A DNA stretch of 54,704 bases, taken from Collinsella sp. An268 (GTDB lineage Bacteria > Actinomycetota > Coriobacteriia > Coriobacteriales > Coriobacteriaceae). Where the stretch lies: contig NZ_NFJH01000012.1 of assembly GCF_002159765.1 (NCBI RefSeq), forward strand, positions 1 to 54,704. The letters are read 5' to 3'. The notes under the pieces were generated by a model. The model saw only the letters and a list, made by a program, of their open reading frames with translations. It ran no database searches and was not told the DNA's origin. Every line of letters starts with the position of its first letter. Within the stretch, counting starts at the first letter, position 1. The translations under genes were made by a program, and so were the position numbers. This document shows positions 1-54,704 of the stretch, in pieces.

Positions 1-1245
1 GGCAGGGCCTGCGACTTCTACGACATGGCGAACCGCGGGGCCCCCAGGCTGTGGAGGGCGATGGACCTGGCGCGCTCGGCCTGCTACCTGGAGTACGCGC
101 CCTGCAGGGTGCGCTGCCCGGAGCACGGCGTGCGCACCGAGGCCGTCCCCTGGGCGCGGCACGGGGCGCGCTTCACGCGCGACTTCGAGGACTGGGTGGC
201 GTGGCTGGCGGTCCGCTGCACCGCCTCGGCGGTCTCCGAGCTCGCCCGCGTCGAGTGGCACAGCGTGGGCGGCGTGTGCAGGCGCGTCTACGCCGAGCTG
301 GAGGCCGCGCGCGGCGCCTCGAGGTTCGACGGCGTGCGCCGCATCGGCATCGACGAGACGTCGTACAAGAAGGGCCACAAGTACGTCACGGTGGTCGTCG
401 ACCACGACCGCGGCTGCCTCATCTGGGCGCACGAGGGCACCGGCAAGGACGTGCTCAACCTGTTCCTCGACGAGCTCACGCGCGAGCAGAGGCGCGCCAT
501 AGAGGTGGTGACCGCCGACGGCGCGAGGTGGATAAGGCAGCTGGTCAAGCGCCGCTGCCCCAACGCGAGGTGGGTCATGGACCCCTTCCACGTGGTCCAG
601 TGGATGAACGACGCGCTCGACGCCGTGCGCTGCGAGGAGTGGAACGCCGCCAGGGCCGCCGCCAGGGCCGCCAGGCCCAGGCCCGAGGGCAAGCGCGGCA
701 GGCCTGCCAAAGGCGAGCTGCCGCCCGAGGAGGTCAGGGCGCTCGAGGAGGAGGCGGCCTCCATCAAGGGCAGCCGCTACGCGCTCGTGAAGAACCCCGA
801 GGACCTCACCGACGGCCAGAGGGCGAGGCTCGAGGCGCTCAAGAAGAGGGCCGGCTCGCGGCTGGTCAGGGCCTGGGAGCTCAAGGAGGACCTGCGGGCC
901 GTCTTCCGGGCAGCCGACGGCTCCGAGGCCGCCGAGCTGCTCGACGACTGGATGCACAGGGCCGCCTACTGCAAGATCGCCAAGGTCGTCGCCGTGGAGA
1001 AGAAGGTGCGCCGCCGGCGCGACGACATCATCGCCGCAGTCGAGCTCGGCATCAGCAACGGGCGCGTAGAGGCCATCAACAACAAGATCAAGGTGACGGT
1101 GAGGATGGGCTACGGCTTCCGCAACACCGACAACCTCGTGGCCCTGCTCATGCTCAGGTGCGGCGACTGCCAGCCCCAGCTCCCGGGTCGCCCGGTGAAG
1201 GCGAGGAAGAAGGGCGTGAAGGGAGCGAAGAGCGTTGCTGCCTAG
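1..1245 (+). CDS. ISL3-family transposase (5' end outside the window)
   Basis: DDE transposase that moves its own insertion sequence. The frame is open from base 1, so the N-terminus, where the family carries a zinc finger, lies upstream. Visible are the Cys-rich end of the zinc-binding region (VRCPEHGVR), a helix-turn-helix stretch, and the three catalytic acidic residues in their family contexts: the first Asp in RIGIDETSYKKGHKY, the second in VVTADGARW followed by MDPFHVVQW, and the Glu in NGRVEAINNKIK near the C-terminus. The C-terminal tail is Lys/Arg rich. The frame is uninterrupted over the visible 414 codons, so the enzyme may be functional. Family assignment is firm; activity is an inference. 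Confidence 0.93.
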   Translation, partial: GRACDFYDMANRGAPRLWRAMDLARSACYLEYAPCRVRCPEHGVRTEAVPWARHGARFTRDFEDWVAWLAVRCTASAVSELARVEWHSVGGVCRRVYAELEAARGASRFDGVRRIGIDETSYKKGHKYVTVVVDHDRGCLIWAHEGTGKDVLNLFLDELTREQRRAIEVVTADGARWIRQLVKRRCPNARWVMDPFHVVQWMNDALDAVRCEEWNAARAAARAARPRPEGKRGRPAKGELPPEEVRALEEEAASIKGSRYALVKNPEDLTDGQRARLEALKKRAGSRLVRAWELKEDLRAVFRAADGSEAAELLDDWMHRAAYCKIAKVVAVEKKVRRRRDDIIAAVELGISNGRVEAINNKIKVTVRMGYGFRNTDNLVALLMLRCGDCQPQLPGRPVKARKKGVKGAKSVAA

Positions 1246-1277
1246 GCTAGCCCCTTGTCACACAAACTACCGAAGCC
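1..1277 (+). mobile_element. Right part of an ISL3-type insertion sequence
   Basis: The transposase stop at 1245 is followed by about 30 bases ending in a stretch (about 1256-1277, TTGTCACACAAACTACCGAAGCC) that resembles an ISL3 terminal inverted repeat. Immediately beyond it, on the other strand, begins an AAA-ATPase-like reading frame cut at a point where that family is normally mid-domain. The left end and its inverted repeat are outside the window, so the exact boundary and the expected 8-bp target duplication cannot be confirmed; the junction is good to within a few bases. Confidence 0.7.
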
Positions 1278-1412
1278 TCAGAAGTATTTACCCGCCTGGT
1301 GCGCAAGGCGCCAGACAAACTCGGTCTTATCGACATACAGGGCGCCCTCGCGCCGCAGCGCCGAGAACGACTGCGTGCCAACAGCGTATCGGTTAAGCGT
1401 CATGCGTACCAT
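1278..1412 (-). pseudogene. N-terminal fragment of an AAA-ATPase/PD-(D/E)XK-type protein, cut by the IS
   Basis: From an ATG at 1412, preceded by a GA-rich ribosome binding site, the minus strand encodes about 44 residues. They match the start of the AAA-ATPase-like family that is common in gut bacteria and carries a C-terminal nuclease-like domain: NRYAVGTQSFSALRREG, then LYVDKTEFV, then AGKYF. The family normally continues straight into the P-loop region (LSRPRRFGKS), but here the frame meets the end of the ISL3 element and stops. The frame is also open upstream to 1580, but that extension is not recognisable. The remaining several hundred residues are not in the window, so this is a remnant. 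Confidence 0.65.
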
Positions 1413-1734
1413 TGGCCACGCCCCCTTCGACACGTCTGCCCTGTCTTGTAGGATAACCAGCTCAAGCAAAAAGTCGTCCGTTTGCCGCCCAGCGCAGCAG
1501 AGCCTCAGATCATCGTGCACCAGCGCAGTCGTGAAGTCTCGGTCGGTCGAAAGCCCGTCGAAAGAACGGGAAACTCGCACAGCTCATGGTGTCGCCGAGT
1601 CAATGCTCGCTGCCGAGTGCAAGCAGGATGTAGGGCCCCACAAGTTGACGGCCGTGGGACACGATTACGGACTGCGGGTAGACTTCTATATCGTCCATCG
1701 CCTGGGAAACGAAGCCGATAAGGGGAGGATCGAA
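1413..1734. other. Gene-poor stretch between divergent remnant and next gene
   Basis: About 320 bases separate the start of the AAA-ATPase remnant from the start of the next plus-strand gene. Both strands are partly open. The minus-strand frame between 1413 and 1580 reads somewhat like protein (a stretch such as LLELVILQDRAD), which may be decayed sequence of the disrupted gene or of a neighbour. No promoter or RNA gene is evident. Confidence 0.4.
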
Positions 1735-3048
1735 ATGAAACAAGTACTCAACGAGGCCACACGCTCTATGCATAACGTCACTTGGGACGGAAACGACCTT
1801 CTGTACTATTACTGCGAGAGGAGCCCTCTCCCATGCGCTGAAATTGTCGAGCGGCAACGAGAGGAGAGTCTGGACCGGGAGTGGCTTACGCCGGCAGAGT
1901 CAGCCCTCGCAAACCAAATGTGGCTGATTGGACGTGCGTATGCGGCGTCTCCTGAACGGTACTCATACACGCTGAGTGCGGAGAATGGGAGGGGATACAA
2001 AAACCGCCATCCCGGAAAACCACGAGAAAGCTTTCTTGATACGGAAGGATACGAGAGCTTCTTCCAAGACATCGCCCGAACGCTGTATAGGACGGAGTGC
2101 TGCACAGGCTCCACGACATACTTCAGGGGCAGTCCAAAGGATCTCATTGATGAGATAGACCACCTTGTACAGAAGACGGCGGACAGGATTGAGTTGATCG
2201 AGGCACTCGACGCGGCGACCAAAATGAGGGGGGTCGGATTCAGTGACATCCATCTTTGCCCAGAGGAATTCGCCCATGACGTCAAGAGTCTCCAGGAGGT
2301 TGTGGCAGACGCACGGAAGCAGCTGCGGCGCTTCCATGAGAGCGGGTTTCTCGCCATGCTCGAATCCCTCTCCAAACGGTCGGACGAGATTCTGTTCGGG
2401 CGGAAGCCAGAGGGATGCCGGGAGTACGTCGGCGACCTGACAGCCTGCGTCATCAACTTCGCCAAGGCGCTCAACTCTGCACGCATACTCAGGGACGCCA
2501 CGATTGTCATCCTCACGTTACGCACGCTCCGCCTACCCAACCCCGTGAAGCGAGGCTTCCTCGAGAACTGGGCATCCTTCTCAAAGGGAGCGAAGCTCCT
2601 CATCAAGGGAACTCCGAGCGTAAGCGTTTCATTTTCGAGCAAGCTACTCCACTTTCATTGCCCGCGGGCCTTCTTCATCTATGACTCCATCTCTGCAGGC
2701 AGGGTCCCCAAGCTCCCCTGCGACCTCGTGGGGAGCCCGTCCCGAACCGACGCCAAGACCGCGCTAGAGGCCTATGAATCCAAGAGGCGCAGCCAGGGAG
2801 ATGCCGCAGGCCTGAGCGAGAAAGAGGTGGGCAAGTTCATGGATTACCACCAGCACGCCACCCAAGAGCTCGAGCTCGCTCGCTTTCTCATCCGGCATCT
2901 GGACGAGGAGAGCCGTCAACAGTACGCGCGCCGCCCCGCGAAAAACGAAGACGGCGAGCCCATCCCCCATTACCTGACCATCACGCGGCTCGTTGATGAC
3001 TTTGTAATGAATGGCGATCAAAGGCATCTGTACGCTTGCGATGAATAG
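1735..3048 (+). CDS. Uncharacterised 437-aa protein
   Basis: I do not recognise a named family. The start is placed at the ATG at 1735 because a strong ribosome binding site (AGGGGAGG) sits 6-7 bases upstream. The frame is open further upstream to 1255, but that part is Ser/Arg rich like an antisense shadow. The product looks soluble, with an acidic, aromatic N-terminal third, a helical Glu/Leu-rich middle, and a C-terminal part with a motif of the type SKLLHFHCPRAFFIYDS, which I have seen in uncharacterised proteins of accessory regions. It lies between an IS-disrupted gene and a truncated AbiEii-like toxin. A role in a defence or toxin locus is only a guess from position. Confidence 0.7.
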   Translation: MKQVLNEATRSMHNVTWDGNDLLYYYCERSPLPCAEIVERQREESLDREWLTPAESALANQMWLIGRAYAASPERYSYTLSAENGRGYKNRHPGKPRESFLDTEGYESFFQDIARTLYRTECCTGSTTYFRGSPKDLIDEIDHLVQKTADRIELIEALDAATKMRGVGFSDIHLCPEEFAHDVKSLQEVVADARKQLRRFHESGFLAMLESLSKRSDEILFGRKPEGCREYVGDLTACVINFAKALNSARILRDATIVILTLRTLRLPNPVKRGFLENWASFSKGAKLLIKGTPSVSVSFSSKLLHFHCPRAFFIYDSISAGRVPKLPCDLVGSPSRTDAKTALEAYESKRRSQGDAAGLSEKEVGKFMDYHQHATQELELARFLIRHLDEESRQQYARRPAKNEDGEPIPHYLTITRLVDDFVMNGDQRHLYACDE

Positions 3049-3657
3049 TCTGGTTCACGGGTACCGAGTATTCAGCATGGTGAGCACGCAGCCTACGGTC
3101 TGGATGATCAAGTTGACATCGCTCCAAATGCCGGCTTTGAGGAGGTAGAGCAGGTCGAGGTTGATCCACTCTTCGAAAGAGATCGAGTCGCGGTTGCGCC
3201 GGTAAAGGCACTCTTCGGCCACATCAAGGTGCGGAGCCCCTATGACGTCCGCAACCTCAAGGGCGTGCTCGACGGCGCCGACGACGAGCATGAGGCGCTC
3301 GCCCTCCGGGCAATGCTCTACTATGCCTCGATCTCAGCGAGGTTCCCGCAGCCTTTCGAGGACAGGGTGGAGAGCTTCGCCGACAGACAGGAAGAGCTCG
3401 AGGACAAGCTGATTCCCATGCTGAGGACGGCGGGCGAACGCCCGGCCCTCCAGGGGCTCATGGAAACCGCCGAGCATTTTATAGAGACGCGAATCCCGCC
3501 ACGCACCGAAGCCGAGCGCGAGCACCTCGACCGGTTTGCTGCAGGCGACTACCGGCTCGGGCTGCTCTTCCCCGACGAGCAGACGGCCACAACCACCAAA
3601 CAGAACCCGGCGGCACTCTGGAAGCTCCAAAACCAAGAAACCCCGCAGCTCGGTTGA
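3049..3657 (+). pseudogene. AbiEii-like toxin, C-terminal fragment
   Basis: The frame is open directly after the preceding stop. From about 3150 to 3657 it resembles the C-terminal half of AbiEii/AbiGii nucleotidyltransferase toxins: an acidic strand EVEQVEVDPLFE, then KVRSPYDVRNLKGVL, which corresponds to the 'RDLYDV' motif, then a helical segment, and the ending ERE-LDRFAAGDYRLGLLFPD, typical of the family C-terminus. A GTG at 3229 could start a 142-aa piece. The N-terminal nucleotidyltransferase core with its GS and DxD motifs is missing, and no AbiEi antitoxin gene is adjacent, so I read this as a 5'-truncated, inactive relic of an abortive-infection system. Confidence 0.6.
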
Positions 3658-3667
3658 GTTGCGGGGT
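3626..3667 (-). terminator. Intrinsic terminator for the kinase/membrane-protein pair
   Basis: An 8-bp stem pairs 3640-3647 with 3660-3667 (ACCCCGCA/TGCGGGGT). On the minus strand it is followed by a T-rich tail (TTTCTTGGTTTT). It lies about 210 bases downstream of the minus-strand gene ending at 3880 and overlaps the stop codon of the convergent AbiEii-like fragment. Confidence 0.65.
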
Positions 3668-3879
3668 AAGTGAACGCTGGAGGAAAAAGTCAATCAATAG
3701 AGGTCGGGGCTTCAAACAAACCACCTTAAGCATCGGCACAATCTTCGCAATCGGTCACATAGTATCGGATGAAATGAGGCCTTCTCGACATTGCGGAGCC
3801 CGATATAGCATGGGCCATGCGGCCTCGCGTTCCAAAACCTATCAAGAGCGAACGCGCCTCCGTCCCCTATTCGCCCGGC
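3668..3879. other. Non-coding stretch
   Basis: About 210 bases between a minus-strand terminator and the end of the small membrane-anchored gene. It is AT-richer than the surroundings, and I see no supported gene in it. Confidence 0.5.
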
Positions 3880-4425
3880 TCAGCGCCCCTTAACGCAGTC
3901 TTTCAGCTTCTCGCTGATGACCTCCATAACGGCATCGTAGGCATCGGATAGCTCCCTCATCGAATCGAACAGCTGAGTACGGGTCCTTGAGCCGAAGGTG
4001 ACGTTATGAGCCTTCTGGCGAAATAGTGAGAGGGCTTTTGTCAGATCGGCATCATCGATCCTGCACGAAAGCAACAGGATGTCCTCCAGCGACTGGCGCT
4101 GCATTTCCGAGTCCGCGGGGTCGATAATCCAATCCGCCCATTCCTTCCCCTCAGTAGCAAGCTTATCCATCTGAAGGCAGCATTTCCCCGTGGCCCTCAT
4201 ACTGCGCTGGACAGCTTCTTGCAGCCCCACCAGATTGTCGCGCTCGAAGCGCCTCCACTCATCCTCGCGAGAGGCGTCAAGCCTCTTGTCCTCGAGCTTG
4301 TTCTGGTGCCTTGCCGTCATGCAAGTCGCAAGTAACGTCACGGCCCCACCGATAAGCGTGCCGACAAGCGACGGGAGCGCTGGGGTCAAGGTGTCCAGAA
4401 CGGCGCTTAGGCTGCAAGAATCCAA
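3880..4425 (-). CDS. Small membrane-anchored hypothetical protein
   Basis: A 181-aa protein with one predicted N-terminal membrane segment (about residues 15-38, LPSLVGTLIGGAVTLLA) followed by a charged, helical, probably cytoplasmic domain rich in Arg, Glu and Asp. No enzymatic motif is visible. Its start lies only 23 bases after the stop of the upstream kinase gene on the same strand, and a terminator follows it, so the two probably form a two-gene transcript. The protein could be a membrane-docked partner or substrate of the kinase. That is inference from gene order only. Confidence 0.7.
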   Translation of the reverse strand: MDSCSLSAVLDTLTPALPSLVGTLIGGAVTLLATCMTARHQNKLEDKRLDASREDEWRRFERDNLVGLQEAVQRSMRATGKCCLQMDKLATEGKEWADWIIDPADSEMQRQSLEDILLLSCRIDDADLTKALSLFRQKAHNVTFGSRTRTQLFDSMRELSDAYDAVMEVISEKLKDCVKGR

Positions 4426-4448
4426 CGCAGAGCCCTTTCTTCAAGAGC

Positions 4449-5951
4449 CTACATATTCGCAAGCATATCGTTGATGGCGCTTCCGAACTCGGCGTCTTTC
4501 TCGGCGCGCTCGAGCTCGGCGCGGCGCCTTGCCAGCTCTTCCTCATGCTCGCGTTGCCTTTCGCGCTTCACCATGCGCGCATACTCGCCGTTGGCCCAAT
4601 CGACTACCTGGCCGACGTATTCGACCGCTTCCTTGGCCCTGACCTTGTCGTAGCCCACCTTCGGCACCGTGAGGGTTGAGCCAGAGCAACCGAACCGCTT
4701 GGGATCAAGATAGAACCCATCGGTGCAAAAGGACGTCTGCCCGTAACTCCTGAAAACGTCCAGCCAGCGGCCTTGAAGCCCGTCGCTCATCTCGAATAAG
4801 ATGGCGCCGTTTTCCCATCGCTTGCCGACGACGCGAATCATAGGCACTTCATCGGATGCAACATTCTCCAGAGCACGGCGCGCAGCGGATTCAGCGGCGG
4901 CTTTGTTGGACAAGGCTTCGACATCCAAGAGAACGGCCTCTATGCTCGGGTAGCGGTCGTCGGGGTTCTGCGCGATCATGCGTTCTACGACACGGTCCAG
5001 GAAGGCATGCTCCCCGTCGACATCCGAGATTCGCCTGTAGTTCGCGCCCTGCGGGACGGCAGCAGTGAAGAGCTCGTTCAGAATCAAACCGAAAGCATAG
5101 ATGTCGGTCCGCTGATCGCACGAGCCGCCTTTCACGCGCTGCTCGGGAGCGGCGTATTGAAAGTTCGCCAACCGGTCAGACGCGACAGTCTCGACGGTCG
5201 CGCCAGGATAGCCCTCCTCAATATGTGCGATGCCGAGGTCGGAGAGCAGCAAGCGATTGGACGAGGCGTCGTAAAGGAGATTTTGGGGCTTGATATCCCT
5301 GTGAAAGTTCCCATCACGGTAGAAGGGCCTAAGCTCGTCCATGAGAGTCAGGACCATCTCGGCCAGCGCACCTGCAGAAAACTCCTCAGCCCGCTTCATC
5401 AGGCCATCGAGACTGCCGTCCATCAAAGGCATGACGTAGAAGGGGCGCTTCTCGTTGCCAGAACCGATGCTGCCAAGGTCAACCGCCTTCACGACGGCAG
5501 AGCACCTGCCTTCCAGCTCGTAGCGCGCTTCCTGGAGAAAGCGCTTCAGCTTGGAGGGATTGCGGGCCGCTTCCGCGTTCAGCAGCTTGAGCGCGTAACG
5601 CTCGCCATCCGAGGCGGCAACCTCGTACACGTTGCCCGCGCCGCCATTCCCGATTCCCTTTACCCGAGTATAAGTTTCTTTGAACGTCTCAAACACCTTA
5701 TTATTACGGGACGCAACAATTGCCGCGCCATTCTCTTCCTGGAAATAGGCAGCGGCCTTGTACGTTGGAATCATGATGGCGTTACCTGAAAAATCATAGC
5801 TCAGGTTTTTAAGGTAGCCCATTCGCTCAAGCTCGTCGAAAACCAGCTTATCTGCATTCTCCACGGAAACAAACTGATTATCATCCTTATAGCGCTCGAC
5901 GATCGTCGAAAGCGCCCCTGCGAGCGTGTTGTCTAGTTTCAAGTTAGCCAT
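4449..5951 (-). CDS. Serine/threonine protein kinase (soluble, 500 aa)
   Basis: The kinase core is complete: Gly-rich loop GIGNGGAGNV (about residues 99-108), catalytic Lys in YALKLL (about 122), HRD loop FHRDIKPQNLL (Asp about 219), a DLG metal site in place of DFG (about 238), and APEQ in the activation segment. About 95 residues precede the kinase domain and are unrecognised. The C-terminal third has a strand-rich segment and a long charged coiled coil (REREHEEELARRRAELERAEKDAE type). No transmembrane helix is seen, unlike the usual PASTA kinases. The ATG at 5951 is preferred over an upstream TTG because AAGGTG precedes it at suitable distance. It probably shares a transcript with the small membrane protein downstream; its substrate is unknown. 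Confidence 0.88.
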   Translation of the reverse strand: MANLKLDNTLAGALSTIVERYKDDNQFVSVENADKLVFDELERMGYLKNLSYDFSGNAIMIPTYKAAAYFQEENGAAIVASRNNKVFETFKETYTRVKGIGNGGAGNVYEVAASDGERYALKLLNAEAARNPSKLKRFLQEARYELEGRCSAVVKAVDLGSIGSGNEKRPFYVMPLMDGSLDGLMKRAEEFSAGALAEMVLTLMDELRPFYRDGNFHRDIKPQNLLYDASSNRLLLSDLGIAHIEEGYPGATVETVASDRLANFQYAAPEQRVKGGSCDQRTDIYAFGLILNELFTAAVPQGANYRRISDVDGEHAFLDRVVERMIAQNPDDRYPSIEAVLLDVEALSNKAAAESAARRALENVASDEVPMIRVVGKRWENGAILFEMSDGLQGRWLDVFRSYGQTSFCTDGFYLDPKRFGCSGSTLTVPKVGYDKVRAKEAVEYVGQVVDWANGEYARMVKRERQREHEEELARRRAELERAEKDAEFGSAINDMLANM

Positions 5952-6199
5952 AGACACCTTATTCAAGCCTCATAAAAATAACCGATAGCCATCAGGGGGA
6001 ACACAAGAACAGCTATGGGGCAGAGCGACGGTGCTCATATCTCAAGCATATTGCTTTATATCCTCCGTCGTTAACGGCGGTTTTCTCGCATAACTCAACA
6101 GCCCTCGTCGCGCGATAGTATTTGAGGACGATAAGGCCAACCCTTGCGTCGAGCGCGTCGGCATAGGCTGGGCGGCCGCCCAGTCTATGCCAGCCACAG
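5952..6199. other. Intergenic stretch at the distal end of the capsule operon
   Basis: About 250 bases between the kinase start and the stop of the last capsule gene. The minus strand is open for 73 codons from 6234 to 6013 but overlaps the epimerase and has no recognisable similarity. The stretch contains the near-perfect palindrome at 6160-6191 listed separately. Confidence 0.45.
6160..6191. repeat. 32-bp near-perfect palindrome after the capsule operon
   Basis: The sequence GGCATAG-G-CTGGGCGG is followed directly by CCGCCCAG-T-CTATGCC. This gives two 16-base arms with a single G/T mismatch and no loop. It begins 9 bases after the stop of the last capsule gene. There is no T-run on either side, so it is not a classic intrinsic terminator. 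It could act as an RNA 3' end stabiliser, a cruciform or a recombination site. Confidence 0.6.
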
Positions 6200-7378
6200 C
6201 TACCCCTGCTTCCTCCAAACCATACGGTCAACAATGCCCGTGTAGCTCTGAATGATCTTCACAACTTTGGTGCTCACGGTCTCGTCAGCGTAGTCGGGGA
6301 CTGGAGCCTGCGGCAGGCTCCCCTCCTCGTCCAGGGCCACGGCAGTATGCACAGCCTGCAGAAGGCCGCGCTCGGAAATGCCGGCAAGCGTGAAGCACGC
6401 CTTGTCGAGCGCCTCGGGACGCTCGGTGGAGGTACGAATGCACACCGCCGGGAAGGGCTTGCCGATGCTCGCGAAGAAGCTCGACTCCTCGGGCAGAGTA
6501 CCCGAGTCGGAAACCACCGCGAAGGCGTTCATCTGCAGGCAGTTGTAGTCGTGGAAGCCCATGGGCTCGTGCATGCGGACCCTCTGGTCCAGCTTGAAGC
6601 CCGTGGCCTCCAGGCGCTTGCGAGAACGCGGGTGGCAGCTGTACAGGATGGGCATGTCGTACTTCTCGGCCAGCGCGTTGATGGCAGTGAACAGGCTCGT
6701 GAAGTTCGCCTCGGTGTCGATGTTCTCCTCGCGATGGGCGCTGAGCAGCATGTAGCGCTTAGGCTCAAGCCCCAGCTCGCCAAGAACGTTAGACGCCTCG
6801 ATCTTCTCGAGATTGGCGCGCAGCACCTCCGCCATGGGGCTGCCCGTCACGTAGGTGCGCTCGGGGGCGCAGCCGGTGTCCTTCAGGTAGCGGCGCGCAT
6901 GCTCGGAGTAGGCCAGGTTCACGTCGCTGATCACGTCGACGATGCGGCGGTTGGTCTCCTCAGGTAGGCACTCGTCCTTGCAACGGTTGCCCGCTTCCAT
7001 GTGGAAGATGGGGATGTGCAGGCGCTTTGCCGAAATAGCAGAAAGGCACGAGTTCGTGTCGCCCAGGATGAGTAGAGCGTCGGGCTTCACCTGCACCATG
7101 AGCTTGTAGCTCGAGGCGATGATGTTTCCCACCGTCTCGCCCAGGTCCGCGCCCACGGCGTCCAGGTACACGTCGGGGTCATCCAGCGACAAATCGCGGA
7201 AGAAGATGCCGTTCAAGGTGTAGTCGTAGTTCTGCCCGGTGTGCGCCAGCAGGCAGTCGAAGTGGCAGCGGCACTTCTTGATGACCTCCGAGAGACGGAT
7301 GACCTCGGGGCGCGTGCCCACTATAATCAACAGCTTCAGGCGTCCGTCATTCTTAAAAGCGACTTGCGTTTCACTCAC
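6200..7378 (-). CDS. wecB: UDP-N-acetylglucosamine 2-epimerase (CapG/WecB type)
   Basis: Cytosolic non-hydrolysing epimerase of 392 aa. Family landmarks are GTRPEVIRL near residue 21, HTGQNYDY, GDTNSCL, FHMEAGNRC, PEETNRR-VD, SAHREENID, CHPRSR and the SDSGTLPEESSF region. The GTG at 7378 is chosen because AAAGGAGA lies just upstream. In Staphylococcus aureus the homologue CapG catalyses the last step from UDP-N-acetyl-6-deoxy-L-talosamine to UDP-L-FucNAc after CapE and CapF. Because CapE- and CapF-like genes lie in this same operon, that role is more likely here than UDP-ManNAc synthesis. It is the last gene of the operon, well separated from capE and capF. Confidence 0.9.
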   Translation of the reverse strand: MSETQVAFKNDGRLKLLIIVGTRPEVIRLSEVIKKCRCHFDCLLAHTGQNYDYTLNGIFFRDLSLDDPDVYLDAVGADLGETVGNIIASSYKLMVQVKPDALLILGDTNSCLSAISAKRLHIPIFHMEAGNRCKDECLPEETNRRIVDVISDVNLAYSEHARRYLKDTGCAPERTYVTGSPMAEVLRANLEKIEASNVLGELGLEPKRYMLLSAHREENIDTEANFTSLFTAINALAEKYDMPILYSCHPRSRKRLEATGFKLDQRVRMHEPMGFHDYNCLQMNAFAVVSDSGTLPEESSFFASIGKPFPAVCIRTSTERPEALDKACFTLAGISERGLLQAVHTAVALDEEGSLPQAPVPDYADETVSTKVVKIIQSYTGIVDRMVWRKQG

Positions 7379-7462
7379 AACTATCTCCTTTACTTTTTCA
7401 TCTATTGAATTCGATTCAGGAACAAACCAAACAAGAGAGAAAGCTACTGTTCCGAGAATTTG

Positions 7463-8956
7463 TCACTTGCCTTTGCCAACCAGAGACTTCACGAGCCCGA
7501 TCTCTGAGCCGTTAAAGTAGACGGAAAATAAAGCAACAACATATACGACAAGAAAGACCATGGCGCATAGCAACAGCCCGAGCCACCCCTCGATAGGAAC
7601 GCCATTTGAAACAATAGCCGTCACAACAATCGCGATTCCTACAGCAACAAGCCAAAAGGGATAAGCAGATTTTAAAAAATTAAACAGCCTGAAACCAAGG
7701 TACTTCTTGTAAAGAACGCATTGCCCAGCCGTACGTACAAAATAAGATAAGCATATTGCAGCGCAGGCCCCAGCCGCTCCGAACCTGCCCGCGAGCAAAA
7801 ACCCTAAAACGATATTCATCATCGCCATCGTGATGTAAATCACACCCCGCTGCTTAACATAGCCCGCAGCAACGATTGCGGTGTTCTCCACAAGTAAAGG
7901 CAAATCGAATACGCTCGGTATTATTATGAATAGCGTGCAGATGACTAGCATTCCATATTCTGGCCCGACCCAGCACGCGACAAAACGCGAACCGATTGCG
8001 AGAAAACCCCCGACAATACCGCCGATTATCGCAAGCTGGATTCGCCCTATTCGCAAATTGAGACGATGAAGCTCATTGACGTCCTTTGCGTTCAAAATAC
8101 GCGATACTTTAGGCATGAACAGCCCGTTAAGTGCGCTAGCCACTGTATACACATAGCTCTCCAGCGAGGACGCAAGACCGAAGAGCGTGATTTCCCATGC
8201 ATTCGAGACGATAGCAAGCACGGATGGCATAATTGTGAATATAAAACGCTGGCAAATTTGAACGACCATCGACCAGAACGAAAAGCCCAAAACCTCCCTG
8301 TAGGATATTTGGACATCGGAGCGCACCGCATATCTAGCGCTGGTACCGCGAGAGACCACGAGGTATTTCAAAAGCGAGCATACGAGCCCCGTCCCTGCAT
8401 TTATCAATACAATCGCAAAGACGCCTTCATTAAGCAGCAAGGCAACGACTATCAGCGCGACGGCCGCAACTTTTTGGACCAAGTTAATACCGTTTAATGC
8501 GACGAACTTTTCATTAGCCGTCAAAATTCCGTTGAAGGAAATTAGCGGCAACGACACGACGCTGTAGCAGGCGACAACAAAAAACAACCCTTTGAAGATG
8601 CCAAGTTGGTCATCTCCTAAATTTGCGTAAATTACATCAATATTGAAGTAAACAAGGGCGAGCAGAGCAAACACCACTGTCGCGATGGCGATATACAGCT
8701 TTAAAACCACCCCGAGAAACGCGTTCGCCCTTCGTTCATCGCCCTTCGCATAGTAGGCAGACAGAAAGCGGGACACAGCATCGCCCAAGCCAAAATCCAG
8801 AAGAAAGAGATTTACCGCAGACATAGCGAGGGTATACAGGCCATAGTCATCTGATCCGATACATGAAATCATCCAGGGTGTGTACAAAAGACCGCTTAAT
8901 GCATTGAAGACAACACCCGCATAGGAAAGTAGAGCGCCTTTTTTCAAATCATTCAT
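7463..8956 (-). CDS. wzx: Polysaccharide flippase, Wzx/MATE-like
   Basis: A 497-aa integral membrane protein with about 12-14 hydrophobic segments. It starts with the typical MNDLKKGALLSYAGVVFNALSGLLYTPWMI, in which the first helix has the pattern of Wzx/RfbX oligosaccharide-unit flippases. Charged residues recur in loops, for example DYGLYTLAMS and the DFGLGDAVSRF motif characteristic of the family. It would flip the undecaprenyl-linked repeat unit across the membrane for polymerisation by Wzy, encoded further upstream in the same operon. It is AT-richer than the chromosomal genes. The ribosome binding site is weak, suggesting coupled translation. Confidence 0.9.
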   Translation of the reverse strand: MNDLKKGALLSYAGVVFNALSGLLYTPWMISCIGSDDYGLYTLAMSAVNLFLLDFGLGDAVSRFLSAYYAKGDERRANAFLGVVLKLYIAIATVVFALLALVYFNIDVIYANLGDDQLGIFKGLFFVVACYSVVSLPLISFNGILTANEKFVALNGINLVQKVAAVALIVVALLLNEGVFAIVLINAGTGLVCSLLKYLVVSRGTSARYAVRSDVQISYREVLGFSFWSMVVQICQRFIFTIMPSVLAIVSNAWEITLFGLASSLESYVYTVASALNGLFMPKVSRILNAKDVNELHRLNLRIGRIQLAIIGGIVGGFLAIGSRFVACWVGPEYGMLVICTLFIIIPSVFDLPLLVENTAIVAAGYVKQRGVIYITMAMMNIVLGFLLAGRFGAAGACAAICLSYFVRTAGQCVLYKKYLGFRLFNFLKSAYPFWLVAVGIAIVVTAIVSNGVPIEGWLGLLLCAMVFLVVYVVALFSVYFNGSEIGLVKSLVGKGK

Positions 8957-9003
8957 ATGCTACAACTCAAATACACAGGTTGGCGTTGGGATTTATCTCA
9001 ATA

Positions 9004-9513
9004 CTAAGGCAATTTGCGAATCAGCTTCGCAGGGACACCACCAACAAGGCTATCCCCTTCAACGTCTCTGACAACACATGCGCACGCAGCAACCATACAC
9101 CCTTCGCCAACCACAACATTGGTTACAAAGGTGCTTCGAGCGCCAATCCAGGTACCGCTACCAATCTTTTGATTGTAAATCTCACCCTCACCAGCGCGCC
9201 TACCATGCGTCCCCATAACATGACCGCCAGTGTTGAAATGCACATCGGGCGCGATGTCGCAATTGTCACCAATGTATACCTTGCCGTTCCCGTTAACAGA
9301 GAAATTGCGTCCAATCCAACAATTCTTGCCAATGATAGCAGTTCCGCTCAAATACACGGGTCCAACCACTTTTGTCCCAGAGCCAATCGAATGACCAAGC
9401 GAGTTCAGGAGCTTTCGTTTCAGTTCAAAAGCATCCGTCCCAGCAAGGGGGCCGTTTACTAGATGGATGAATAGCATTCTCTTAACTGCCCCGATAATCC
9501 TTCGAACTATCAT
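9004..9513 (-). CDS. Hexapeptide-repeat acyltransferase
   Basis: A 169-aa left-handed beta-helix acyltransferase. Hexapeptide repeats run from about residue 45 (GSGTKVVGPVYLSGTAIIGKNCWIGRNFSV) to about 155. The likely catalytic His is in FNTGGHVMGTHGRR, and the C-terminal VVGGVPAKLIRKL signature is typical of the maltose/serine acetyltransferase-like group. It probably O-acetylates a sugar in the capsule repeat unit. It lies between the flippase and a GT4 gene with minimal spacing (7 bases to the GT4 stop). The exact acceptor cannot be read from sequence. Confidence 0.88.
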   Translation of the reverse strand: MIVRRIIGAVKRMLFIHLVNGPLAGTDAFELKRKLLNSLGHSIGSGTKVVGPVYLSGTAIIGKNCWIGRNFSVNGNGKVYIGDNCDIAPDVHFNTGGHVMGTHGRRAGEGEIYNQKIGSGTWIGARSTFVTNVVVGEGCMVAACACVVRDVEGDSLVGGVPAKLIRKLP

Positions 9514-9520
9514 CGTCTTT

Positions 9521-10744
9521 TTAATCCTGCCTCTTCATAGAATCGAAAACTGCCGCCTCGGCCTCTTCGTTACTGATGTCGTAAGCCTTGCTGCATGGAC
9601 CAGCTGTAAAGGGATTTGCTCGTTTCCCGACTATTGAGTCAGACAGCTCCAAGAGCCTACTTGCCGCAGAATGCGCCCCCCATTCGCCGTGCACGGTTTC
9701 CCTTGCAGCCCTGCCTAGCCGAATCCTTAAATCGTCATCGATTGCAAGCAGCCTAACTTGTCTCTGAAGACTCTCTATGCAACCACACGGATATATCAAT
9801 CCGTTAACCCCGTGCCTTATCAGGAAGTTCGTGGAACCGCATGCATGGCTCGCCACCACAGCTGTGCCACATCCCATAGCCTCGTTAAGAACTGCACCCC
9901 AGCCCTCCCTATAGTCGCTAGTGAAAAGAAACACATCCGATTCTGCCATGGCGCTCTTCACCTCGTCAGGGCCTTTGGAACCCAGCATCTCAACCCGGCC
10001 GATTAGACCAGCGGCTTTTACAGCCTCCTGAACACCCGCGAACTCAACGCCGTTTCCTATAATCCGAAGATTAAAAGGAATGCTTTCAACATACAGCGAC
10101 CTGGCAAGTTCAACCGCATCATACGGCCGTTTCCAATCCAATAAACGCCCCGCCCATAATATACTCAGTTCGGAGGAACCGCCTTTGCGCAAAGGTCCGC
10201 AAACATTCTTCTCCATAACGGGGGGAAGCTCAGGAAAATAGCCCCATTTATATTTCTTACCCGGAAACGCGCCAATTTTAGAAAAATCCGAAGCGGCATA
10301 GCTGCTTGCGCATAACAAATGCAGGTTTTTCCTGCTGAAGCGGGAAAACAGCCATTTGTATTTCAGCAACCTGAGAGGGTTCCGCAAAACCCTATCGCCG
10401 TCTTTGAGCAAGCGCTCTGCATAAACGAAAGTCAACCTATCTGACCATACTCGACGAATCACCGAGCGCAATGCCGGCGCACCAGCATTGATTACAATGT
10501 CGGCATCGTATATCGCTCTGGCCGTCTCCTCATCCTCACCGTCATATGCCTTGATTACAAAAGGGTACATATCGTTGTAATTGGCATAACCCATCCTCAG
10601 CCTCTCTTCGGGGATTGGCTGTGTTGCGACGAATCTGAATGACCCATCAAGTAAATCTAAGAATTCCTCGCAAAGGGGAAGCTGATGGTGGTTCAAAAAA
10701 TTCGATATGAGAACAAGCTTAATTTGCTCGCACGTTGTCTGCAT
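9521..10744 (-). CDS. GT4-family glycosyltransferase
   Basis: A 407-aa retaining glycosyltransferase of GT-B fold. The N-terminal domain begins LVLISNFLNHHQLPLCEEF. The C-terminal nucleotide-sugar domain starts near residue 195 (ELSILWAGRLLDWKRPYDAVELA) and carries the E-x7-E region EGWGAVLNEAMGCGTAVVAS followed by GVNGLIY, both typical of GT4. It presumably adds one sugar to the lipid-linked repeat on the cytoplasmic side. About 30 residues at the C-terminus, after the usual end of the domain, are not recognisable. It sits between the chimeric GT4 gene and the acetyltransferase. Confidence 0.9.
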   Translation of the reverse strand: MQTTCEQIKLVLISNFLNHHQLPLCEEFLDLLDGSFRFVATQPIPEERLRMGYANYNDMYPFVIKAYDGEDEETARAIYDADIVINAGAPALRSVIRRVWSDRLTFVYAERLLKDGDRVLRNPLRLLKYKWLFSRFSRKNLHLLCASSYAASDFSKIGAFPGKKYKWGYFPELPPVMEKNVCGPLRKGGSSELSILWAGRLLDWKRPYDAVELARSLYVESIPFNLRIIGNGVEFAGVQEAVKAAGLIGRVEMLGSKGPDEVKSAMAESDVFLFTSDYREGWGAVLNEAMGCGTAVVASHACGSTNFLIRHGVNGLIYPCGCIESLQRQVRLLAIDDDLRIRLGRAARETVHGEWGAHSAASRLLELSDSIVGKRANPFTAGPCSKAYDISNEEAEAAVFDSMKRQD

Positions 10745-10771
10745 AGCTCTTCTCCCGTGCAGGCCTCTTTA

Positions 10772-12187
10772 TCATATTGAAGGCGCCTTTGCCTTATTTC
10801 GGCACGGCGAACAATGACTACGCGAATATGCTTGCAAAGCAATCCGCGCTAAAGCAGCTTCGTAATCACCGCAGCAAAAACTACATGGGGCCTCGATCGT
10901 CTCACTGCAGCCGCCCGTGTCGTAGGTTACCACGGGCGTTCCGCAGGCCTCTGCCTCTAGATTTACCGTAGGAAAGTTGTCCTCCACAGTCGGGTTAAAA
11001 AAGATATCCGCCGCACTATAAATTGCAGCAAGCTGCACTGCGGAATCTGTTCTAGATGCCAAAACCACTCGCCCCCCCCTGGCGAGTTTTACGATTGTCG
11101 CCTTCAACGTCGACAGATCGGCGGGCACAACCGTGGCAGCATCCGAATCGGAAATCTCGGCACATGCAGAACCTGCGGTCACTATGACGGGGGTCCCGCA
11201 GGCTTGCGCTTCGGCAACTGTCATGTCGAATGTTTCCTCCACACCAGGGTGCACAAATACGTCGGCAGCGCTGTACGCCTCCGCCAGCTGTTCTTTGTTC
11301 TCGGTTTTGGGAAGCGCGACCAATATGTTGGCAAGTTTACCAATTTGCTTCTCGGAAAGCCCTACCAGCACGATGACGAACCTGCCGCTATCTAGCTCAC
11401 TTGCGAGTCGGACAAAGTCACCGAGACCTTTTCGATCGCTCCAAGGACTTGCTACGCCAAGCACCATGAATCGATTACCAATACCATATCGAACACGGAA
11501 ATCGCTCGGAGTGGGTTTGAACACGGATGCATCTATTGTGTTGTGACGTACTTCCACGGGATACTTGGCTAGAAAGCTCTCACCTACTAAATCGGCAAGC
11601 CATTTTGAGGGGGTTATAAGCCTCATACGCTCGGCTGGCACGAGAGTAAAGTACTTCTTCTTCTGCTCGAAATTCCACGAACAGGTGAACGGCGAGTACG
11701 TCATGGGATATGCATGCAGCTGAGGGCACTTCTTCGAGTACGCGCAATGGGTCCTCCATTGCGCGCACTTCACATATGTGAAGTACGCACAATGGCCCGT
11801 AAACGCCCAACAGTCGTGCAGGGTCCACTCGACCTTGCAATCGTGCTCAGCAAGCCAGCCAAATAACATCGGAATATTCACGTAGTACCCATGGATATTG
11901 TGCAGATGGACCACGTCTGGCCCGATTTCATCAAGGCGTCTCAGTAGCTTCCGTGTCGCAAAGGACGAGTAGAACCCGTGCTTGCCCGTAAGTCTGTCCA
12001 ACAAAGCATGGGTCTTGCAGCCAGCCTCATTGGCAAACTTCCATTCCCCTTTGTTCTTGGGGCTACGTCCCCTTCCCCAGAAAGCATAGGAAGTGTCCCC
12101 ATTCGCCAGCCTGTCCTTGTGCTCATTCAGCATGATGCCACCAGTCGAACCGTTTGGGACGCAGTTAATCTGCACATATACCGCCAA
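10772..12187 (-). CDS. GT4-family glycosyltransferase with a duplicated, chimeric C-terminus
   Basis: The N-terminus reads VQINCVPNGSTGG, then VVHLHNIHGYYVN and TLHDCWAFTGHC, as in the WcaC-like GT4 group. The C-domain begins FMVLGVASPWSDRKG. Unusually, the GT4 nucleotide-sugar motif occurs twice in tandem: AAYSAADVFVHPGVEETFDMTVAEAQACGTPVI near residue 330, and again IYSAADIFFNPTVEDNFPTVNLEAEACGTPVVTY about 85 residues later, followed by a short, atypical Cys-rich end. This looks like recombination between two homologous glycosyltransferase genes. The TTG at 12187 is chosen because GAGGAGG within the end of capF precedes it by 9 bases and the family N-terminus starts there. Function of the chimera is uncertain. 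Confidence 0.85.
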   Translation of the reverse strand: MAVYVQINCVPNGSTGGIMLNEHKDRLANGDTSYAFWGRGRSPKNKGEWKFANEAGCKTHALLDRLTGKHGFYSSFATRKLLRRLDEIGPDVVHLHNIHGYYVNIPMLFGWLAEHDCKVEWTLHDCWAFTGHCAYFTYVKCAQWRTHCAYSKKCPQLHAYPMTYSPFTCSWNFEQKKKYFTLVPAERMRLITPSKWLADLVGESFLAKYPVEVRHNTIDASVFKPTPSDFRVRYGIGNRFMVLGVASPWSDRKGLGDFVRLASELDSGRFVIVLVGLSEKQIGKLANILVALPKTENKEQLAEAYSAADVFVHPGVEETFDMTVAEAQACGTPVIVTAGSACAEISDSDAATVVPADLSTLKATIVKLARGGRVVLASRTDSAVQLAAIYSAADIFFNPTVEDNFPTVNLEAEACGTPVVTYDTGGCSETIEAPCSFCCGDYEAALARIALQAYSRSHCSPCRNKAKAPSI

Positions 12188-12191
12188 ATCC

Positions 12192-13415
12192 TTATACCTC
12201 CTCGTAGTAAGTGTCAGGATTCTCGGGATCGAAAGGCTCATTGGCCCACATCACGGTGACAAGGTCATCAGCTTTACTGAGGTTAGTAATCGAGTGCGTG
12301 TATCCGGGAATCATCTCTACCACACGCATGTCCTCGCCGCGCACCACGAACTCAGCCACCGGGTAGGGATTCCCATCGCTATCCAAGCCAACCCTACGCA
12401 ACTTGATACTCGCGGCGCCTGATACTACAAGAAATTTTTCCCACTTGCTCATGTGCCAATGGTTGCCCTTGGTTATACCGGGTTTGCTCACGTTAACGGA
12501 CACCTGCCCGCGCTCCGGCGTGCGCAGGAACTCGGTAAAGCTACCACGCGCGTCTGCATTGGAACGAAGCTCATAAGCGAAACGCTCGGATTCATAGTAG
12601 CTCAAGAAGGTCGAGTAGAGTTTCTTGGAGAAGCCGTCCTCGAGCAAGTCGGGTACCACCAGCGTTTCGCGGGCATCGCGAAAACCTTCAAGCATGGCAA
12701 CGATCTCACCCAGCGTTGCTTTCTGCGCACCAGGCGCATAGCAATACCTTCCCGCTGCGTCAGGAACGCACTCGAGCCCCTCGTAGCAGCAGCGACGCGT
12801 TTCACCCAGGAGAGCATCAAGCATGGCCGCAACGAGGTCGTCTATATAGAGCAGCTCAAGCTCCACACTCGGATCGCTAACTTTAAACTCGCGGTTATTG
12901 GCGATGGCATCGCAGAACGTTGCCACAGCGGAGTTGTAGTTGGGGCGACACCACTTGCCATACAGGTTCGGAAAGCGATAGACGTAAGCCTCTGCACCAG
13001 TTCTTGCGGCGTAATCGAACAGCAGCTCCTCACCCGCCAGCTTACTTTCGCCGTACGGGCTACCCGCATAGCGGCCCTGAAGGGTCGCCTGCACGCTGCT
13101 GGACAACATCACTGGGCATGTGTTCTTGTGGTGCTCGAGCAGACCAAGGAGAACCTCGCCAAAGCCTCGGTTGCCCTCCATAAACTCTTTCGCGTCCTTG
13201 GGTCGATTGATACCTGCCAGGTTGATTACGAAATCCGCCGTTGAGCAGTAGAAGCTCAGCTCCTCCTGCGTGCCATCGCGGTCGTATTCATAAATCGTGA
13301 GCGGCAGCAGAGATTGGTATTTCTTCCTGCGGTCCTTACCATCCCGAATGTTTTTCAAGGCCTCACATAGGTTCCTGCCAACAAAGCCTTTAGAGCCGGT
13401 AATAAGCACCCGCAT
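12192..13415 (-). CDS. capF: CapF-like UDP-2-acetamido-2,6-dideoxy-hexulose reductase (SDR plus cupin)
   Basis: Two-domain enzyme of 407 aa. The N-terminal extended-SDR domain starts MRVLITGSKGFVGRN and includes the INLAGINRP segment and the substrate region SPYGESKLAGEELL, with its YxxxK-like pair. The C-terminal cupin domain, from about residue 285, has the metal-binding KPGITKGNHWHMSKWEKFLVVSG pattern and a GYTHSITN histidine. In S. aureus this enzyme follows CapE in UDP-L-FucNAc synthesis: the cupin epimerises and the SDR domain reduces at C4. The start at 13415 is one base after the capE stop, so translation is probably coupled. Confidence 0.9.
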   Translation of the reverse strand: MRVLITGSKGFVGRNLCEALKNIRDGKDRRKKYQSLLPLTIYEYDRDGTQEELSFYCSTADFVINLAGINRPKDAKEFMEGNRGFGEVLLGLLEHHKNTCPVMLSSSVQATLQGRYAGSPYGESKLAGEELLFDYAARTGAEAYVYRFPNLYGKWCRPNYNSAVATFCDAIANNREFKVSDPSVELELLYIDDLVAAMLDALLGETRRCCYEGLECVPDAAGRYCYAPGAQKATLGEIVAMLEGFRDARETLVVPDLLEDGFSKKLYSTFLSYYESERFAYELRSNADARGSFTEFLRTPERGQVSVNVSKPGITKGNHWHMSKWEKFLVVSGAASIKLRRVGLDSDGNPYPVAEFVVRGEDMRVVEMIPGYTHSITNLSKADDLVTVMWANEPFDPENPDTYYEEV

Positions 13416-13416
13416 C

Positions 13417-14469
13417 TTACTGCACCGCCTCGCGCTCGCGGCCCTCAAGGGCCAGCTGCACGTACTCGGCAGTCTTGATTTTCTCCACGGTACCCGCCAC
13501 GTCCAAACGAGTAGTGTTATGCGAGGTATAGCTCTCGTCTGCTTGGGTCTTCACATCACCCTCGACGGTGAAGCTATCATAGTTCAGGTCGCGTGAGTCA
13601 CAACAAACACGGAAGTAATTGCCCATATCCTCGGCTCTCAGACGCTCCTCGCGCGTCATGAGCGTCTCGTAGAGTTTCTCGCCGTGGCGTGTGCCGATTA
13701 CCTGCGTTCCTACATGACCGAACACCTCCTGCACAGCTTCAGCTAGGTCGCCAATGGTGCTAGCCGGCGCCTTTTGAATGAACAAGTCACCCGGGTTGGC
13801 ATGCTCAAAAGCGAACTGCACCAAATCCACTGCCTCATCGAGGTTCATGAGAAAACGCGTCATGTTGGGGTCAGTGACGGTAAGCGGCTCGCCCTTGCGA
13901 ATTCGGTCGATGAACAGCGGAATCACGCTGCCACGCGAGCACATAACATTTCCATAGCGGGTGCAGCAGATAGTAGTACGACCGGCGCCATTACGGGCGT
14001 TGGCATAGATGATGGACTCCATCATGGCCTTCGACTTGCCCATGGCGTTAATGGGGTACGCAGCCTTGTCGGTGGACAGGCATACCACACGCTCAACCCC
14101 CTCGTCAATTGCGGCATGAAGGACGTTATCAGTACCAATAACGTTTGTACGCACGGCTTCCATAGGGAAAAACTCGCATGAAGGCACTTGTTTGAGCGCG
14201 GCTGCATGGAAGATGTAATCGACGCCGTGCATCGCATCGCGCACCGACTGAGCATTGCGCACATCGCCAATGAAGAAACGCACTTTGGATGCTAGCTCAG
14301 GACTTCTCTCCTGCAGCCAGTGTCGCATGTCGTCCTGCTTTTTCTCGTCACGGCTGAAAATACGAATCTCAGCAAGATCGGTATGTACGAAATGCTTCAA
14401 CACGGTCGAGCCGAAACTGCCCGTACCACCGGTGATGAGTAGAGTCTTATCTTTGTAACTAGTTGTCAT
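13417..14469 (-). CDS. capE: CapE-like UDP-GlcNAc 4,6-dehydratase/5-epimerase
   Basis: Soluble extended SDR of 350 aa. The NAD(P) loop is GGTGSFG (residues 14-20). The catalytic STDK (132-135) is followed by AYPINAMGKSK, with Met in place of the usual Tyr of YxxxK (M143, K147), which is diagnostic of inverting 4,6-dehydratases such as CapE. It lacks the transmembrane N-terminus of WbpM-type enzymes. It converts UDP-GlcNAc to UDP-2-acetamido-2,6-dideoxy-beta-L-arabino-hexos-4-ulose, the entry step to UDP-L-FucNAc. Its start overlaps the end of the Wzy gene by 11 bases and capF follows immediately. Confidence 0.92.
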   Translation of the reverse strand: MTTSYKDKTLLITGGTGSFGSTVLKHFVHTDLAEIRIFSRDEKKQDDMRHWLQERSPELASKVRFFIGDVRNAQSVRDAMHGVDYIFHAAALKQVPSCEFFPMEAVRTNVIGTDNVLHAAIDEGVERVVCLSTDKAAYPINAMGKSKAMMESIIYANARNGAGRTTICCTRYGNVMCSRGSVIPLFIDRIRKGEPLTVTDPNMTRFLMNLDEAVDLVQFAFEHANPGDLFIQKAPASTIGDLAEAVQEVFGHVGTQVIGTRHGEKLYETLMTREERLRAEDMGNYFRVCCDSRDLNYDSFTVEGDVKTQADESYTSHNTTRLDVAGTVEKIKTAEYVQLALEGREREAVQ

Positions 14470-15679
14470 TATTCTCCAATCGTGTATTCGCTTTTGTTAA
14501 TCGATTCGATTCCCAATCAATCAGCCCGCAAAAATAAGCAAATGCCATAAACAGCAACGGACTTCCCTGCATTACCGGCTCAACAAAGAACTGGGCCATC
14601 AAGATGATGAGAAAAGACAGAATGATGCTTTGCTCGTATACATCCGAACGAGATGTCACTTGAATCGTTTTCGCGATGCTTTGCACAGCAATCAAAACGA
14701 GAAATACCAAAGGCAACAGCCCCGCCTCGTCAAACGTATCGAGCCAGAGGTTGTGCGCATACCCGTATCCCGACGTGGTGCCAATCACGTTTCCGCCGAG
14801 AATTCCCTCCGAAAAATGCGCGATGTAATACAGCCACCTCTGCGACCTGTCGTCATCGCCCACGCCTTGGTAACTAAATCTATGGGCCATGTAGGAAGTC
14901 TCGAAACTGCTCTTTAGTGATAGAAAATCAGCCTGATACAGCGCAAACGCCACAACGCACAGAATGAAGATGAGCGCTGCGCCCTTCATCGCGTCAAATA
15001 TCGACTTGTTGACGTTGCCAAGTTTTATCGCTAGCAAAACCAGACCGGAAAGAGCCATCAGAACGAAGAATGATCTTCCACCTAGCATAAAATCATAATA
15101 CAGTGCTGCAACCATCACTGCCAATGTCACTATTTTTAGCAGCCTCTTCCGTTTTGCCAGAAGAACTGCCCACATAATCGCAATCAAAGGGGTGAAGAGG
15201 ATTGCCTGTGCGGTCGCAGCAGAATAACTCCTCGTCCAAAAATCGATGCATTGACCACCACTTCCCGTGCCAGAGAGGATATTTGCGACAAGGTTGAGCA
15301 TCCCATGGGCAGCAAAACCGAAGCAAATTAGGAGAACGAACACACTGGGCGTACATCTGGGAAACAGTCGCAGTGCCATATTGCCAAGAAGGTATGAGCT
15401 GGCTACTCCAATGCCAACGAGAAACAACGATGTCGTCATATCGGTGATGCCGCCAAATAAAACTGTACAGGTGGGATACGCGACAGCAAACAGGTAAAAC
15501 CAAAGGAAGAGACTGCTACGCGGCATTTCTAGCGTACTGCAGAACACCAGCAGAAGAACGCAGCCCACAATAGAAATTAGGTTTCCATAAGCCAAGAAGT
15601 TAACACTGAATAATGCGACCACAAGGATGTAAAACCTTTGCGCGGCGCTCATACTATTTATCAACTTTAAGAATGTCAT
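14459..15679 (-). CDS. wzy: O-antigen/capsule polymerase, Wzy-like
   Basis: A 406-aa membrane protein with about 10-12 predicted helices. A large non-membrane loop in the second half (about residues 270-320) contains RFSYQGVGDDDRSQRWLYY and GYGYAHNLWLDTFDEAGLLPL. The AHN-hydrophobic-L-D-x2-x2-G-hydrophobic pattern is the usual sign of O-antigen ligase/polymerase family proteins. It would polymerise flipped repeat units outside the membrane. It is strongly hydrophobic and AT-rich, as usual for wzy, and its C-terminus overlaps the start of capE. Repeat-unit specificity cannot be inferred. Confidence 0.88.
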   Translation of the reverse strand: MTFLKLINSMSAAQRFYILVVALFSVNFLAYGNLISIVGCVLLLVFCSTLEMPRSSLFLWFYLFAVAYPTCTVLFGGITDMTTSLFLVGIGVASSYLLGNMALRLFPRCTPSVFVLLICFGFAAHGMLNLVANILSGTGSGGQCIDFWTRSYSAATAQAILFTPLIAIMWAVLLAKRKRLLKIVTLAVMVAALYYDFMLGGRSFFVLMALSGLVLLAIKLGNVNKSIFDAMKGAALIFILCVVAFALYQADFLSLKSSFETSYMAHRFSYQGVGDDDRSQRWLYYIAHFSEGILGGNVIGTTSGYGYAHNLWLDTFDEAGLLPLVFLVLIAVQSIAKTIQVTSRSDVYEQSIILSFLIILMAQFFVEPVMQGSPLLFMAFAYFCGLIDWESNRLTKANTRLENNDN

Positions 15680-15707
15680 TACCCTGATTCCGAAAGGCTC
15701 TCAACTT

Positions 15708-16499
15708 TTAATTAAGCCCCGAATAAAATTTGAAGCCGAATTTTGCCATCACGCGCTTCATGGCGCCAATAGCGCCTTTCGGGAGATGCTCGGTCATGCA
15801 CGTACGAACTGCAATCTGTACTTCGTGGGAAAGGGGGCATAGGCCCCTGTTGCCTTGGTACACGGGGTCCTTCCTAAAATAGCGCGCCGCCTTGTGCAGG
15901 ATTTTTCCCTTGCGCACGACATCGAGCGTCTCAAACTCGCCTCCTAGGCTCGCGGCACACACTGCGCCATATTCTCGAGCCTTATCCGTCAATGAGACCT
16001 CATATTGCCACGCGTTTAGACCCTCTCCAACAGTCGCCTTCAGGAATTCGGCGCTCCAGATGCCCGCATAAAGGTTAACCCTATAATTGCCATCCAAATC
16101 AACCCAGTACAGCCCCTCATGTCCCAATATCTTCCTTTTAGGCATGGGCCTTTTGAACAAACGAAGGTAATCGATTTCAAGCTCCCCCATCTGATCAAGA
16201 AGCGAGCTGATCTTCTCTTCGCGCACTCGATTAACTGGATAATAATCATCGAGCGTCAGCAGCACATAGGGAGTCTCAACGCGATCGAGAGCGTAAGCAA
16301 TCCTCTGGGGCATCTCAACCCCCGCGCCAGCTGCCACGATTTCAACGCCCTTGTACGTCCTATCTGTAGGCTTGTCGGTTACGAGCAAAACCTTGAAATT
16401 ACGTTCGGGCCAATTCCTGTTCAGCAGCTCAATATGCCCGTCCCAAAGATCCGAATAGGCATCGCAACTGCTTATCAGCATTGTTATAGCCCTACTCAT
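15708..16499 (-). CDS. Putative glycosyltransferase (GT-A-like)
   Basis: A 263-aa cytosolic protein. The N-terminus ITMLISSCDAYSDLWDGHIELLNRNWP and the motif YVLLTLDDYYPVNRV (DDY in the place of the GT-A DxD) resemble small capsule glycosyltransferases. The middle has PKRKILGHEGLYWVDLDGNYRVNLYAGIWSAEFLK, compatible with an acceptor domain. Its gene overlaps the upstream glycosyltransferase gene by 8 bases, which suggests coupled translation. I cannot name the sugar it transfers. Assignment rests on the DxD-like motif and context and is less certain than for the neighbouring glycosyltransferases. Confidence 0.75.
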   Translation of the reverse strand: MSRAITMLISSCDAYSDLWDGHIELLNRNWPERNFKVLLVTDKPTDRTYKGVEIVAAGAGVEMPQRIAYALDRVETPYVLLTLDDYYPVNRVREEKISSLLDQMGELEIDYLRLFKRPMPKRKILGHEGLYWVDLDGNYRVNLYAGIWSAEFLKATVGEGLNAWQYEVSLTDKAREYGAVCAASLGGEFETLDVVRKGKILHKAARYFRKDPVYQGNRGLCPLSHEVQIAVRTCMTEHLPKGAIGAMKRVMAKFGFKFYSGLN

Positions 16500-17808
16500 G
16501 GCGCACGTACCCTTCCATGGCCTCCTTGACGATGCCCCTGAAGACCGCGTTGCTGTTCTCTAGCGTATGGTTCACGCGTGCCACCTCGCTACTCGCCTTA
16601 TAAAGACGCCGCTGAAGCTCTACATCGCCGAGCATATGCTCAATCTTTTGCTGCAGATCCGCAACATTGTTTGCCACACAACAACAATTGACCTCGGCGA
16701 GATACTCTATGGCCCCACACTCGGAGCTGCCGTAGCCCACCACCATGGCCCCCGACGCTAATGCGTCTGCCACCTTGGTAGAAAGAGAATAACGAGTGAT
16801 GTCAACATCCCTTTTATCGAAGCCCTCGACCACCACCAGGACATCGCTCTCCAGAGTCTTCTCGAGGACCGTCTTATAGGGCACAGAGCCCATGAAATCG
16901 ACCATCGGCTCATCAACGAGCATCTGGTACTGCTTCGAATCGGTCTCGTTGGAATACACCTCCAGACGGTAGTTGGAATTGATGCGACCTAGAACTTTGC
17001 CAAGTTCGAGGAGAGACCGGTTCCGCCCGAGCCTGATGTTGCCGAAGTAGCGAATAATCGGGCGCTCGGTATTTATAGGCCTAAACGGCCTTCTGTGAGC
17101 CTCTGATGTCAGGTAAACCGTCTCACCTCGCAAGCCAAACGCCGAGTTGTATTTATCGCGTATTTTGTTGCCAATGTAAACAGCGCTTCCACCGTGCTCA
17201 AAAACGCGACGCACCAGAGAACGATAGGTTCTCTTGTACAGCCAATAGAGCGGCGAGAGGGTCTTCCTCTCCTCGAAGTAGTAGTCATCGCCTATCGCCG
17301 AGACAATCGGCACGTCAAACCTCTCAGCAACGTAGAGGGCAATCTCCAGGATAAAGTAGTCGTTCGAGAACGCCAAGAAAACGCAGTCAGGCTTGAAGGC
17401 ATCAAGCCAAGCATCAAGGTCCTCCGTATGCCAGTACCTCTCGCGCCAGACGCACTTCCTCATCAAGTGCGTGATGTGACTACTGCGGCTGCCGAAGGCG
17501 TACAGCTTGCTAAACATGGAGCTACCTAGCTCCAAGTCGTCGTCCAGCCATTCGTCCGGCAGTTCGTCATACTCATATCTCTTGCCAACCTTGATGCGTT
17601 TGTCAAATCTGCGCTTCACAAGGCGCTGGTCGGTAATCTGATACAGGGAGCCACAATGTCCCTTGACGGGGGTTCGCGTATTGGAGAACACCTGCGCCAG
17701 GCGCTCCTTATTCCAGCCATGAAAGTACGATTCGAAAGCTCGGGAAGTGGATTTCTTATTGTAGGGAACAGTGCCGACTATGAGCACTTTAGGAAACTCG
17801 TTAACCAT
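16492..17808 (-). CDS. Glycosyltransferase, GT-B fold (GT1/GT4-like)
   Basis: A 438-aa protein with a Rossmann start KVLIVGTVPYNKKSTSRAFESYFHGW and a central domain containing DCVFLAFSNDYFILEIALYVAERFDVPIVSAIGDDYYFEER. Its C-terminal domain starts at about residue 245 (PIIRYFGNIRLGRNRSLLELGKVL) and ends with STKVADALASGAMVVGYGSSECGAIEYL, comparable to the nucleotide-sugar-binding end of GT4 enzymes, although the E-x7-E motif is not clear. It probably acts in repeat-unit assembly. It overlaps the next gene by 8 bases and starts 2 bases after the stop of the GT2 gene upstream. Confidence 0.82.
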   Translation of the reverse strand: MVNEFPKVLIVGTVPYNKKSTSRAFESYFHGWNKERLAQVFSNTRTPVKGHCGSLYQITDQRLVKRRFDKRIKVGKRYEYDELPDEWLDDDLELGSSMFSKLYAFGSRSSHITHLMRKCVWRERYWHTEDLDAWLDAFKPDCVFLAFSNDYFILEIALYVAERFDVPIVSAIGDDYYFEERKTLSPLYWLYKRTYRSLVRRVFEHGGSAVYIGNKIRDKYNSAFGLRGETVYLTSEAHRRPFRPINTERPIIRYFGNIRLGRNRSLLELGKVLGRINSNYRLEVYSNETDSKQYQMLVDEPMVDFMGSVPYKTVLEKTLESDVLVVVEGFDKRDVDITRYSLSTKVADALASGAMVVGYGSSECGAIEYLAEVNCCCVANNVADLQQKIEHMLGDVELQRRLYKASSEVARVNHTLENSNAVFRGIVKEAMEGYVRHE

Positions 17809-17810
17809 AC

Positions 17811-18650
17811 TCAGGATTTTTCCCTCGCAACTTTACTGTAGATAGTGCGTCTCAAAGAGGCCGGCACGATGGACAACACGAATCGCACGGCGCTCATGAG
17901 GAGGAAGCCCCGTATACCAATATAGCCCGTCGATCTCATATAATTGAGTAGCTTCATCTGAGAGACGCCATAGGCGATGCCGCCGCGCCGGCCGTACATC
18001 CCCTCGTCGGAACGCATATATAGAATTGGCTGCGCCACGTTAGCCACCCTGCAACCGTCAGCAAGCATTCTGACCCAAAGATAATAATCTTCCAAGCGGT
18101 ACAGGTCTTGATAGCCACCCGCCTTCAGAACGGCGGCTTTCTCGAACATCACGCAAGGATGATTGAAAGGGTTGCGCCTCTTCGAGAACTCAACGATTTC
18201 CTCTTGGGTCGCAGGAACTTTGCGCATTGATACAACATTGCTCGTGTCACCCGCGAACTCAAGCACATAGCCGCTAATAAGCTGAAGTTTATGAGCAACA
18301 ACCGCATCCAGCTGAAGCTCACATCTGTTCAGGAAGGCAATATCGTCGCTGTCCATTCTCGCAACATACTTGTTACGGCAGGCATCAAGACCAGCGCTTA
18401 ACGCTCTGCCCAAGCCGACATTCTTCGGCAATCGAACAACATCGAACAGGCCTTCTGCGTCCGTATTCACGAAATCGGACAAAACGGCATCCAAGTCATC
18501 GCCAAGAGGCCCGTCGCAGACCACGACAAACTGGTCCGGACGAACTGTCTGATTTAACATGCTCGAGACAGCACACCGAAGATTATCCGCGCTTTCCCCC
18601 GAATAAACCGACATGAGCACGCTGTATGGGGGAAGGCCATTTCCGCTCAT
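17811..18650 (-). CDS. GT2-family glycosyltransferase
   Basis: A 279-aa inverting glycosyltransferase of GT-A fold. The N-terminal GT2 core is YSVLMSVYSGESADNLRCAVSSMLNQT, then the nucleotide-binding aspartate in VVCDGP, and the metal-binding ARMDSDDIAF (DSDD), followed by RLEDYYLWVRMLADG with the ED-Y acidic motif near the catalytic base. It ends with a hydrophobic and basic C-terminal tail that may touch the membrane. Its ATG overlaps the stop of the sugar transferase gene (ATGA), typical of a tight operon. It likely adds the second sugar to the undecaprenyl-linked primer. Confidence 0.92.
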   Translation of the reverse strand: MSGNGLPPYSVLMSVYSGESADNLRCAVSSMLNQTVRPDQFVVVCDGPLGDDLDAVLSDFVNTDAEGLFDVVRLPKNVGLGRALSAGLDACRNKYVARMDSDDIAFLNRCELQLDAVVAHKLQLISGYVLEFAGDTSNVVSMRKVPATQEEIVEFSKRRNPFNHPCVMFEKAAVLKAGGYQDLYRLEDYYLWVRMLADGCRVANVAQPILYMRSDEGMYGRRGGIAYGVSQMKLLNYMRSTGYIGIRGFLLMSAVRFVLSIVPASLRRTIYSKVAREKS

Positions 18651-19483
18651 CGCGCGCCCTCGCCAGTTGAAACAACGCCGAGCGTTTTCAGGATAATCTT
18701 CAGGTCCATAGCAATTGATCGGTGCTCGATGTACTTCAGGTCAAGCACCACTTTCTCCTTGGGAAGCAAGTCGTAACCACCCGTCACTTGGGCCAGACCG
18801 GAAAGGCCCGGGGTCACCATGGTGCGATAATGCCAACCGTGGATACGCTTCTCGAACTCGGCACAGAACGCCGGGCGTTCCGGACGCGGTCCGATAAGTG
18901 ACATGTCGCCCTTAAGCACGTTCCAAAACTGAGGAATCTCATCTATGCGTTTCTCTCGCATGAACTTGCCGAACGGAGTGACGCGTGGGTCATCCCCAGC
19001 AGCCCACCGCGCACCGCGGGTCTCGGCATCGGTATACATGCTTCTAAATTTGTAGACGTTGAAGATCTTGCCGTTCTTACCGACCCGCCTCTGCGAATAG
19101 ATGACAGGCCCGGGGCTCTCAAGCTTGATTTTCGCGGCGATAACCACCATGGGGATGGCGAGCACGATCAACGCGCATCCGCAGCTCACGAAATCAAACG
19201 CACGCTTGACAAAACGGTAACCTAGCCCGCCGTTGACTTTGGGTTCAACCAACTCGACGATGTCGTCGCCGGGAAGCAACTTTGCAAGGACGTCGCTCGG
19301 GATCCCATGTTCGCTCAAGTAAGGCTCGTATTTGCCTTTGGCCTCAACCTGTGCTGCAGCCCTTCGTTGCGTCAAATCAAATTCCGGCGAGACCACATCA
19401 TGATATTTGTCCGCACAATAACAAGCGCTGTTATGATCAAGCGCCGTCTCATTAGCGGAGAATGCACTGATAGTTGGTTTCAT
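18647..19483 (-). CDS. Undecaprenyl-phosphate sugar phosphotransferase (initiating enzyme)
   Basis: Bacterial sugar transferase of the WbaP/WcaJ/EpsL class that starts the capsule unit by moving a sugar-1-phosphate to undecaprenyl phosphate. About 90 soluble residues precede a single hydrophobic segment (FVSCGCALIVLAIPMVVIAA). The catalytic domain then follows with PVIYSQRRVGKNGKIFNVYKFRSMYTDAE, IDEIPQFWNVLKGDMSLIGPRPERP and GLSGLAQVTG, all family signatures. The ATG at 19483 is preferred to one at 19528 because of a GGAGG-containing leader, but the choice is not certain. This intact copy lies just downstream of a broken copy of the same family, and its AT-richer composition matches the incoming cassette. 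Confidence 0.9.
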   Translation of the reverse strand: MKPTISAFSANETALDHNSACYCADKYHDVVSPEFDLTQRRAAAQVEAKGKYEPYLSEHGIPSDVLAKLLPGDDIVELVEPKVNGGLGYRFVKRAFDFVSCGCALIVLAIPMVVIAAKIKLESPGPVIYSQRRVGKNGKIFNVYKFRSMYTDAETRGARWAAGDDPRVTPFGKFMREKRIDEIPQFWNVLKGDMSLIGPRPERPAFCAEFEKRIHGWHYRTMVTPGLSGLAQVTGGYDLLPKEKVVLDLKYIEHRSIAMDLKIILKTLGVVSTGEGAR

Positions 19484-19521
19484 TTCCGGCCTACCGCCTC
19501 CAATTGTTGTATCGCTACCAA

Positions 19522-20271
19522 TTACCATGCTGCTTTAGCCAGCCCATTGTTTGACTTCTGAAACAGGGTCCCTGGATGCACAGGAGACACACCGAAAACG
19601 GGTTTTGTAAGAAATTGGGTTTCCATACCGCCGATGCAGTTACAATTGAGTAAAGAGATGCGACGCATCCGCAGGCCGTTCGCAAAACAGCTCACAACCT
19701 GCGAAAACGCCTTTTCTTTGTTCGTGCTAGATTTGGCGGGAAGCGCGAACGCACCCATAGATTTCTCAGAGAACTCCGGGCGCGTTTTTAATATGCGCAA
19801 AGGGATGTCTCCCACCAGCACGTTCCAGAACTGGGGCAGCTCGTCGAGCGAGGTCTTGCGGATGAAGCGCCCCACGCGGGTGATGCGCGGGTCTTCCCTA
19901 ATCTTGAATACGGGTCCGTCCTTCTCGTTGGCGGACATGAGGCTCTCGAGGCGATCCTCGGCATCCACGTACATCGAGCGGAACTTCACCATGCGGAACG
20001 TCCTGCCGCGCCTGCCCACGCGCTCCTGAAAGAAGAGCGGGGAGCCATGCGGATCGTCGAGGTAGACGGCGAGCGCGACGGCGAGGTGCACGGGCAGAAG
20101 CACAACGAGGACTGCGAGGCTGAATGCGATATCGAACAGGCGCTTCACCGTGCGGTAGAGGAGCCTGCCCTCGATACCTTGGGCGATGCGCTCGAGCTCA
20201 GCCTGCGAGAAGCGGGCGTCCTCTCCACGCGGAGCCACGCGGTCGGCAGCCGTGCCCGGCACGGGAAGCAC
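19522..20271 (-). pseudogene. Truncated sugar transferase at the cassette boundary
   Basis: From a GTG at about 20271 (preceded by GAGGGGAAGGGGGG) the frame encodes a membrane segment (LFDIAFSLAVLVVLLPVHLAVALAVYL) and most of a sugar transferase domain: FFQERVGRRGRTFRMVKFRSMYVDAEDR and SLDELPQFWNVLVGDIP. At about 19803, where GD should continue as MSxxGPRPP, homology stops. The frame runs on for some 95 unrelated residues to 19522, across a change from GC-rich to AT-richer DNA. The C-terminal GPRP region and the conserved end are missing, so the product is probably inactive. It looks like the resident initiating enzyme broken when a new downstream cassette, with its own copy, was recombined in. 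Confidence 0.8.
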
Positions 20272-20350
20272 CGCGCGGCGGCCCCCCTTCCCCTCAACAG
20301 AGATGCTTGCTGTATCAACCGAAGTCGCCGGCGATGTTGAGCCCGAAGGC

Positions 20351-20884
20351 TCAACCGTCAGCGCCTCGCTCGATTCTCCCAACAACTTCCAACCCAACTT
20401 TGACGACCTTCGGCCGGCCGAACAGCCGGCCTTCCACGTAGGCCAAGCGCTTGTGGCGGTCGATCTTTTTGATCTGCGCCTCAAACCCTTTGAGCGGGCC
20501 GTCGGTAACCCTGATGCGATCGCCCTCGGCAACCGCGATGGACGGCTCCACCACGTGGTCGGGCCCGGTCAGTGCGAGTAGCCATGCCGTCTCCTCCTGC
20601 GTGAGTGGGGTGATCTTGCCTGCGGTGGCAAGCAGCTTGGTCATGGCGGGCACGCGGCGCAGGCGCTCGGCAAGCTCTGCCACCTCGGTCTTCTTGGCCG
20701 TAAGGTAGACGTATCCCGGCGTCAGGAGCTCCTCTTGGAGCGTCCAGGCGCCGCGGACCTTTCGCTGAAACTGAAACCGCGGGACAAAGCACCGGGCTGC
20801 CACGGCATGGCCCAGCACACGGCCGATGAGCTCGACCGTCTTGCTCTCGCGGCCCGTTGCCACCTGCATGGCATACGTGCGCAT
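20351..20884 (-). CDS. loaP: NusG-like processive antiterminator LoaP
   Basis: A 177-aa NusG paralogue. It begins MRTYAMQVATGRESKTVELIGRVLG, the RNP-like NGN fold. The segment VRGAWTLQEELLTPGYVYL matches the NusG/RfaH/LoaP 'PGYVF' region, and the C-terminal KOW domain is EGDRIRVTDGPLKGFEAQIKKIDRHKRLAYV. LoaP (long operon associated protein) proteins increase read-through of terminators in long polysaccharide or antibiotic operons after recognising a leader hairpin. It sits between the regulatory cpsC-D-B genes and the biosynthetic genes, as expected. The start at 20884 has a G-rich ribosome binding site. Terminator-like hairpins upstream at 23543-23560 and 21188-21209 are plausible targets. 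Confidence 0.9.
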   Translation of the reverse strand: MRTYAMQVATGRESKTVELIGRVLGHAVAARCFVPRFQFQRKVRGAWTLQEELLTPGYVYLTAKKTEVAELAERLRRVPAMTKLLATAGKITPLTQEETAWLLALTGPDHVVEPSIAVAEGDRIRVTDGPLKGFEAQIKKIDRHKRLAYVEGRLFGRPKVVKVGLEVVGRIERGADG

Positions 20885-21296
20885 CGTGCCCCCCCAACTG
20901 CCACGGCTTCGCCATACGGACATGCCGCAGCAGACGCAAGCTATTCAACCCCTCGCAGGTGACGGCAACGCGCACCGGGCGACGATTGCGTACCTACCAG
21001 ATATGTGTGCGACCGGGCGCACGCGCGGCACTGCGGCCGCCCGCGGCACCGGGCCGCCTGCAGAGGCGCCTCATCCCCTATGCCGCGACCTTGGCGGACG
21101 CAACTCTCGGGTGGCCCTCGACAGATTTCAGATTCTAGCACAGCGGTATGGGCGACATCCGACGCTCCGCCGAGGATTCGCCATACCTAACAAACCCTTT
21201 GCAAAAGGGCGCGTCGATTATGACAAAAGATGCCCCGGTTATGACGGCGCGGTAGACATTGCAGAGCTGAAAGCAGATTTATGCTGGTAGATAGCC
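20885..21296 (-). other. Long untranslated gap between cpsB and loaP with a terminator-like hairpin
   Basis: This is a 412-base gap in an otherwise tightly packed operon. No convincing gene is seen. On the minus strand a 6-bp hairpin with a 3-base loop (CCCTTT-TGC-AAAGGG, 21195-21209) is followed by TTTGTT, resembling a weak intrinsic terminator or an RNA signal ahead of loaP. The remainder is GC-rich and irregular, and may hold an internal promoter or leader for loaP. Confidence 0.5.
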
Positions 21297-21944
21297 TTAT
21301 GCCTGCATCATATCGATGCCGGCGAGGTCGCAGGCGCGCCGCAGGTTCTCGTAATGGCCGATGCGGTGCGCGTCGCTGGCGATGTAGGTGTAGAGCCCCC
21401 GCTCGAGGAGCTTCTTGGCCGGCCGCTTCTCGCGGCCCAGGCGGCCCCCCACGACAAAATCGGCCGACGCCTGGAGCTTGCAGCCCATGCGCACGAGCTC
21501 CTCGGCGAGGCTTGGGTCCTTCTGGATCGCGCGGTAGCGCTCGGGGTGCGCGATGATGACCTCAAAGCCGCGCGCCTGCAGCGCGTAGATGGTGCGCTCG
21601 TACTCGGGAAAATCGTCCTTGGTGCAGCGGCTCGAAAGCTCCAGTAGAAACTCGTCGGACCCGTCGAAGTGCAGGCGGTCCGCCCACTCGAGCCCGAGCT
21701 CCATCAGCTTGGTGTGGTTTACCTCCCACCCCATCTGCAAAGGGAAGCCCTGCGCATAGGCCTGAAGCGTACGGAAGGCGCCCCGCATGCGCTCGTAGTC
21801 GAAGTACGGGTCGCGCACATGGGGCGTACAGACGATGCTGGTTATACCGACGCGTTGCGCCATGTAGAGCATCTGCCCGCTCTCGGTGAGGCTGCGGGCT
21901 CCGTCATCCACGCCGGGGAGGATATGGCAGTGGATGTCGCGCAT
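21297..21944 (-). CDS. cpsB: CpsB/YwqE-type tyrosine-protein phosphatase (PHP domain)
   Basis: A 215-aa metal-dependent phosphotyrosine phosphatase. Metal ligands of the PHP fold are visible: the N-terminal DIHCHILPGVDDGA, then the VCTPHVRDPYF histidine, the GWEVNH segment, VIIAHPERYRAI, and ASDAHRIGHYENL at the C-terminus. In Gram-positive capsule loci it removes phosphate from the CpsD tyrosine kinase. The length matches the usual 240-250 aa slightly on the short side. Its start is 1 base from the cpsD stop, so the two products are probably made in step. Confidence 0.92.
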   Translation of the reverse strand: MRDIHCHILPGVDDGARSLTESGQMLYMAQRVGITSIVCTPHVRDPYFDYERMRGAFRTLQAYAQGFPLQMGWEVNHTKLMELGLEWADRLHFDGSDEFLLELSSRCTKDDFPEYERTIYALQARGFEVIIAHPERYRAIQKDPSLAEELVRMGCKLQASADFVVGGRLGREKRPAKKLLERGLYTYIASDAHRIGHYENLRRACDLAGIDMMQA

Positions 21945-21945
21945 G

Positions 21946-22857
21946 TTAGCGGCCGGTGCTCTGGAACTGGTTGATCATCGCCGCCGTGGAGCTGGGCGAC
22001 ACGGGACGCGGCGCCTGTACGGGCTGCGCGGCAGGGGCTGCCTGCTGCGGGGCGCCTGCACGGGCTGCGGTCTGGGGCGCTTGGCGCGCGGCCTGCGCCG
22101 TGCGCGCGGTGGGGTGCGGCGGGCGCGTCTGCGCCTTGGCGGCGGGCACGCGCGCGGCTGCCTTGGCCTCGGCATCCAGATCCACGCGGACGCCGTCACC
22201 GTTGTAGTAGGCGTAGTAATAGTCATCCGCCTTGCGGTCGCAGGCGTTGAGCACGACGCCGATGACGTTGGCCTCGGCCTTCTGCAGCTGCTCGTAGGCG
22301 CCCACGAGGTCGCGGCGCTTGACGTAGTTCTCGCGCACCACGAGCACCGTGGCGTCCACCACGGCGGCGATGACGGCTGCGTCGACAAACGTGCCCACGG
22401 GCGGCGTGTCAAATACCACGTAATCGTACTTGGCGTTGACCTCTTTCACGAACTTGCGGAAGCGGTGCGACGCCAGGATGTCCGCCGGGTTGGGGATGTT
22501 GGGCTCGGCGTCGAGGAAGTAGCAGTCGCCCGTCTTGGTGGGCACGACGGCCTCCTCGAGCGTACAGTCGCCCGCGAGCACGGCGTAGAGCCCGTGGCTC
22601 GGGTGCACGCCGAGCTGGCCGGCGAGCGAGCGGCGGCGCATGTCGGTCTCGACCAAAAGCACGTCGCGGCCGCTCGTGGCGATCGCGCGCGCGAGGTTGA
22701 TCGCCACGGTGGTCTTGCCCTCGTTGGGCACCGACGACGTGATGACGATGGAGGACACCGGGTCGTCCACACTGGCGAAGCGGATGTTTGCCAGCAGGGT
22801 CTTGACGGCGTTTTGCATCAGGACCTGCTCGTTTTGATGCTTGCGCTTGCGGGCCAT
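21946..22857 (-). CDS. cpsD: CpsD/CapB-type bacterial tyrosine kinase
   Basis: BY-kinase of 303 aa that autophosphorylates and, with CpsC, controls capsule polymerisation and export. Walker A is SSVPNEGKTT (residues 41-50), Walker A' VLLVETDMRR (about 67-75) and Walker B YDYVVFDTPP (about 144-152). The normal terminal tyrosine cluster is present as DDYYYAYYNGD (Tyr 213-218), but it is not at the end. About 85 residues rich in Ala, Pro, Gln and Arg follow, ending INQFQSTGR. This tail is unusual for the family and may contribute to partner binding. The gene lies 3 bases after cpsC. Confidence 0.92.
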   Translation of the reverse strand: MARKRKHQNEQVLMQNAVKTLLANIRFASVDDPVSSIVITSSVPNEGKTTVAINLARAIATSGRDVLLVETDMRRRSLAGQLGVHPSHGLYAVLAGDCTLEEAVVPTKTGDCYFLDAEPNIPNPADILASHRFRKFVKEVNAKYDYVVFDTPPVGTFVDAAVIAAVVDATVLVVRENYVKRRDLVGAYEQLQKAEANVIGVVLNACDRKADDYYYAYYNGDGVRVDLDAEAKAAARVPAAKAQTRPPHPTARTAQAARQAPQTAARAGAPQQAAPAAQPVQAPRPVSPSSTAAMINQFQSTGR

Positions 22858-22860
22858 GGG

Positions 22861-23517
22861 TTAGTTACCTCCCTTGACGAGCGGGATGCGGCCGATGACG
22901 GGCACACCCAGGAGCTCCACGATCTCGTCGCCGCGCACGCGCGTGTCGAGCATATCCATCAGAACGACGATCGCCACGGCGGCGAAAAGGCCCGCCATAA
23001 GGCCCACGGCGATGTAGAGCGGACGGTTGGGGCCGCTCGGCGCGGTGGGTGCGGAGGCCTCGTCGATGACGTTGACGCTCTCGACGTTCATGACCTCGCG
23101 CGCCACGTCGCCCACGCTCTCGGCGAGCGCGTTGGCCACCTCGGCCACGGCGCGGGGCTCGCCGCCCGTCACCGTGAGGGTGATGACGCGGGTATTGGTC
23201 TCGCTCGCCACGGAGATCTCGAAGCCATCGAGGTCCTCGAGGCCCACGGCGCGGGCGGCGTCGTCGCGCACGCGCGAGCTGTCCATCAGCTGCGCGATGT
23301 CGTTCGCCACCTGCTGCGAGGCGTTGAGGTCGGAGTAGAGGTTGGCGCCCGTGGCCGTCTGGTCGAGCGTGAGCACGTACATGCTCGTGGTGGTGGAGTA
23401 GGTGTTCTCCATAAATAGGAAGGCGTAGGCTGCCACGGCGATGGCGCACGCCACCGGCAGCACGATAACGAGCCTGAGGTGCTTGCGCAGCAGCGTCAGG
23501 AGTTCCAGCAGGGTCAT
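22861..23517 (-). CDS. cpsC: CpsC/Wzz-type chain length determinant, activator of CpsD
   Basis: A 218-aa protein with two membrane helices, near residues 18-40 (LVIVLPVACAIAVAAYAFLF) and 165-190 (YIAVGLMAGLFAAVAIVVLM), bounding an external domain that starts TYSTTTSMYVLTLDQ. The short cytoplasmic C-terminus after LDTRVRGDEIVELLGVPVIGRIP is the region that docks and activates the tyrosine kinase encoded next. The ATG at 23517 is chosen because AGAGGT precedes it at a good distance. It is the first gene of the operon. Confidence 0.9.
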   Translation of the reverse strand: MTLLELLTLLRKHLRLVIVLPVACAIAVAAYAFLFMENTYSTTTSMYVLTLDQTATGANLYSDLNASQQVANDIAQLMDSSRVRDDAARAVGLEDLDGFEISVASETNTRVITLTVTGGEPRAVAEVANALAESVGDVAREVMNVESVNVIDEASAPTAPSGPNRPLYIAVGLMAGLFAAVAIVVLMDMLDTRVRGDEIVELLGVPVIGRIPLVKGGN

Positions 23518-23542
23518 GACGTACCTCTCACGATCTGTCTGC

Positions 23543-23560
23543 AAAAAGCCGCACCGCGGC
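23543..23560 (-). terminator. Possible leader attenuator of the capsule operon
   Basis: On the minus strand a small GC hairpin (GCCGC-GGT-GCGGC, 23548-23560) is followed directly by five T residues (23543-23547). It is 26 bases before the cpsC start and about 100 bases after the putative promoter. The stem is only 5 bp, so termination would be partial. Its placement in the leader of an operon that encodes LoaP fits processive antitermination control. Confidence 0.5.
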
Positions 23561-23657
23561 GCCTTCGTCCTCCCCCTCCCCCGCCTCGGACGTTAAGGCC
23601 CTAAGGGCCCAGCCGACGGGGCTGCGAATGGCACTGAGCGCTTCGGTGCAGCAGATA

Positions 23658-23663
23658 CTATAG
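23658..23663 (-). promoter_or_regulatory. Putative -10 element of the capsule operon promoter
   Basis: TATAGT on the minus strand lies about 140 bases upstream of cpsC in a stretch with no other role. I see no good -35 match at 17 bases. A second -10-like TAAAAT lies at 23707-23712. The assignment is tentative. Confidence 0.4.
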
Positions 23664-23751
23664 GACACCGGAGGGGATAACTGAGGGTCCCCTGCCATAA
23701 TGGAGGATTTTACCACGAATGGCCATAGGAAGCCGGTACGCGGATGCGGCC

Positions 23752-24930
23752 CTACGCGCCCTCGGTCAGGCGCTTGACGTCGAGTGCGATCATGTACTCC
23801 TCATCCGTGGGGATGACCATGACCGTCACGGGCGAGCCGGCCGCACTGATGACCTGGGCTCCGTTGCCCACCGCGTTCTGGTTGCGCTCGCGGTCCACGC
23901 GCACGCCCAGCCAGTCGAAGCACTCGCAGAACGCCTGGCGGATGGTCCAGTCGTTCTCGCCGATGCCCGCCGTGAAGGTGATGGTGTCCACGCCCGCCAT
24001 CGACGCGATCATCGACGCGGCCTGAAGCATCGCCTTGTACGCGTACATGTCGAACGCGAGCAGGCAGTTCTCGTCACCGTGGTTGGCGCCCTCGCGGATG
24101 TCGCGCGCGTCGCTCGAGATGCCCGAGACGGCGAGGAGGCCGGACTTCTTGTTCATCATCTCGTCGACCTCATCGTAGGTGTAGCCGCCCTCGCGCTGGA
24201 GGTAGCACACGGTCGCCGGGTCGATGGAGCCGCAGCGGGTGCCCATCATGAGGCCGTCGAGCGGCGTTAAGCCCATCGTGGTGTCGCGGCAGACACCGTC
24301 CTCGATGGCGCAGAGCGACGCGCCGTTGCCCAGATGGCACGAGAGCAGGCGGTGGCAGAAGTCGCCGAGCATCTCCTTGGCGACCATCCACTCGTAGCGG
24401 TGGCTCGTGCCGTGGGCGCCGTACTTGCGGATGTGGTACTTCTCGCACACGTCCTTGGGCAGCGCGTAGGTATAGGCGACCTGCGGCATCGTCATATGGA
24501 ACGACGTGTCGAAGACGGCGACGTTGGGGATCTCCGGATACCGCTCGCGGCACGCGTCGATGGCGGCCGCCTCGCCGTAGTTGTGGAGCGGTGCGAGCGG
24601 CGCGACCTCGAGGATCTTCGCCATGACCTCGTCGTCTACGAGCGCGGAGTCGTCGAAGTACCAGCCGCCCTGCACGATGCGGTGGCCGATGCCCTCAAAC
24701 GTGTACCCGCCCTCGTCGAGCGTCTTCAGCACGCGGTTGATGGCAGCCTTGTGGTCCGGGAAGAGCGCGTCTTCCACCACCTTCTCGCCCGAGGGGTCCG
24801 CGTGGGTGAAGATGCCGCGGTCGAGGCCGATGCGCTCGCAGTTGCCCTTGGTGGCGATCTTACGCGTGTCGGTGTCGAGGAGCTGGTACTTGAGGCTCGA
24901 GCTGCCCGCGTTGACGACGAGTACGTTCAT
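23752..24930 (-). CDS. ackA: Acetate kinase (second of a tandem pair)
   Basis: Cytosolic enzyme of 392 aa converting acetyl phosphate plus ADP to acetate plus ATP. Motifs in order: N-terminal MNVLVVNAGSSSLKYQL, GHRIVQGG with the catalytic-site His/Arg, FDTSFHMTMP with the catalytic Asp, YGAHGTSHRY, CHLGNGASLCAIEDG with the phosphate-binding loop, DTTMGLTPLDGLMMGTRCGSIDP, and FTAGIGEN near the C-terminus. Its upstream neighbour is a second full acetate kinase on the same strand, 107 bases away. Phosphotransacetylase is not in the window. The two paralogues are clearly diverged, most at the C-terminus. Confidence 0.96.
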   Translation of the reverse strand: MNVLVVNAGSSSLKYQLLDTDTRKIATKGNCERIGLDRGIFTHADPSGEKVVEDALFPDHKAAINRVLKTLDEGGYTFEGIGHRIVQGGWYFDDSALVDDEVMAKILEVAPLAPLHNYGEAAAIDACRERYPEIPNVAVFDTSFHMTMPQVAYTYALPKDVCEKYHIRKYGAHGTSHRYEWMVAKEMLGDFCHRLLSCHLGNGASLCAIEDGVCRDTTMGLTPLDGLMMGTRCGSIDPATVCYLQREGGYTYDEVDEMMNKKSGLLAVSGISSDARDIREGANHGDENCLLAFDMYAYKAMLQAASMIASMAGVDTITFTAGIGENDWTIRQAFCECFDWLGVRVDRERNQNAVGNGAQVISAAGSPVTVMVIPTDEEYMIALDVKRLTEGA

Positions 24931-24980
24931 GGCTCTCCTATCGAGGGGTCGCCCGGCTTGGCCGGTGCTGTGGGGACGGC

Positions 24981-25014
24981 TGCGGCGCGCCCCCGTGCGT
25001 GGGTGCGCGCCGCA
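24981..25014. repeat. Strong hairpin between the two acetate kinase genes
   Basis: Ten-base arms TGCGGCGCGC (24981-24990) and GCGCGCCGCA (25005-25014) pair perfectly across a 14-base loop. There is no T-run downstream on the minus strand, so it is more likely a transcript-stabilising or partial termination structure between the paired genes than a full terminator. Confidence 0.5.
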
Positions 25015-25037
25015 TGCACTCGTGCTGCAGAAAAAAC

Positions 25038-26210
25038 CTACTTGCCGGAGACGATGCGCTCCACGTCGGCCGCGATCATGTACTCCTCGTCGGTGGGGAT
25101 CACATAGATCGTGACGGGCGAGTCCTCCGTGGAGAGGCACCAGCCGCCGTCGGCGCGCAGGGCGTTCTTGGCGTGGTCCATCTTCACGCCCATCCACGCG
25201 AGGCGGTCGGCCACGCCGGCGCGGACGGCGGGCGCGTGCTCGCCGATGCCCGCGGTGAAGACGAGTGTGTCCATGCCGCACATGGCGGTCGCCATCTCGG
25301 CCACCTTGGCCGCGATCTTGTAGATGAACATGTCGAGCGCGAGCTTGCAGCCGGCGTCGCCGTCGGCCGCGCCCTGCTCGATGTCGCGGATGTCGTTCGT
25401 GCCCGCGATGGCGAGGAGGCCGGACTTCTTGTTCATCATGTCGTCGACCTCGTCAAAGGTGTAGCCGCCCTCGCGCTGGAGGTAGCACACGGTCGCCGGG
25501 TCGATGGAGCCGCAGCGGGTGCCCATCATGACGCCGTCGAGCGGGGTGAGCCCCATCGTGGTGTCCATGCACTTGCCGTCCTCGACCGCGGCGAGCGAGG
25601 CGCCGGAGCCGATGTGGCAGATGACGACCTTGTGCGCCTTGCCACAGGTGAGCTCGTCCACCTTCTTGGAGATGTAGCGGTAGCTCGTGCCGTGCGCGCC
25701 GTACTTGCGGATGTGCAGCTTATCGCACACCTCACGCGGGAGGGAGTAGGTCTGCGCCACGGCGGGCATGTTGAAGTGGAAGGCCGTGTCGTAGACGGTG
25801 ACGTTCGGCAGGTCGGGGTACTGCTCGAGGCAGTACTCGATGACGTTCGCCTCGGGGTTGTTGTGGAGCGGGGCGAGCGGGGCGACCTCGCGGATCTTGG
25901 CGAGGATGTCGGCGTCCACGAGCGTGGAGTCGCCGAAGTACCAGCCGCCCTGCACGATGCGGTGGCCGATGCCGTCGATCTTGACGTTGTGGGCCTCGAG
26001 GTCCTTCAGCACGACCTCGATGGCGACCTTGTGGTCGGGGAACTCGACGTTGTCGGTGACCTTGGGCTCGCCGGCGACGGTGTGGGTGAAGGTGCCGCCC
26101 GTGAAGCCCACGCGCTCACAGGAACCCTTGGCGGAAACCTTGTGGGTCTGGGTATCGATCAGCTGGTACTTGAGCGTGGAGCTACCGGCATTGACAACGA
26201 GAACGTTCAT
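25038..26210 (-). CDS. ackA: Acetate kinase (first of a tandem pair)
   Basis: A complete 390-aa acetate kinase with MNVLVVNAGSSTLKYQL, GHRIVQGGWYF, YDTAFHFNMP, YGAHGTSYRY, CHIGSGASLAAVEDG, DTTMGLTPLDGVMMGTRCGSIDPA and FTAGIGEHAPAVR. It differs from its neighbour at several active-site-adjacent positions (HIGSG against HLGNG, GTSYRY against GTSHRY). It is transcribed first. The pair suggests gene duplication for acetate overflow and ATP gain during fermentation, or divergence in substrate use such as propionate or butyrate. That distinction cannot be made from the sequence alone. Confidence 0.96.
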   Translation of the reverse strand: MNVLVVNAGSSTLKYQLIDTQTHKVSAKGSCERVGFTGGTFTHTVAGEPKVTDNVEFPDHKVAIEVVLKDLEAHNVKIDGIGHRIVQGGWYFGDSTLVDADILAKIREVAPLAPLHNNPEANVIEYCLEQYPDLPNVTVYDTAFHFNMPAVAQTYSLPREVCDKLHIRKYGAHGTSYRYISKKVDELTCGKAHKVVICHIGSGASLAAVEDGKCMDTTMGLTPLDGVMMGTRCGSIDPATVCYLQREGGYTFDEVDDMMNKKSGLLAIAGTNDIRDIEQGAADGDAGCKLALDMFIYKIAAKVAEMATAMCGMDTLVFTAGIGEHAPAVRAGVADRLAWMGVKMDHAKNALRADGGWCLSTEDSPVTIYVIPTDEEYMIAADVERIVSGK

Positions 26211-26523
26211 GAGTCTCCCTCTTGGTTTTGCGCGTCCGGCGACGCGAAGCTACACAACGCTTTTATTCTACCGCCAAACGCGGCGCGGGCGGCCCGCGAT
26301 ACCGTGCCCGGCGGCGCTCCGGGCGCAGGCGGGGCCCTGGGCAGAGGAAGCTCGCCGCTCAACAACCGGAGAACGCAGACGTAAAAACGCGGGACGGCCT
26401 AAAGACCGTCCCGCGCGTTGCGAGCGAGATATGCGCCCGGCGCCGATGCCGGCATCCGCGACGCAGGGGCGCGTGCGGGCGCCCGCGTGCGGCCCGGGCA
26501 CGGCCGCGCCGGGCAGAGGCTGC
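26211..26523. other. Intergenic region with leader of ackA and a terminator
   Basis: About 310 bases between the first acetate kinase gene and hinT. It contains the minus-strand terminator at 26383-26415 that ends the xseA-xseB-hinT transcript. Between it and the ackA start is GC-rich DNA with an AT-rich patch near 26250-26275, where the ackA promoter could be. No gene is seen. Confidence 0.5.
26383..26415 (-). terminator. Intrinsic terminator after hinT
   Basis: A perfect 10-bp stem (26388-26397 with 26406-26415, CGCGGGACGG/CCGTCCCGCG) with an 8-base loop is followed on the minus strand by TTTTTAC. It ends transcription from the rnd/xse/hinT direction. Confidence 0.85.
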
Positions 26524-26859
26524 CTAAACGAGGCCCTCGCCGAGGTCGCGGCCGCCGAGCACGTGCCAATGCAGGTGCATCACGGTCTGGCCCGCGGCGG
26601 CACCGGTGTTGGTGATCACGCGGAAGCCCGCCTCAAGACCCTTTGCGCGCGCGACCTCGCCCACGGCGTGCGCCATGGCCTCGAGCACGTCGCCCGGGAC
26701 GCCGTCGATGATGTTTTCGTAGTGCGCCTTGGGCACCACGAGCGTGTGGACGGGCGCCTGCGGGTTGAGGTCGTCGAAGGCGATGACCTTGTCGTCCTCG
26801 TACACGATGGTCGAGGGGATCTCGTGGTTGGCGATCTTGCAGAAGATGCAGTCTGGCAT
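26524..26859 (-). CDS. hinT: HIT-family nucleotide hydrolase (HinT)
   Basis: A 111-aa histidine-triad protein with metal-binding CIFCKI at the start, the nucleotide loop VIAFDDLNPQAPVHTLVVPKAH, and the catalytic HLHWHVLGG triad near the C-terminus. HinT proteins hydrolyse AMP-lysine and other nucleoside phosphoramidates. It lies 15 bases downstream of xseB on the same strand and is the last gene before a strong terminator. Length is normal for the family. Confidence 0.95.
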   Translation of the reverse strand: MPDCIFCKIANHEIPSTIVYEDDKVIAFDDLNPQAPVHTLVVPKAHYENIIDGVPGDVLEAMAHAVGEVARAKGLEAGFRVITNTGAAAGQTVMHLHWHVLGGRDLGEGLV

Positions 26860-26874
26860 GGTGGGTCTCCTCCC

Positions 26875-27138
26875 TTAGATGCTGAGCGTGTTCTCGGTCG
26901 CGGCCGCCTCACCGGCCACGAGCGCGTCGTTGCCATCCATATCCTTCACGAGAATCTTGACCTGCTGCTCCGCATGGTCGAGGCGCTCGCGCAGGCTCTT
27001 GACGAGCGCGACGCCGCGCGTGTAGCTCTCGAGCGACTGCTCGAGCTCGAGGTCGCCCGACTCCAGCGCGCGGATGATGCGCTCGAGTTCCTGCGAGGCC
27101 TCCTTGTAGGTGAGCTCGTCGATGTTCTTGTCTGCCAT
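26875..27138 (-). CDS. xseB: Exodeoxyribonuclease VII small subunit
   Basis: An 87-aa helical protein with the characteristic LTYKEASQELERIIRALESGDLELEQSLESYTRGVALVKSLRERLDHAEQQVKIL segment, which forms the coiled coil binding XseA. The start at 27138 has an AAAGGA ribosome binding site. The acidic and Ala-rich C-terminal end is longer than in many homologues. It lies directly downstream of xseA, as in most bacteria, and acts with it in degrading single-stranded DNA. Confidence 0.95.
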   Translation of the reverse strand: MADKNIDELTYKEASQELERIIRALESGDLELEQSLESYTRGVALVKSLRERLDHAEQQVKILVKDMDGNDALVAGEAAATENTLSI

Positions 27139-27244
27139 GGCGTGTCCTTTCTCACCGGGGCCCGCGGGCCCCATGGGTTTCCCAATCAAGTGCGTGCGGG
27201 CGGTGCCAGCTCGCATCCGGTGCGCTACCGCACGGCGCCGCTCC

Positions 27245-28798
27245 CTATCGCCGCGCATCCGCGGCGACCGTGTCCACCGTACCGGTCACGGTGCCGTCGG
27301 CAAAGCGGACGGCGATGGCGTCGCCCGGGGCGAAGGCCGCCGTACTCGTGGCGACCGCGTCTTCCCGGTAGGCGATGGCGTAGCCGCGCGCGAGCACCTT
27401 GAGGGGCGAGAGCGCATCGAGCGCCGCCGCCTGCCGGGCGAGGTCCGCGTCGCGCGCCGCCGTGATGGTGCGACCCTCGCGGGCGAGGCGCTCCTGCGCC
27501 CGTGCGAGCGCCTGCTGGGGCGCGGCGAGAAGCGCTGTGCCCGCCGGGAAGCGCGCCGTGAGCGCATCGAGCGCCGCGCGCCAGCGCTCCTGCTGCCGCG
27601 CGAGGGCGCCCTCGAGCCGGTCGGCGCTCTGCTCGAGCTCGGCGGCGCGACGGAGCACCGTCTCGTCCGGGCGCGTGAGGCAGGGGCGCTGCGCGAGCGC
27701 ACCGAGCGCGAGCCCCTCGCGCGCGAGACGCTGCTCGACGGCCCTCGTCGCGCGCTCGGCAGCGCGCGCGAGATCGGTGCGGCCCGTCCCCACCGCACCC
27801 GCCATCGCCGTCGCGAGGCGGCGTTCGCGCGTGGACAAGAGCTCGGCGAGCTCCGTCGCCGCCGGCGCCACGGACTCCGCCGCCGCTGTGGGCGTGGAGC
27901 AGCGCCTGTCGCTCACCATGTCGCAGATGGACGTGTCCGGCTCATGGCCGATGCCCGTCACCACGGGAACGGGCGAGGCGGCCACGGCGCGGGCGAGCGC
28001 CTCGTCGTTGAACGTCATGAGGTCCTCGAACGAGCCGCCGCCGCGCACGAGCAGGATACAGTCGACCGCGGGGGCGATCCGCGCCGCGCGGCCGAGGGCG
28101 TCGATGAGCTCGGCCTCGGCCCCCTCCCCCTGCACCTTCGACCCCACGCAAATGAGCTCCACCAGGGGGTTGCGGCGGCGCAGGGTGCGCTTGACGTCGT
28201 CGATGACGACGCCGGAGAGCGAGGTCACCACCGCCACGCGCGTGCAGAATGCGGGGATGGGCCGCTTGCGCGCCTCGTCCATGAGGCCCTCGCGGCGGAG
28301 TTTCTCGGCGAGCGCCGCCACCTGCTGGCGCAGCAGGCCCTCCCCCACCGGCTCGAAGCGCGATATCTGAAAGCTCATCTTGCCCGTGCGCGCATAGACC
28401 TCGAACTTGCCCGTGAAGCGCATCTTGAGGCCGTTTCTGAGCTCATAGGGGCTCGCCTTGTAGACGCCGCCCCAGATGATGCACTCGAGCGAGCTCGCCT
28501 CGTCCTTGATCTGGAAATAGCAGTGCCCGCGCGCACCGTACGGCCCGCGGAAGCCCGAGACCTCGCCCAGCACGGTGATGGGCGGCAGCTCGGCGAGCGT
28601 GGCGCCGGCGAGGCCCACCGCCTGCGTGACGGTGAGGATGTGCGGATCGCGCTCGTCGTCCTCCGTCGCCCCCGGGGTGCCGACGGCAGCGGCGCCGCCC
28701 TGCGCGGACGGTCCGTGCGAGGAGTCCCGCTCCCAGGGCAGGGGATCTGTGGCGGCACGCGGGCGGGCGCTTTTGCCCGTCAGGTTCCATCCGGTCAT
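27245..28798 (-). CDS. xseA: Exodeoxyribonuclease VII large subunit
   Basis: A 517-aa enzyme. An N-terminal OB fold (ITVLGEVSGFRGPYGARGHCYFQIKDEASSLECIIWGG, about residues 72-110) precedes the catalytic core with VVTSLSGVVIDDV, LVRGGGSFEDLMTFNDEALARAVAASPVPVVTGIGHEPDTSICDMVSDRRCSTPTAAAE, then a long Ala/Arg-rich coiled coil that binds XseB copies, and a C-terminal PLKVLARGYAIAYRED motif. About 55 residues precede the OB fold and look disordered, so an internal start is possible, although the ATG at 28798 is the only good Met. It degrades single-stranded DNA from either end. Confidence 0.96.
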   Translation of the reverse strand: MTGWNLTGKSARPRAATDPLPWERDSSHGPSAQGGAAAVGTPGATEDDERDPHILTVTQAVGLAGATLAELPPITVLGEVSGFRGPYGARGHCYFQIKDEASSLECIIWGGVYKASPYELRNGLKMRFTGKFEVYARTGKMSFQISRFEPVGEGLLRQQVAALAEKLRREGLMDEARKRPIPAFCTRVAVVTSLSGVVIDDVKRTLRRRNPLVELICVGSKVQGEGAEAELIDALGRAARIAPAVDCILLVRGGGSFEDLMTFNDEALARAVAASPVPVVTGIGHEPDTSICDMVSDRRCSTPTAAAESVAPAATELAELLSTRERRLATAMAGAVGTGRTDLARAAERATRAVEQRLAREGLALGALAQRPCLTRPDETVLRRAAELEQSADRLEGALARQQERWRAALDALTARFPAGTALLAAPQQALARAQERLAREGRTITAARDADLARQAAALDALSPLKVLARGYAIAYREDAVATSTAAFAPGDAIAVRFADGTVTGTVDTVAADARR

Positions 28799-28960
28799 GT
28801 GCCCTCCGAATCTATGCGGCGGGCAGGCGCCCGCCTTGTTGGTCGCCTCTCAGTCTACCCCGTCGTGCGGACAAGGTTTCGCACGGGGGCGCTCCGGACG
28901 GGCCCACCCCGGGAGAGCCGCACGGCGGCGCACAGATTGAACCCGTCCCCAAATGAGGCG

Positions 28961-30097
28961 TCACAGGATCTCGATGCGGCGGTCCTTGACGGTCAGGCCC
29001 ATGTTGCCCGAGAGCAGGTCGTCCAAGCGCGTCCCCACGAGCTCGAAGCGCCAGCCCTCGCGCAAGGGGCTCCGCTCGGGGTGATCGATGTAGTCGGAGA
29101 GGTCGTCGCGCGAGGCGATCATGGCCGTCGCCACGCCGGCGCGCTCGGCCACCAGGCGCAGCAGGGCGTACATGAGGTCGACGACGCTCTCGAGCTCGCT
29201 CGAGAGCGCGCGGCGGGCGTGCTGCGCGGGCGGCAGGCGGTCGGGCGGGCAGCGGCGCCCGCGGTCGATGGCCATCAAAATCGCATGCACGTCGCCCTCG
29301 GAGAGCTGCTCGGTGCCGCGGACGCCCCGCACATCGGTCACCTCGCGCGGCAGCCGCTTGACCAGCGCGATGAGGACCTCGTCCGACATCACCCACTTGC
29401 GCGGGATGTCGAGCTTCTCCGCCCGGCCCTCGCGCCAGGCGGCGAGCTCGCGCGCGATCGCCATCTGCTTGCGGGTGCAGGAGTTGATGCGCTTGACGCG
29501 CTTGTAGGCGAGGCGCCGGTCGGTCTCGTAGTGCGCGCGCTCGGTCAGGGGACGCAGCTCGTCGAGCACCCACCACAGGCGCCCGGCGCGCTCGAGCCGC
29601 TCGCGGATGACCGCGTAGGCGCGAATGAGGTAGCGCACGTCGTCCAAGGCGTACTCGATCTGCTGCTCGGTCAGCGGGCGGCGCGACCAATCAGTGAGCG
29701 ACTCGGTCTTGGGGAGCGTCACGCCGCAGAACGTCTGCACCAGCCCGTTGTAGGCGATCTGCAGCCGCTCGCCCAGAAACGCGGCCGCCACCTGCGTGTC
29801 GAAGATGGGCGCGGGCAGCACGCCGAGGGCGTTGAGCAGCACCTCCATGTCCTGCGTGCAGGCATGGAACACCTTGACGGTCGAGGTGTCGGTAAACAGC
29901 GCGGCCAGAGGGTCCAGGTGCCCGGCGAGGGCGATGGGGTCGATGGCGACCGATTCGTCAGGCGTGCCCACCTGGATGAGGCACAGGCGGGGGTGGAACG
30001 TCCGCTCGCGCAGAAACTCGGTGTCGACGGCGACGGCATCGAAGGCGGCGGCCCGCGCGCAGAAGGCGGCGAGCTCGCTCTCTGTGGATATAATCAT
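28961..30097 (-). CDS. rnd: Ribonuclease D
   Basis: A 378-aa 3'-5' exoribonuclease for tRNA maturation. The DEDD exonuclease motifs are visible: VAVDTEFLRERTFHPRLCLIQVG (motif I, DTE), FHACTQDMEVLL, VAAAFLGERLQIAYNGLVQTF, and YALDDVRYLI (motif III with Y and D). An HRDC domain follows, at about residue 205 (INSCTRKQMAIARELAAWREGRAEKLDIPRKWV). The ATG at 30097 is preceded by AGAGGAG. It is divergent from the lipid kinase gene and shares its promoter region with it. Confidence 0.95.
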   Translation of the reverse strand: MIISTESELAAFCARAAAFDAVAVDTEFLRERTFHPRLCLIQVGTPDESVAIDPIALAGHLDPLAALFTDTSTVKVFHACTQDMEVLLNALGVLPAPIFDTQVAAAFLGERLQIAYNGLVQTFCGVTLPKTESLTDWSRRPLTEQQIEYALDDVRYLIRAYAVIRERLERAGRLWWVLDELRPLTERAHYETDRRLAYKRVKRINSCTRKQMAIARELAAWREGRAEKLDIPRKWVMSDEVLIALVKRLPREVTDVRGVRGTEQLSEGDVHAILMAIDRGRRCPPDRLPPAQHARRALSSELESVVDLMYALLRLVAERAGVATAMIASRDDLSDYIDHPERSPLREGWRFELVGTRLDDLLSGNMGLTVKDRRIEIL

Positions 30098-30189
30098 GCT
30101 CTCCTCTGGCCTCGGTATCACGTACGGTCATCCGGGTAGGATACGACAATGTAACTATACGCGCTTTGGCCTAGAACGGAAGCTCACGC

Positions 30190-31113
30190 ATGCGTTGCCT
30201 CATCATCCACAATCTTCGATCGGGCCCCCGCTCTGACGAGATCTTCGCGTTTGCGCACGCGCTCGCCCAAGCGGGCGACGAGGTTGTCATGCGCTTCATC
30301 GGCGACGGCATGGAGCCCGACGAGGCCACGCGCGACGTGCGCACCTTCGACCGCGTCGTCGCCTCCGGCGGGGACGGCACAGTGGCCAACGTGCTCGATT
30401 GCCTGCGCGACACGCACGTGCCCGCACTCGTCTTCCCCTCCGGCACGGCGAACCTCTTCTTCAACAACATCGGCAACAGCCCCGAGATCGCCGCGCTCGC
30501 CGCCGCATGCCGCGCCGGGCGCACCGCCCCCGTGGATATGGGCGAGCTCTTCTGGCTGGGCGATGACGGCCGCACCGAGCGCCACGGCTTCACCATCATC
30601 GCGGGCTCGGGCTTTGACGCCACCATCATGGAGAAGGCGGCGCCCGCCAAGCGCGACATCGGCGAAATCGCGTACTTCCTCTCGGCCCTCTCGACGCTCG
30701 AGCCCGAGGTGGCGCACTTCTCCATCGAGCACGACGGCGTGACGGAGGAGCTCGACGGCATATCGTGCATGGTGGGCAACACCGCCGTCATCCAAAACGG
30801 CATCAACCTCTTCCCCGACTGCCGCATGAACGACGGCCTGCTCGACATCGCCATCATCGAGCCGGTGGGGCTCGTGCAGCTGCTGCCGACGGCGCTCGCC
30901 GCCGTCATCGACCCCGTGGGTAAGGGGCTCGGTCGCCCGCAGTTCACCATGTTCCAGGCGCGCGAGGTGCTCGTGCGGTGCACCCCGTCGCTCGGCATGC
31001 AGTTCGACGGTGAGCTCGTGGACAACCACGCGGGCACCTTTGGCGCGCGCGTGCTGCCGCGCTGCCTCGACCTCATCGTGGACGACCTCTCACCGCTCGC
31101 GCACGAGGCGTAA
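30190..31113 (+). CDS. Diacylglycerol-kinase-like lipid kinase
   Basis: A 307-aa DAGK catalytic-domain protein (YegS/DgkB/LCB5 family). The N-terminus RCLIIHNLRSG is the phosphate-proximal loop; the family motif appears as VVASGGDGTVANVLDCL, followed by LVFPSGTANLFFNNIG and the C-terminal GMQFDGELV. The usual GTAN-D-A signature is altered (ANLFFNN in place of NDFAR), as in other members from Actinomycetota. It probably phosphorylates diacylglycerol or a related lipid at the membrane. Substrate is not certain. A long GC-rich hairpin lies just after the stop (31120-31155) but without a T-run. Confidence 0.9.
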   Translation: MRCLIIHNLRSGPRSDEIFAFAHALAQAGDEVVMRFIGDGMEPDEATRDVRTFDRVVASGGDGTVANVLDCLRDTHVPALVFPSGTANLFFNNIGNSPEIAALAAACRAGRTAPVDMGELFWLGDDGRTERHGFTIIAGSGFDATIMEKAAPAKRDIGEIAYFLSALSTLEPEVAHFSIEHDGVTEELDGISCMVGNTAVIQNGINLFPDCRMNDGLLDIAIIEPVGLVQLLPTALAAVIDPVGKGLGRPQFTMFQAREVLVRCTPSLGMQFDGELVDNHAGTFGARVLPRCLDLIVDDLSPLAHEA

Positions 31114-31197
31114 TAGCAAGCGGGCGCGGGGACATGGGCGCCCCGATGCGCCCGCAACGACGCGATGTAAAGGTCGCGTCCCTCCCCCGTGCTCGGT

Positions 31198-31267
31198 GTA
31201 AAAGGGTGTGAAAGAGTGTAAAAGGGTGTAGATGAGTGTAGAAGGGTATGAATGAGTGTAAAATGGT
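31198..31267 (+). repeat. Seven exact 10-bp tandem units upstream of the AAA+ ATPase gene
   Basis: Seven consecutive decamers fit GTRRAWGRGT: GTAAAAGGGT, GTGAAAGAGT, GTAAAAGGGT, GTAGATGAGT, GTAGAAGGGT, ATGAATGAGT, GTAAAATGGT, then a partial GTGAG. Odd units tend to end GGGT and even ones GAGT, so there is also a 20-bp period. The array ends 24 bases before the ATPase start and its purine bias contrasts with the GC-rich surroundings. A 10-bp spacing puts every unit on the same face of the helix, which suggests a binding array. Confidence 0.85.
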
Positions 31268-31291
31268 GTGAGTTCTTACGGAGGGAGCCTC

Positions 31292-32428
31292 ATGCCGACC
31301 AATCCATTCAAGCCGACGGCGGGCAAGATGCCGCCTATTCTCATCGGCCGTCAAGCGGTTATCGATGATTTTGCCGAGGGGCTCGATAACGGCGCGGGAG
31401 CCCCGGGGCGGTTGATGCTCATTACCGGTCAGCGTGGATACGGGAAGACCGTTATGCTCACCGAGCTTGGGCGGGTCGCCCGCGAGCGCGGATGGGTCGT
31501 TGTGTCTGAAACCGCATCAGAGGGCATGTGCGCCCGCCTGATTCAAGAGATTACCCCTCCGGGCGTACGGCTAGAGCGTGCGAGCGTCTCGCCCTCGATT
31601 GGCATTCCCGGTGTCGCGACCGCGCAGATTGGCAGCGCGTCGTTCGTCTCGCCAGAGCAAGGGGCGCTCACGTTGCGCAAGGCCATCGAGGCGCGCCTGC
31701 GCAAGGTGGGGAAAGGAAGGGGCATCGCATTCACCATCGACGAGGCGCAGGCGGCTTCGCGCGAGGACATGGTTGCTCTTGCAACGACGTTGCAGCATAT
31801 CATCCGCGATCAAGATATGACAGACGTCCCCGATGACGAGAAGAAGGGCGTGGCGTTTGTGTTCGCCGCACTGCCGTCACTCATGGACGAGCTTCTGAAC
31901 GATAAGGTTCTGACCTTCTTGCGTCGGAGCGTTCGCCATGATCTGGGCGCCGTCCCTTTGCCCGATGTGCGAAGCGCCTTTATAGAGACGGTGCGGATGT
32001 CGGGCAAAACCATTGCGCATGATGTCGCCCTTGAGGCTGCGCGAGCGACAGACGGCTATCCGTACATGGTTCAGCTGGTCGGTTACTACATGTGGCGCAG
32101 CGCGCAGGCACGCGGATCGAATGCGATCGAACGTTGCGATGTGGAAATGGGCGCATCCGATGCCATCATGGCTTTTGAGGAGGCCGTTTGCGCCCCGCTG
32201 TACGACGGACTGACAAGCGCGCAGCGGCTGTTTGTAAACGAGGTCGCTCGCGACGATCCTGAACCTGCGCGCGTGTCAGATGTGGCAAAGCGGGCGCGTC
32301 GGAGTGCAAGCTGGGCGGGGAAGTATCGCGCAAGCTTGATGAAGGAGCGCGTAATAGAGCCCGCCGGGCACGGCCTGGTACGCTTGGTTACGCCTCACTT
32401 TGCGAGCTACATCAAGCAGCGAGGATGA
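31292..32428 (+). CDS. AAA+ ATPase with C-terminal winged-helix-like domain
   Basis: A 378-aa protein. The N-terminus PFKPTAGKMPPILIGRQAVIDDF is the box typical of STAND/ORC-like ATPases. Walker A is LITGQRGYGKTVML (about residues 43-56), Walker B IAFTIDEAQ (about 145-153), sensor 1 VAFVFAALPSL and an arginine-finger-like FLRRSVRHDLG. The C-terminal third contains ARATDGYPYMVQLVGYYMW and a basic helix-turn-helix-like segment (VSDVAKRARRSASWAGKYRASLMKERVI). The ATG at 31292 has GGAGGGAG upstream. It is a stand-alone gene directly behind a 10-bp tandem array, which may be its own binding or regulatory site. Biological role unknown. Confidence 0.85.
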   Translation: MPTNPFKPTAGKMPPILIGRQAVIDDFAEGLDNGAGAPGRLMLITGQRGYGKTVMLTELGRVARERGWVVVSETASEGMCARLIQEITPPGVRLERASVSPSIGIPGVATAQIGSASFVSPEQGALTLRKAIEARLRKVGKGRGIAFTIDEAQAASREDMVALATTLQHIIRDQDMTDVPDDEKKGVAFVFAALPSLMDELLNDKVLTFLRRSVRHDLGAVPLPDVRSAFIETVRMSGKTIAHDVALEAARATDGYPYMVQLVGYYMWRSAQARGSNAIERCDVEMGASDAIMAFEEAVCAPLYDGLTSAQRLFVNEVARDDPEPARVSDVAKRARRSASWAGKYRASLMKERVIEPAGHGLVRLVTPHFASYIKQRG

Positions 32429-32534
32429 GCAGGCCCTCAAGCGCTGGGCTACAATATACGGCGCGCCATCGATCCGACGCGAAACAGAACGGCAATCTTA
32501 AGGGGAATGCCGGCTAGGCGGCGCCCCCGTGTGC

Positions 32535-32540
32535 TATAGT
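32535..32540 (+). promoter_or_regulatory. Putative -10 element of the ECF transporter operon
   Basis: TATAGT in the context GTGCTATAGTGCC lies about 60 bases ahead of the leader peptide. A clear -35 element is not visible; an alternative -10-like TACAAT is at 32450-32455. Transcription would begin near 32547. Confidence 0.45.
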
Positions 32541-32598
32541 GCCCTCAACGTACAGACGGCGGCAGCAGCCGCCCGCACCTCGAAAGGAGCCACCGGAT

Positions 32599-32667
32599 AT
32601 GTTGAACGTCAACCTCGCCCTCAACAACTGGTGGTGGCGTGATGTGAACTCGGCCGGTCAACGGTGA
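32599..32667 (+). CDS. Tryptophan leader peptide (22 aa, WWW)
   Basis: A 22-codon frame, MLNVNLALNNWWWRDVNSAGQR, starts at an ATG 9 bases after AAAGGAG. Three consecutive Trp codons occupy 32629-32637. Its stop at 32665 is 3 bases after one arm of an antiterminator helix and about 30 bases before a strong terminator. This is the layout of a ribosome-mediated trp attenuator. No trp biosynthesis gene follows; instead comes the S component of an ECF transporter. The frame is too short for ordinary gene finding and has no function other than sensing charged tRNA-Trp. Confidence 0.9.
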   Translation: MLNVNLALNNWWWRDVNSAGQR

Positions 32668-32716
32668 GCCCTTCGCGCCTATAGATTTGCGCAGATACGG
32701 CCCCCGGGTTGACCGG
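32654..32716 (+). promoter_or_regulatory. Antiterminator pairing of the trp attenuator
   Basis: CCGGTCAAC at 32654-32662, inside the last leader codons, is perfectly complementary over 9 bases to GTTGACCGG at 32708-32716, which covers the loop and first four bases of the 3' arm of the terminator. A ribosome stalled on the Trp codons would leave the first strand free. One that reaches the stop codon at 32665 would cover it and let the terminator form. A long 1:2 hairpin was not obvious by eye. Confidence 0.75.
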
Positions 32717-32727
32717 GGGCCGTTTTT
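32699..32727 (+). terminator. Attenuator terminator ahead of the ECF transporter operon
   Basis: A perfect 9-bp stem GGCCCCCGG (32699-32707) / CCGGGGGCC (32713-32721) with loop GTTGA is followed by GTTTTTAG. It lies between the leader peptide and the transporter S component and competes with the antiterminator pairing. Confidence 0.9.
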
Positions 32728-32833
32728 AGTTTTCGCCCCCGCGACCGCACCGACCCCGTTCGCATCACGCGCCTCCACCCCGCTCGTCGAGCAACCCCTC
32801 TCACACACCCCACACCCCGAAAGGTTGATCACC

Positions 32834-33418
32834 ATGACCGAGAACACCACCCCGCGCACCACCACCGCCCAGCCCCGCACCGTCGCCTCCGTCGACCGCG
32901 GCAAACTCGACATCAAGGCCCTCGTCCTGCTCGCCGTGCTCCTCGCCGCCGGCTTCATCCTGAACTTCACGCTCGGCCGTGCCATCGGCGCCGTCTCCGG
33001 CGGCATGATCAGCCCCGAGTTCATCATCTCCGCCTTCTGCCTCACCATCCTCATCGTCCGTCCCAACCTGCTGCAGGCGCTCGTCATCGGCCTCGTCTCC
33101 GCCGCCGTCATCCAGCTCACCACGACGCTGCCCGGCGCCGACTTTGTGGCCGAGGGCATCGCCGCCGTGCTGATGGCCGCCATCGTCAACGCCGGCATGA
33201 AGACGGGCGCCAAGGGCGTCGTGCCGGTGGCGGGCACGTTTGTCTGCACGTTTGTCTCCGGCTTCATCTTTATGGTCATCCGCATGGCGCTCATGCAGTT
33301 CGACATGGCCATCGCCGCCGCCATGCTCCCCGTCGTCGCGCTCACCGCCGTCTTCAACGCCATCCTCGTGGGCGCGCTCTACCTGCCCATCAAGCACGCG
33401 CTCAAGCTCGCCGACTAG
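32834..33418 (+). CDS. trpP: ECF transporter S component, probably for tryptophan (TrpP-like)
   Basis: A 194-aa protein with about 40 soluble N-terminal residues, then five to six membrane helices (from LDIKALVLLAVLLAAGFILNF). The central segment AAVIQLTTTLPGADFVAEGIAAVLMAAIV resembles the TTxxPGG region of TrpP-type substrate-binding subunits. Substrate assignment rests on this similarity and, more strongly, on the upstream Trp-codon attenuator. The ATG at 32834 follows GAAAGG. It is followed by its own ATPase and EcfT genes, so this is a dedicated (group I) ECF module that imports substrate across the cytoplasmic membrane. Confidence 0.8.
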   Translation: MTENTTPRTTTAQPRTVASVDRGKLDIKALVLLAVLLAAGFILNFTLGRAIGAVSGGMISPEFIISAFCLTILIVRPNLLQALVIGLVSAAVIQLTTTLPGADFVAEGIAAVLMAAIVNAGMKTGAKGVVPVAGTFVCTFVSGFIFMVIRMALMQFDMAIAAAMLPVVALTAVFNAILVGALYLPIKHALKLAD

Positions 33419-33556
33419 CACCGGGCGCACGCCCACCCGGTGCGCGCCGCCCCATCGACCAGAACCTGTGCCCCGCGCCCGCCGGCGCGGGGCTCACGGG
33501 TGAGATACCCGTCCCGACAAGTACCGCCAGCGACCCCGACCCCTCGAGAGGACCCC

Positions 33557-35380
33557 ATGCAGCCCACCGAACAGCCGATCATCGAGATGCGCGACGTCGC
33601 GTTCTCCTATGGGGAGGACGCCGACCGGGCGCTCGACGGCATCACGCTCACCATCGCCCCCGGCTCGTTCACGGGCATCATCGGCCCCTCGGGCGCCGGC
33701 AAGTCGACGCTCGCCGCCGTGCTCGCCGGTGCCATCCCGCACCACTTCACCGGACAGCTCTTTGGCGCGACGCTCGTCGAGGGGCAGGACACCTGCGAGC
33801 TCACGCTCACCGACATCTCGCGGATCGTGGGCTCGGTCAACCAGGACATCGATGCGCAGATGGTCGCCTCGGTGGTTGAGGACGAGCTGCTCTTCGGCCT
33901 CGAGAACTTCGGCGTGGCGCACGAGCGCATCGACGAGACCATCGCGGCGGCGCTCGATGCCGTGGGCATCGCCGACCTCCGCGACCGCGAGATCGCCACG
34001 CTCTCCGGCGGCCAGAAGCAGAAGGTCGCCATCGCGGCGATACTCGCGCTCGCCCCGCGCGTGCTCGTGCTCGACGAGCCCACGGCCGCCCTCGACCCCG
34101 TGAGCTCGCGCATGGTCTTCGACGTGCTGCGCGACCTCAACCGCGACCGCGGCATCACGGTTATCGTCATCGAGCAGAAGGTGGCGCTCCTCTCGGAGTT
34201 CTGCGACCGGCTCCTCGTCATGAACGAGGGGCGCGTGGCGCTCGAGGGCACGCCGCACGAGGTCTTCGCGCACGCCGCCGAGCTCCGCGCCATCGGCGTC
34301 GACAGCCCGCGCGTGGCGCGCATCTCGAACAGCCTCGCCCGGCGCGGCCTCTATCCGGCGGGGACCCCGTGTCTCAACGTTGCCGAGGCGGCATCGCTCA
34401 TCGCCCGCACCGTGGGTACCGGCGCACCTCAGGCGGGAGAGCCCGGCTCGGTTCCCGCAGCCGCTCCGCGCACCGGCTCCCCCCACGCCCCCGCGCCGCG
34501 CCCGCATGCGGAGGGGGCGGAGCCCGTGGTCCGCTTCTCGGGCGTGACGTTCGCCTACCCGGGCGGCGGCGCCTCGGTCAACAACCTCGACCTCGCCGTC
34601 TACCCCGGCGAGCTCGTGGGCATCGTCGGCCAGAACGGCACCGGCAAGACGACGGCCACCAAGCTCGTCAACGGGCTTCTGCGCCCGAGCTCGGGCAGCG
34701 TGCGCATCGCCGGCGTGGACACACGCGACGTCCCCGTATCCGAGATCGCGCGCCACGTGGCCACGCTCTTCCAGAATCCCGACCACCAGCTCTGCAAGAA
34801 CACCGTGCGCGACGAGGTCGCCTTTGGCCTCGAACTCCAGGGCGTCCCGCGCGCCGAAGCCGTCTGCCGCGCCGAGCGCGTCATCGAGCGCTTTGGCCTG
34901 CCGGCCGACGAGGCGCCGTTCTCGCTCTCGCGCGGGCAGCGCCAGATGGTCGCCCTCGCCTCCGTCGTGGTGACCGAGCCCGCGGTCATCGTGCTCGACG
35001 AGCCCACGAGCGGGCTCGACTACCGCGAGTGCATGACCGTCATGGAGACGGTGCGCGAGATGGCCGAACAGGGATCCGCCGTCATCATGGTCTGCCACGA
35101 CATGGAGGTCGTCTCCGACTTTGCCGAGCGGCTCGTCGTCATGGCGGACGGCTGCATCCTCGCCCGCGGCGCCACCGCCGACGTCTTCGCCGACGCCGCG
35201 CTCATGGCGCGCGCCCGCGTGACGCCGCCGCAGGTGGTGGAGCTCTCCGCCCGGCTCGCGCAGGAGGTCTCCCCCGCCTTCGCCCACGAAACCGAGGTGT
35301 CCGGCATCGTTGACACCACCGTCGCGCTCGCCGGCAGCCCCGCACCCACCGCCGACCCCGAGGAGGCCCTCCGTGCTTAA
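33557..35380 (+). CDS. ECF transporter ATPase, two ABC domains fused
   Basis: A 607-aa energy-coupling protein. The first ABC domain has Walker A GPSGAGKST (about residue 44), signature LSGGQKQ and Walker B VLVLDEPTAALDP. The second, from about residue 325, has GQNGTGKTT, a modified signature LSRGQRQ, and VIVLDEPTSGLDY with CHDMEVVSD. A Pro/Ala-rich linker of about 40 residues joins them. It corresponds to EcfA and EcfA' in one chain. The ATG at 33557 has GAGAGGA upstream. Its end overlaps the EcfT start by 8 bases, indicating translational coupling. Confidence 0.93.
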   Translation: MQPTEQPIIEMRDVAFSYGEDADRALDGITLTIAPGSFTGIIGPSGAGKSTLAAVLAGAIPHHFTGQLFGATLVEGQDTCELTLTDISRIVGSVNQDIDAQMVASVVEDELLFGLENFGVAHERIDETIAAALDAVGIADLRDREIATLSGGQKQKVAIAAILALAPRVLVLDEPTAALDPVSSRMVFDVLRDLNRDRGITVIVIEQKVALLSEFCDRLLVMNEGRVALEGTPHEVFAHAAELRAIGVDSPRVARISNSLARRGLYPAGTPCLNVAEAASLIARTVGTGAPQAGEPGSVPAAAPRTGSPHAPAPRPHAEGAEPVVRFSGVTFAYPGGGASVNNLDLAVYPGELVGIVGQNGTGKTTATKLVNGLLRPSSGSVRIAGVDTRDVPVSEIARHVATLFQNPDHQLCKNTVRDEVAFGLELQGVPRAEAVCRAERVIERFGLPADEAPFSLSRGQRQMVALASVVVTEPAVIVLDEPTSGLDYRECMTVMETVREMAEQGSAVIMVCHDMEVVSDFAERLVVMADGCILARGATADVFADAALMARARVTPPQVVELSARLAQEVSPAFAHETEVSGIVDTTVALAGSPAPTADPEEALRA

Positions 35381-36119
35381 CGTCATCGACTACGTGCCCG
35401 GCGACACAATCCTCCACCGCCTGAACCCCGTCACCAAACTCACCCTCGCCGCCTCGATCATCGCCGCGACGTTTCTTGCCGACGGCTACGCGGCGCTCAT
35501 CGGCCTGCTGCTCCTGACGCTTCTGCTCGGCGCCTACGCGGGAAGCGCAAGCCGGCTCTTCTCGCTCGTGAAGGTGCTCGTGCCCGTCTCCGCCCTCATG
35601 CTCGTGCTGCAGCTCGCCTTCGTGCGCCACGGCGAGGTGCTCTGGCTCTTCATCACCACCGACGGCCTCGTCTCGGGCACCAAGGCGTGCCTGCGCCTCG
35701 TGGGCGTGGCGCTGCCGCTCGTCCTCATGCTCACCGTCACCAAGACGACGGACCTCGCCAACGCCTGCGTGGAGAAGCTGCACGTCCCCTACCCTTTAGC
35801 CTTCACGTTTACGACGGCGCTGCGCTTCGTGCCCGTCTTCACGCAGGAGATGAACGCCATCATGGAGGCGCAGACCGCGCGCGGCGTGGCGTTTGACACC
35901 AAGAACCCCCTGAAGAAGCTCATGCTCATGCTGCCGGTGTGCGTGCCGCTCCTCGTGACCTCGGTGGGCAAGACGGATGCGACGGCGCTCGCCGCAGAGC
36001 AGCGCGGCTTCTACCTGCGCACCCGCGCGAGCAGCTACCGGCGCTACCCCTTCTGCGCGCGCGACGCGGCCGCGGCGCTCGTCTGCGTGGCGCTCATCGC
36101 CGGCGGCATCGCGCTGTAA
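35373..36119 (+). CDS. ecfT: ECF transporter transmembrane subunit EcfT
   Basis: A 248-aa membrane protein beginning VLNVIDYVPGDTILHRLNPVTKL, with the characteristic HRLNPVTKL coupling start, five to six hydrophobic helices and the ARG-type coupling motif in EAQTARGVAFD, followed by a second such motif in AAEQRGFYLRTRA. The GTG at 35373 is chosen because GAGGAGG precedes it and the family N-terminus starts there. With the fused ATPase and the S component it completes the transporter. Confidence 0.93.
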   Translation: MLNVIDYVPGDTILHRLNPVTKLTLAASIIAATFLADGYAALIGLLLLTLLLGAYAGSASRLFSLVKVLVPVSALMLVLQLAFVRHGEVLWLFITTDGLVSGTKACLRLVGVALPLVLMLTVTKTTDLANACVEKLHVPYPLAFTFTTALRFVPVFTQEMNAIMEAQTARGVAFDTKNPLKKLMLMLPVCVPLLVTSVGKTDATALAAEQRGFYLRTRASSYRRYPFCARDAAAALVCVALIAGGIAL

Positions 36120-36192
36120 GGCAGACATCACGCAGAAGAGCGCGCCACTTTTTTGCTACCATGCCGTCGAACCCCCTATGTGAGGAGACGGC

Positions 36193-37176
36193 ATGAGCGA
36201 CGGCGCAACCCTATTCCCCTTTCTTGACGATACGATCGAGGCCCATTTTGACGAGGAGGCCCGTGCGCGCATCCGCGCCGGGCTCGCGGCGGCCGCAAAG
36301 CGCCCGGTAACGCTTCGCGCCAACGCACTGCGCGCAGACCGCGACGAGGTCGCCGCCGCGCTCGACGAGGCGGGCATCGCGTGGGAGGGCGTCTCCTGGT
36401 ACCCGGACGCCTTCGTGCTCGCCGACGTGCGCGAGCGCGCCCTCTGGGAGCTGCCGCTCTACCAAGAGGGCAAGGTCTACCTGCAGAGCCTCTCCTCCAT
36501 GCTGCCCCCGCTCGCGCTGGCGCCGCGCGCCGGGGCGGATGTCCTCGACATGTGCGCCGCACCGGGAGGCAAGACCTCCGAGCTCGCCGCCCTCGAGCCG
36601 CGGGCGCACCTCACCGCCTGCGAGATGAACGCCCCCCGCGCCGAGAAGCTTGCCTACAACCTCCAGAAGCTCGGTGTCACCGGCGTGAACATCATGCGCA
36701 CGGACGCCCGCCGCCTCGATACGTTCTTCTCCTTCGACCAGATCCTGCTCGACGCGCCGTGCACCGGCACGGGCACGGTCCGTGCGGGCGACGAGCGGGC
36801 GGCGCGGCGCATCACGCCGGCACTTCTCGCCAAGGCTACCAAGGCGCAGCGGGCGCTTCTCGACCGCGCGCTCACCGTGCTCAAACCGGGCGGCACCCTC
36901 GTCTACTCCACCTGCTCGATCCTGCCTGAGGAAAACGGCGAGCAGGTCGCCTCCGCGCTCAAGCGCCACCGCGATTGCGCGCTCGTCCCGCTCGCCGGCG
37001 CGCTTCCCGAGGACGCGCCGGCGCGCCCCGCGACCGCCCAGGCCGTGGCAGACGCCATCGACGCGGGCTCCATCCCCGTGCTCCCGGGCGGACCCGAGGG
37101 AACGCTCACCGTCTGCCCCACGCGCGAGTTCGAGGGGTTCTATCTCGCCCTTATCCGCAAAGCGGCGCGCCCGTAG
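36193..37176 (+). CDS. RsmB/NOP-family rRNA m5C methyltransferase
   Basis: A 327-aa SAM-dependent methyltransferase: N-terminal PUA-like/NOL1 leader (TLRANALRADRDEVAAAL), SAM site VLDMCAAPGGKTSELAAL, motif LLDAPCTGTGTVR with one catalytic Cys, and LVYSTCSILPEENGEQV with the other. It is shorter than RsmF of E. coli and lacks a C-terminal PUA domain, as is common in Gram-positive members. The target is probably a cytosine of 16S rRNA, but the position cannot be inferred. A -10-like CTACCAT lies just upstream. It is separated from ecfT by 73 bases and may be independently transcribed. Confidence 0.92.
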   Translation: MSDGATLFPFLDDTIEAHFDEEARARIRAGLAAAAKRPVTLRANALRADRDEVAAALDEAGIAWEGVSWYPDAFVLADVRERALWELPLYQEGKVYLQSLSSMLPPLALAPRAGADVLDMCAAPGGKTSELAALEPRAHLTACEMNAPRAEKLAYNLQKLGVTGVNIMRTDARRLDTFFSFDQILLDAPCTGTGTVRAGDERAARRITPALLAKATKAQRALLDRALTVLKPGGTLVYSTCSILPEENGEQVASALKRHRDCALVPLAGALPEDAPARPATAQAVADAIDAGSIPVLPGGPEGTLTVCPTREFEGFYLALIRKAARP

Positions 37177-37236
37177 CGCCGAACCCCACGACCCGGCGGC
37201 GGTGCGACGGGGCGGGGGCTCCCGGCAGGGACGCGC

Positions 37237-37431
37237 TTAGCGCCGGTGCGCCCCGTCCCGGCGCCCGTGCGGGGCTCCGCCGCGCAGCGCGTCGGCGGCA
37301 TCGCGCGCGGCCCGGCGCTCCTCGCGCCGCGCCTTGACCGTCGAGACGGCCAGATAGAGCCCTGCCGCAACCACGATGGCGACAAGGACGATGATGACGG
37401 GACCTATGATCTCGGCAATGGAATCGAGCAT
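37237..37431 (-). CDS. Small single-pass membrane protein
   Basis: A 64-aa protein starting MLDSIAEIIGPVIIVLVAIVVAAGLYLAVSTVK: one membrane helix followed by a very basic Arg/Ala-rich tail (ARREERRAARDAADALRG). The ATG at 37431 follows AGCAGGTG at good distance. A perfect hairpin with a T-run lies 18 bases upstream of the start (37449-37469), which may act as an attenuator. No family is recognised. It could be a regulator of a membrane enzyme, or the membrane segment may be all it needs. Confidence 0.6.
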   Translation of the reverse strand: MLDSIAEIIGPVIIVLVAIVVAAGLYLAVSTVKARREERRAARDAADALRGGAPHGRRDGAHRR

Positions 37432-37448
37432 CTGAACACCTGCTATCG

Positions 37449-37469
37449 AAAAACCCCGCCCCGCGGGGT
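37449..37469 (-). terminator. Hairpin with T-run in the leader of the small membrane protein
   Basis: ACCCCGC (37453-37459) pairs with GCGGGGT (37463-37469) across CCC. On the minus strand it is followed directly by TTTTTCG. It lies immediately upstream of a minus-strand start codon, where there is no minus-strand gene to terminate, so leader attenuation or insulation against antisense transcription is possible. Confidence 0.5.
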
Positions 37470-37607
37470 ACACTGTGCGTTGATGTCCTCTAGCTTAGCA
37501 AACGGGCGCCATGCGCACCGCGGCGGGAGGGGCATCGTCACAAGAAGAGGAGACGCCGCGCACCGTCACGGCGCAACGGCGCCCCGCATCGCCGAAAGGA
37601 GACCGGC

Positions 37608-38138
37608 ATGTCGTTTCTCGACCTCGCCCGCGCCCGCTACTCCGAGCGCCGCTTCGCACCCGACCCCATCGAACCCGAGAAGCTGTCGCGCATCCTCGAG
37701 GCCGCGCGCGTCGCGCCCACCGCGCGCAACCTCCAGCCCCAGCGCATCCTAGTGGTGCAGAGCCCCGAGGGCCTCGCCAAGATCGACCGCGCGACCTCCT
37801 GCCGCTTCGGCGCGCCCGTGGTGCTCGTGCTCTCCTACGACATGACGGTGGCGTCGCGCCACCCCGACGTCGTCGACTTCGGTGTGGTGGACACCGCCAT
37901 CGCCGCGACGCATATGATGCTCGAGGCCCAGGAGCTCGGCGTCCACAGCTGCTGGGTCGGCCTCATCGACCCGCCGGAGCTGCGCCGGCAGTTTGACATC
38001 CCGCGCACGCAGCGCATCATCTCGGTCATGCCCCTCGGCTACCCGAGTGAGCGGAGCCACCCCGCGCATCTGCATGAGGAGTCCCTTCCGCTCGAGCAGA
38101 TGGTCGCGTGGGAGACCTACGCGGACCACTGCGGCTGA
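37608..38138 (+). CDS. Nitroreductase-family FMN enzyme
   Basis: A 176-aa flavin oxidoreductase. It starts MSFLDLARARYSERRFAPDPI with the RYSxRxF FMN-phosphate-binding motif, continues with ILEAARVAPTARNLQPQRILVV, and has VDTAIAATHMMLEAQELGVHSCWVG and VMPLGYPSE in the second half. The enzyme probably reduces quinones, nitro-compounds or flavins with NAD(P)H. The gene ends before a bidirectional terminator. A GAAAGGAGA-type ribosome binding site precedes the ATG. Confidence 0.92.
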   Translation: MSFLDLARARYSERRFAPDPIEPEKLSRILEAARVAPTARNLQPQRILVVQSPEGLAKIDRATSCRFGAPVVLVLSYDMTVASRHPDVVDFGVVDTAIAATHMMLEAQELGVHSCWVGLIDPPELRRQFDIPRTQRIISVMPLGYPSERSHPAHLHEESLPLEQMVAWETYADHCG

Positions 38139-38167
38139 GCCCCCGCGCGTGACGAGGGAGACACGAA

Positions 38168-38195
38168 AAAGGGCGGACCCGCGGGCCCGCCCTTT
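38168..38195. terminator. Bidirectional terminator between nitroreductase and DegV genes
   Basis: AAAGGGCGG (38168-38176) pairs with CCGCCCTTT (38187-38195), with a further GC-rich inner part. It is flanked by A-rich sequence on the left and T-rich on the right, so it can end both convergent genes. Confidence 0.85.
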
Positions 38196-38215
38196 CTCAT
38201 CCGCTTGCGCGTCCG

Positions 38216-39109
38216 CTAGTCTACGCGCTTATCACCCATAAAGAAGAGGGCTACGGTGCCGGGACCGGTGTGCGCCCCGATGACCGTACCGATGTCGTAA
38301 ATGGCGATCTTGCCGGCAAGCTGCGGGAACCTCTCCTCGATACCCGCGACCACGGCCTCGGCCTCGCCGCGGCAATTCGACTGCGAGAGGCAGCACTTGC
38401 CCGCGTAGGCGAGCCCGCCCTCGGCATGCTCCTCCATCATGCGCACGAGCTCGGCGATGGCGCGCTTGACGGTGCGGATCTTCTGCCGCGGGATGAGCTT
38501 GCCCTGATAGTCCACGTTCAGCACCGGGCAGATCTTAAGGGCGTTGGCGAGCAGCGCGCTCGTGGCGGAGACGCGGCCGCCGCGCTTCAGGCAATCGAGA
38601 TCCGACACGAAGAACCAATGGTTGAGGTTGAGCTTGTGCTCCTCGACCCACGCGCAGGCGTCGTCAAACGACATGCCGCCGTCGCGCAGGTCGGCGAGAT
38701 ACTCCATCAGAAGACCGAAGCCCGCCGACGCGGCAAGGGAGTCCACCACGCACACGCGGCGCTCGGGATAGCGCTCGCGCAGCTGCTCGGCGGCGATGCA
38801 GGCGGAGTTGTACGAACCCGATATGCCCGACGAGAGCGTGAGGTGCAAGACGTCCTTGCCCTCTTGGAGGAAGGGCTCCCAGAACTCCTCGTACTCGCCC
38901 ACGCCCACCTGCGAGGTGGTGGGTTGCGCACCGGCCTTGATCTGGTTGAAGAACGCCTCGGGCGTGATGGACGTGTAGAGATCGTCCGGATGGCTCACGC
39001 CGTCGATCATGTAATGGAAGGGAACCCAGGCGATGTCGCGCTGCTCGAAAAACGCGCGCGGGTAATCCGCCGTGGACTCGCAGGACAACACATAACTGCA
39101 ATCGCTCAT
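38216..39109 (-). CDS. DegV-family fatty-acid-binding protein
   Basis: A 297-aa two-domain protein. It begins CSYVLSCESTADYP, with STAD the fatty-acid-contacting loop, followed by VGVGEYEEFWEPFLQEGKDVLHLTLSSGISGSYNSA and DSLAASAGFGLLMEYL. The second domain contains LKRGGRVSATSALLANALKICPVL and ends IGAHTGPGTVALFFMG. DegV/FakB proteins bind fatty acids for the FakA kinase. The ATG at 39109 has GAGGAGT upstream. No fakA gene is in the window. Confidence 0.92.
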   Translation of the reverse strand: MSDCSYVLSCESTADYPRAFFEQRDIAWVPFHYMIDGVSHPDDLYTSITPEAFFNQIKAGAQPTTSQVGVGEYEEFWEPFLQEGKDVLHLTLSSGISGSYNSACIAAEQLRERYPERRVCVVDSLAASAGFGLLMEYLADLRDGGMSFDDACAWVEEHKLNLNHWFFVSDLDCLKRGGRVSATSALLANALKICPVLNVDYQGKLIPRQKIRTVKRAIAELVRMMEEHAEGGLAYAGKCCLSQSNCRGEAEAVVAGIEERFPQLAGKIAIYDIGTVIGAHTGPGTVALFFMGDKRVD

Positions 39110-39439
39110 GCGCACTCCTCTCCGCGACACCGGCAAGCCCGGTGACGCGCATAGCCTCAAACACAGATATGATACGCGCCCGGATACGGCGCGTTGGGCT
39201 CATCCCCCATGATAGCGGAGGCGGCATGCCCCCACCTCGTATGTTCCCCGTCGACATATACCCCAAGCAACCCAGCGCATGCGCAACTGTGCAGAAACCG
39301 CGCTTTTCGCCGCCGGGCGCCCGCCGGCGCTTACCGAATCCTTACGGTTACCGTATAGTTGCCACCGCTAAGACATGAAACACTTGACGCGCCGGCGCGC
39401 ACCTGATGGCCGGCCGTCGCCGAGGAGAGGGAGCCCACG
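39110..39439. other. Divergent promoter region (DegV/GtrA)
   Basis: 330 bases with no gene. A -10-like TATCAT on the minus strand (39169-39174) would serve the DegV gene, and TATAGT on the plus strand (39354-39359, in ACCGTATAGTTG) the GtrA gene. GC-rich inverted repeats occur near 39310-39330. Nothing else is supported. Confidence 0.5.
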
Positions 39440-39838
39440 GTGCGCGCGACGCTCTACAAGCCCACAACGGTGCAATTCGCCAAGTTCGCTTGCGTGGGCA
39501 TCATCTCGTTTGTCGTCGATTGGGCCCTCCTCATCGTGCTCGTCGAGGGTTTCCGCGCCGACTACCTCCTCTCCACCACCATCTCGTTCATCGCCTCGGT
39601 CGTGCTCAACTACGCGCTCAGCATGCGCTACGTCTTCGATCACCGCGACGACATGAGCCGTAAGCGCGAGTTCACGATCTTCGCCATCCTCTCGGCGGTG
39701 GGCCTGGGGCTCAACGACCTCTTTATGTTCGTGGGCGTCACGATGCTGAACATCGCCTACCAGGCCATGAAGGTCATCGCCACGTTCTGCGTCACCTGGT
39801 ACAACTTCTTTACCCGCAAGAAGTTCCTCGCAGGGTAG
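39440..39838 (+). CDS. GtrA-family membrane protein
   Basis: A 132-aa protein with four hydrophobic helices, starting TTVQFAKFACVGIISFVVDWALLIVLVEGF and containing ASVVLNYALSMRYVFDH, the conserved NYxxxRxFVF signature of GtrA. The GTG start at 39440 follows GAGAGGGAG. GtrA proteins help flip or transfer lipid-linked sugars for envelope glycans. Its product may act with a glycosyltransferase elsewhere; none is adjacent, and the next genes are surface proteins. Confidence 0.88.
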   Translation: MRATLYKPTTVQFAKFACVGIISFVVDWALLIVLVEGFRADYLLSTTISFIASVVLNYALSMRYVFDHRDDMSRKREFTIFAILSAVGLGLNDLFMFVGVTMLNIAYQAMKVIATFCVTWYNFFTRKKFLAG

Positions 39839-40005
39839 CCCTCCGTCGCCGCCCGGCGCCCCGGCGTGGAGCACGACGCATCTGCGGCGCCTCGCGCACT
39901 CCCTGCGATCGACACATAGCACCCCGCCCGCGGGAATCGCGGAATCGCGCAGCGCCCATCGATTGCGCGCCGCTCACGGGTGGCCAGGTCGCGCCCAACA
40001 GGGAT

Positions 40006-40232
40006 ATAAATAACCCCCTCTGGCCAGAAAAGCGCTTCAAATAACGACAGGACACGGGAGCAGAGGCTTCCGGCGCGCGCAAGTTGCCCGCACTCACCTT
40101 GGCGGCAGGGCGTTTCCTGCGGAAACGCTGGTTGTAGCTGGCGCCATGTCCCGTCGCAGCACAGTGAAGGCCCCTGGGAACGAGGGTCAATCATTATTTC
40201 GATGCGCTTTTTGTCCATAGGGGGTTATTTAT
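40006..40232. repeat. MITE-like or structured-RNA element with long terminal inverted repeats
   Basis: The perfect 14-bp ends ATAAATAACCCCCT (40006-40019) and AGGGGGTTATTTAT (40219-40232) are extended inward by a further imperfect match (TGGCCAGAAAAGCGCTTC against GATGCGCTTTTTGTCCA), giving arms of about 32-35 bases. It is AT-rich at the tips, GC-rich inside, and has no coding potential. It is bounded by TA-rich sequence, as for elements with a TA target. The internal hairpin suggests folded RNA or DNA. Confidence 0.65.
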
Positions 40233-40311
40233 TTCGGTGAAACGGCGCCTTCGTGCGGGATGCGCGCGGTTCTCCTCCCGCGGGCGGCGCTCTCGAACTC
40301 TCCGGTGCGGC

Positions 40312-40350
40312 AAAACGGGGCGCGGGCGCACCCCTTGCGCCCGCGCCCCG
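40312..40350 (-). terminator. Strong intrinsic terminator of the surface-protein operon
   Basis: A perfect 15-bp stem (40316-40330 with 40336-40350, CGGGGCGCGGGCGCA/TGCGCCCGCGCCCCG) with a 5-base loop is followed on the minus strand by TTTT. It lies 35 bases after the stop at 40385. Confidence 0.85.
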
Positions 40351-40384
40351 CAAACCGACGCGTAACGGAAACCCTTCCCGTCGC

Positions 40385-41464
40385 TTACTCCTCCACGTTC
40401 ACGTACGTCCACACGATGCTATCGCCCGCGCTGAGCGTATAGGCGGAGCACGCCACGCTGGGCTCGACGCCGTTGACGCTGAAGATCCACCCGCTCATGG
40501 GGCCGTGCTGGCGCTCCGCGAGGCCGCCGATCGCCGACACGTACATGCCGTAGGCCGACTCCGAGGCGGAGATGCCGATGCCCGTTTTGGCAAGCGCGTC
40601 GTAGACCGTTGAGCCCGCCGCGAGCGATACCGTGGCAGACGAGGCGCCCGCCCCGGCAGCCGAGCCGTCGACGGTGATGGACACCGTGATGAGGTCTGCC
40701 GTGGCACCGGACGCGGTACCGGTCGGGCCGCCCTGCGCCGCGCCGGCAGCGCCGCCCCCCGTCGAGCCGGAGGCGCCGCCTTGCGCGGCATCGGCCCCAT
40801 CGGTTGCGGTCTGCGCAAGCTCGATGGGCACCTCGCTGCCGTCGGGCAGCGAGGGCGCCGCGCCCGCCTCCTGCTCGAAGACCGGGTCGTCGAGAGAGGC
40901 GTACGCGTCGCCCGCGATGCGGTAGCCGGTGGCCGCAGCGAGGATATCCGCGGCGGAGGCGTCTGCCGCATCGGACACAACGACGGCGGGATCGAGGGTC
41001 AGGGCAAAAAGCGCCGTCTGACGCGCATCCTCGGCGATCCAGGTCACCCGGCTGATGGCGGGATCCGCCTGCGCGGCCCACTGCGCGAGGCCCGCCGCGC
41101 GCCGCGCGGCGCGGTCGATGACCGCGGAGGCATCGGTCGCCTCGGGGTACTCCACCCAGATGCCGTCACCGTCCACCACGCAGGTGATGCCGGTGGCGTC
41201 CGGGGAGATGGCAAGATCACCGGGGAGTTCCGCGAGCGCCCCCTGCACGTCTTCGACGGTGACCGTCGCCGTGAGCGCGGCATCATCTTCCGCTGGCTCC
41301 TCGGCCACCGTCTGGAAGAGGTCGGAGCCGAGAAGCCCCGCGAGGCCGTCTCCGGCGCCCAGGGCAATCGCCCCGCCGACACCGACGACGATGAGCAGGA
41401 CCGCGAGCGCGGCGAGCGCGGGACGGATCCAGTGGGGCGCGCGCCCCTGATCGGTGGCAGTCAT
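40385..41464 (-). CDS. Membrane-anchored protein with C-terminal DUF4430 domain
   Basis: A 359-aa protein. A signal-anchor helix (ALAALAVLLIVVGVGGAIALGAG, about residues 16-38) is followed by an acidic, Ala-rich external region. After a Gly/Ala/Gln/Thr-rich linker (about residues 235-265) comes a DUF4430 domain: ITVSITVDGS, STVYDALAKTGIGISASES, then GLAERQHGPMSGWIFSVNGVEPS and YTLSAGDSIVWTYV. DUF4430 is a small beta-grasp-like fold also found at the C-terminus of cobalamin carriers such as transcobalamin. The gene starts one base after the stop of the giant surface-protein gene, so the two are co-expressed. Ligand unknown. Confidence 0.8.
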   Translation of the reverse strand: MTATDQGRAPHWIRPALAALAVLLIVVGVGGAIALGAGDGLAGLLGSDLFQTVAEEPAEDDAALTATVTVEDVQGALAELPGDLAISPDATGITCVVDGDGIWVEYPEATDASAVIDRAARRAAGLAQWAAQADPAISRVTWIAEDARQTALFALTLDPAVVVSDAADASAADILAAATGYRIAGDAYASLDDPVFEQEAGAAPSLPDGSEVPIELAQTATDGADAAQGGASGSTGGGAAGAAQGGPTGTASGATADLITVSITVDGSAAGAGASSATVSLAAGSTVYDALAKTGIGISASESAYGMYVSAIGGLAERQHGPMSGWIFSVNGVEPSVACSAYTLSAGDSIVWTYVNVEE

Positions 41465-41465
41465 G

Positions 41466-44400
41466 CTACTCCTCCCCCGCGCGGCGGCGCGTGACGACAA
41501 GACCGATGATGAGGATGACGCCCGCGGCGATGGCAAGGAGGAAGACGGCGGCGAGCGGGGCGCGCGGGCCCTCGGTCGCGTCGGCGGCGGAAGCCGCCGC
41601 AACCGCACCGTCCTCCCCTGCGCGGGCGAAGGCCGAGAGCAGGCTCTGGGACTCGGCGTCCGCAGTATCGCCGGCATCGCCATTCGATGCGGCGGCGTCG
41701 GCGGCCGCGGCCGTGCCCGTAAGCACGATCTGCGGCACGGTACCGCCGGTTGCCCCGCCCGCGCCGGAGGCCGCACCGCCCTGCCCCGCGCCATCCGATG
41801 TCCCCGAGCCCTCGGGGTCTGCCGGCGCCTCCGGATCGGGCAGTGCCGCGCCCGCATCGATGCGGAAGAGATGGCCGGAGTCGTTGACGAAATAGAGCGC
41901 GCCCTCGGCATCGACGGCCACGCTCGCCATGCACCAGTCGGCATAGGCTCCCGTCGGCTCGTACACAAGCACCACCGCATCGTCGCCCAGGCGGTAGCGG
42001 TACACCGCACCGGTCGCGGCGTTGCAGGTGAAGTAGACGTAGGTGGCGTCGCCCTGCACCGCGACCGTCGGCGCCGCCTTGACGTCGCCGGGAAGCGACA
42101 CCCCGCTCGCAAAGCCGGTGACCTCGTGCTCGACCGTCATGGTGGCCAGATCGATGACCGCGAGCACACCCGTGTAACCCTCCGTGGCGCCGCCGACATA
42201 GGCGCGCCCGTCGGCGATGGTGGGCGTGGAGGTCGAGCTCGCCGCAAAGCGGACGCTGCCCGCGAGCGCAAGCGATCCGTCCGCCGCAACCGTGATGCGG
42301 TGGAGGGTTCCGTCCCGCGTTACGGCGTAGAGCGTCGAGGCGTCCGACGGGTCCGCCACGAGCGCCGCACGCGCGGCGGCGCCGAGCGCGAGCGTCTGCT
42401 CGTCGGCACCCGTCGCCGCGTCGAGCGAGCGCACCGTACCCGCACCGTCGACGGCGACCACGCGATCGCCCGCGCGCACGGCGCCCGTCCAGTAGTAACC
42501 GGCGTCACCGGAGCCGGTCGTCGACCACGCGACGGCGCCCGTCCGCAGGTTGACGCAGAAGAGCGCGCCCGCGGCGCCGGCGCCGTCCGTCGTGCCGAAA
42601 TACGCGTATCCGTCCCGCACGGTCACCGAGGAGAGCGCCTGCGCGCCCGCCGCGAGCTCCGAGGTGAGCGAGACCGTGGTGAGCGTATCGGCCGTGAGCA
42701 CCTGCAGCCGGCCGCCGTGGAGCGGCACGACGATGAGACCGTCCGCAAAGACGAGCCGGCAGGCGGAATCGATGCTCGTGGCGAGGGTCGCGCGGGCGAG
42801 CTCCGTGCCCGTCGCGCTGTCATAGGCCCTGAGGGTGTCCCCCACTGCCAAAAAGACGCGTCCGCCCGCGATGACGGGGTCGCTCTGATAGACGGCGGAG
42901 GCGCTGCCCGGCGTGGCCCCCGTGGCGACCGCCCAAGCGAGCTCGCCGCCCTCGGTGGGCGTGGCGATGCCCGCGAGGGCACCCGGGGCGAAGCCCTCCC
43001 ACGCCGCCTCCCAGTCGGAGGGGCGCTCGTCCCAGGCGTCCGGATCGACCGTGACGTCGTTTGCGGGAAGCTCGGCGCCGTACGCGGAGTAATACCACAC
43101 CACCTGGGTGCCCGGCTTGAGCTCCACGCTGCCCGCGCCGAGGTCGGACGACGCGCCATCCACAAACAGCTGCCAGTACGACCACGTACCCGGCGAGGTC
43201 TCGACCGTGCCCAGCGACTCGCCGGTGATGGGCGAGGTGATGCTGTTGAGGAACCAGCCGTACGAGCCGGTGCCCGTATCCGCCTCGAGGCCCGCGAGCG
43301 CGAGGGCGCGCTCGGTGAGGTCGGCCGCCGTGGAGCCCTGCGGGAGCGAGATCTCGGTGGGGCCCATCCACGACGCGTCCGCGCCCTCCGCATCGGGACC
43401 GATGATCTGCGCGGTCACCGTGATCTTGGCCTTGCCGATATCCTCCGGCGACGCGCCGTAGGGCGCGTAGTACAGCACGACGTCGGTACCCGGCTCGAGC
43501 GCCACCTGGCCCGCGCCCGTATCGGAGGCGGCGCCGTCCACAAAGAGCTGCCAGTATTTGCCCGTCGCCTCGTCCCAACCCAGCACGCGGCCGTCCGGAG
43601 CGGTGATCGTGCTGAGGTAGTACCCCTCGGTGCCCACGCCCGACGCCTCGTGCGCGAGCCCGGCGTCGGCGAGCGCCGCCTCGATGAGGTCGGCCGCCGT
43701 CGACCCCTTCGCGAGGTCGTAGGACGTGCGCGCCACCCAGACCTGGTCCTCGCCAAAGGCGTCTGCACCGATGATGGCAACCGTGGCCTCCACATCCGGG
43801 TCCTCAGCCCCCCTCGTGCCCGCAACCGTGAAGGTGGCGCGCACCTCTTGGCCGGCGAGCCGGGTAAACGCGGGGCCCCACGTGGCATCGTCCGCATAGC
43901 GCTCGGCGTAGCGCGCGAACCTCTCGCTCGCGAGCATGCTCGTGACGGTAACCTGCGTGTCGTATTCCGGCTGGGTCACCCGCAGCGTGTCGTGCGCCAC
44001 CACGCCGGCGTCGCTTGACTTGAACCAATGGCCGGGCACGACGCCCATCTCGTCATCCGCCTCGAGGTCGACGGTCTCGATACCGTCGCCCGCGGCGGAG
44101 GCCTCCGCGTAATCGCGCGCCCACGCGAGCGAGCCGTCCTCGGCGCGGTACGCCTTCTGGAAGATGGCGAGGTCGCCCGTCACGGCATCGGCGCCCTGCC
44201 CGTCGAGCAGGGCGGCGGCATACCCCGCCGCGGCTTCCTCCATAAGGGCGAGCTCGGCATCGATCGCCTCCGCCGTGAGCGGCGAGACGGTGAGCGCGAT
44301 GGTCTTGGTCGCCGTGATTGCGGGGTTATCCTTGCTCGTCACCGTGAGCGCGAGCTCGACCTCGCGCGGCGCGCCGCCCGGCAGCGGCTGGTACACGTTG

Positions 44401-47051
44401 GCGCGGTACCCGTTGATGACGAGGGCGTCCGTCGAGGCCGCGTACGCGACCGTGTAATACTTGCCGTCGATACCGAGGGCGCGCGTCGTGGGCAGCTGCA
44501 GGTCGCCCGCCACCGCCGCCGCGTCGACCGCGGCGCCGTCAGCGCTGTAGGTGAGGGCGTCGGGCGTGAAGGCGGCGTCGACCTTCGCCGCGAGCGCGGC
44601 CGTCTCCTCCTCGATGGCGGCGGGATCGGCCTTGACCGTCAGCGTGAACGGCACCTCGACCGTAACCTCGGGGCCGCCAGAGGTCACCACGCCCACCGTA
44701 GCCGTGAGCGTGACCTCGGTATCCTCCGCCGGCCGCGTGACCGCGCCGGTCATGGTCTTGTCCCAGCTATTGCCGGCAACCTTGACGACGTCCTCGTCGG
44801 AGCTCGTCCAGCTGACAGTCGACCAGCTCTTGTCGGCCAGCTTGAGCGGCAGCGTCACGTCCTGGGTGACGGATTCCGCCGCGTCGCCTGCGGTGTACCC
44901 GATGGCGAGGGCGGCCGCCGCATCGGATGCGAGCATCTCCTCGACGCGCGCCTCGTCCCACGGCATGGTCGCCGTGCGCTCGGGGGTGAACAGAACGGTC
45001 TCGCCGTCGCGCGCAAGCTCGAACGTAGGTGTGAACGTGCGGTAGCCGGTGAACCCGCCCCAACCCGTGAGGTCGTCGGGGTCCATGAAGAAGTAGGTGA
45101 TGGCGCCGTTTGAGGCATCATCGGTCGAGATGCCGAGCACCGCGCCCTCGGCAGGCCGCGAGACCTCGATGGCGACCGTGCGCACGGCGACGTCGTCCGC
45201 GCCCATGCGCGCGAGCTTCGCCCGGAGCACGTCGTTCAGGTTGGTGTCCACGCCGTAGGTGAGCTCGGGGCGCCAGCTCTCGTCCGCGAGCTTGGCCGCG
45301 ATGCCCGCAAGCGACGTCGCATCGATGACGGGGTTCGCCGCGGCGATCTCCACCGTGGAGGAACCGCTGGTCGCCACCGCCTTGAGGTAGAAGCCGGCGA
45401 GGTCAGCGCCGATGGTGAGCGAGGCCCCGTCCGCCCCGTCGATCGCCGCAAAGGGGCCCTCGGCCGCATCCGCCGCATACCACTGGATCGCGACGTCGCC
45501 GGTTACGTTGTCGCCGTAGGTCGCGGACCCGCCGAGCCGGCGCGCCTGGACCGTCGCCGTCACGGTATCGCCCGTAAAAAGCTGCGTGGTCGAGCTGGAG
45601 ACAAGGGGCGAGGTGGTCACGCGGAGCAGGTCGTACGTACCCGCCGCGAGCACGGTGAAGCTCTCGGAGACGACCTCGTTGTCGAGCGCCGAGGCGCGCA
45701 CGCGAAGCGTCTTGCCCACGTAGCCGTCGAGCAAAAGGAGGTCACCCTTGCCGCTCGCGGCAAGGCGTTCGTCGAGCGGTTGCCACGACCCCGCCTCGTC
45801 CTGCACCTCCCAGATGAAGCTGAGGGCGGCGTCCGCGGGAGCCGCCACCTCGTAGTAGCCCTGGCGCACCTGCGCCGTGGCGGTGATGACGTTGCCCGCC
45901 TGCGCCGCCTGACCGCTCGAGGACAGTTTGATGCCCGAGAGCGTGTAGCGCCCCGCGTCCCTAGCAGGGGCGGCGCCCACGGCGGCGTCCGCAATCGCAG
46001 CGTCGCCTGCCGCCGCCGTCACGGCGAGGGACGCGACGCCCTCGTCGGTCGCAGGCGATTCGTCCGCTCCTGCGGTAGCGGCATCGGAGGCGCCCGCCGC
46101 CTCGGGCGCCGTGGACGCAGCACCCGCAGACGCGCTCGCAGGGGGCGCCGCAACGGGGCCGACCGGCGAGACGGTATCGAGGGCGCCCTGCGCGGTGCCA
46201 AAGCGCTCCGCAGGACCCACGTGGCACTCACCGTCGACCGTCACCGCGACGGCGAGATAGCTGCCCGCAAGCTGCTCTGCCAGGTCTTCGGTGAGAACGA
46301 GGCTCTGCGCGGTTTGGCCCGCGATGGGCTCGTAGTCGTCTATGCGCGCGGAGGCGGTGCCGCAGGCGTACCACTGGTAGGACCAACCGTCCTGCGCGGC
46401 CACGGCCGCGTCGGCATCGGCCCCATCGGCATCCTCCCCACCGATGAACAGGTTGGCCCAGAGCGTCGTGCCCGCGCTCACGGCGCCCTCGACACTGCCC
46501 TCCGACGACGCTGCGTCCTTGGCGTCCTGAATCAGCAGGTACACGGCCCCCGTATGCGCCTGCGAAGCGGCGTCGGGCGCCGTCGTCCCATCGGCGGCAG
46601 ACGGCGCCGCCGCATCGGATGCGGGCGCATCCGTTGCCGGCGCCGCGTCCGCAGCGGTCTCCGGGGACGCATCGTCTGTTGCCGCGGATACCGCGCCATC
46701 CCCCGTGTCTGAGGCAATCGTGCCCTCGGCAGAATCTGCGCCCGCCGCCGTGTCACCGGCGCCGGCAGCCCCATCCGCCGCCGTGCCCTCGGCACCGACC
46801 GCGTCCGTCGCAGCGATACCCTCGCCTGCGTTCTGCGCAAACGCAACCACGTTTTGGGCCACGTGCCCGAGGGCCTCTGCCTCCGCCGCCCACGCTGCCG
46901 CGGGAACCTGGCCAAACAGCAGCAATCCCGTAAGTCCGACGGCAACTGCACGCCGCGCAGTCGCACGGCGCCAGGGCGCGCCCGCGCGCCACCAACGTCC
47001 GCCGCGGTCGAGTGCCTCCCGCGCCCGTGCAGCGTCCCGATTCACCTTCAT
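41466..47051 (-). CDS. Giant surface protein: Ig-like domains, two DUF4430 domains, beta-propeller, C-terminal anchor
   Basis: An 1861-aa exported protein. The start at 47051 has GAGAGG at 8 bases; an Arg-rich signal peptide ends near VPAAAWA. A long Ala/Asp/Thr-rich stretch (about residues 60-150) precedes Ig-like segments (WSYQWYACG, FIWEVQDEAGSW, VAIQWYAADAAEGPF), then strand-rich repeats with STVSWTSSDEDVVKV, as in bacterial Ig domains. Two DUF4430 domains (about residues 1095-1205 and 1210-1325) each end KYWQLFVDGA or SYWQLFVDGA with ALEPGTDVVLYY. A PQQ-like beta-propeller follows (about 1365-1725; repeats such as GRVFLAVGDTLRAYDSATG). The end is a Gly/Ser/Ala linker, a membrane helix (PLAAVFLLAIAAGVILIIGLVV) and TRRRAGEE, without LPXTG. 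Function is unknown; a ligand-binding or adhesion role is an inference. Confidence 0.88.
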   Translation of the reverse strand: MKVNRDAARAREALDRGGRWWRAGAPWRRATARRAVAVGLTGLLLFGQVPAAAWAAEAEALGHVAQNVVAFAQNAGEGIAATDAVGAEGTAADGAAGAGDTAAGADSAEGTIASDTGDGAVSAATDDASPETAADAAPATDAPASDAAAPSAADGTTAPDAASQAHTGAVYLLIQDAKDAASSEGSVEGAVSAGTTLWANLFIGGEDADGADADAAVAAQDGWSYQWYACGTASARIDDYEPIAGQTAQSLVLTEDLAEQLAGSYLAVAVTVDGECHVGPAERFGTAQGALDTVSPVGPVAAPPASASAGAASTAPEAAGASDAATAGADESPATDEGVASLAVTAAAGDAAIADAAVGAAPARDAGRYTLSGIKLSSSGQAAQAGNVITATAQVRQGYYEVAAPADAALSFIWEVQDEAGSWQPLDERLAASGKGDLLLLDGYVGKTLRVRASALDNEVVSESFTVLAAGTYDLLRVTTSPLVSSSTTQLFTGDTVTATVQARRLGGSATYGDNVTGDVAIQWYAADAAEGPFAAIDGADGASLTIGADLAGFYLKAVATSGSSTVEIAAANPVIDATSLAGIAAKLADESWRPELTYGVDTNLNDVLRAKLARMGADDVAVRTVAIEVSRPAEGAVLGISTDDASNGAITYFFMDPDDLTGWGGFTGYRTFTPTFELARDGETVLFTPERTATMPWDEARVEEMLASDAAAALAIGYTAGDAAESVTQDVTLPLKLADKSWSTVSWTSSDEDVVKVAGNSWDKTMTGAVTRPAEDTEVTLTATVGVVTSGGPEVTVEVPFTLTVKADPAAIEEETAALAAKVDAAFTPDALTYSADGAAVDAAAVAGDLQLPTTRALGIDGKYYTVAYAASTDALVINGYRANVYQPLPGGAPREVELALTVTSKDNPAITATKTIALTVSPLTAEAIDAELALMEEAAAGYAAALLDGQGADAVTGDLAIFQKAYRAEDGSLAWARDYAEASAAGDGIETVDLEADDEMGVVPGHWFKSSDAGVVAHDTLRVTQPEYDTQVTVTSMLASERFARYAERYADDATWGPAFTRLAGQEVRATFTVAGTRGAEDPDVEATVAIIGADAFGEDQVWVARTSYDLAKGSTAADLIEAALADAGLAHEASGVGTEGYYLSTITAPDGRVLGWDEATGKYWQLFVDGAASDTGAGQVALEPGTDVVLYYAPYGASPEDIGKAKITVTAQIIGPDAEGADASWMGPTEISLPQGSTAADLTERALALAGLEADTGTGSYGWFLNSITSPITGESLGTVETSPGTWSYWQLFVDGASSDLGAGSVELKPGTQVVWYYSAYGAELPANDVTVDPDAWDERPSDWEAAWEGFAPGALAGIATPTEGGELAWAVATGATPGSASAVYQSDPVIAGGRVFLAVGDTLRAYDSATGTELARATLATSIDSACRLVFADGLIVVPLHGGRLQVLTADTLTTVSLTSELAAGAQALSSVTVRDGYAYFGTTDGAGAAGALFCVNLRTGAVAWSTTGSGDAGYYWTGAVRAGDRVVAVDGAGTVRSLDAATGADEQTLALGAAARAALVADPSDASTLYAVTRDGTLHRITVAADGSLALAGSVRFAASSTSTPTIADGRAYVGGATEGYTGVLAVIDLATMTVEHEVTGFASGVSLPGDVKAAPTVAVQGDATYVYFTCNAATGAVYRYRLGDDAVVLVYEPTGAYADWCMASVAVDAEGALYFVNDSGHLFRIDAGAALPDPEAPADPEGSGTSDGAGQGGAASGAGGATGGTVPQIVLTGTAAAADAAASNGDAGDTADAESQSLLSAFARAGEDGAVAAASAADATEGPRAPLAAVFLLAIAAGVILIIGLVVTRRRAGEE

Positions 47052-47443
47052 AGGTGCAACCTCTCTCCCAGGGCCCGACGCGCATGCACCCAAGCGTTGC
47101 CTGCGCGCCTATCGAGAGGAGGCGATCCGGCTCACCGCCCTTCCCGCCGCGCGCCGTCCGATCTGCGGCGCGAGTACCCGGCGGGCATCGCGATTCACGG
47201 TTACTGGTATAGCGGGGGTCTCGCACCCCTCTTCCCCTGGGCGCCTGGCGCCCGTGCGTCTCCGCACCACTCTCGAGGCCAACGTATATGTGCCCCGTAT
47301 GCTAGCACATCGGGATAGCCGGTTGGGCCGCCGGCTGCGCGCATCGGAGGGCAGGGGAACGTTCCCGATTGCACACGGGCGTCCGCAGACGGGAGAGGCT
47401 GCTGGGGCGCGCGGCGTGCGCCGAAGCCCAAAGGAGCCGAAGG
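47052..47443 (-). promoter_or_regulatory. Long upstream region of the surface-protein operon
   Basis: About 390 bases with no gene. A 6-bp inverted repeat ATGTGC...GCACAT lies at 47288-47310. A hairpin GGGCGCC-AGGC-like cluster and GGGGGTCTCGCACCCC occur at 47215-47255 in the probable 5' leader. Several -10-like hexamers (for example TATACC near 47210 on the minus strand) are possible. I looked for a cobalamin riboswitch because of the DUF4430 domains but found no convincing B12 box. Confidence 0.4.
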
Positions 47444-48196
47444 CTACGCCCGGTAGGGAGCCCCGCAGCGCACGATGCTCTCGCGCACGAGCACATCCAT
47501 CGCGTCGAGCACGCGCGGGGGCATGGTGCGATACCGCTTGAGAACCGAGAGCTCCGTGCAGGCGAGGATCACGCGGTCGCATCCCACGGCGTCAAACTCC
47601 TCCAGCACGCGCTCAAACAGGTAGAGATGCGGCTCGCGGCCGGCCTTGACGTCGTCGTAGATGAGCGACATCACATCGCGCTGCCGCTCCGGGCTCGGCA
47701 CCACGGCCTCCACGCCCACGGCCTCGCATGCGCGCGCGTACACGCCCGAGCCCACCGTGCCGTCCGTCCCCATGATGCCGATACGGCGGATGGGCCGCTC
47801 GAAGAGGCCCGCCGACGCCGCCGGGTCGAACCCGCGCTCCCCCACCACGGCGCCCGCCGCCGCATAGCGCGCTGCCTCGCGCGGCATGTGGATGATGGGC
47901 ACCCGGGTCATCGCCTGGATCTGATCGTAGAAATAATGCGACGTGTTGCACGGGATGGCGATGTGCGCGCAGCCCAGGCCCTCGAGCGCGGCGGTGGCAG
48001 AGCGCATCTCGGCGAGAAGCGCCGCGTGGTCTCCCGTCTCGATGGCGCGGGTGCGGTCCGGCATGGAGGCGCACGAGAGAATCACCATGTTGAGGTGCTC
48101 CTGGTCGCACGACGCCTGGGTGTGGCGCACCACCTCGTCATAGAAGTACGAGGTCGCCTCGGGGCCCATGCCGCCGATCACGCCGAGCTTCTCCAT
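47444..48196 (-). CDS. Aspartate/glutamate racemase family protein
   Basis: A 250-aa PLP-independent racemase. It begins MEKLGVIGGMGPEATSYFYD, with the two catalytic cysteines in IAIPCNTSHYFYD and VILACTELSVL, separated by the usual interval. The family is mostly aspartate or glutamate racemases of the RacD/YgeA type. Translation probably starts at 48196, after GGGAGGTG. The gene follows a D-aspartate-ligase-like ATP-grasp gene on the same strand (85-base gap), so it is likely an aspartate racemase supplying D-Asp. Confidence 0.9.
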   Translation of the reverse strand: MEKLGVIGGMGPEATSYFYDEVVRHTQASCDQEHLNMVILSCASMPDRTRAIETGDHAALLAEMRSATAALEGLGCAHIAIPCNTSHYFYDQIQAMTRVPIIHMPREAARYAAAGAVVGERGFDPAASAGLFERPIRRIGIMGTDGTVGSGVYARACEAVGVEAVVPSPERQRDVMSLIYDDVKAGREPHLYLFERVLEEFDAVGCDRVILACTELSVLKRYRTMPPRVLDAMDVLVRESIVRCGAPYRA

Positions 48197-48281
48197 CTGT
48201 CGCACCTCCCGTCGGCGCGCGTCTCCGCACGCGCCCTTTTGCGCGCGACGAAGCCGGCAGGCAGCCCCGTCGCGCCGTCGC

Positions 48282-49538
48282 CTATGCGCGGTAGTAGCGC
48301 TTGAAGATCTTGAAGTGCTCCATAGTGGTGTGCACCATGCGGAGCCACCGGTTGAGAGTAAAGTCTCCCTTCATGAAGACCGGGTTGACGCCCTTGCCCT
48401 CGCGCATGAGGCGGAGCGCCCGCTCGCGGAGCTCGGGGTCGCGCACGTAGCGCTTGATGACGCCTTTGGGCACGACCGTCCAGAGGTGCTCCTCGCGCGC
48501 CGTCTCGAAGGCGGGGTCGAAGGGCCGGTTGTAGACGTACTCCTCCACCACGTACTTCGCCACGTTGAAGCCGGAGCCCGTCACGTAGTAGTTGCTGCGG
48601 CCCTGACGCGTGTTGAAGTCGAAGAACTTGAACGACCCGTCGCGCTCGTCGTACTTGACGTCGAAGTTGGAGAAGCCCACAAAGTGCAGGTCCTCCAGAA
48701 GCTCACGCACACCGCCCATCAGCTCGTCGTTGGGCTCGGTGATGATGCAGGCGTGGTTGCCCTGGGCATGCGGCCCGTGCTCCTCTAGCAGCACGTGGCC
48801 CAGGCACATCATGCGCACCTTGCCCGAGCGGTCGGAGTAGCTCGTGAGCACGCGCATGTACTCGTCGTTGCCCGGCACGCGGTCCTGGATGATGAGGTCG
48901 TCCTCGTAGCCCGAGGCGTACACGTCGCGGATGGTCGCCTCGAGCTCGGCGCGCGATTCGATCGTGTAGGCCTTCTGCTGGGTGGCGAAGGGGTGCTCCC
49001 AGTACGAGATGCCGTCCGACGGCTTCAAGATCATGGGGTACGGGAAGTCGAGGGCGTCGATCGCGGCAGCCGTCTTCGCCGGGTCCGCCGCCATGGCCGC
49101 CGTGAAGGTGAAGGTATGCGGGTAGGGCACGCCGTGCTTCTCGCAGAGGTCGTAGAAGACCTCCTTCTGCTGGCAGCTGTTCATCTGCTCAAAGGGGCCG
49201 TACGGCGCCACGATGTTCCCCTCGAGCTCGCCTGCGTCCTTCGCCTGCGCGATGAGCGCGACGTAGTTGTCGCCGCAGCCCATGAGGACGATCTTTTTGT
49301 CCGCGTGCTCGCGGGCAAAGGCGTTCACCGTGGGCAGGAAGACCTCGCGGGTGTCGATGCGCTCGTTGGGGCGGTAATCGACGATAAGGCTCCGGAAGGC
49401 GGGGCCGGTGTGGTACTTGCCAAAGGCCACGCTGCGTACGCCATACTGCTCAAAGAACGCGCGCGCCACGGAATACACGTTGATGTCGCCGCCCAGAAGG
49501 ACGGGGATGAACTCGCGCTCGGTAAAGGTAAGGGCCAT
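48282..49538 (-). CDS. ATP-grasp ligase, D-aspartate ligase-like (Aslfm type)
   Basis: A 418-aa carboxylate-amine ligase. The N-terminal PreATP-grasp domain reads EFIPVLLGGDINVYSVARAFFEQYGVRS, close to the family of D-aspartate ligases that attach D-Asp to the Lys/Orn side chain of peptidoglycan precursors. The ATP-grasp core includes YPMILKPSDGISYWEHPF, DLIIQDRVPGNDEYMRV and FSNFDVKYDERDGSFKFFDFNTRQGRSNYYVTGSG, with the Mg-binding Asp and Asn. With the adjacent racemase it would give a D-Asp cross-bridge. In Enterococcus faecium a racemase and this ligase are also adjacent. A -10-like TATACT lies at 49609-49614 (minus). Confidence 0.85.
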   Translation of the reverse strand: MALTFTEREFIPVLLGGDINVYSVARAFFEQYGVRSVAFGKYHTGPAFRSLIVDYRPNERIDTREVFLPTVNAFAREHADKKIVLMGCGDNYVALIAQAKDAGELEGNIVAPYGPFEQMNSCQQKEVFYDLCEKHGVPYPHTFTFTAAMAADPAKTAAAIDALDFPYPMILKPSDGISYWEHPFATQQKAYTIESRAELEATIRDVYASGYEDDLIIQDRVPGNDEYMRVLTSYSDRSGKVRMMCLGHVLLEEHGPHAQGNHACIITEPNDELMGGVRELLEDLHFVGFSNFDVKYDERDGSFKFFDFNTRQGRSNYYVTGSGFNVAKYVVEEYVYNRPFDPAFETAREEHLWTVVPKGVIKRYVRDPELRERALRLMREGKGVNPVFMKGDFTLNRWLRMVHTTMEHFKIFKRYYRA

Positions 49539-49928
49539 CTTCTCCCCTTCTCGTCACTCGGTGCGCCGTGCGCTGGACCACCGGGTCGCGCGGACGGCAA
49601 ACTGTATTAGTATACGGCGCGCCGCCGCCCAACGTCCGAGCGAGCGCCCGGCCTTACACGTTCCCCATGCTTCTCCCTTGAGCGCGGGCGCGCCCCGCGC
49701 GCTCCAAAAAGGCGCTGGAGCCGTCTCAAACCCTGCAGAACATTAACCTTAAAGGTGAGCTTGAAACTCCACAGTTTCTCAACGGACCGGAAAAGCCGCA
49801 GGTCGCGCCCAATCTTAAACCTTCAACTTGAGCCTTAAGGTAGGGGTAGGGGGTTATTAATTAAAATCGCCGTACTATACTGTCCACCAGCACGTGAGGT
49901 ATGTCGTTCGTAGAGGACAAGGACTTCT
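49539..49928. other. Divergent promoter region with an imperfect inverted repeat
   Basis: About 390 bases. Leftward is the promoter of the ATP-grasp gene. Rightward, TATACT (49876-49881) with a TTATTA (49854-49859) spaced 16 bases would be the promoter of the cell-wall gene. Imperfect inverted repeats lie at 49746-49765 and 49822-49841 (15 of 20 matching). TAGGGGGTTATT (49847-49858) is a 12-base copy of the right tip of the element at 40218-40229. No gene is seen. Confidence 0.55.
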
Positions 49929-51068
49929 ATGCGAGATTCCAAACCATCGATCGTGAAGGTCATCGCCAGCCGCCCGGCCCGTGCGCTCACCTGTGCCGCA
50001 CTCGCCGTCGCGTTTGCCGCGACCCCCCTTCTCTCCCCCGTCGCCGCCTACGCGGTCTCGAGCGAGACCCAGGCAGAGCTCGACGCCGCCGAGAGCCAGG
50101 TGGACTCCTACGCCGCCGCCTACAACGAGGCGGCCAAAAAGCTCGAGGAGCTCCAGGCGAAGATCGACGAGAACACCGCCAACATCGCGGCCATCGAGGA
50201 GGAGCTGCCCGGCCTGCAGGCCGCGGCGAGCCAGGCGATGCGCGAGGCCTACAAGTACCAGAGCAACTCCAATCCGCTCGTGAGCTTCGTGCTCAAGTCG
50301 CAGAGCTTGGACGACCTCATCACAGGCGTCGTCTACATGGACCAGATCCAGTCCTCCAACAACGCTGCCATCGACGAGCTCAACAGCAAGCAGCAGGAGC
50401 TCGAGCAGCAGAAGGCCGAGCTCGATCAGGCGAAGGCCCAGCTCGAGGAGCAGAAGAAGGCCGCTGCCGACGCGCTCGCCGAGGCACAGGCCGCCCGCTC
50501 CGCCGCGCAGGCCAAGGCCGAGGCCGAGGCTGCCGCCGAGCTCGCAGCGCTCGCCGCCCAGAGCCAGGCCGAGCAGACTGCGCCCGGTGAGGGCTCCGGC
50601 GTCTCCGGCGACAACCCCTACTCCGGCGCCACCGACCAGGGCAGTTCCGTGTCGGGCGGCGTCTCCTCCGGCGGCGTCAACTGGAACGTCTCCTACGACG
50701 AGTTCATCAACACGTGGACGACGCGCATCGACAACTACCTCGCCGGTTCCCCGCTCGCCGGTTACGGCCGCGTGTTTGCCGAGGCATCGTGGAACACCGG
50801 CACCGACCCGCGCTGGTCGCCCGCCATCTCCTGCATCGAGAGCACCAAGGGCCGCTACTGCGCCGGCAGCTGTAACGCGTGGGGCCTCTCGGCCGTGGGC
50901 GGCGGCTGGATGAACTTCGGCAGCTGGACCGAGGCCATCAACTACCACGTTTCCTACCTGTACAAGTATTACGGCCCGACGCTCACCCCCGCTGCGGCGC
51001 AGAAGTACTGCCCGCCCACGTGGCAGGATTGGTACAACAAGGTCGCAAGCGAGATGAACCGTATCTAG
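49929..51068 (+). CDS. Secreted coiled-coil/lysozyme-like cell wall protein
   Basis: A 379-aa secreted protein. The signal peptide (residues 1-40, LTCAALAVAFAATPLLSPVAAYA) is followed by a PcsB-like coiled coil (TQAELDAAESQVDSYAAAYNEAAKKLEELQAKIDEN, then YKYQSNSNPLVSFVLKSQSLDDLITGVVYMDQ) and a second Ala/Glu/Gln-rich helix. A Gly/Ser-rich linker leads to a C-terminal domain of about 115 residues with ASWNTGTDPRWSPAISCIESTKGRYC, NAWGLSAVGGGWMNFGSW and YGPTLTPAAAQKYCPPTWQDWYNKV. This resembles lysozyme-like peptidoglycan hydrolases, with Glu near residue 305 as the catalytic candidate. It probably acts in septal wall remodelling; the exact bond is not known. Confidence 0.85.
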   Translation: MRDSKPSIVKVIASRPARALTCAALAVAFAATPLLSPVAAYAVSSETQAELDAAESQVDSYAAAYNEAAKKLEELQAKIDENTANIAAIEEELPGLQAAASQAMREAYKYQSNSNPLVSFVLKSQSLDDLITGVVYMDQIQSSNNAAIDELNSKQQELEQQKAELDQAKAQLEEQKKAAADALAEAQAARSAAQAKAEAEAAAELAALAAQSQAEQTAPGEGSGVSGDNPYSGATDQGSSVSGGVSSGGVNWNVSYDEFINTWTTRIDNYLAGSPLAGYGRVFAEASWNTGTDPRWSPAISCIESTKGRYCAGSCNAWGLSAVGGGWMNFGSWTEAINYHVSYLYKYYGPTLTPAAAQKYCPPTWQDWYNKVASEMNRI

Positions 51069-51100
51069 CGCGCGTTGGCCACGTCTTAATACGCAAACAG

Positions 51101-51138
51101 ACGCCCGCCCGGACCACATGGCCGGGCGGGTGTTTTTT
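51101..51138 (+). terminator. Intrinsic terminator of the cell-wall gene
   Basis: ACGCCCGCCCGG (51101-51112) pairs with CCGGGCGGGTGT (51122-51133) and is followed by a run of six T. The complementary side has only TCTGTTTG, so it works best on the plus strand. Confidence 0.9.
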
Positions 51139-51180
51139 GACTCCGTGTCCCGCGCCTCAGGGCAACGATGTCCCGAGGCG

Positions 51181-52557
51181 TTATGCAGCCGATGGCGGCG
51201 TGACAACCACCAAGATGGCAAACACGATAACGAGATAGAGAATGAGGACAAGAGCGTCCTGCCTACGGGTGCGCCGCGCCACAACGGGGAGCACGAGGGC
51301 GAGGGCGGTCCGGTTGCAGGCCAGATAGGACATACCGCCCATAGCGGGAAAGACAAAGCCCAGACCCAGCAGCCCCAAATACCAGAGGGGCTTGCCCGCG
51401 TTGGCAGCCGAGGGGTGGAGCACCTCGTTCACCACCGCAGCGAAGCATACCAGCACAAAGACCGCAATGGCGACGTTCCATGCGATGCCGCCCCACGGCA
51501 GGCGGCTCCCCTGCGAAGCCGCCCGTGTTACCGCTGCAGGGGGCGCATCCTCGATAAGCGCCGAGGATGCGCCGGTGGTCGCCGCGGCCCCGGCGGACGG
51601 CCCCGCAGACTCGGTACGGACGGCGGACGGCGCCGCAGACTCCGCACCCGTGGCGGGCACCGGTGCGGACTCGGTACGGACAGCAGATGCCGGCGCAGCA
51701 ACCTTGGTAGCCGGCTTAAGCGACAAAGCGCCCGCTCCGAAAACCGCCTCGGCAAAGGCTTCGGCGAGCGCCGGAACATCCGCATAACGCTCCGCCGGAT
51801 CAAATGCCGTCGCCCGCGCGAGCACCGGGGCGAGCGCGGGCGTCACCTCGGCGGCATGCGCCGTTGTGTCGAAACCAGGCCGGGGCTCCTCCCCCGTCAG
51901 GCAGAACGCGAGCAACTGCCCCAGCGCAAAGACATCGCTTCGCACATCGGTCTGCCCAAAACCGTACTGCTCGGGCGGTGCGTAGGCGCGCGTGCCCAGG
52001 TGCACCGTATCGGACGCCGCGTCATCGCGGTAGCGCCGGGCGATACCGAAGTCGATCAGAAAGAGCCCCTCGGGGGCGATAATCACGTTCTGCGGTTTGA
52101 GGTCGCGGTGGATGAGGGGCGGGTCGCAGACTCCGTGCAGCTCGGCGACCGCCTCGCAGAGCACGGGGAACACCTCCCGCGCGAGCGCCGGCGACCCGCC
52201 GCGGCGCGCCACGTATGCCGCAAGCGTCTCGCCGGGCACATATTCGGTCACGACCACCAGCTCGGACCCCGTCTTATAGCATTCCACCACGCGTGGCAGA
52301 TGGCAAAAGCGCCTGCCCGCGCGCTGGGCGCGCAACAGCTCCTCGTACGCGCCGCCGAGCCCCGTCGCCAACTCGATGCGCTTGCGCACAAAGGGACCGA
52401 GGCGGGTGCCGCCCTCCCCGGCAAAGTAGACGAGCTCCGTCAGGCCGTCGCGGCTGCCAAGGGTGCGCTCGACCCTGTACGCATCCGAGCGCGCCACCGC
52501 GTCGAGATACGCGTCCAAACCGTCATCTGTCACCATCGTCTCGTCCATGGCGCTCAT
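51181..52557 (-). CDS. Membrane Ser/Thr protein kinase
   Basis: A 458-aa protein. The kinase domain has a degenerate Gly loop (LGSRDGLTELVY), candidate Lys in FVRKRIEL (about 60), intact HRD loop LIHRDLKPQNVII (Asp about 152), LIDFGIAR (Asp about 169) and APPEQYGFGQTDVRSDVFALG. A Pro/Ala/Thr-rich linker (about residues 270-340, with repeats of SAVRTESA) leads to four probable membrane helices near the end. The ATG at 52557 lacks a clear ribosome binding site; ATGs a little downstream are alternatives. It lies 49 bases after the HTH gene. The degenerate loop may lower activity. Confidence 0.88.
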   Translation of the reverse strand: MSAMDETMVTDDGLDAYLDAVARSDAYRVERTLGSRDGLTELVYFAGEGGTRLGPFVRKRIELATGLGGAYEELLRAQRAGRRFCHLPRVVECYKTGSELVVVTEYVPGETLAAYVARRGGSPALAREVFPVLCEAVAELHGVCDPPLIHRDLKPQNVIIAPEGLFLIDFGIARRYRDDAASDTVHLGTRAYAPPEQYGFGQTDVRSDVFALGQLLAFCLTGEEPRPGFDTTAHAAEVTPALAPVLARATAFDPAERYADVPALAEAFAEAVFGAGALSLKPATKVAAPASAVRTESAPVPATGAESAAPSAVRTESAGPSAGAAATTGASSALIEDAPPAAVTRAASQGSRLPWGGIAWNVAIAVFVLVCFAAVVNEVLHPSAANAGKPLWYLGLLGLGFVFPAMGGMSYLACNRTALALVLPVVARRTRRQDALVLILYLVIVFAILVVVTPPSAA

Positions 52558-52605
52558 ACTAGCAGACCGCGCGGACAAGGGGGCGCGCCGCCTGTTGGCC
52601 GGGCG

Positions 52606-53067
52606 CTACTCCCCCAGCGTGCGCTCCCCCAGGCGGTAGAGCTCGTCGTCCACGCGGCGCAGGCTGTAGCCGCGGTCGATGCAGAAGATGATGATGGCGT
52701 CGCGGCGATCTTTGCAGTAGAGCTCGTTCACACCGGCCGCCTGCAAGAGCCGCCGCGTCTCCACCAGGTCGCAGCCGAGGGCGATGGCGAGGCGCAGCAC
52801 CGTATCGCGCCCCGCCCCGCGCCGACCCTTGAAGATCTGGTAGCCGAAGGTCTCGTTGAGCTCGGCCGCGCGCACCACCTCGACGCGTCTCCTGCCTTTG
52901 GCGAGAAGGAGCTCGTTCAGATAGGTGGCAAGATCGCGGTGCACGAGGTCGTGCGCATCGGCAAACACCGCGGGATCGGGAGCCGCGAGCAGCTCGGCGA
53001 GCAGCTCCTCGGTAAGCGGCTCCCCATCTCGACGACCATCGCCCGTCTCTGCCATGACCACTCCCAT
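52606..53067 (-). CDS. HTH-domain regulator paired with the kinase
   Basis: A 153-aa protein with an N-terminal acidic helical region, then a segment ETFGYQIFKGRRGAGRDTVLRLAIALGCDLVETRRLLQAAGV that fits an XRE-like helix-turn-helix, and a C-terminal DRRDAIIIFCIDRGYSLRRVDDELYRLGE. The ATG at 53067 follows AGGTG. It precedes the membrane kinase gene and may be a partner or substrate. HTH plus kinase pairs of this sort are frequent in Coriobacteriia genomes in my recollection, but I cannot name a function. Confidence 0.75.
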   Translation of the reverse strand: MGVVMAETGDGRRDGEPLTEELLAELLAAPDPAVFADAHDLVHRDLATYLNELLLAKGRRRVEVVRAAELNETFGYQIFKGRRGAGRDTVLRLAIALGCDLVETRRLLQAAGVNELYCKDRRDAIIIFCIDRGYSLRRVDDELYRLGERTLGE

Positions 53068-53117
53068 CGATCGCACCTGTCACGTTGCACTATAGCGCAG
53101 CAAAACGGCCGCGCATG

Positions 53118-53858
53118 CTATGCGATCGTCCAGCTCGCGGCGGGGCTGTCGGCAATGATCGAGGCGTAGTAGAGCGCCGACACGCTGTCGCCCTCGAAAT
53201 ATACCGAGCCGGATACGGTGCCGCCTGCAGCGAGCGTACCGTAAGAGAGCTCGTCGACCGCCTCGCTGTAATACACCGGGTCGGTTGCCGCGCCCTGGGC
53301 ATCCCGGCCCTTCCAGTTGTAGCTGTTGTAATCGAACTCGGCGTCGCCGTTGTTCACGTAGGTCACGTGTATGCCGATCACCGGCGAGCCATCGTAGTTG
53401 GTGAGCCCCGGCTCCACGCTGTCGAGCGTCAGGGTGACACCGTCCTCGAACGTCACCGATGAGCCGACGCCGAGGTCCTGCGTCGACACGGCGTCCGTGT
53501 CGGCGGCGTCCCCGCGATCGGCGTCATCCCCTGCCGCCTGCGCGGCGTCCGTCGCCGTGACGTCTGGACCGTTCGCCGCATCATCCAAGGCGGAGGAGTA
53601 CATGCTCTGCGTCCCCAGAACCACGGCAAGCGAGGCGATGTTCACCACAAGGGCGGCGATGGCGAGCGCCTTACCGGCCTTCTTGCCGCGCACCACGCCC
53701 ACCATGCCCACGACGGCAAACACGAGCCCGATGCCTCCCAGCACGAAGGCGAAGTTGTTGATGATGGGCATCCACGATAGCACGACCGCCAAGATACCCA
53801 GCACCAAACCGACGATTGCGGCGACCGAACGCGATGCGTCCCTATTCTCCCCTGCCAT
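53118..53858 (-). CDS. Membrane protein with DUF4352-like external domain
   Basis: A 246-aa protein. Two or more N-terminal helices (VAAIVGLVLGILAVVLSWMPIINNFAFVLGGIGLVFAVVGMVG, ALAIAALVVNIASLAVVLG) are followed by an acidic Ala/Asp linker and a beta-rich domain: VGSSVTFEDGVTLTLDSVEPGLTNYDG, IGIHVTYVNNGDAEFDYNSYNWKGRDAQG and LAAGGTVSGSVYFEGDSV. This matches the telokin-like DUF4352/DUF5067 group of exported proteins. The ATG at 53858 follows GAAGGGG. It is the first gene of a minus-strand trio with the HTH and kinase genes. Confidence 0.82.
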   Translation of the reverse strand: MAGENRDASRSVAAIVGLVLGILAVVLSWMPIINNFAFVLGGIGLVFAVVGMVGVVRGKKAGKALAIAALVVNIASLAVVLGTQSMYSSALDDAANGPDVTATDAAQAAGDDADRGDAADTDAVSTQDLGVGSSVTFEDGVTLTLDSVEPGLTNYDGSPVIGIHVTYVNNGDAEFDYNSYNWKGRDAQGAATDPVYYSEAVDELSYGTLAAGGTVSGSVYFEGDSVSALYYASIIADSPAASWTIA

Positions 53859-54339
53859 AACGACCCCTTCCCATGGACACGGCACCCCTCCGGTGCCATC
53901 ACGCCCAGTATGGAAAAGATCTGCCCCCGTTTCATTAGCTGCGAGCTAATGAAACGGGTTGGAGGCTTGCGGCGTATGGAGCCTACGCAGCATGCGACGG
54001 GCACTGTCCCGAACCGCACCGTCAGCCATCAAACCCATCACCGAGGGGTTGAGCATCACGCGAAACTCCCGCACCATTGTCACCACGCATAACCGAGATG
54101 TCTCAGCGAATCGCTCGTACCTTAATTACGGTCGGGCGGCTACCGTAAACGGCGCGCGTCGCGTCTCTAGAGGCGGGAGCGCGCAGAAAACTTCGTTGCA
54201 ACTTATCGCAATGTTTCGCATCCGAGCGCGTTAACTTTCGCCGCATGGGGTACCATATCCCTCGCGGCCGTTCGGTCGCGTTCCTGTTTCGCGCGCAAGC
54301 GCATTTTTTGCCCGCAAGGGCACGAAAGAAAGGCACGTC
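53859..54339. other. Intergenic region between DUF4352 gene and cspA
   Basis: About 480 bases without a supported gene. It contains the perfect 15-bp inverted repeat at 53926-53958 and, on the plus side, the long cspA leader. A TACCAT at 54251-54256 is a -10 candidate; a TTAACT at 54231-54236 is too close to be its -35. Long cspA 5' leaders usually carry cold-responsive RNA structure. Confidence 0.5.
53926..53958. repeat. Perfect 15-bp inverted repeat
   Basis: CCCGTTTCATTAGCT (53926-53940), GCG, then AGCTAATGAAACGGG (53944-53958). The arms are fully complementary and unusually AT-rich for this genome. There is no T-run. It lies 67 bases upstream of the DUF4352 gene and could be an operator for it or a small repeat element. 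Confidence 0.8.
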
Positions 54340-54543
54340 ATGGCACAAGGTACCGTTAAGTGGTTCAACCCCGAGAAGGGCTACGGCTTCATCTCCCGCG
54401 AGGATGGGGACGACCTGTTTGTCCACTTCTCTGAGATTCAGATGGACGGCTACAAGACCCTCGACGAGGGCGAGAGCGTCGAGTTCGACGTTACGACCGG
54501 TCAGAACGGCAAGCTGCAGGCTTCCAACGTCCGCAAGCTCTAA
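54340..54543 (+). CDS. cspA: Cold shock protein, CspA family
   Basis: A 67-aa OB-fold RNA chaperone with RNP1 [10 protein letters not shown] and RNP2 [10 protein letters not shown], starting [17 protein letters not shown]. It has the canonical length and a GAAAGG ribosome binding site. A terminator with a T-run follows after 30 bases, so it is a single-gene transcript with a long leader. Confidence 0.97.
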
Positions 54544-54572
54544 GAGCCGCGCAAACGCGATCGTTAGCTTAG

Positions 54573-54602
54573 GAGGCGCCCTACGGGGCGCCTCTTTTTT
54601 TA
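54573..54602 (+). terminator. Intrinsic terminator of cspA
   Basis: GAGGCGCCC (54573-54581) pairs with GGGCGCCTC (54586-54594) over a TACG tetraloop and is followed by eight T. Confidence 0.93.
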
Positions 54603-54626
54603 ATATGAGCTGAACATTGTCAAGAG

Positions 54627-54673
54627 GCAAAACCGGCCCGACCGCCCGCGGAGCTACCGCGACCGGTCGGGCC
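54627..54673 (-). terminator. Probable terminator for a minus-strand gene beyond the window
   Basis: GGCCCGACCG (54635-54644) pairs with CGGTCGGGCC (54664-54673), with an inner CGCGG/CCGCG pair. On the minus strand it is followed by GGTTTTGCC. It fits the 3' end of a gene to the right of the window. Confidence 0.6.
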
Positions 54674-54704
54674 TACCTATCTTCACCCGGGCTGGCTGCC
54701 GCCT

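Follow-up and report, generated by a model that had tools for sequence, protein, structure and literature searches.

A tandem array upstream of an ORC-like ATPase gene

The analysed stretch of Collinsella sp. An268 DNA (contig NZ_NFJH01000012.1, 54,704 nucleotides, hereafter the window) carries about 7.5 direct 10-bp units on the forward strand at positions 31195–31272, and no other part of the window has a 10-bp periodicity as strong. The units conform to the consensus RGTGTRRAAG and, in register from 31195, read GGTGTAAAAG, GGTGTGAAAG, AGTGTAAAAG, GGTGTAGATG, AGTGTAGAAG, GGTATGAATG, AGTGTAAAAT and GGTGTGAG, the last register being partial. The array also has a 20-bp higher-order period, for which the TRF score of 110 is the maximum in the window, versus 73 for period 10. 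The lag-10 self-match of the array was 46/65, compared with 34/65 for the runner-up anywhere in the 54.7 kb, and this value was never reached when the upstream region was dinucleotide-shuffled 100 times. The exact 10-bp spacing of the original prediction is therefore confirmed, and the array is real although slightly longer than had been stated, extending from 31195 to about 31272. The first base of the units alternates between G and A as claimed, but only from the second unit onward. The units had also been described as all facing one side of the helix. With a helical repeat of 10.5 bp, each 10-bp unit is rotated about 17 degrees relative to the one before it, and same-face phasing is approximate only.

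The array stops a few bases 5′ of the ribosome binding site of the ATPase gene (GGAGGGAG, 31280–31287, forward strand, assigned from sequence). This site and the gene itself (31292–32428, forward strand) are as originally described. A possible −10-like hexamer, weak and recognised by inspection only, is located inside the seventh unit (31260–31265, forward strand), and a sigma-70 consensus scan around the array identified no promoter on this strand. On the other side of the array, 3′ of a lipid-kinase gene, the sequence contains the GC-rich hairpin that had been reported next to the array (31120–31155, forward strand, with arms at 31120–31127 and 31148–31155). The hairpin is present, but we rejected it as a component of the array feature. 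It also occurs in the empty site (L199) of a sister genome that lacks both the array and the ATPase gene, and it therefore belongs with the preceding gene.

The gene encodes a protein of 378 residues composed of an AAA+ domain, with intact Walker A (GQRGYGKT) and Walker B (DEAQ) motifs and a match to AAA_16 (E 4.5e-11), followed by a C-terminal winged helix. An AlphaFold2 model built from 27 homologues (pLDDT 85) placed the winged-helix domain at residues about 307–378 (32210–32425, forward strand, block pLDDT 89–97) and its recognition helix at residues 339–351 (32306–32344, forward strand). The best fold matches to this model, over nearly the whole chain, were PAB2304 (Z 23.1) and SSO1545 (Z 21.9). 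The model also matched Aeropyrum ORC2 (1w5t, Z 21.7 over 335 residues), Cdc6/Orc1 (2qby, Z 18.4) and CED-4/NLR ATPases (Z 16–19). In Pfam, AAA_16 was identified in 27/27 members, ORC-CDC6-like or NB-ARC in a few, weak nSTAND/NB-ARC matches in some family members, and winged-helix/MarR matches in few homologues. The predicted fold agrees with the ORC/STAND-like label given to this protein, although the STAND half of the label is tentative. The chain of the window ATPase terminates in the winged helix (residue 378) and has no C-terminal sensor repeats of the kind common among STAND proteins. Since the gene is missing in a sister species, the ATPase is not the essential initiator. PADLOC profiles gave only weak matches to the window ATPase (best E 0.0018, 15.8 bits, partial), and membership of an anti-phage defence system was rejected on this basis. 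A phage origin of the locus was likewise rejected, as IMG/VR returned no match with the patterns used and phage records contained a single distant one.

The array and its gene as one apparent unit

Comparison with sister genome G006 defined the extent of this unit. The flanks of the two genomes are 97–98% identical, and exactly about 1295 bp, containing the array and the ATPase gene only (31183–32477), are missing from G006, where the empty site joins the lipid-kinase gene to a downstream trp leader. Most of the other relatives examined likewise have no ATPase between these two flanks, which lie a short distance apart. The window copy sits between the lipid kinase and a transporter operon, both chromosomal-type genes, and we found no conserved neighbour genes among orthologues outside one species cluster. 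Based on the precise empty site and the unshared neighbours, the array and gene have apparently been gained or lost together. The module edges showed no clear transposon signature, and the search there for terminal inverted repeats or a target-site duplication returned just an unconvincing 8-bp match, CGACGCGA. Candidate second and third empty sites (L002, L016/L134 and L041) gave one-sided flank matches with no clean module edges. In the L041 flank (G006:C14:15363-15620) we observed a dispersed element of about 50 bp that recurs in both orientations at about 20 other places in G006, in the manner of a REP-like family.

The region following the module in the window has features of its own. At 32598–32730, the short ORF MLNVNLALNNWWWRDVNSAGQR precedes a GC hairpin and its T-run, an arrangement that resembles a trp attenuator, and the genes at 32834–36119 encode a substrate-binding membrane protein, a duplicated ABC ATPase and an EcfT-like protein. 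The putative attenuator looks to control this ECF-type, perhaps tryptophan, transporter.

The array also appears private to its gene. Within genome G000, the pattern of the window array matched nowhere but at its own gene, bar one three-mismatch match at chance level, and the pattern of the array in G029 likewise occurs only at its own gene within that genome.

Arrays across the ATPase family

Homologues of the ATPase were identified in 32/60 relatives, with up to eight matches per genome, in 59/396 genomes of the phylum (E ≤ 1e-20) and on 112/72,556 plasmids. A single-protein scan yielded 63 named loci, from Collinsella, Olsenella, Bifidobacterium, Atopobium, Slackia and others. We tested the 160 bp before the gene for periodicity against dinucleotide shuffles in 130 non-redundant members (p ≤ 0.01). 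An upstream array was significant in 81/130, and the best lags clustered at 10, 19, 20 and 9. Within the group formed by Coriobacteriia, Bifidobacteria and close relatives, direct-repeat arrays of 9–10 (or 18–20) bp precede 80 of the 92 homologues, or 86/92 at p ≤ 0.05; six of the 12 that miss the stricter threshold have values of 0.02–0.04. By comparison, control stretches 240–400 bp upstream were significant in 7/125 cases, with lags mostly divisible by three, as for coding DNA, and regions upstream of other genes in the same loci in 10/118, one of which was an ATPase array shared with a divergent gene. The array is therefore a family trait in this group. Only 1/38 more distant actinomycete homologues has a direct array. 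Long palindromes, the usual form of an operator, occupy the place of the array in 8/38 of these distant homologues versus 2/92 in the Coriobacteriia/Bifidobacteria group; those upstream of the distant homologues L062, L064, L065, L112, L117, L129 and L132 are perfect or near-perfect. Among homologues outside Coriobacteriia, L104 and L105 (G309) are preceded by GC-rich 20-bp arrays and L063 (G335) by an array in which a GGTTGGCATCCAG-type unit is perfectly repeated. By inspection, short direct repeats are also present upstream of most of the plasmid-borne copies read. One plasmid homologue, L263 (Bacillus subtilis plasmid CP123774.1, 1544–4919), has an AbiEii/AbiGii-type nucleotidyltransferase gene directly before it and a hypothetical gene and a recombinase gene after it, an arrangement reminiscent of a possible defence or addiction cassette. 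We identified no description of this ATPase family with its array among open-access texts.

Across the family the arrays comprise 3–10 tandem units, and their sequences diverge by subfamily: GGTATAAGTT, TTTCTGCAG in eight copies, TTGTTAGAATTTGCTCAAC, GATTAAAAGC, AAAGGAAAAA and the GC-rich TTGTGCGGCGG. Paralogues within one genome have completely different units, and three array units are almost invariant across many Collinsella genomes. The original prediction had called for unit numbers to be compared, and array length does vary. Four orthologues from different species (L074–L077), the proteins of which are 98–99% identical, have arrays whose lengths differ by multiples of 20 bp, so the arrays expand and contract by two units at once. 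A role for slippage as the main regulatory device is nevertheless unsupported.

The position of the arrays relative to promoter elements is clearest in the FSPxFG subfamily, 12/14 members of which have a TTGAC −35 element directly 5′ of the array, which therefore fills the spacer, −10 and leader region. At the window gene, the array likely overlaps the promoter as well, judging from how closely the ribosome binding site follows the array and from the arrangement in this other subfamily. Such occupation of the core promoter suggests repression.

Co-variation with the recognition helix and proposed role

To relate array sequence to protein sequence, motif similarity was compared with protein identity for 82 array-bearing members. 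Among pairs with AAA+ identity of 40–60%, mean motif similarity was 0.14, 0.76 and 3.68 at low, middle and high recognition-helix identity, respectively. The partial Mantel correlation of the motif with the recognition-helix segment was 0.34 (p = 0.001), although both the motif and the helix track phylogeny, and the partial test corrects only in part for shared ancestry. We also scanned the whole protein in 13-residue windows, each corrected for the identity of the remaining protein. Residues 335–349 ranked first of 177 windows (r 0.32, against a mean of 0.04 and sd of 0.10), and this segment corresponds to the recognition helix of the AlphaFold2 model (residues 339–351). This statistical co-variation is the strongest evidence that each ATPase may read its own array. 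Since arrays of differing sequence match changes in their own recognition helix, the array is very probably a self-binding site. The iteron-like self-binding that had been proposed thus gains strong comparative support, from this co-variation and from the arrays at 80/92 homologues.

Based on these observations, we propose, with a probability of roughly 0.7, that the array is a private tandem operator to which the ATPase binds cooperatively, probably repressing its own gene, and which is inherited with that gene as one module. Each 9–10 bp unit would be read by one C-terminal winged helix, so that several ATPase subunits would occupy adjacent units on one flank of the DNA. Their ORC-like AAA+ domains would provide the contacts between them, and ATP would modulate the assembly. 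The resulting nucleoprotein array would cover the promoter and limit expression. Array and gene would move between genomes as one self-contained module, and joint divergence of array and recognition helix would leave paralogues without cross-talk. Direct binding, cooperativity, ATP control and repression are all predicted here from sequence comparison. Arrays of up to ten units exceed what simple repression needs. In a broader proposal, which we consider possible but doubtful, these loci would form an undescribed, widespread class of single-gene mobile modules, in which an ORC-like ATPase is paired with a cognate array that nucleates an ATP-dependent protein filament serving in cis-maintenance (origin-, centromere- or immunity-like, keeping or spreading the module), array and reading helix having diverged into non-interfering types.

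We weighed this private operator against three other explanations. The ORC/Cdc6-like fold predicted by the model, the presence of homologues on plasmids, with repeats at most of the copies read, and the occurrence of one plasmid copy between parA and parB genes would all fit an iteron- or centromere-like replication or partition element, the ATPase being an ORC-like initiator or partition factor derived from or shared with plasmids and control of its own gene being secondary. The array architecture likewise resembles parC and the pSM19035 heptads (PMC9426499, PMC9499535). However, most of the copies studied are single chromosomal genes at unrelated places, up to eight per genome, with no conserved rep or par neighbours, and the window copy, located between the lipid kinase and the transporter operon, is absent in the sister genome. 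We therefore regard a primary role in replication or partition as unlikely.

The TATAA-like stretches in many units could instead mean that a host regulator, or RNA polymerase acting at repeated −10-like sites, binds the array in place of the ATPase. This is very unlikely, as paralogue units within one genome are wholly different, including the GC-rich L104 and L105 and TTTCTGCAG, the motifs diverge in step with the ATPase's recognition helix, and the arrays in G000 and G029 are private to their own genes. Least probable is that the arrays are neutral tandem repeats, sources of phased A-tract curvature or slippage switches that no protein recognises specifically. The 20-bp shifts in copy number between near-identical orthologues and the in-phase A-richness of some arrays agree with this explanation, whereas the co-variation with the recognition helix and the near constancy of three units in many Collinsella genomes argue against it. 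The same period is moreover found with unrelated sequences, including the A-tract-free arrays of L025, L104 and L105, and phased A-tract curvature was rejected as a common cause for this reason.

The private-operator reading, if correct, gives the family a wider interest. It provides many natural pairs of helix and target array within one protein family, obtained from sequence alone, which makes a winged-helix recognition code directly testable. It also points to a common single-gene module with its own control element in gut Actinomycetota, undescribed as far as our search of the open-access literature reaches, and to a putative bacterial counterpart of archaeal ORC proteins that have turned into self-binding regulators.

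Relation to known systems

A close parallel to the proposed role is archaeal Orc1-2 of Saccharolobus islandicus, a regulator of the DNA-damage response that binds an element in its own promoter via its winged helix (PMC9738581). Like the window ATPase, Orc1-2 combines an ORC-type AAA+ domain with a winged helix, and both its winged helix and its ATPase motifs matter (PMC9738581). Orc1-2, however, relies on a hexamer element and has many target genes, whereas the arrays described here have 3–10 tandem units and, in the two genomes tested, occur at their own gene only; the window protein is bacterial and only remotely related to Orc1-2 in sequence. The order of AAA+ domain and C-terminal winged helix characteristic of Orc1/Cdc6-type proteins is found in the window ATPase, according to its model and fold matches. 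The dyad origin recognition boxes of that type are not, with short direct repeats in their place and long palindromes in just 2/92 homologues. The closest folds, those of the archaeal ATPases SSO1545 (2fna) and PAB2304 (2qen; Z 21.9–23.1), share only 13–14% identity with the window protein. IniR, the mycobacterial activator of iniBAC (PMC5760070), is also actinobacterial and has an SSO1545-like ATPase domain, and a regulator role is proposed for the window protein. Unlike the latter, IniR is an 818-residue protein that acts on another operon and contains both a MalT-like sensor domain and a DNA-binding domain of the SdiA type.

Arrays of comparable architecture are known from plasmid partition systems. 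Omega (ParB) of pSM19035 binds 7–10 tandem 7-bp heptads over its promoters (PMC9499535), and its long array of short direct repeats, with one protein unit per repeat and autoregulation, resembles the system proposed here; omega differs in being a ribbon-helix-helix protein without an ATPase, in having a ParA partner and in serving plasmid partition. In ParMRC plasmids, direct repeats of 10–20 bp are located upstream of the operon (PMC9426499), and the ParR-parC array and its binding protein have split in parallel into families that do not cross-react (PMC9426499), as is proposed here. ParR is a ribbon-helix-helix adaptor that works with the actin-like ParM, with no ORC-like ATPase involved. 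The ribbon-helix-helix fold of omega, MetJ and ParR is absent from the window ATPase, the model of which shows a winged helix. The tandem-operator trait of the same three proteins, short direct repeats over their own promoter, is shared, with arrays upstream of 80/92 homologues and behind a −35 box in 12/14 members of one subfamily. By analogy, the window system may work like the omega, ParR and Orc1-2 autoregulators, but with an ORC-like winged-helix ATPase and a tandem array combined in one solitary gene.
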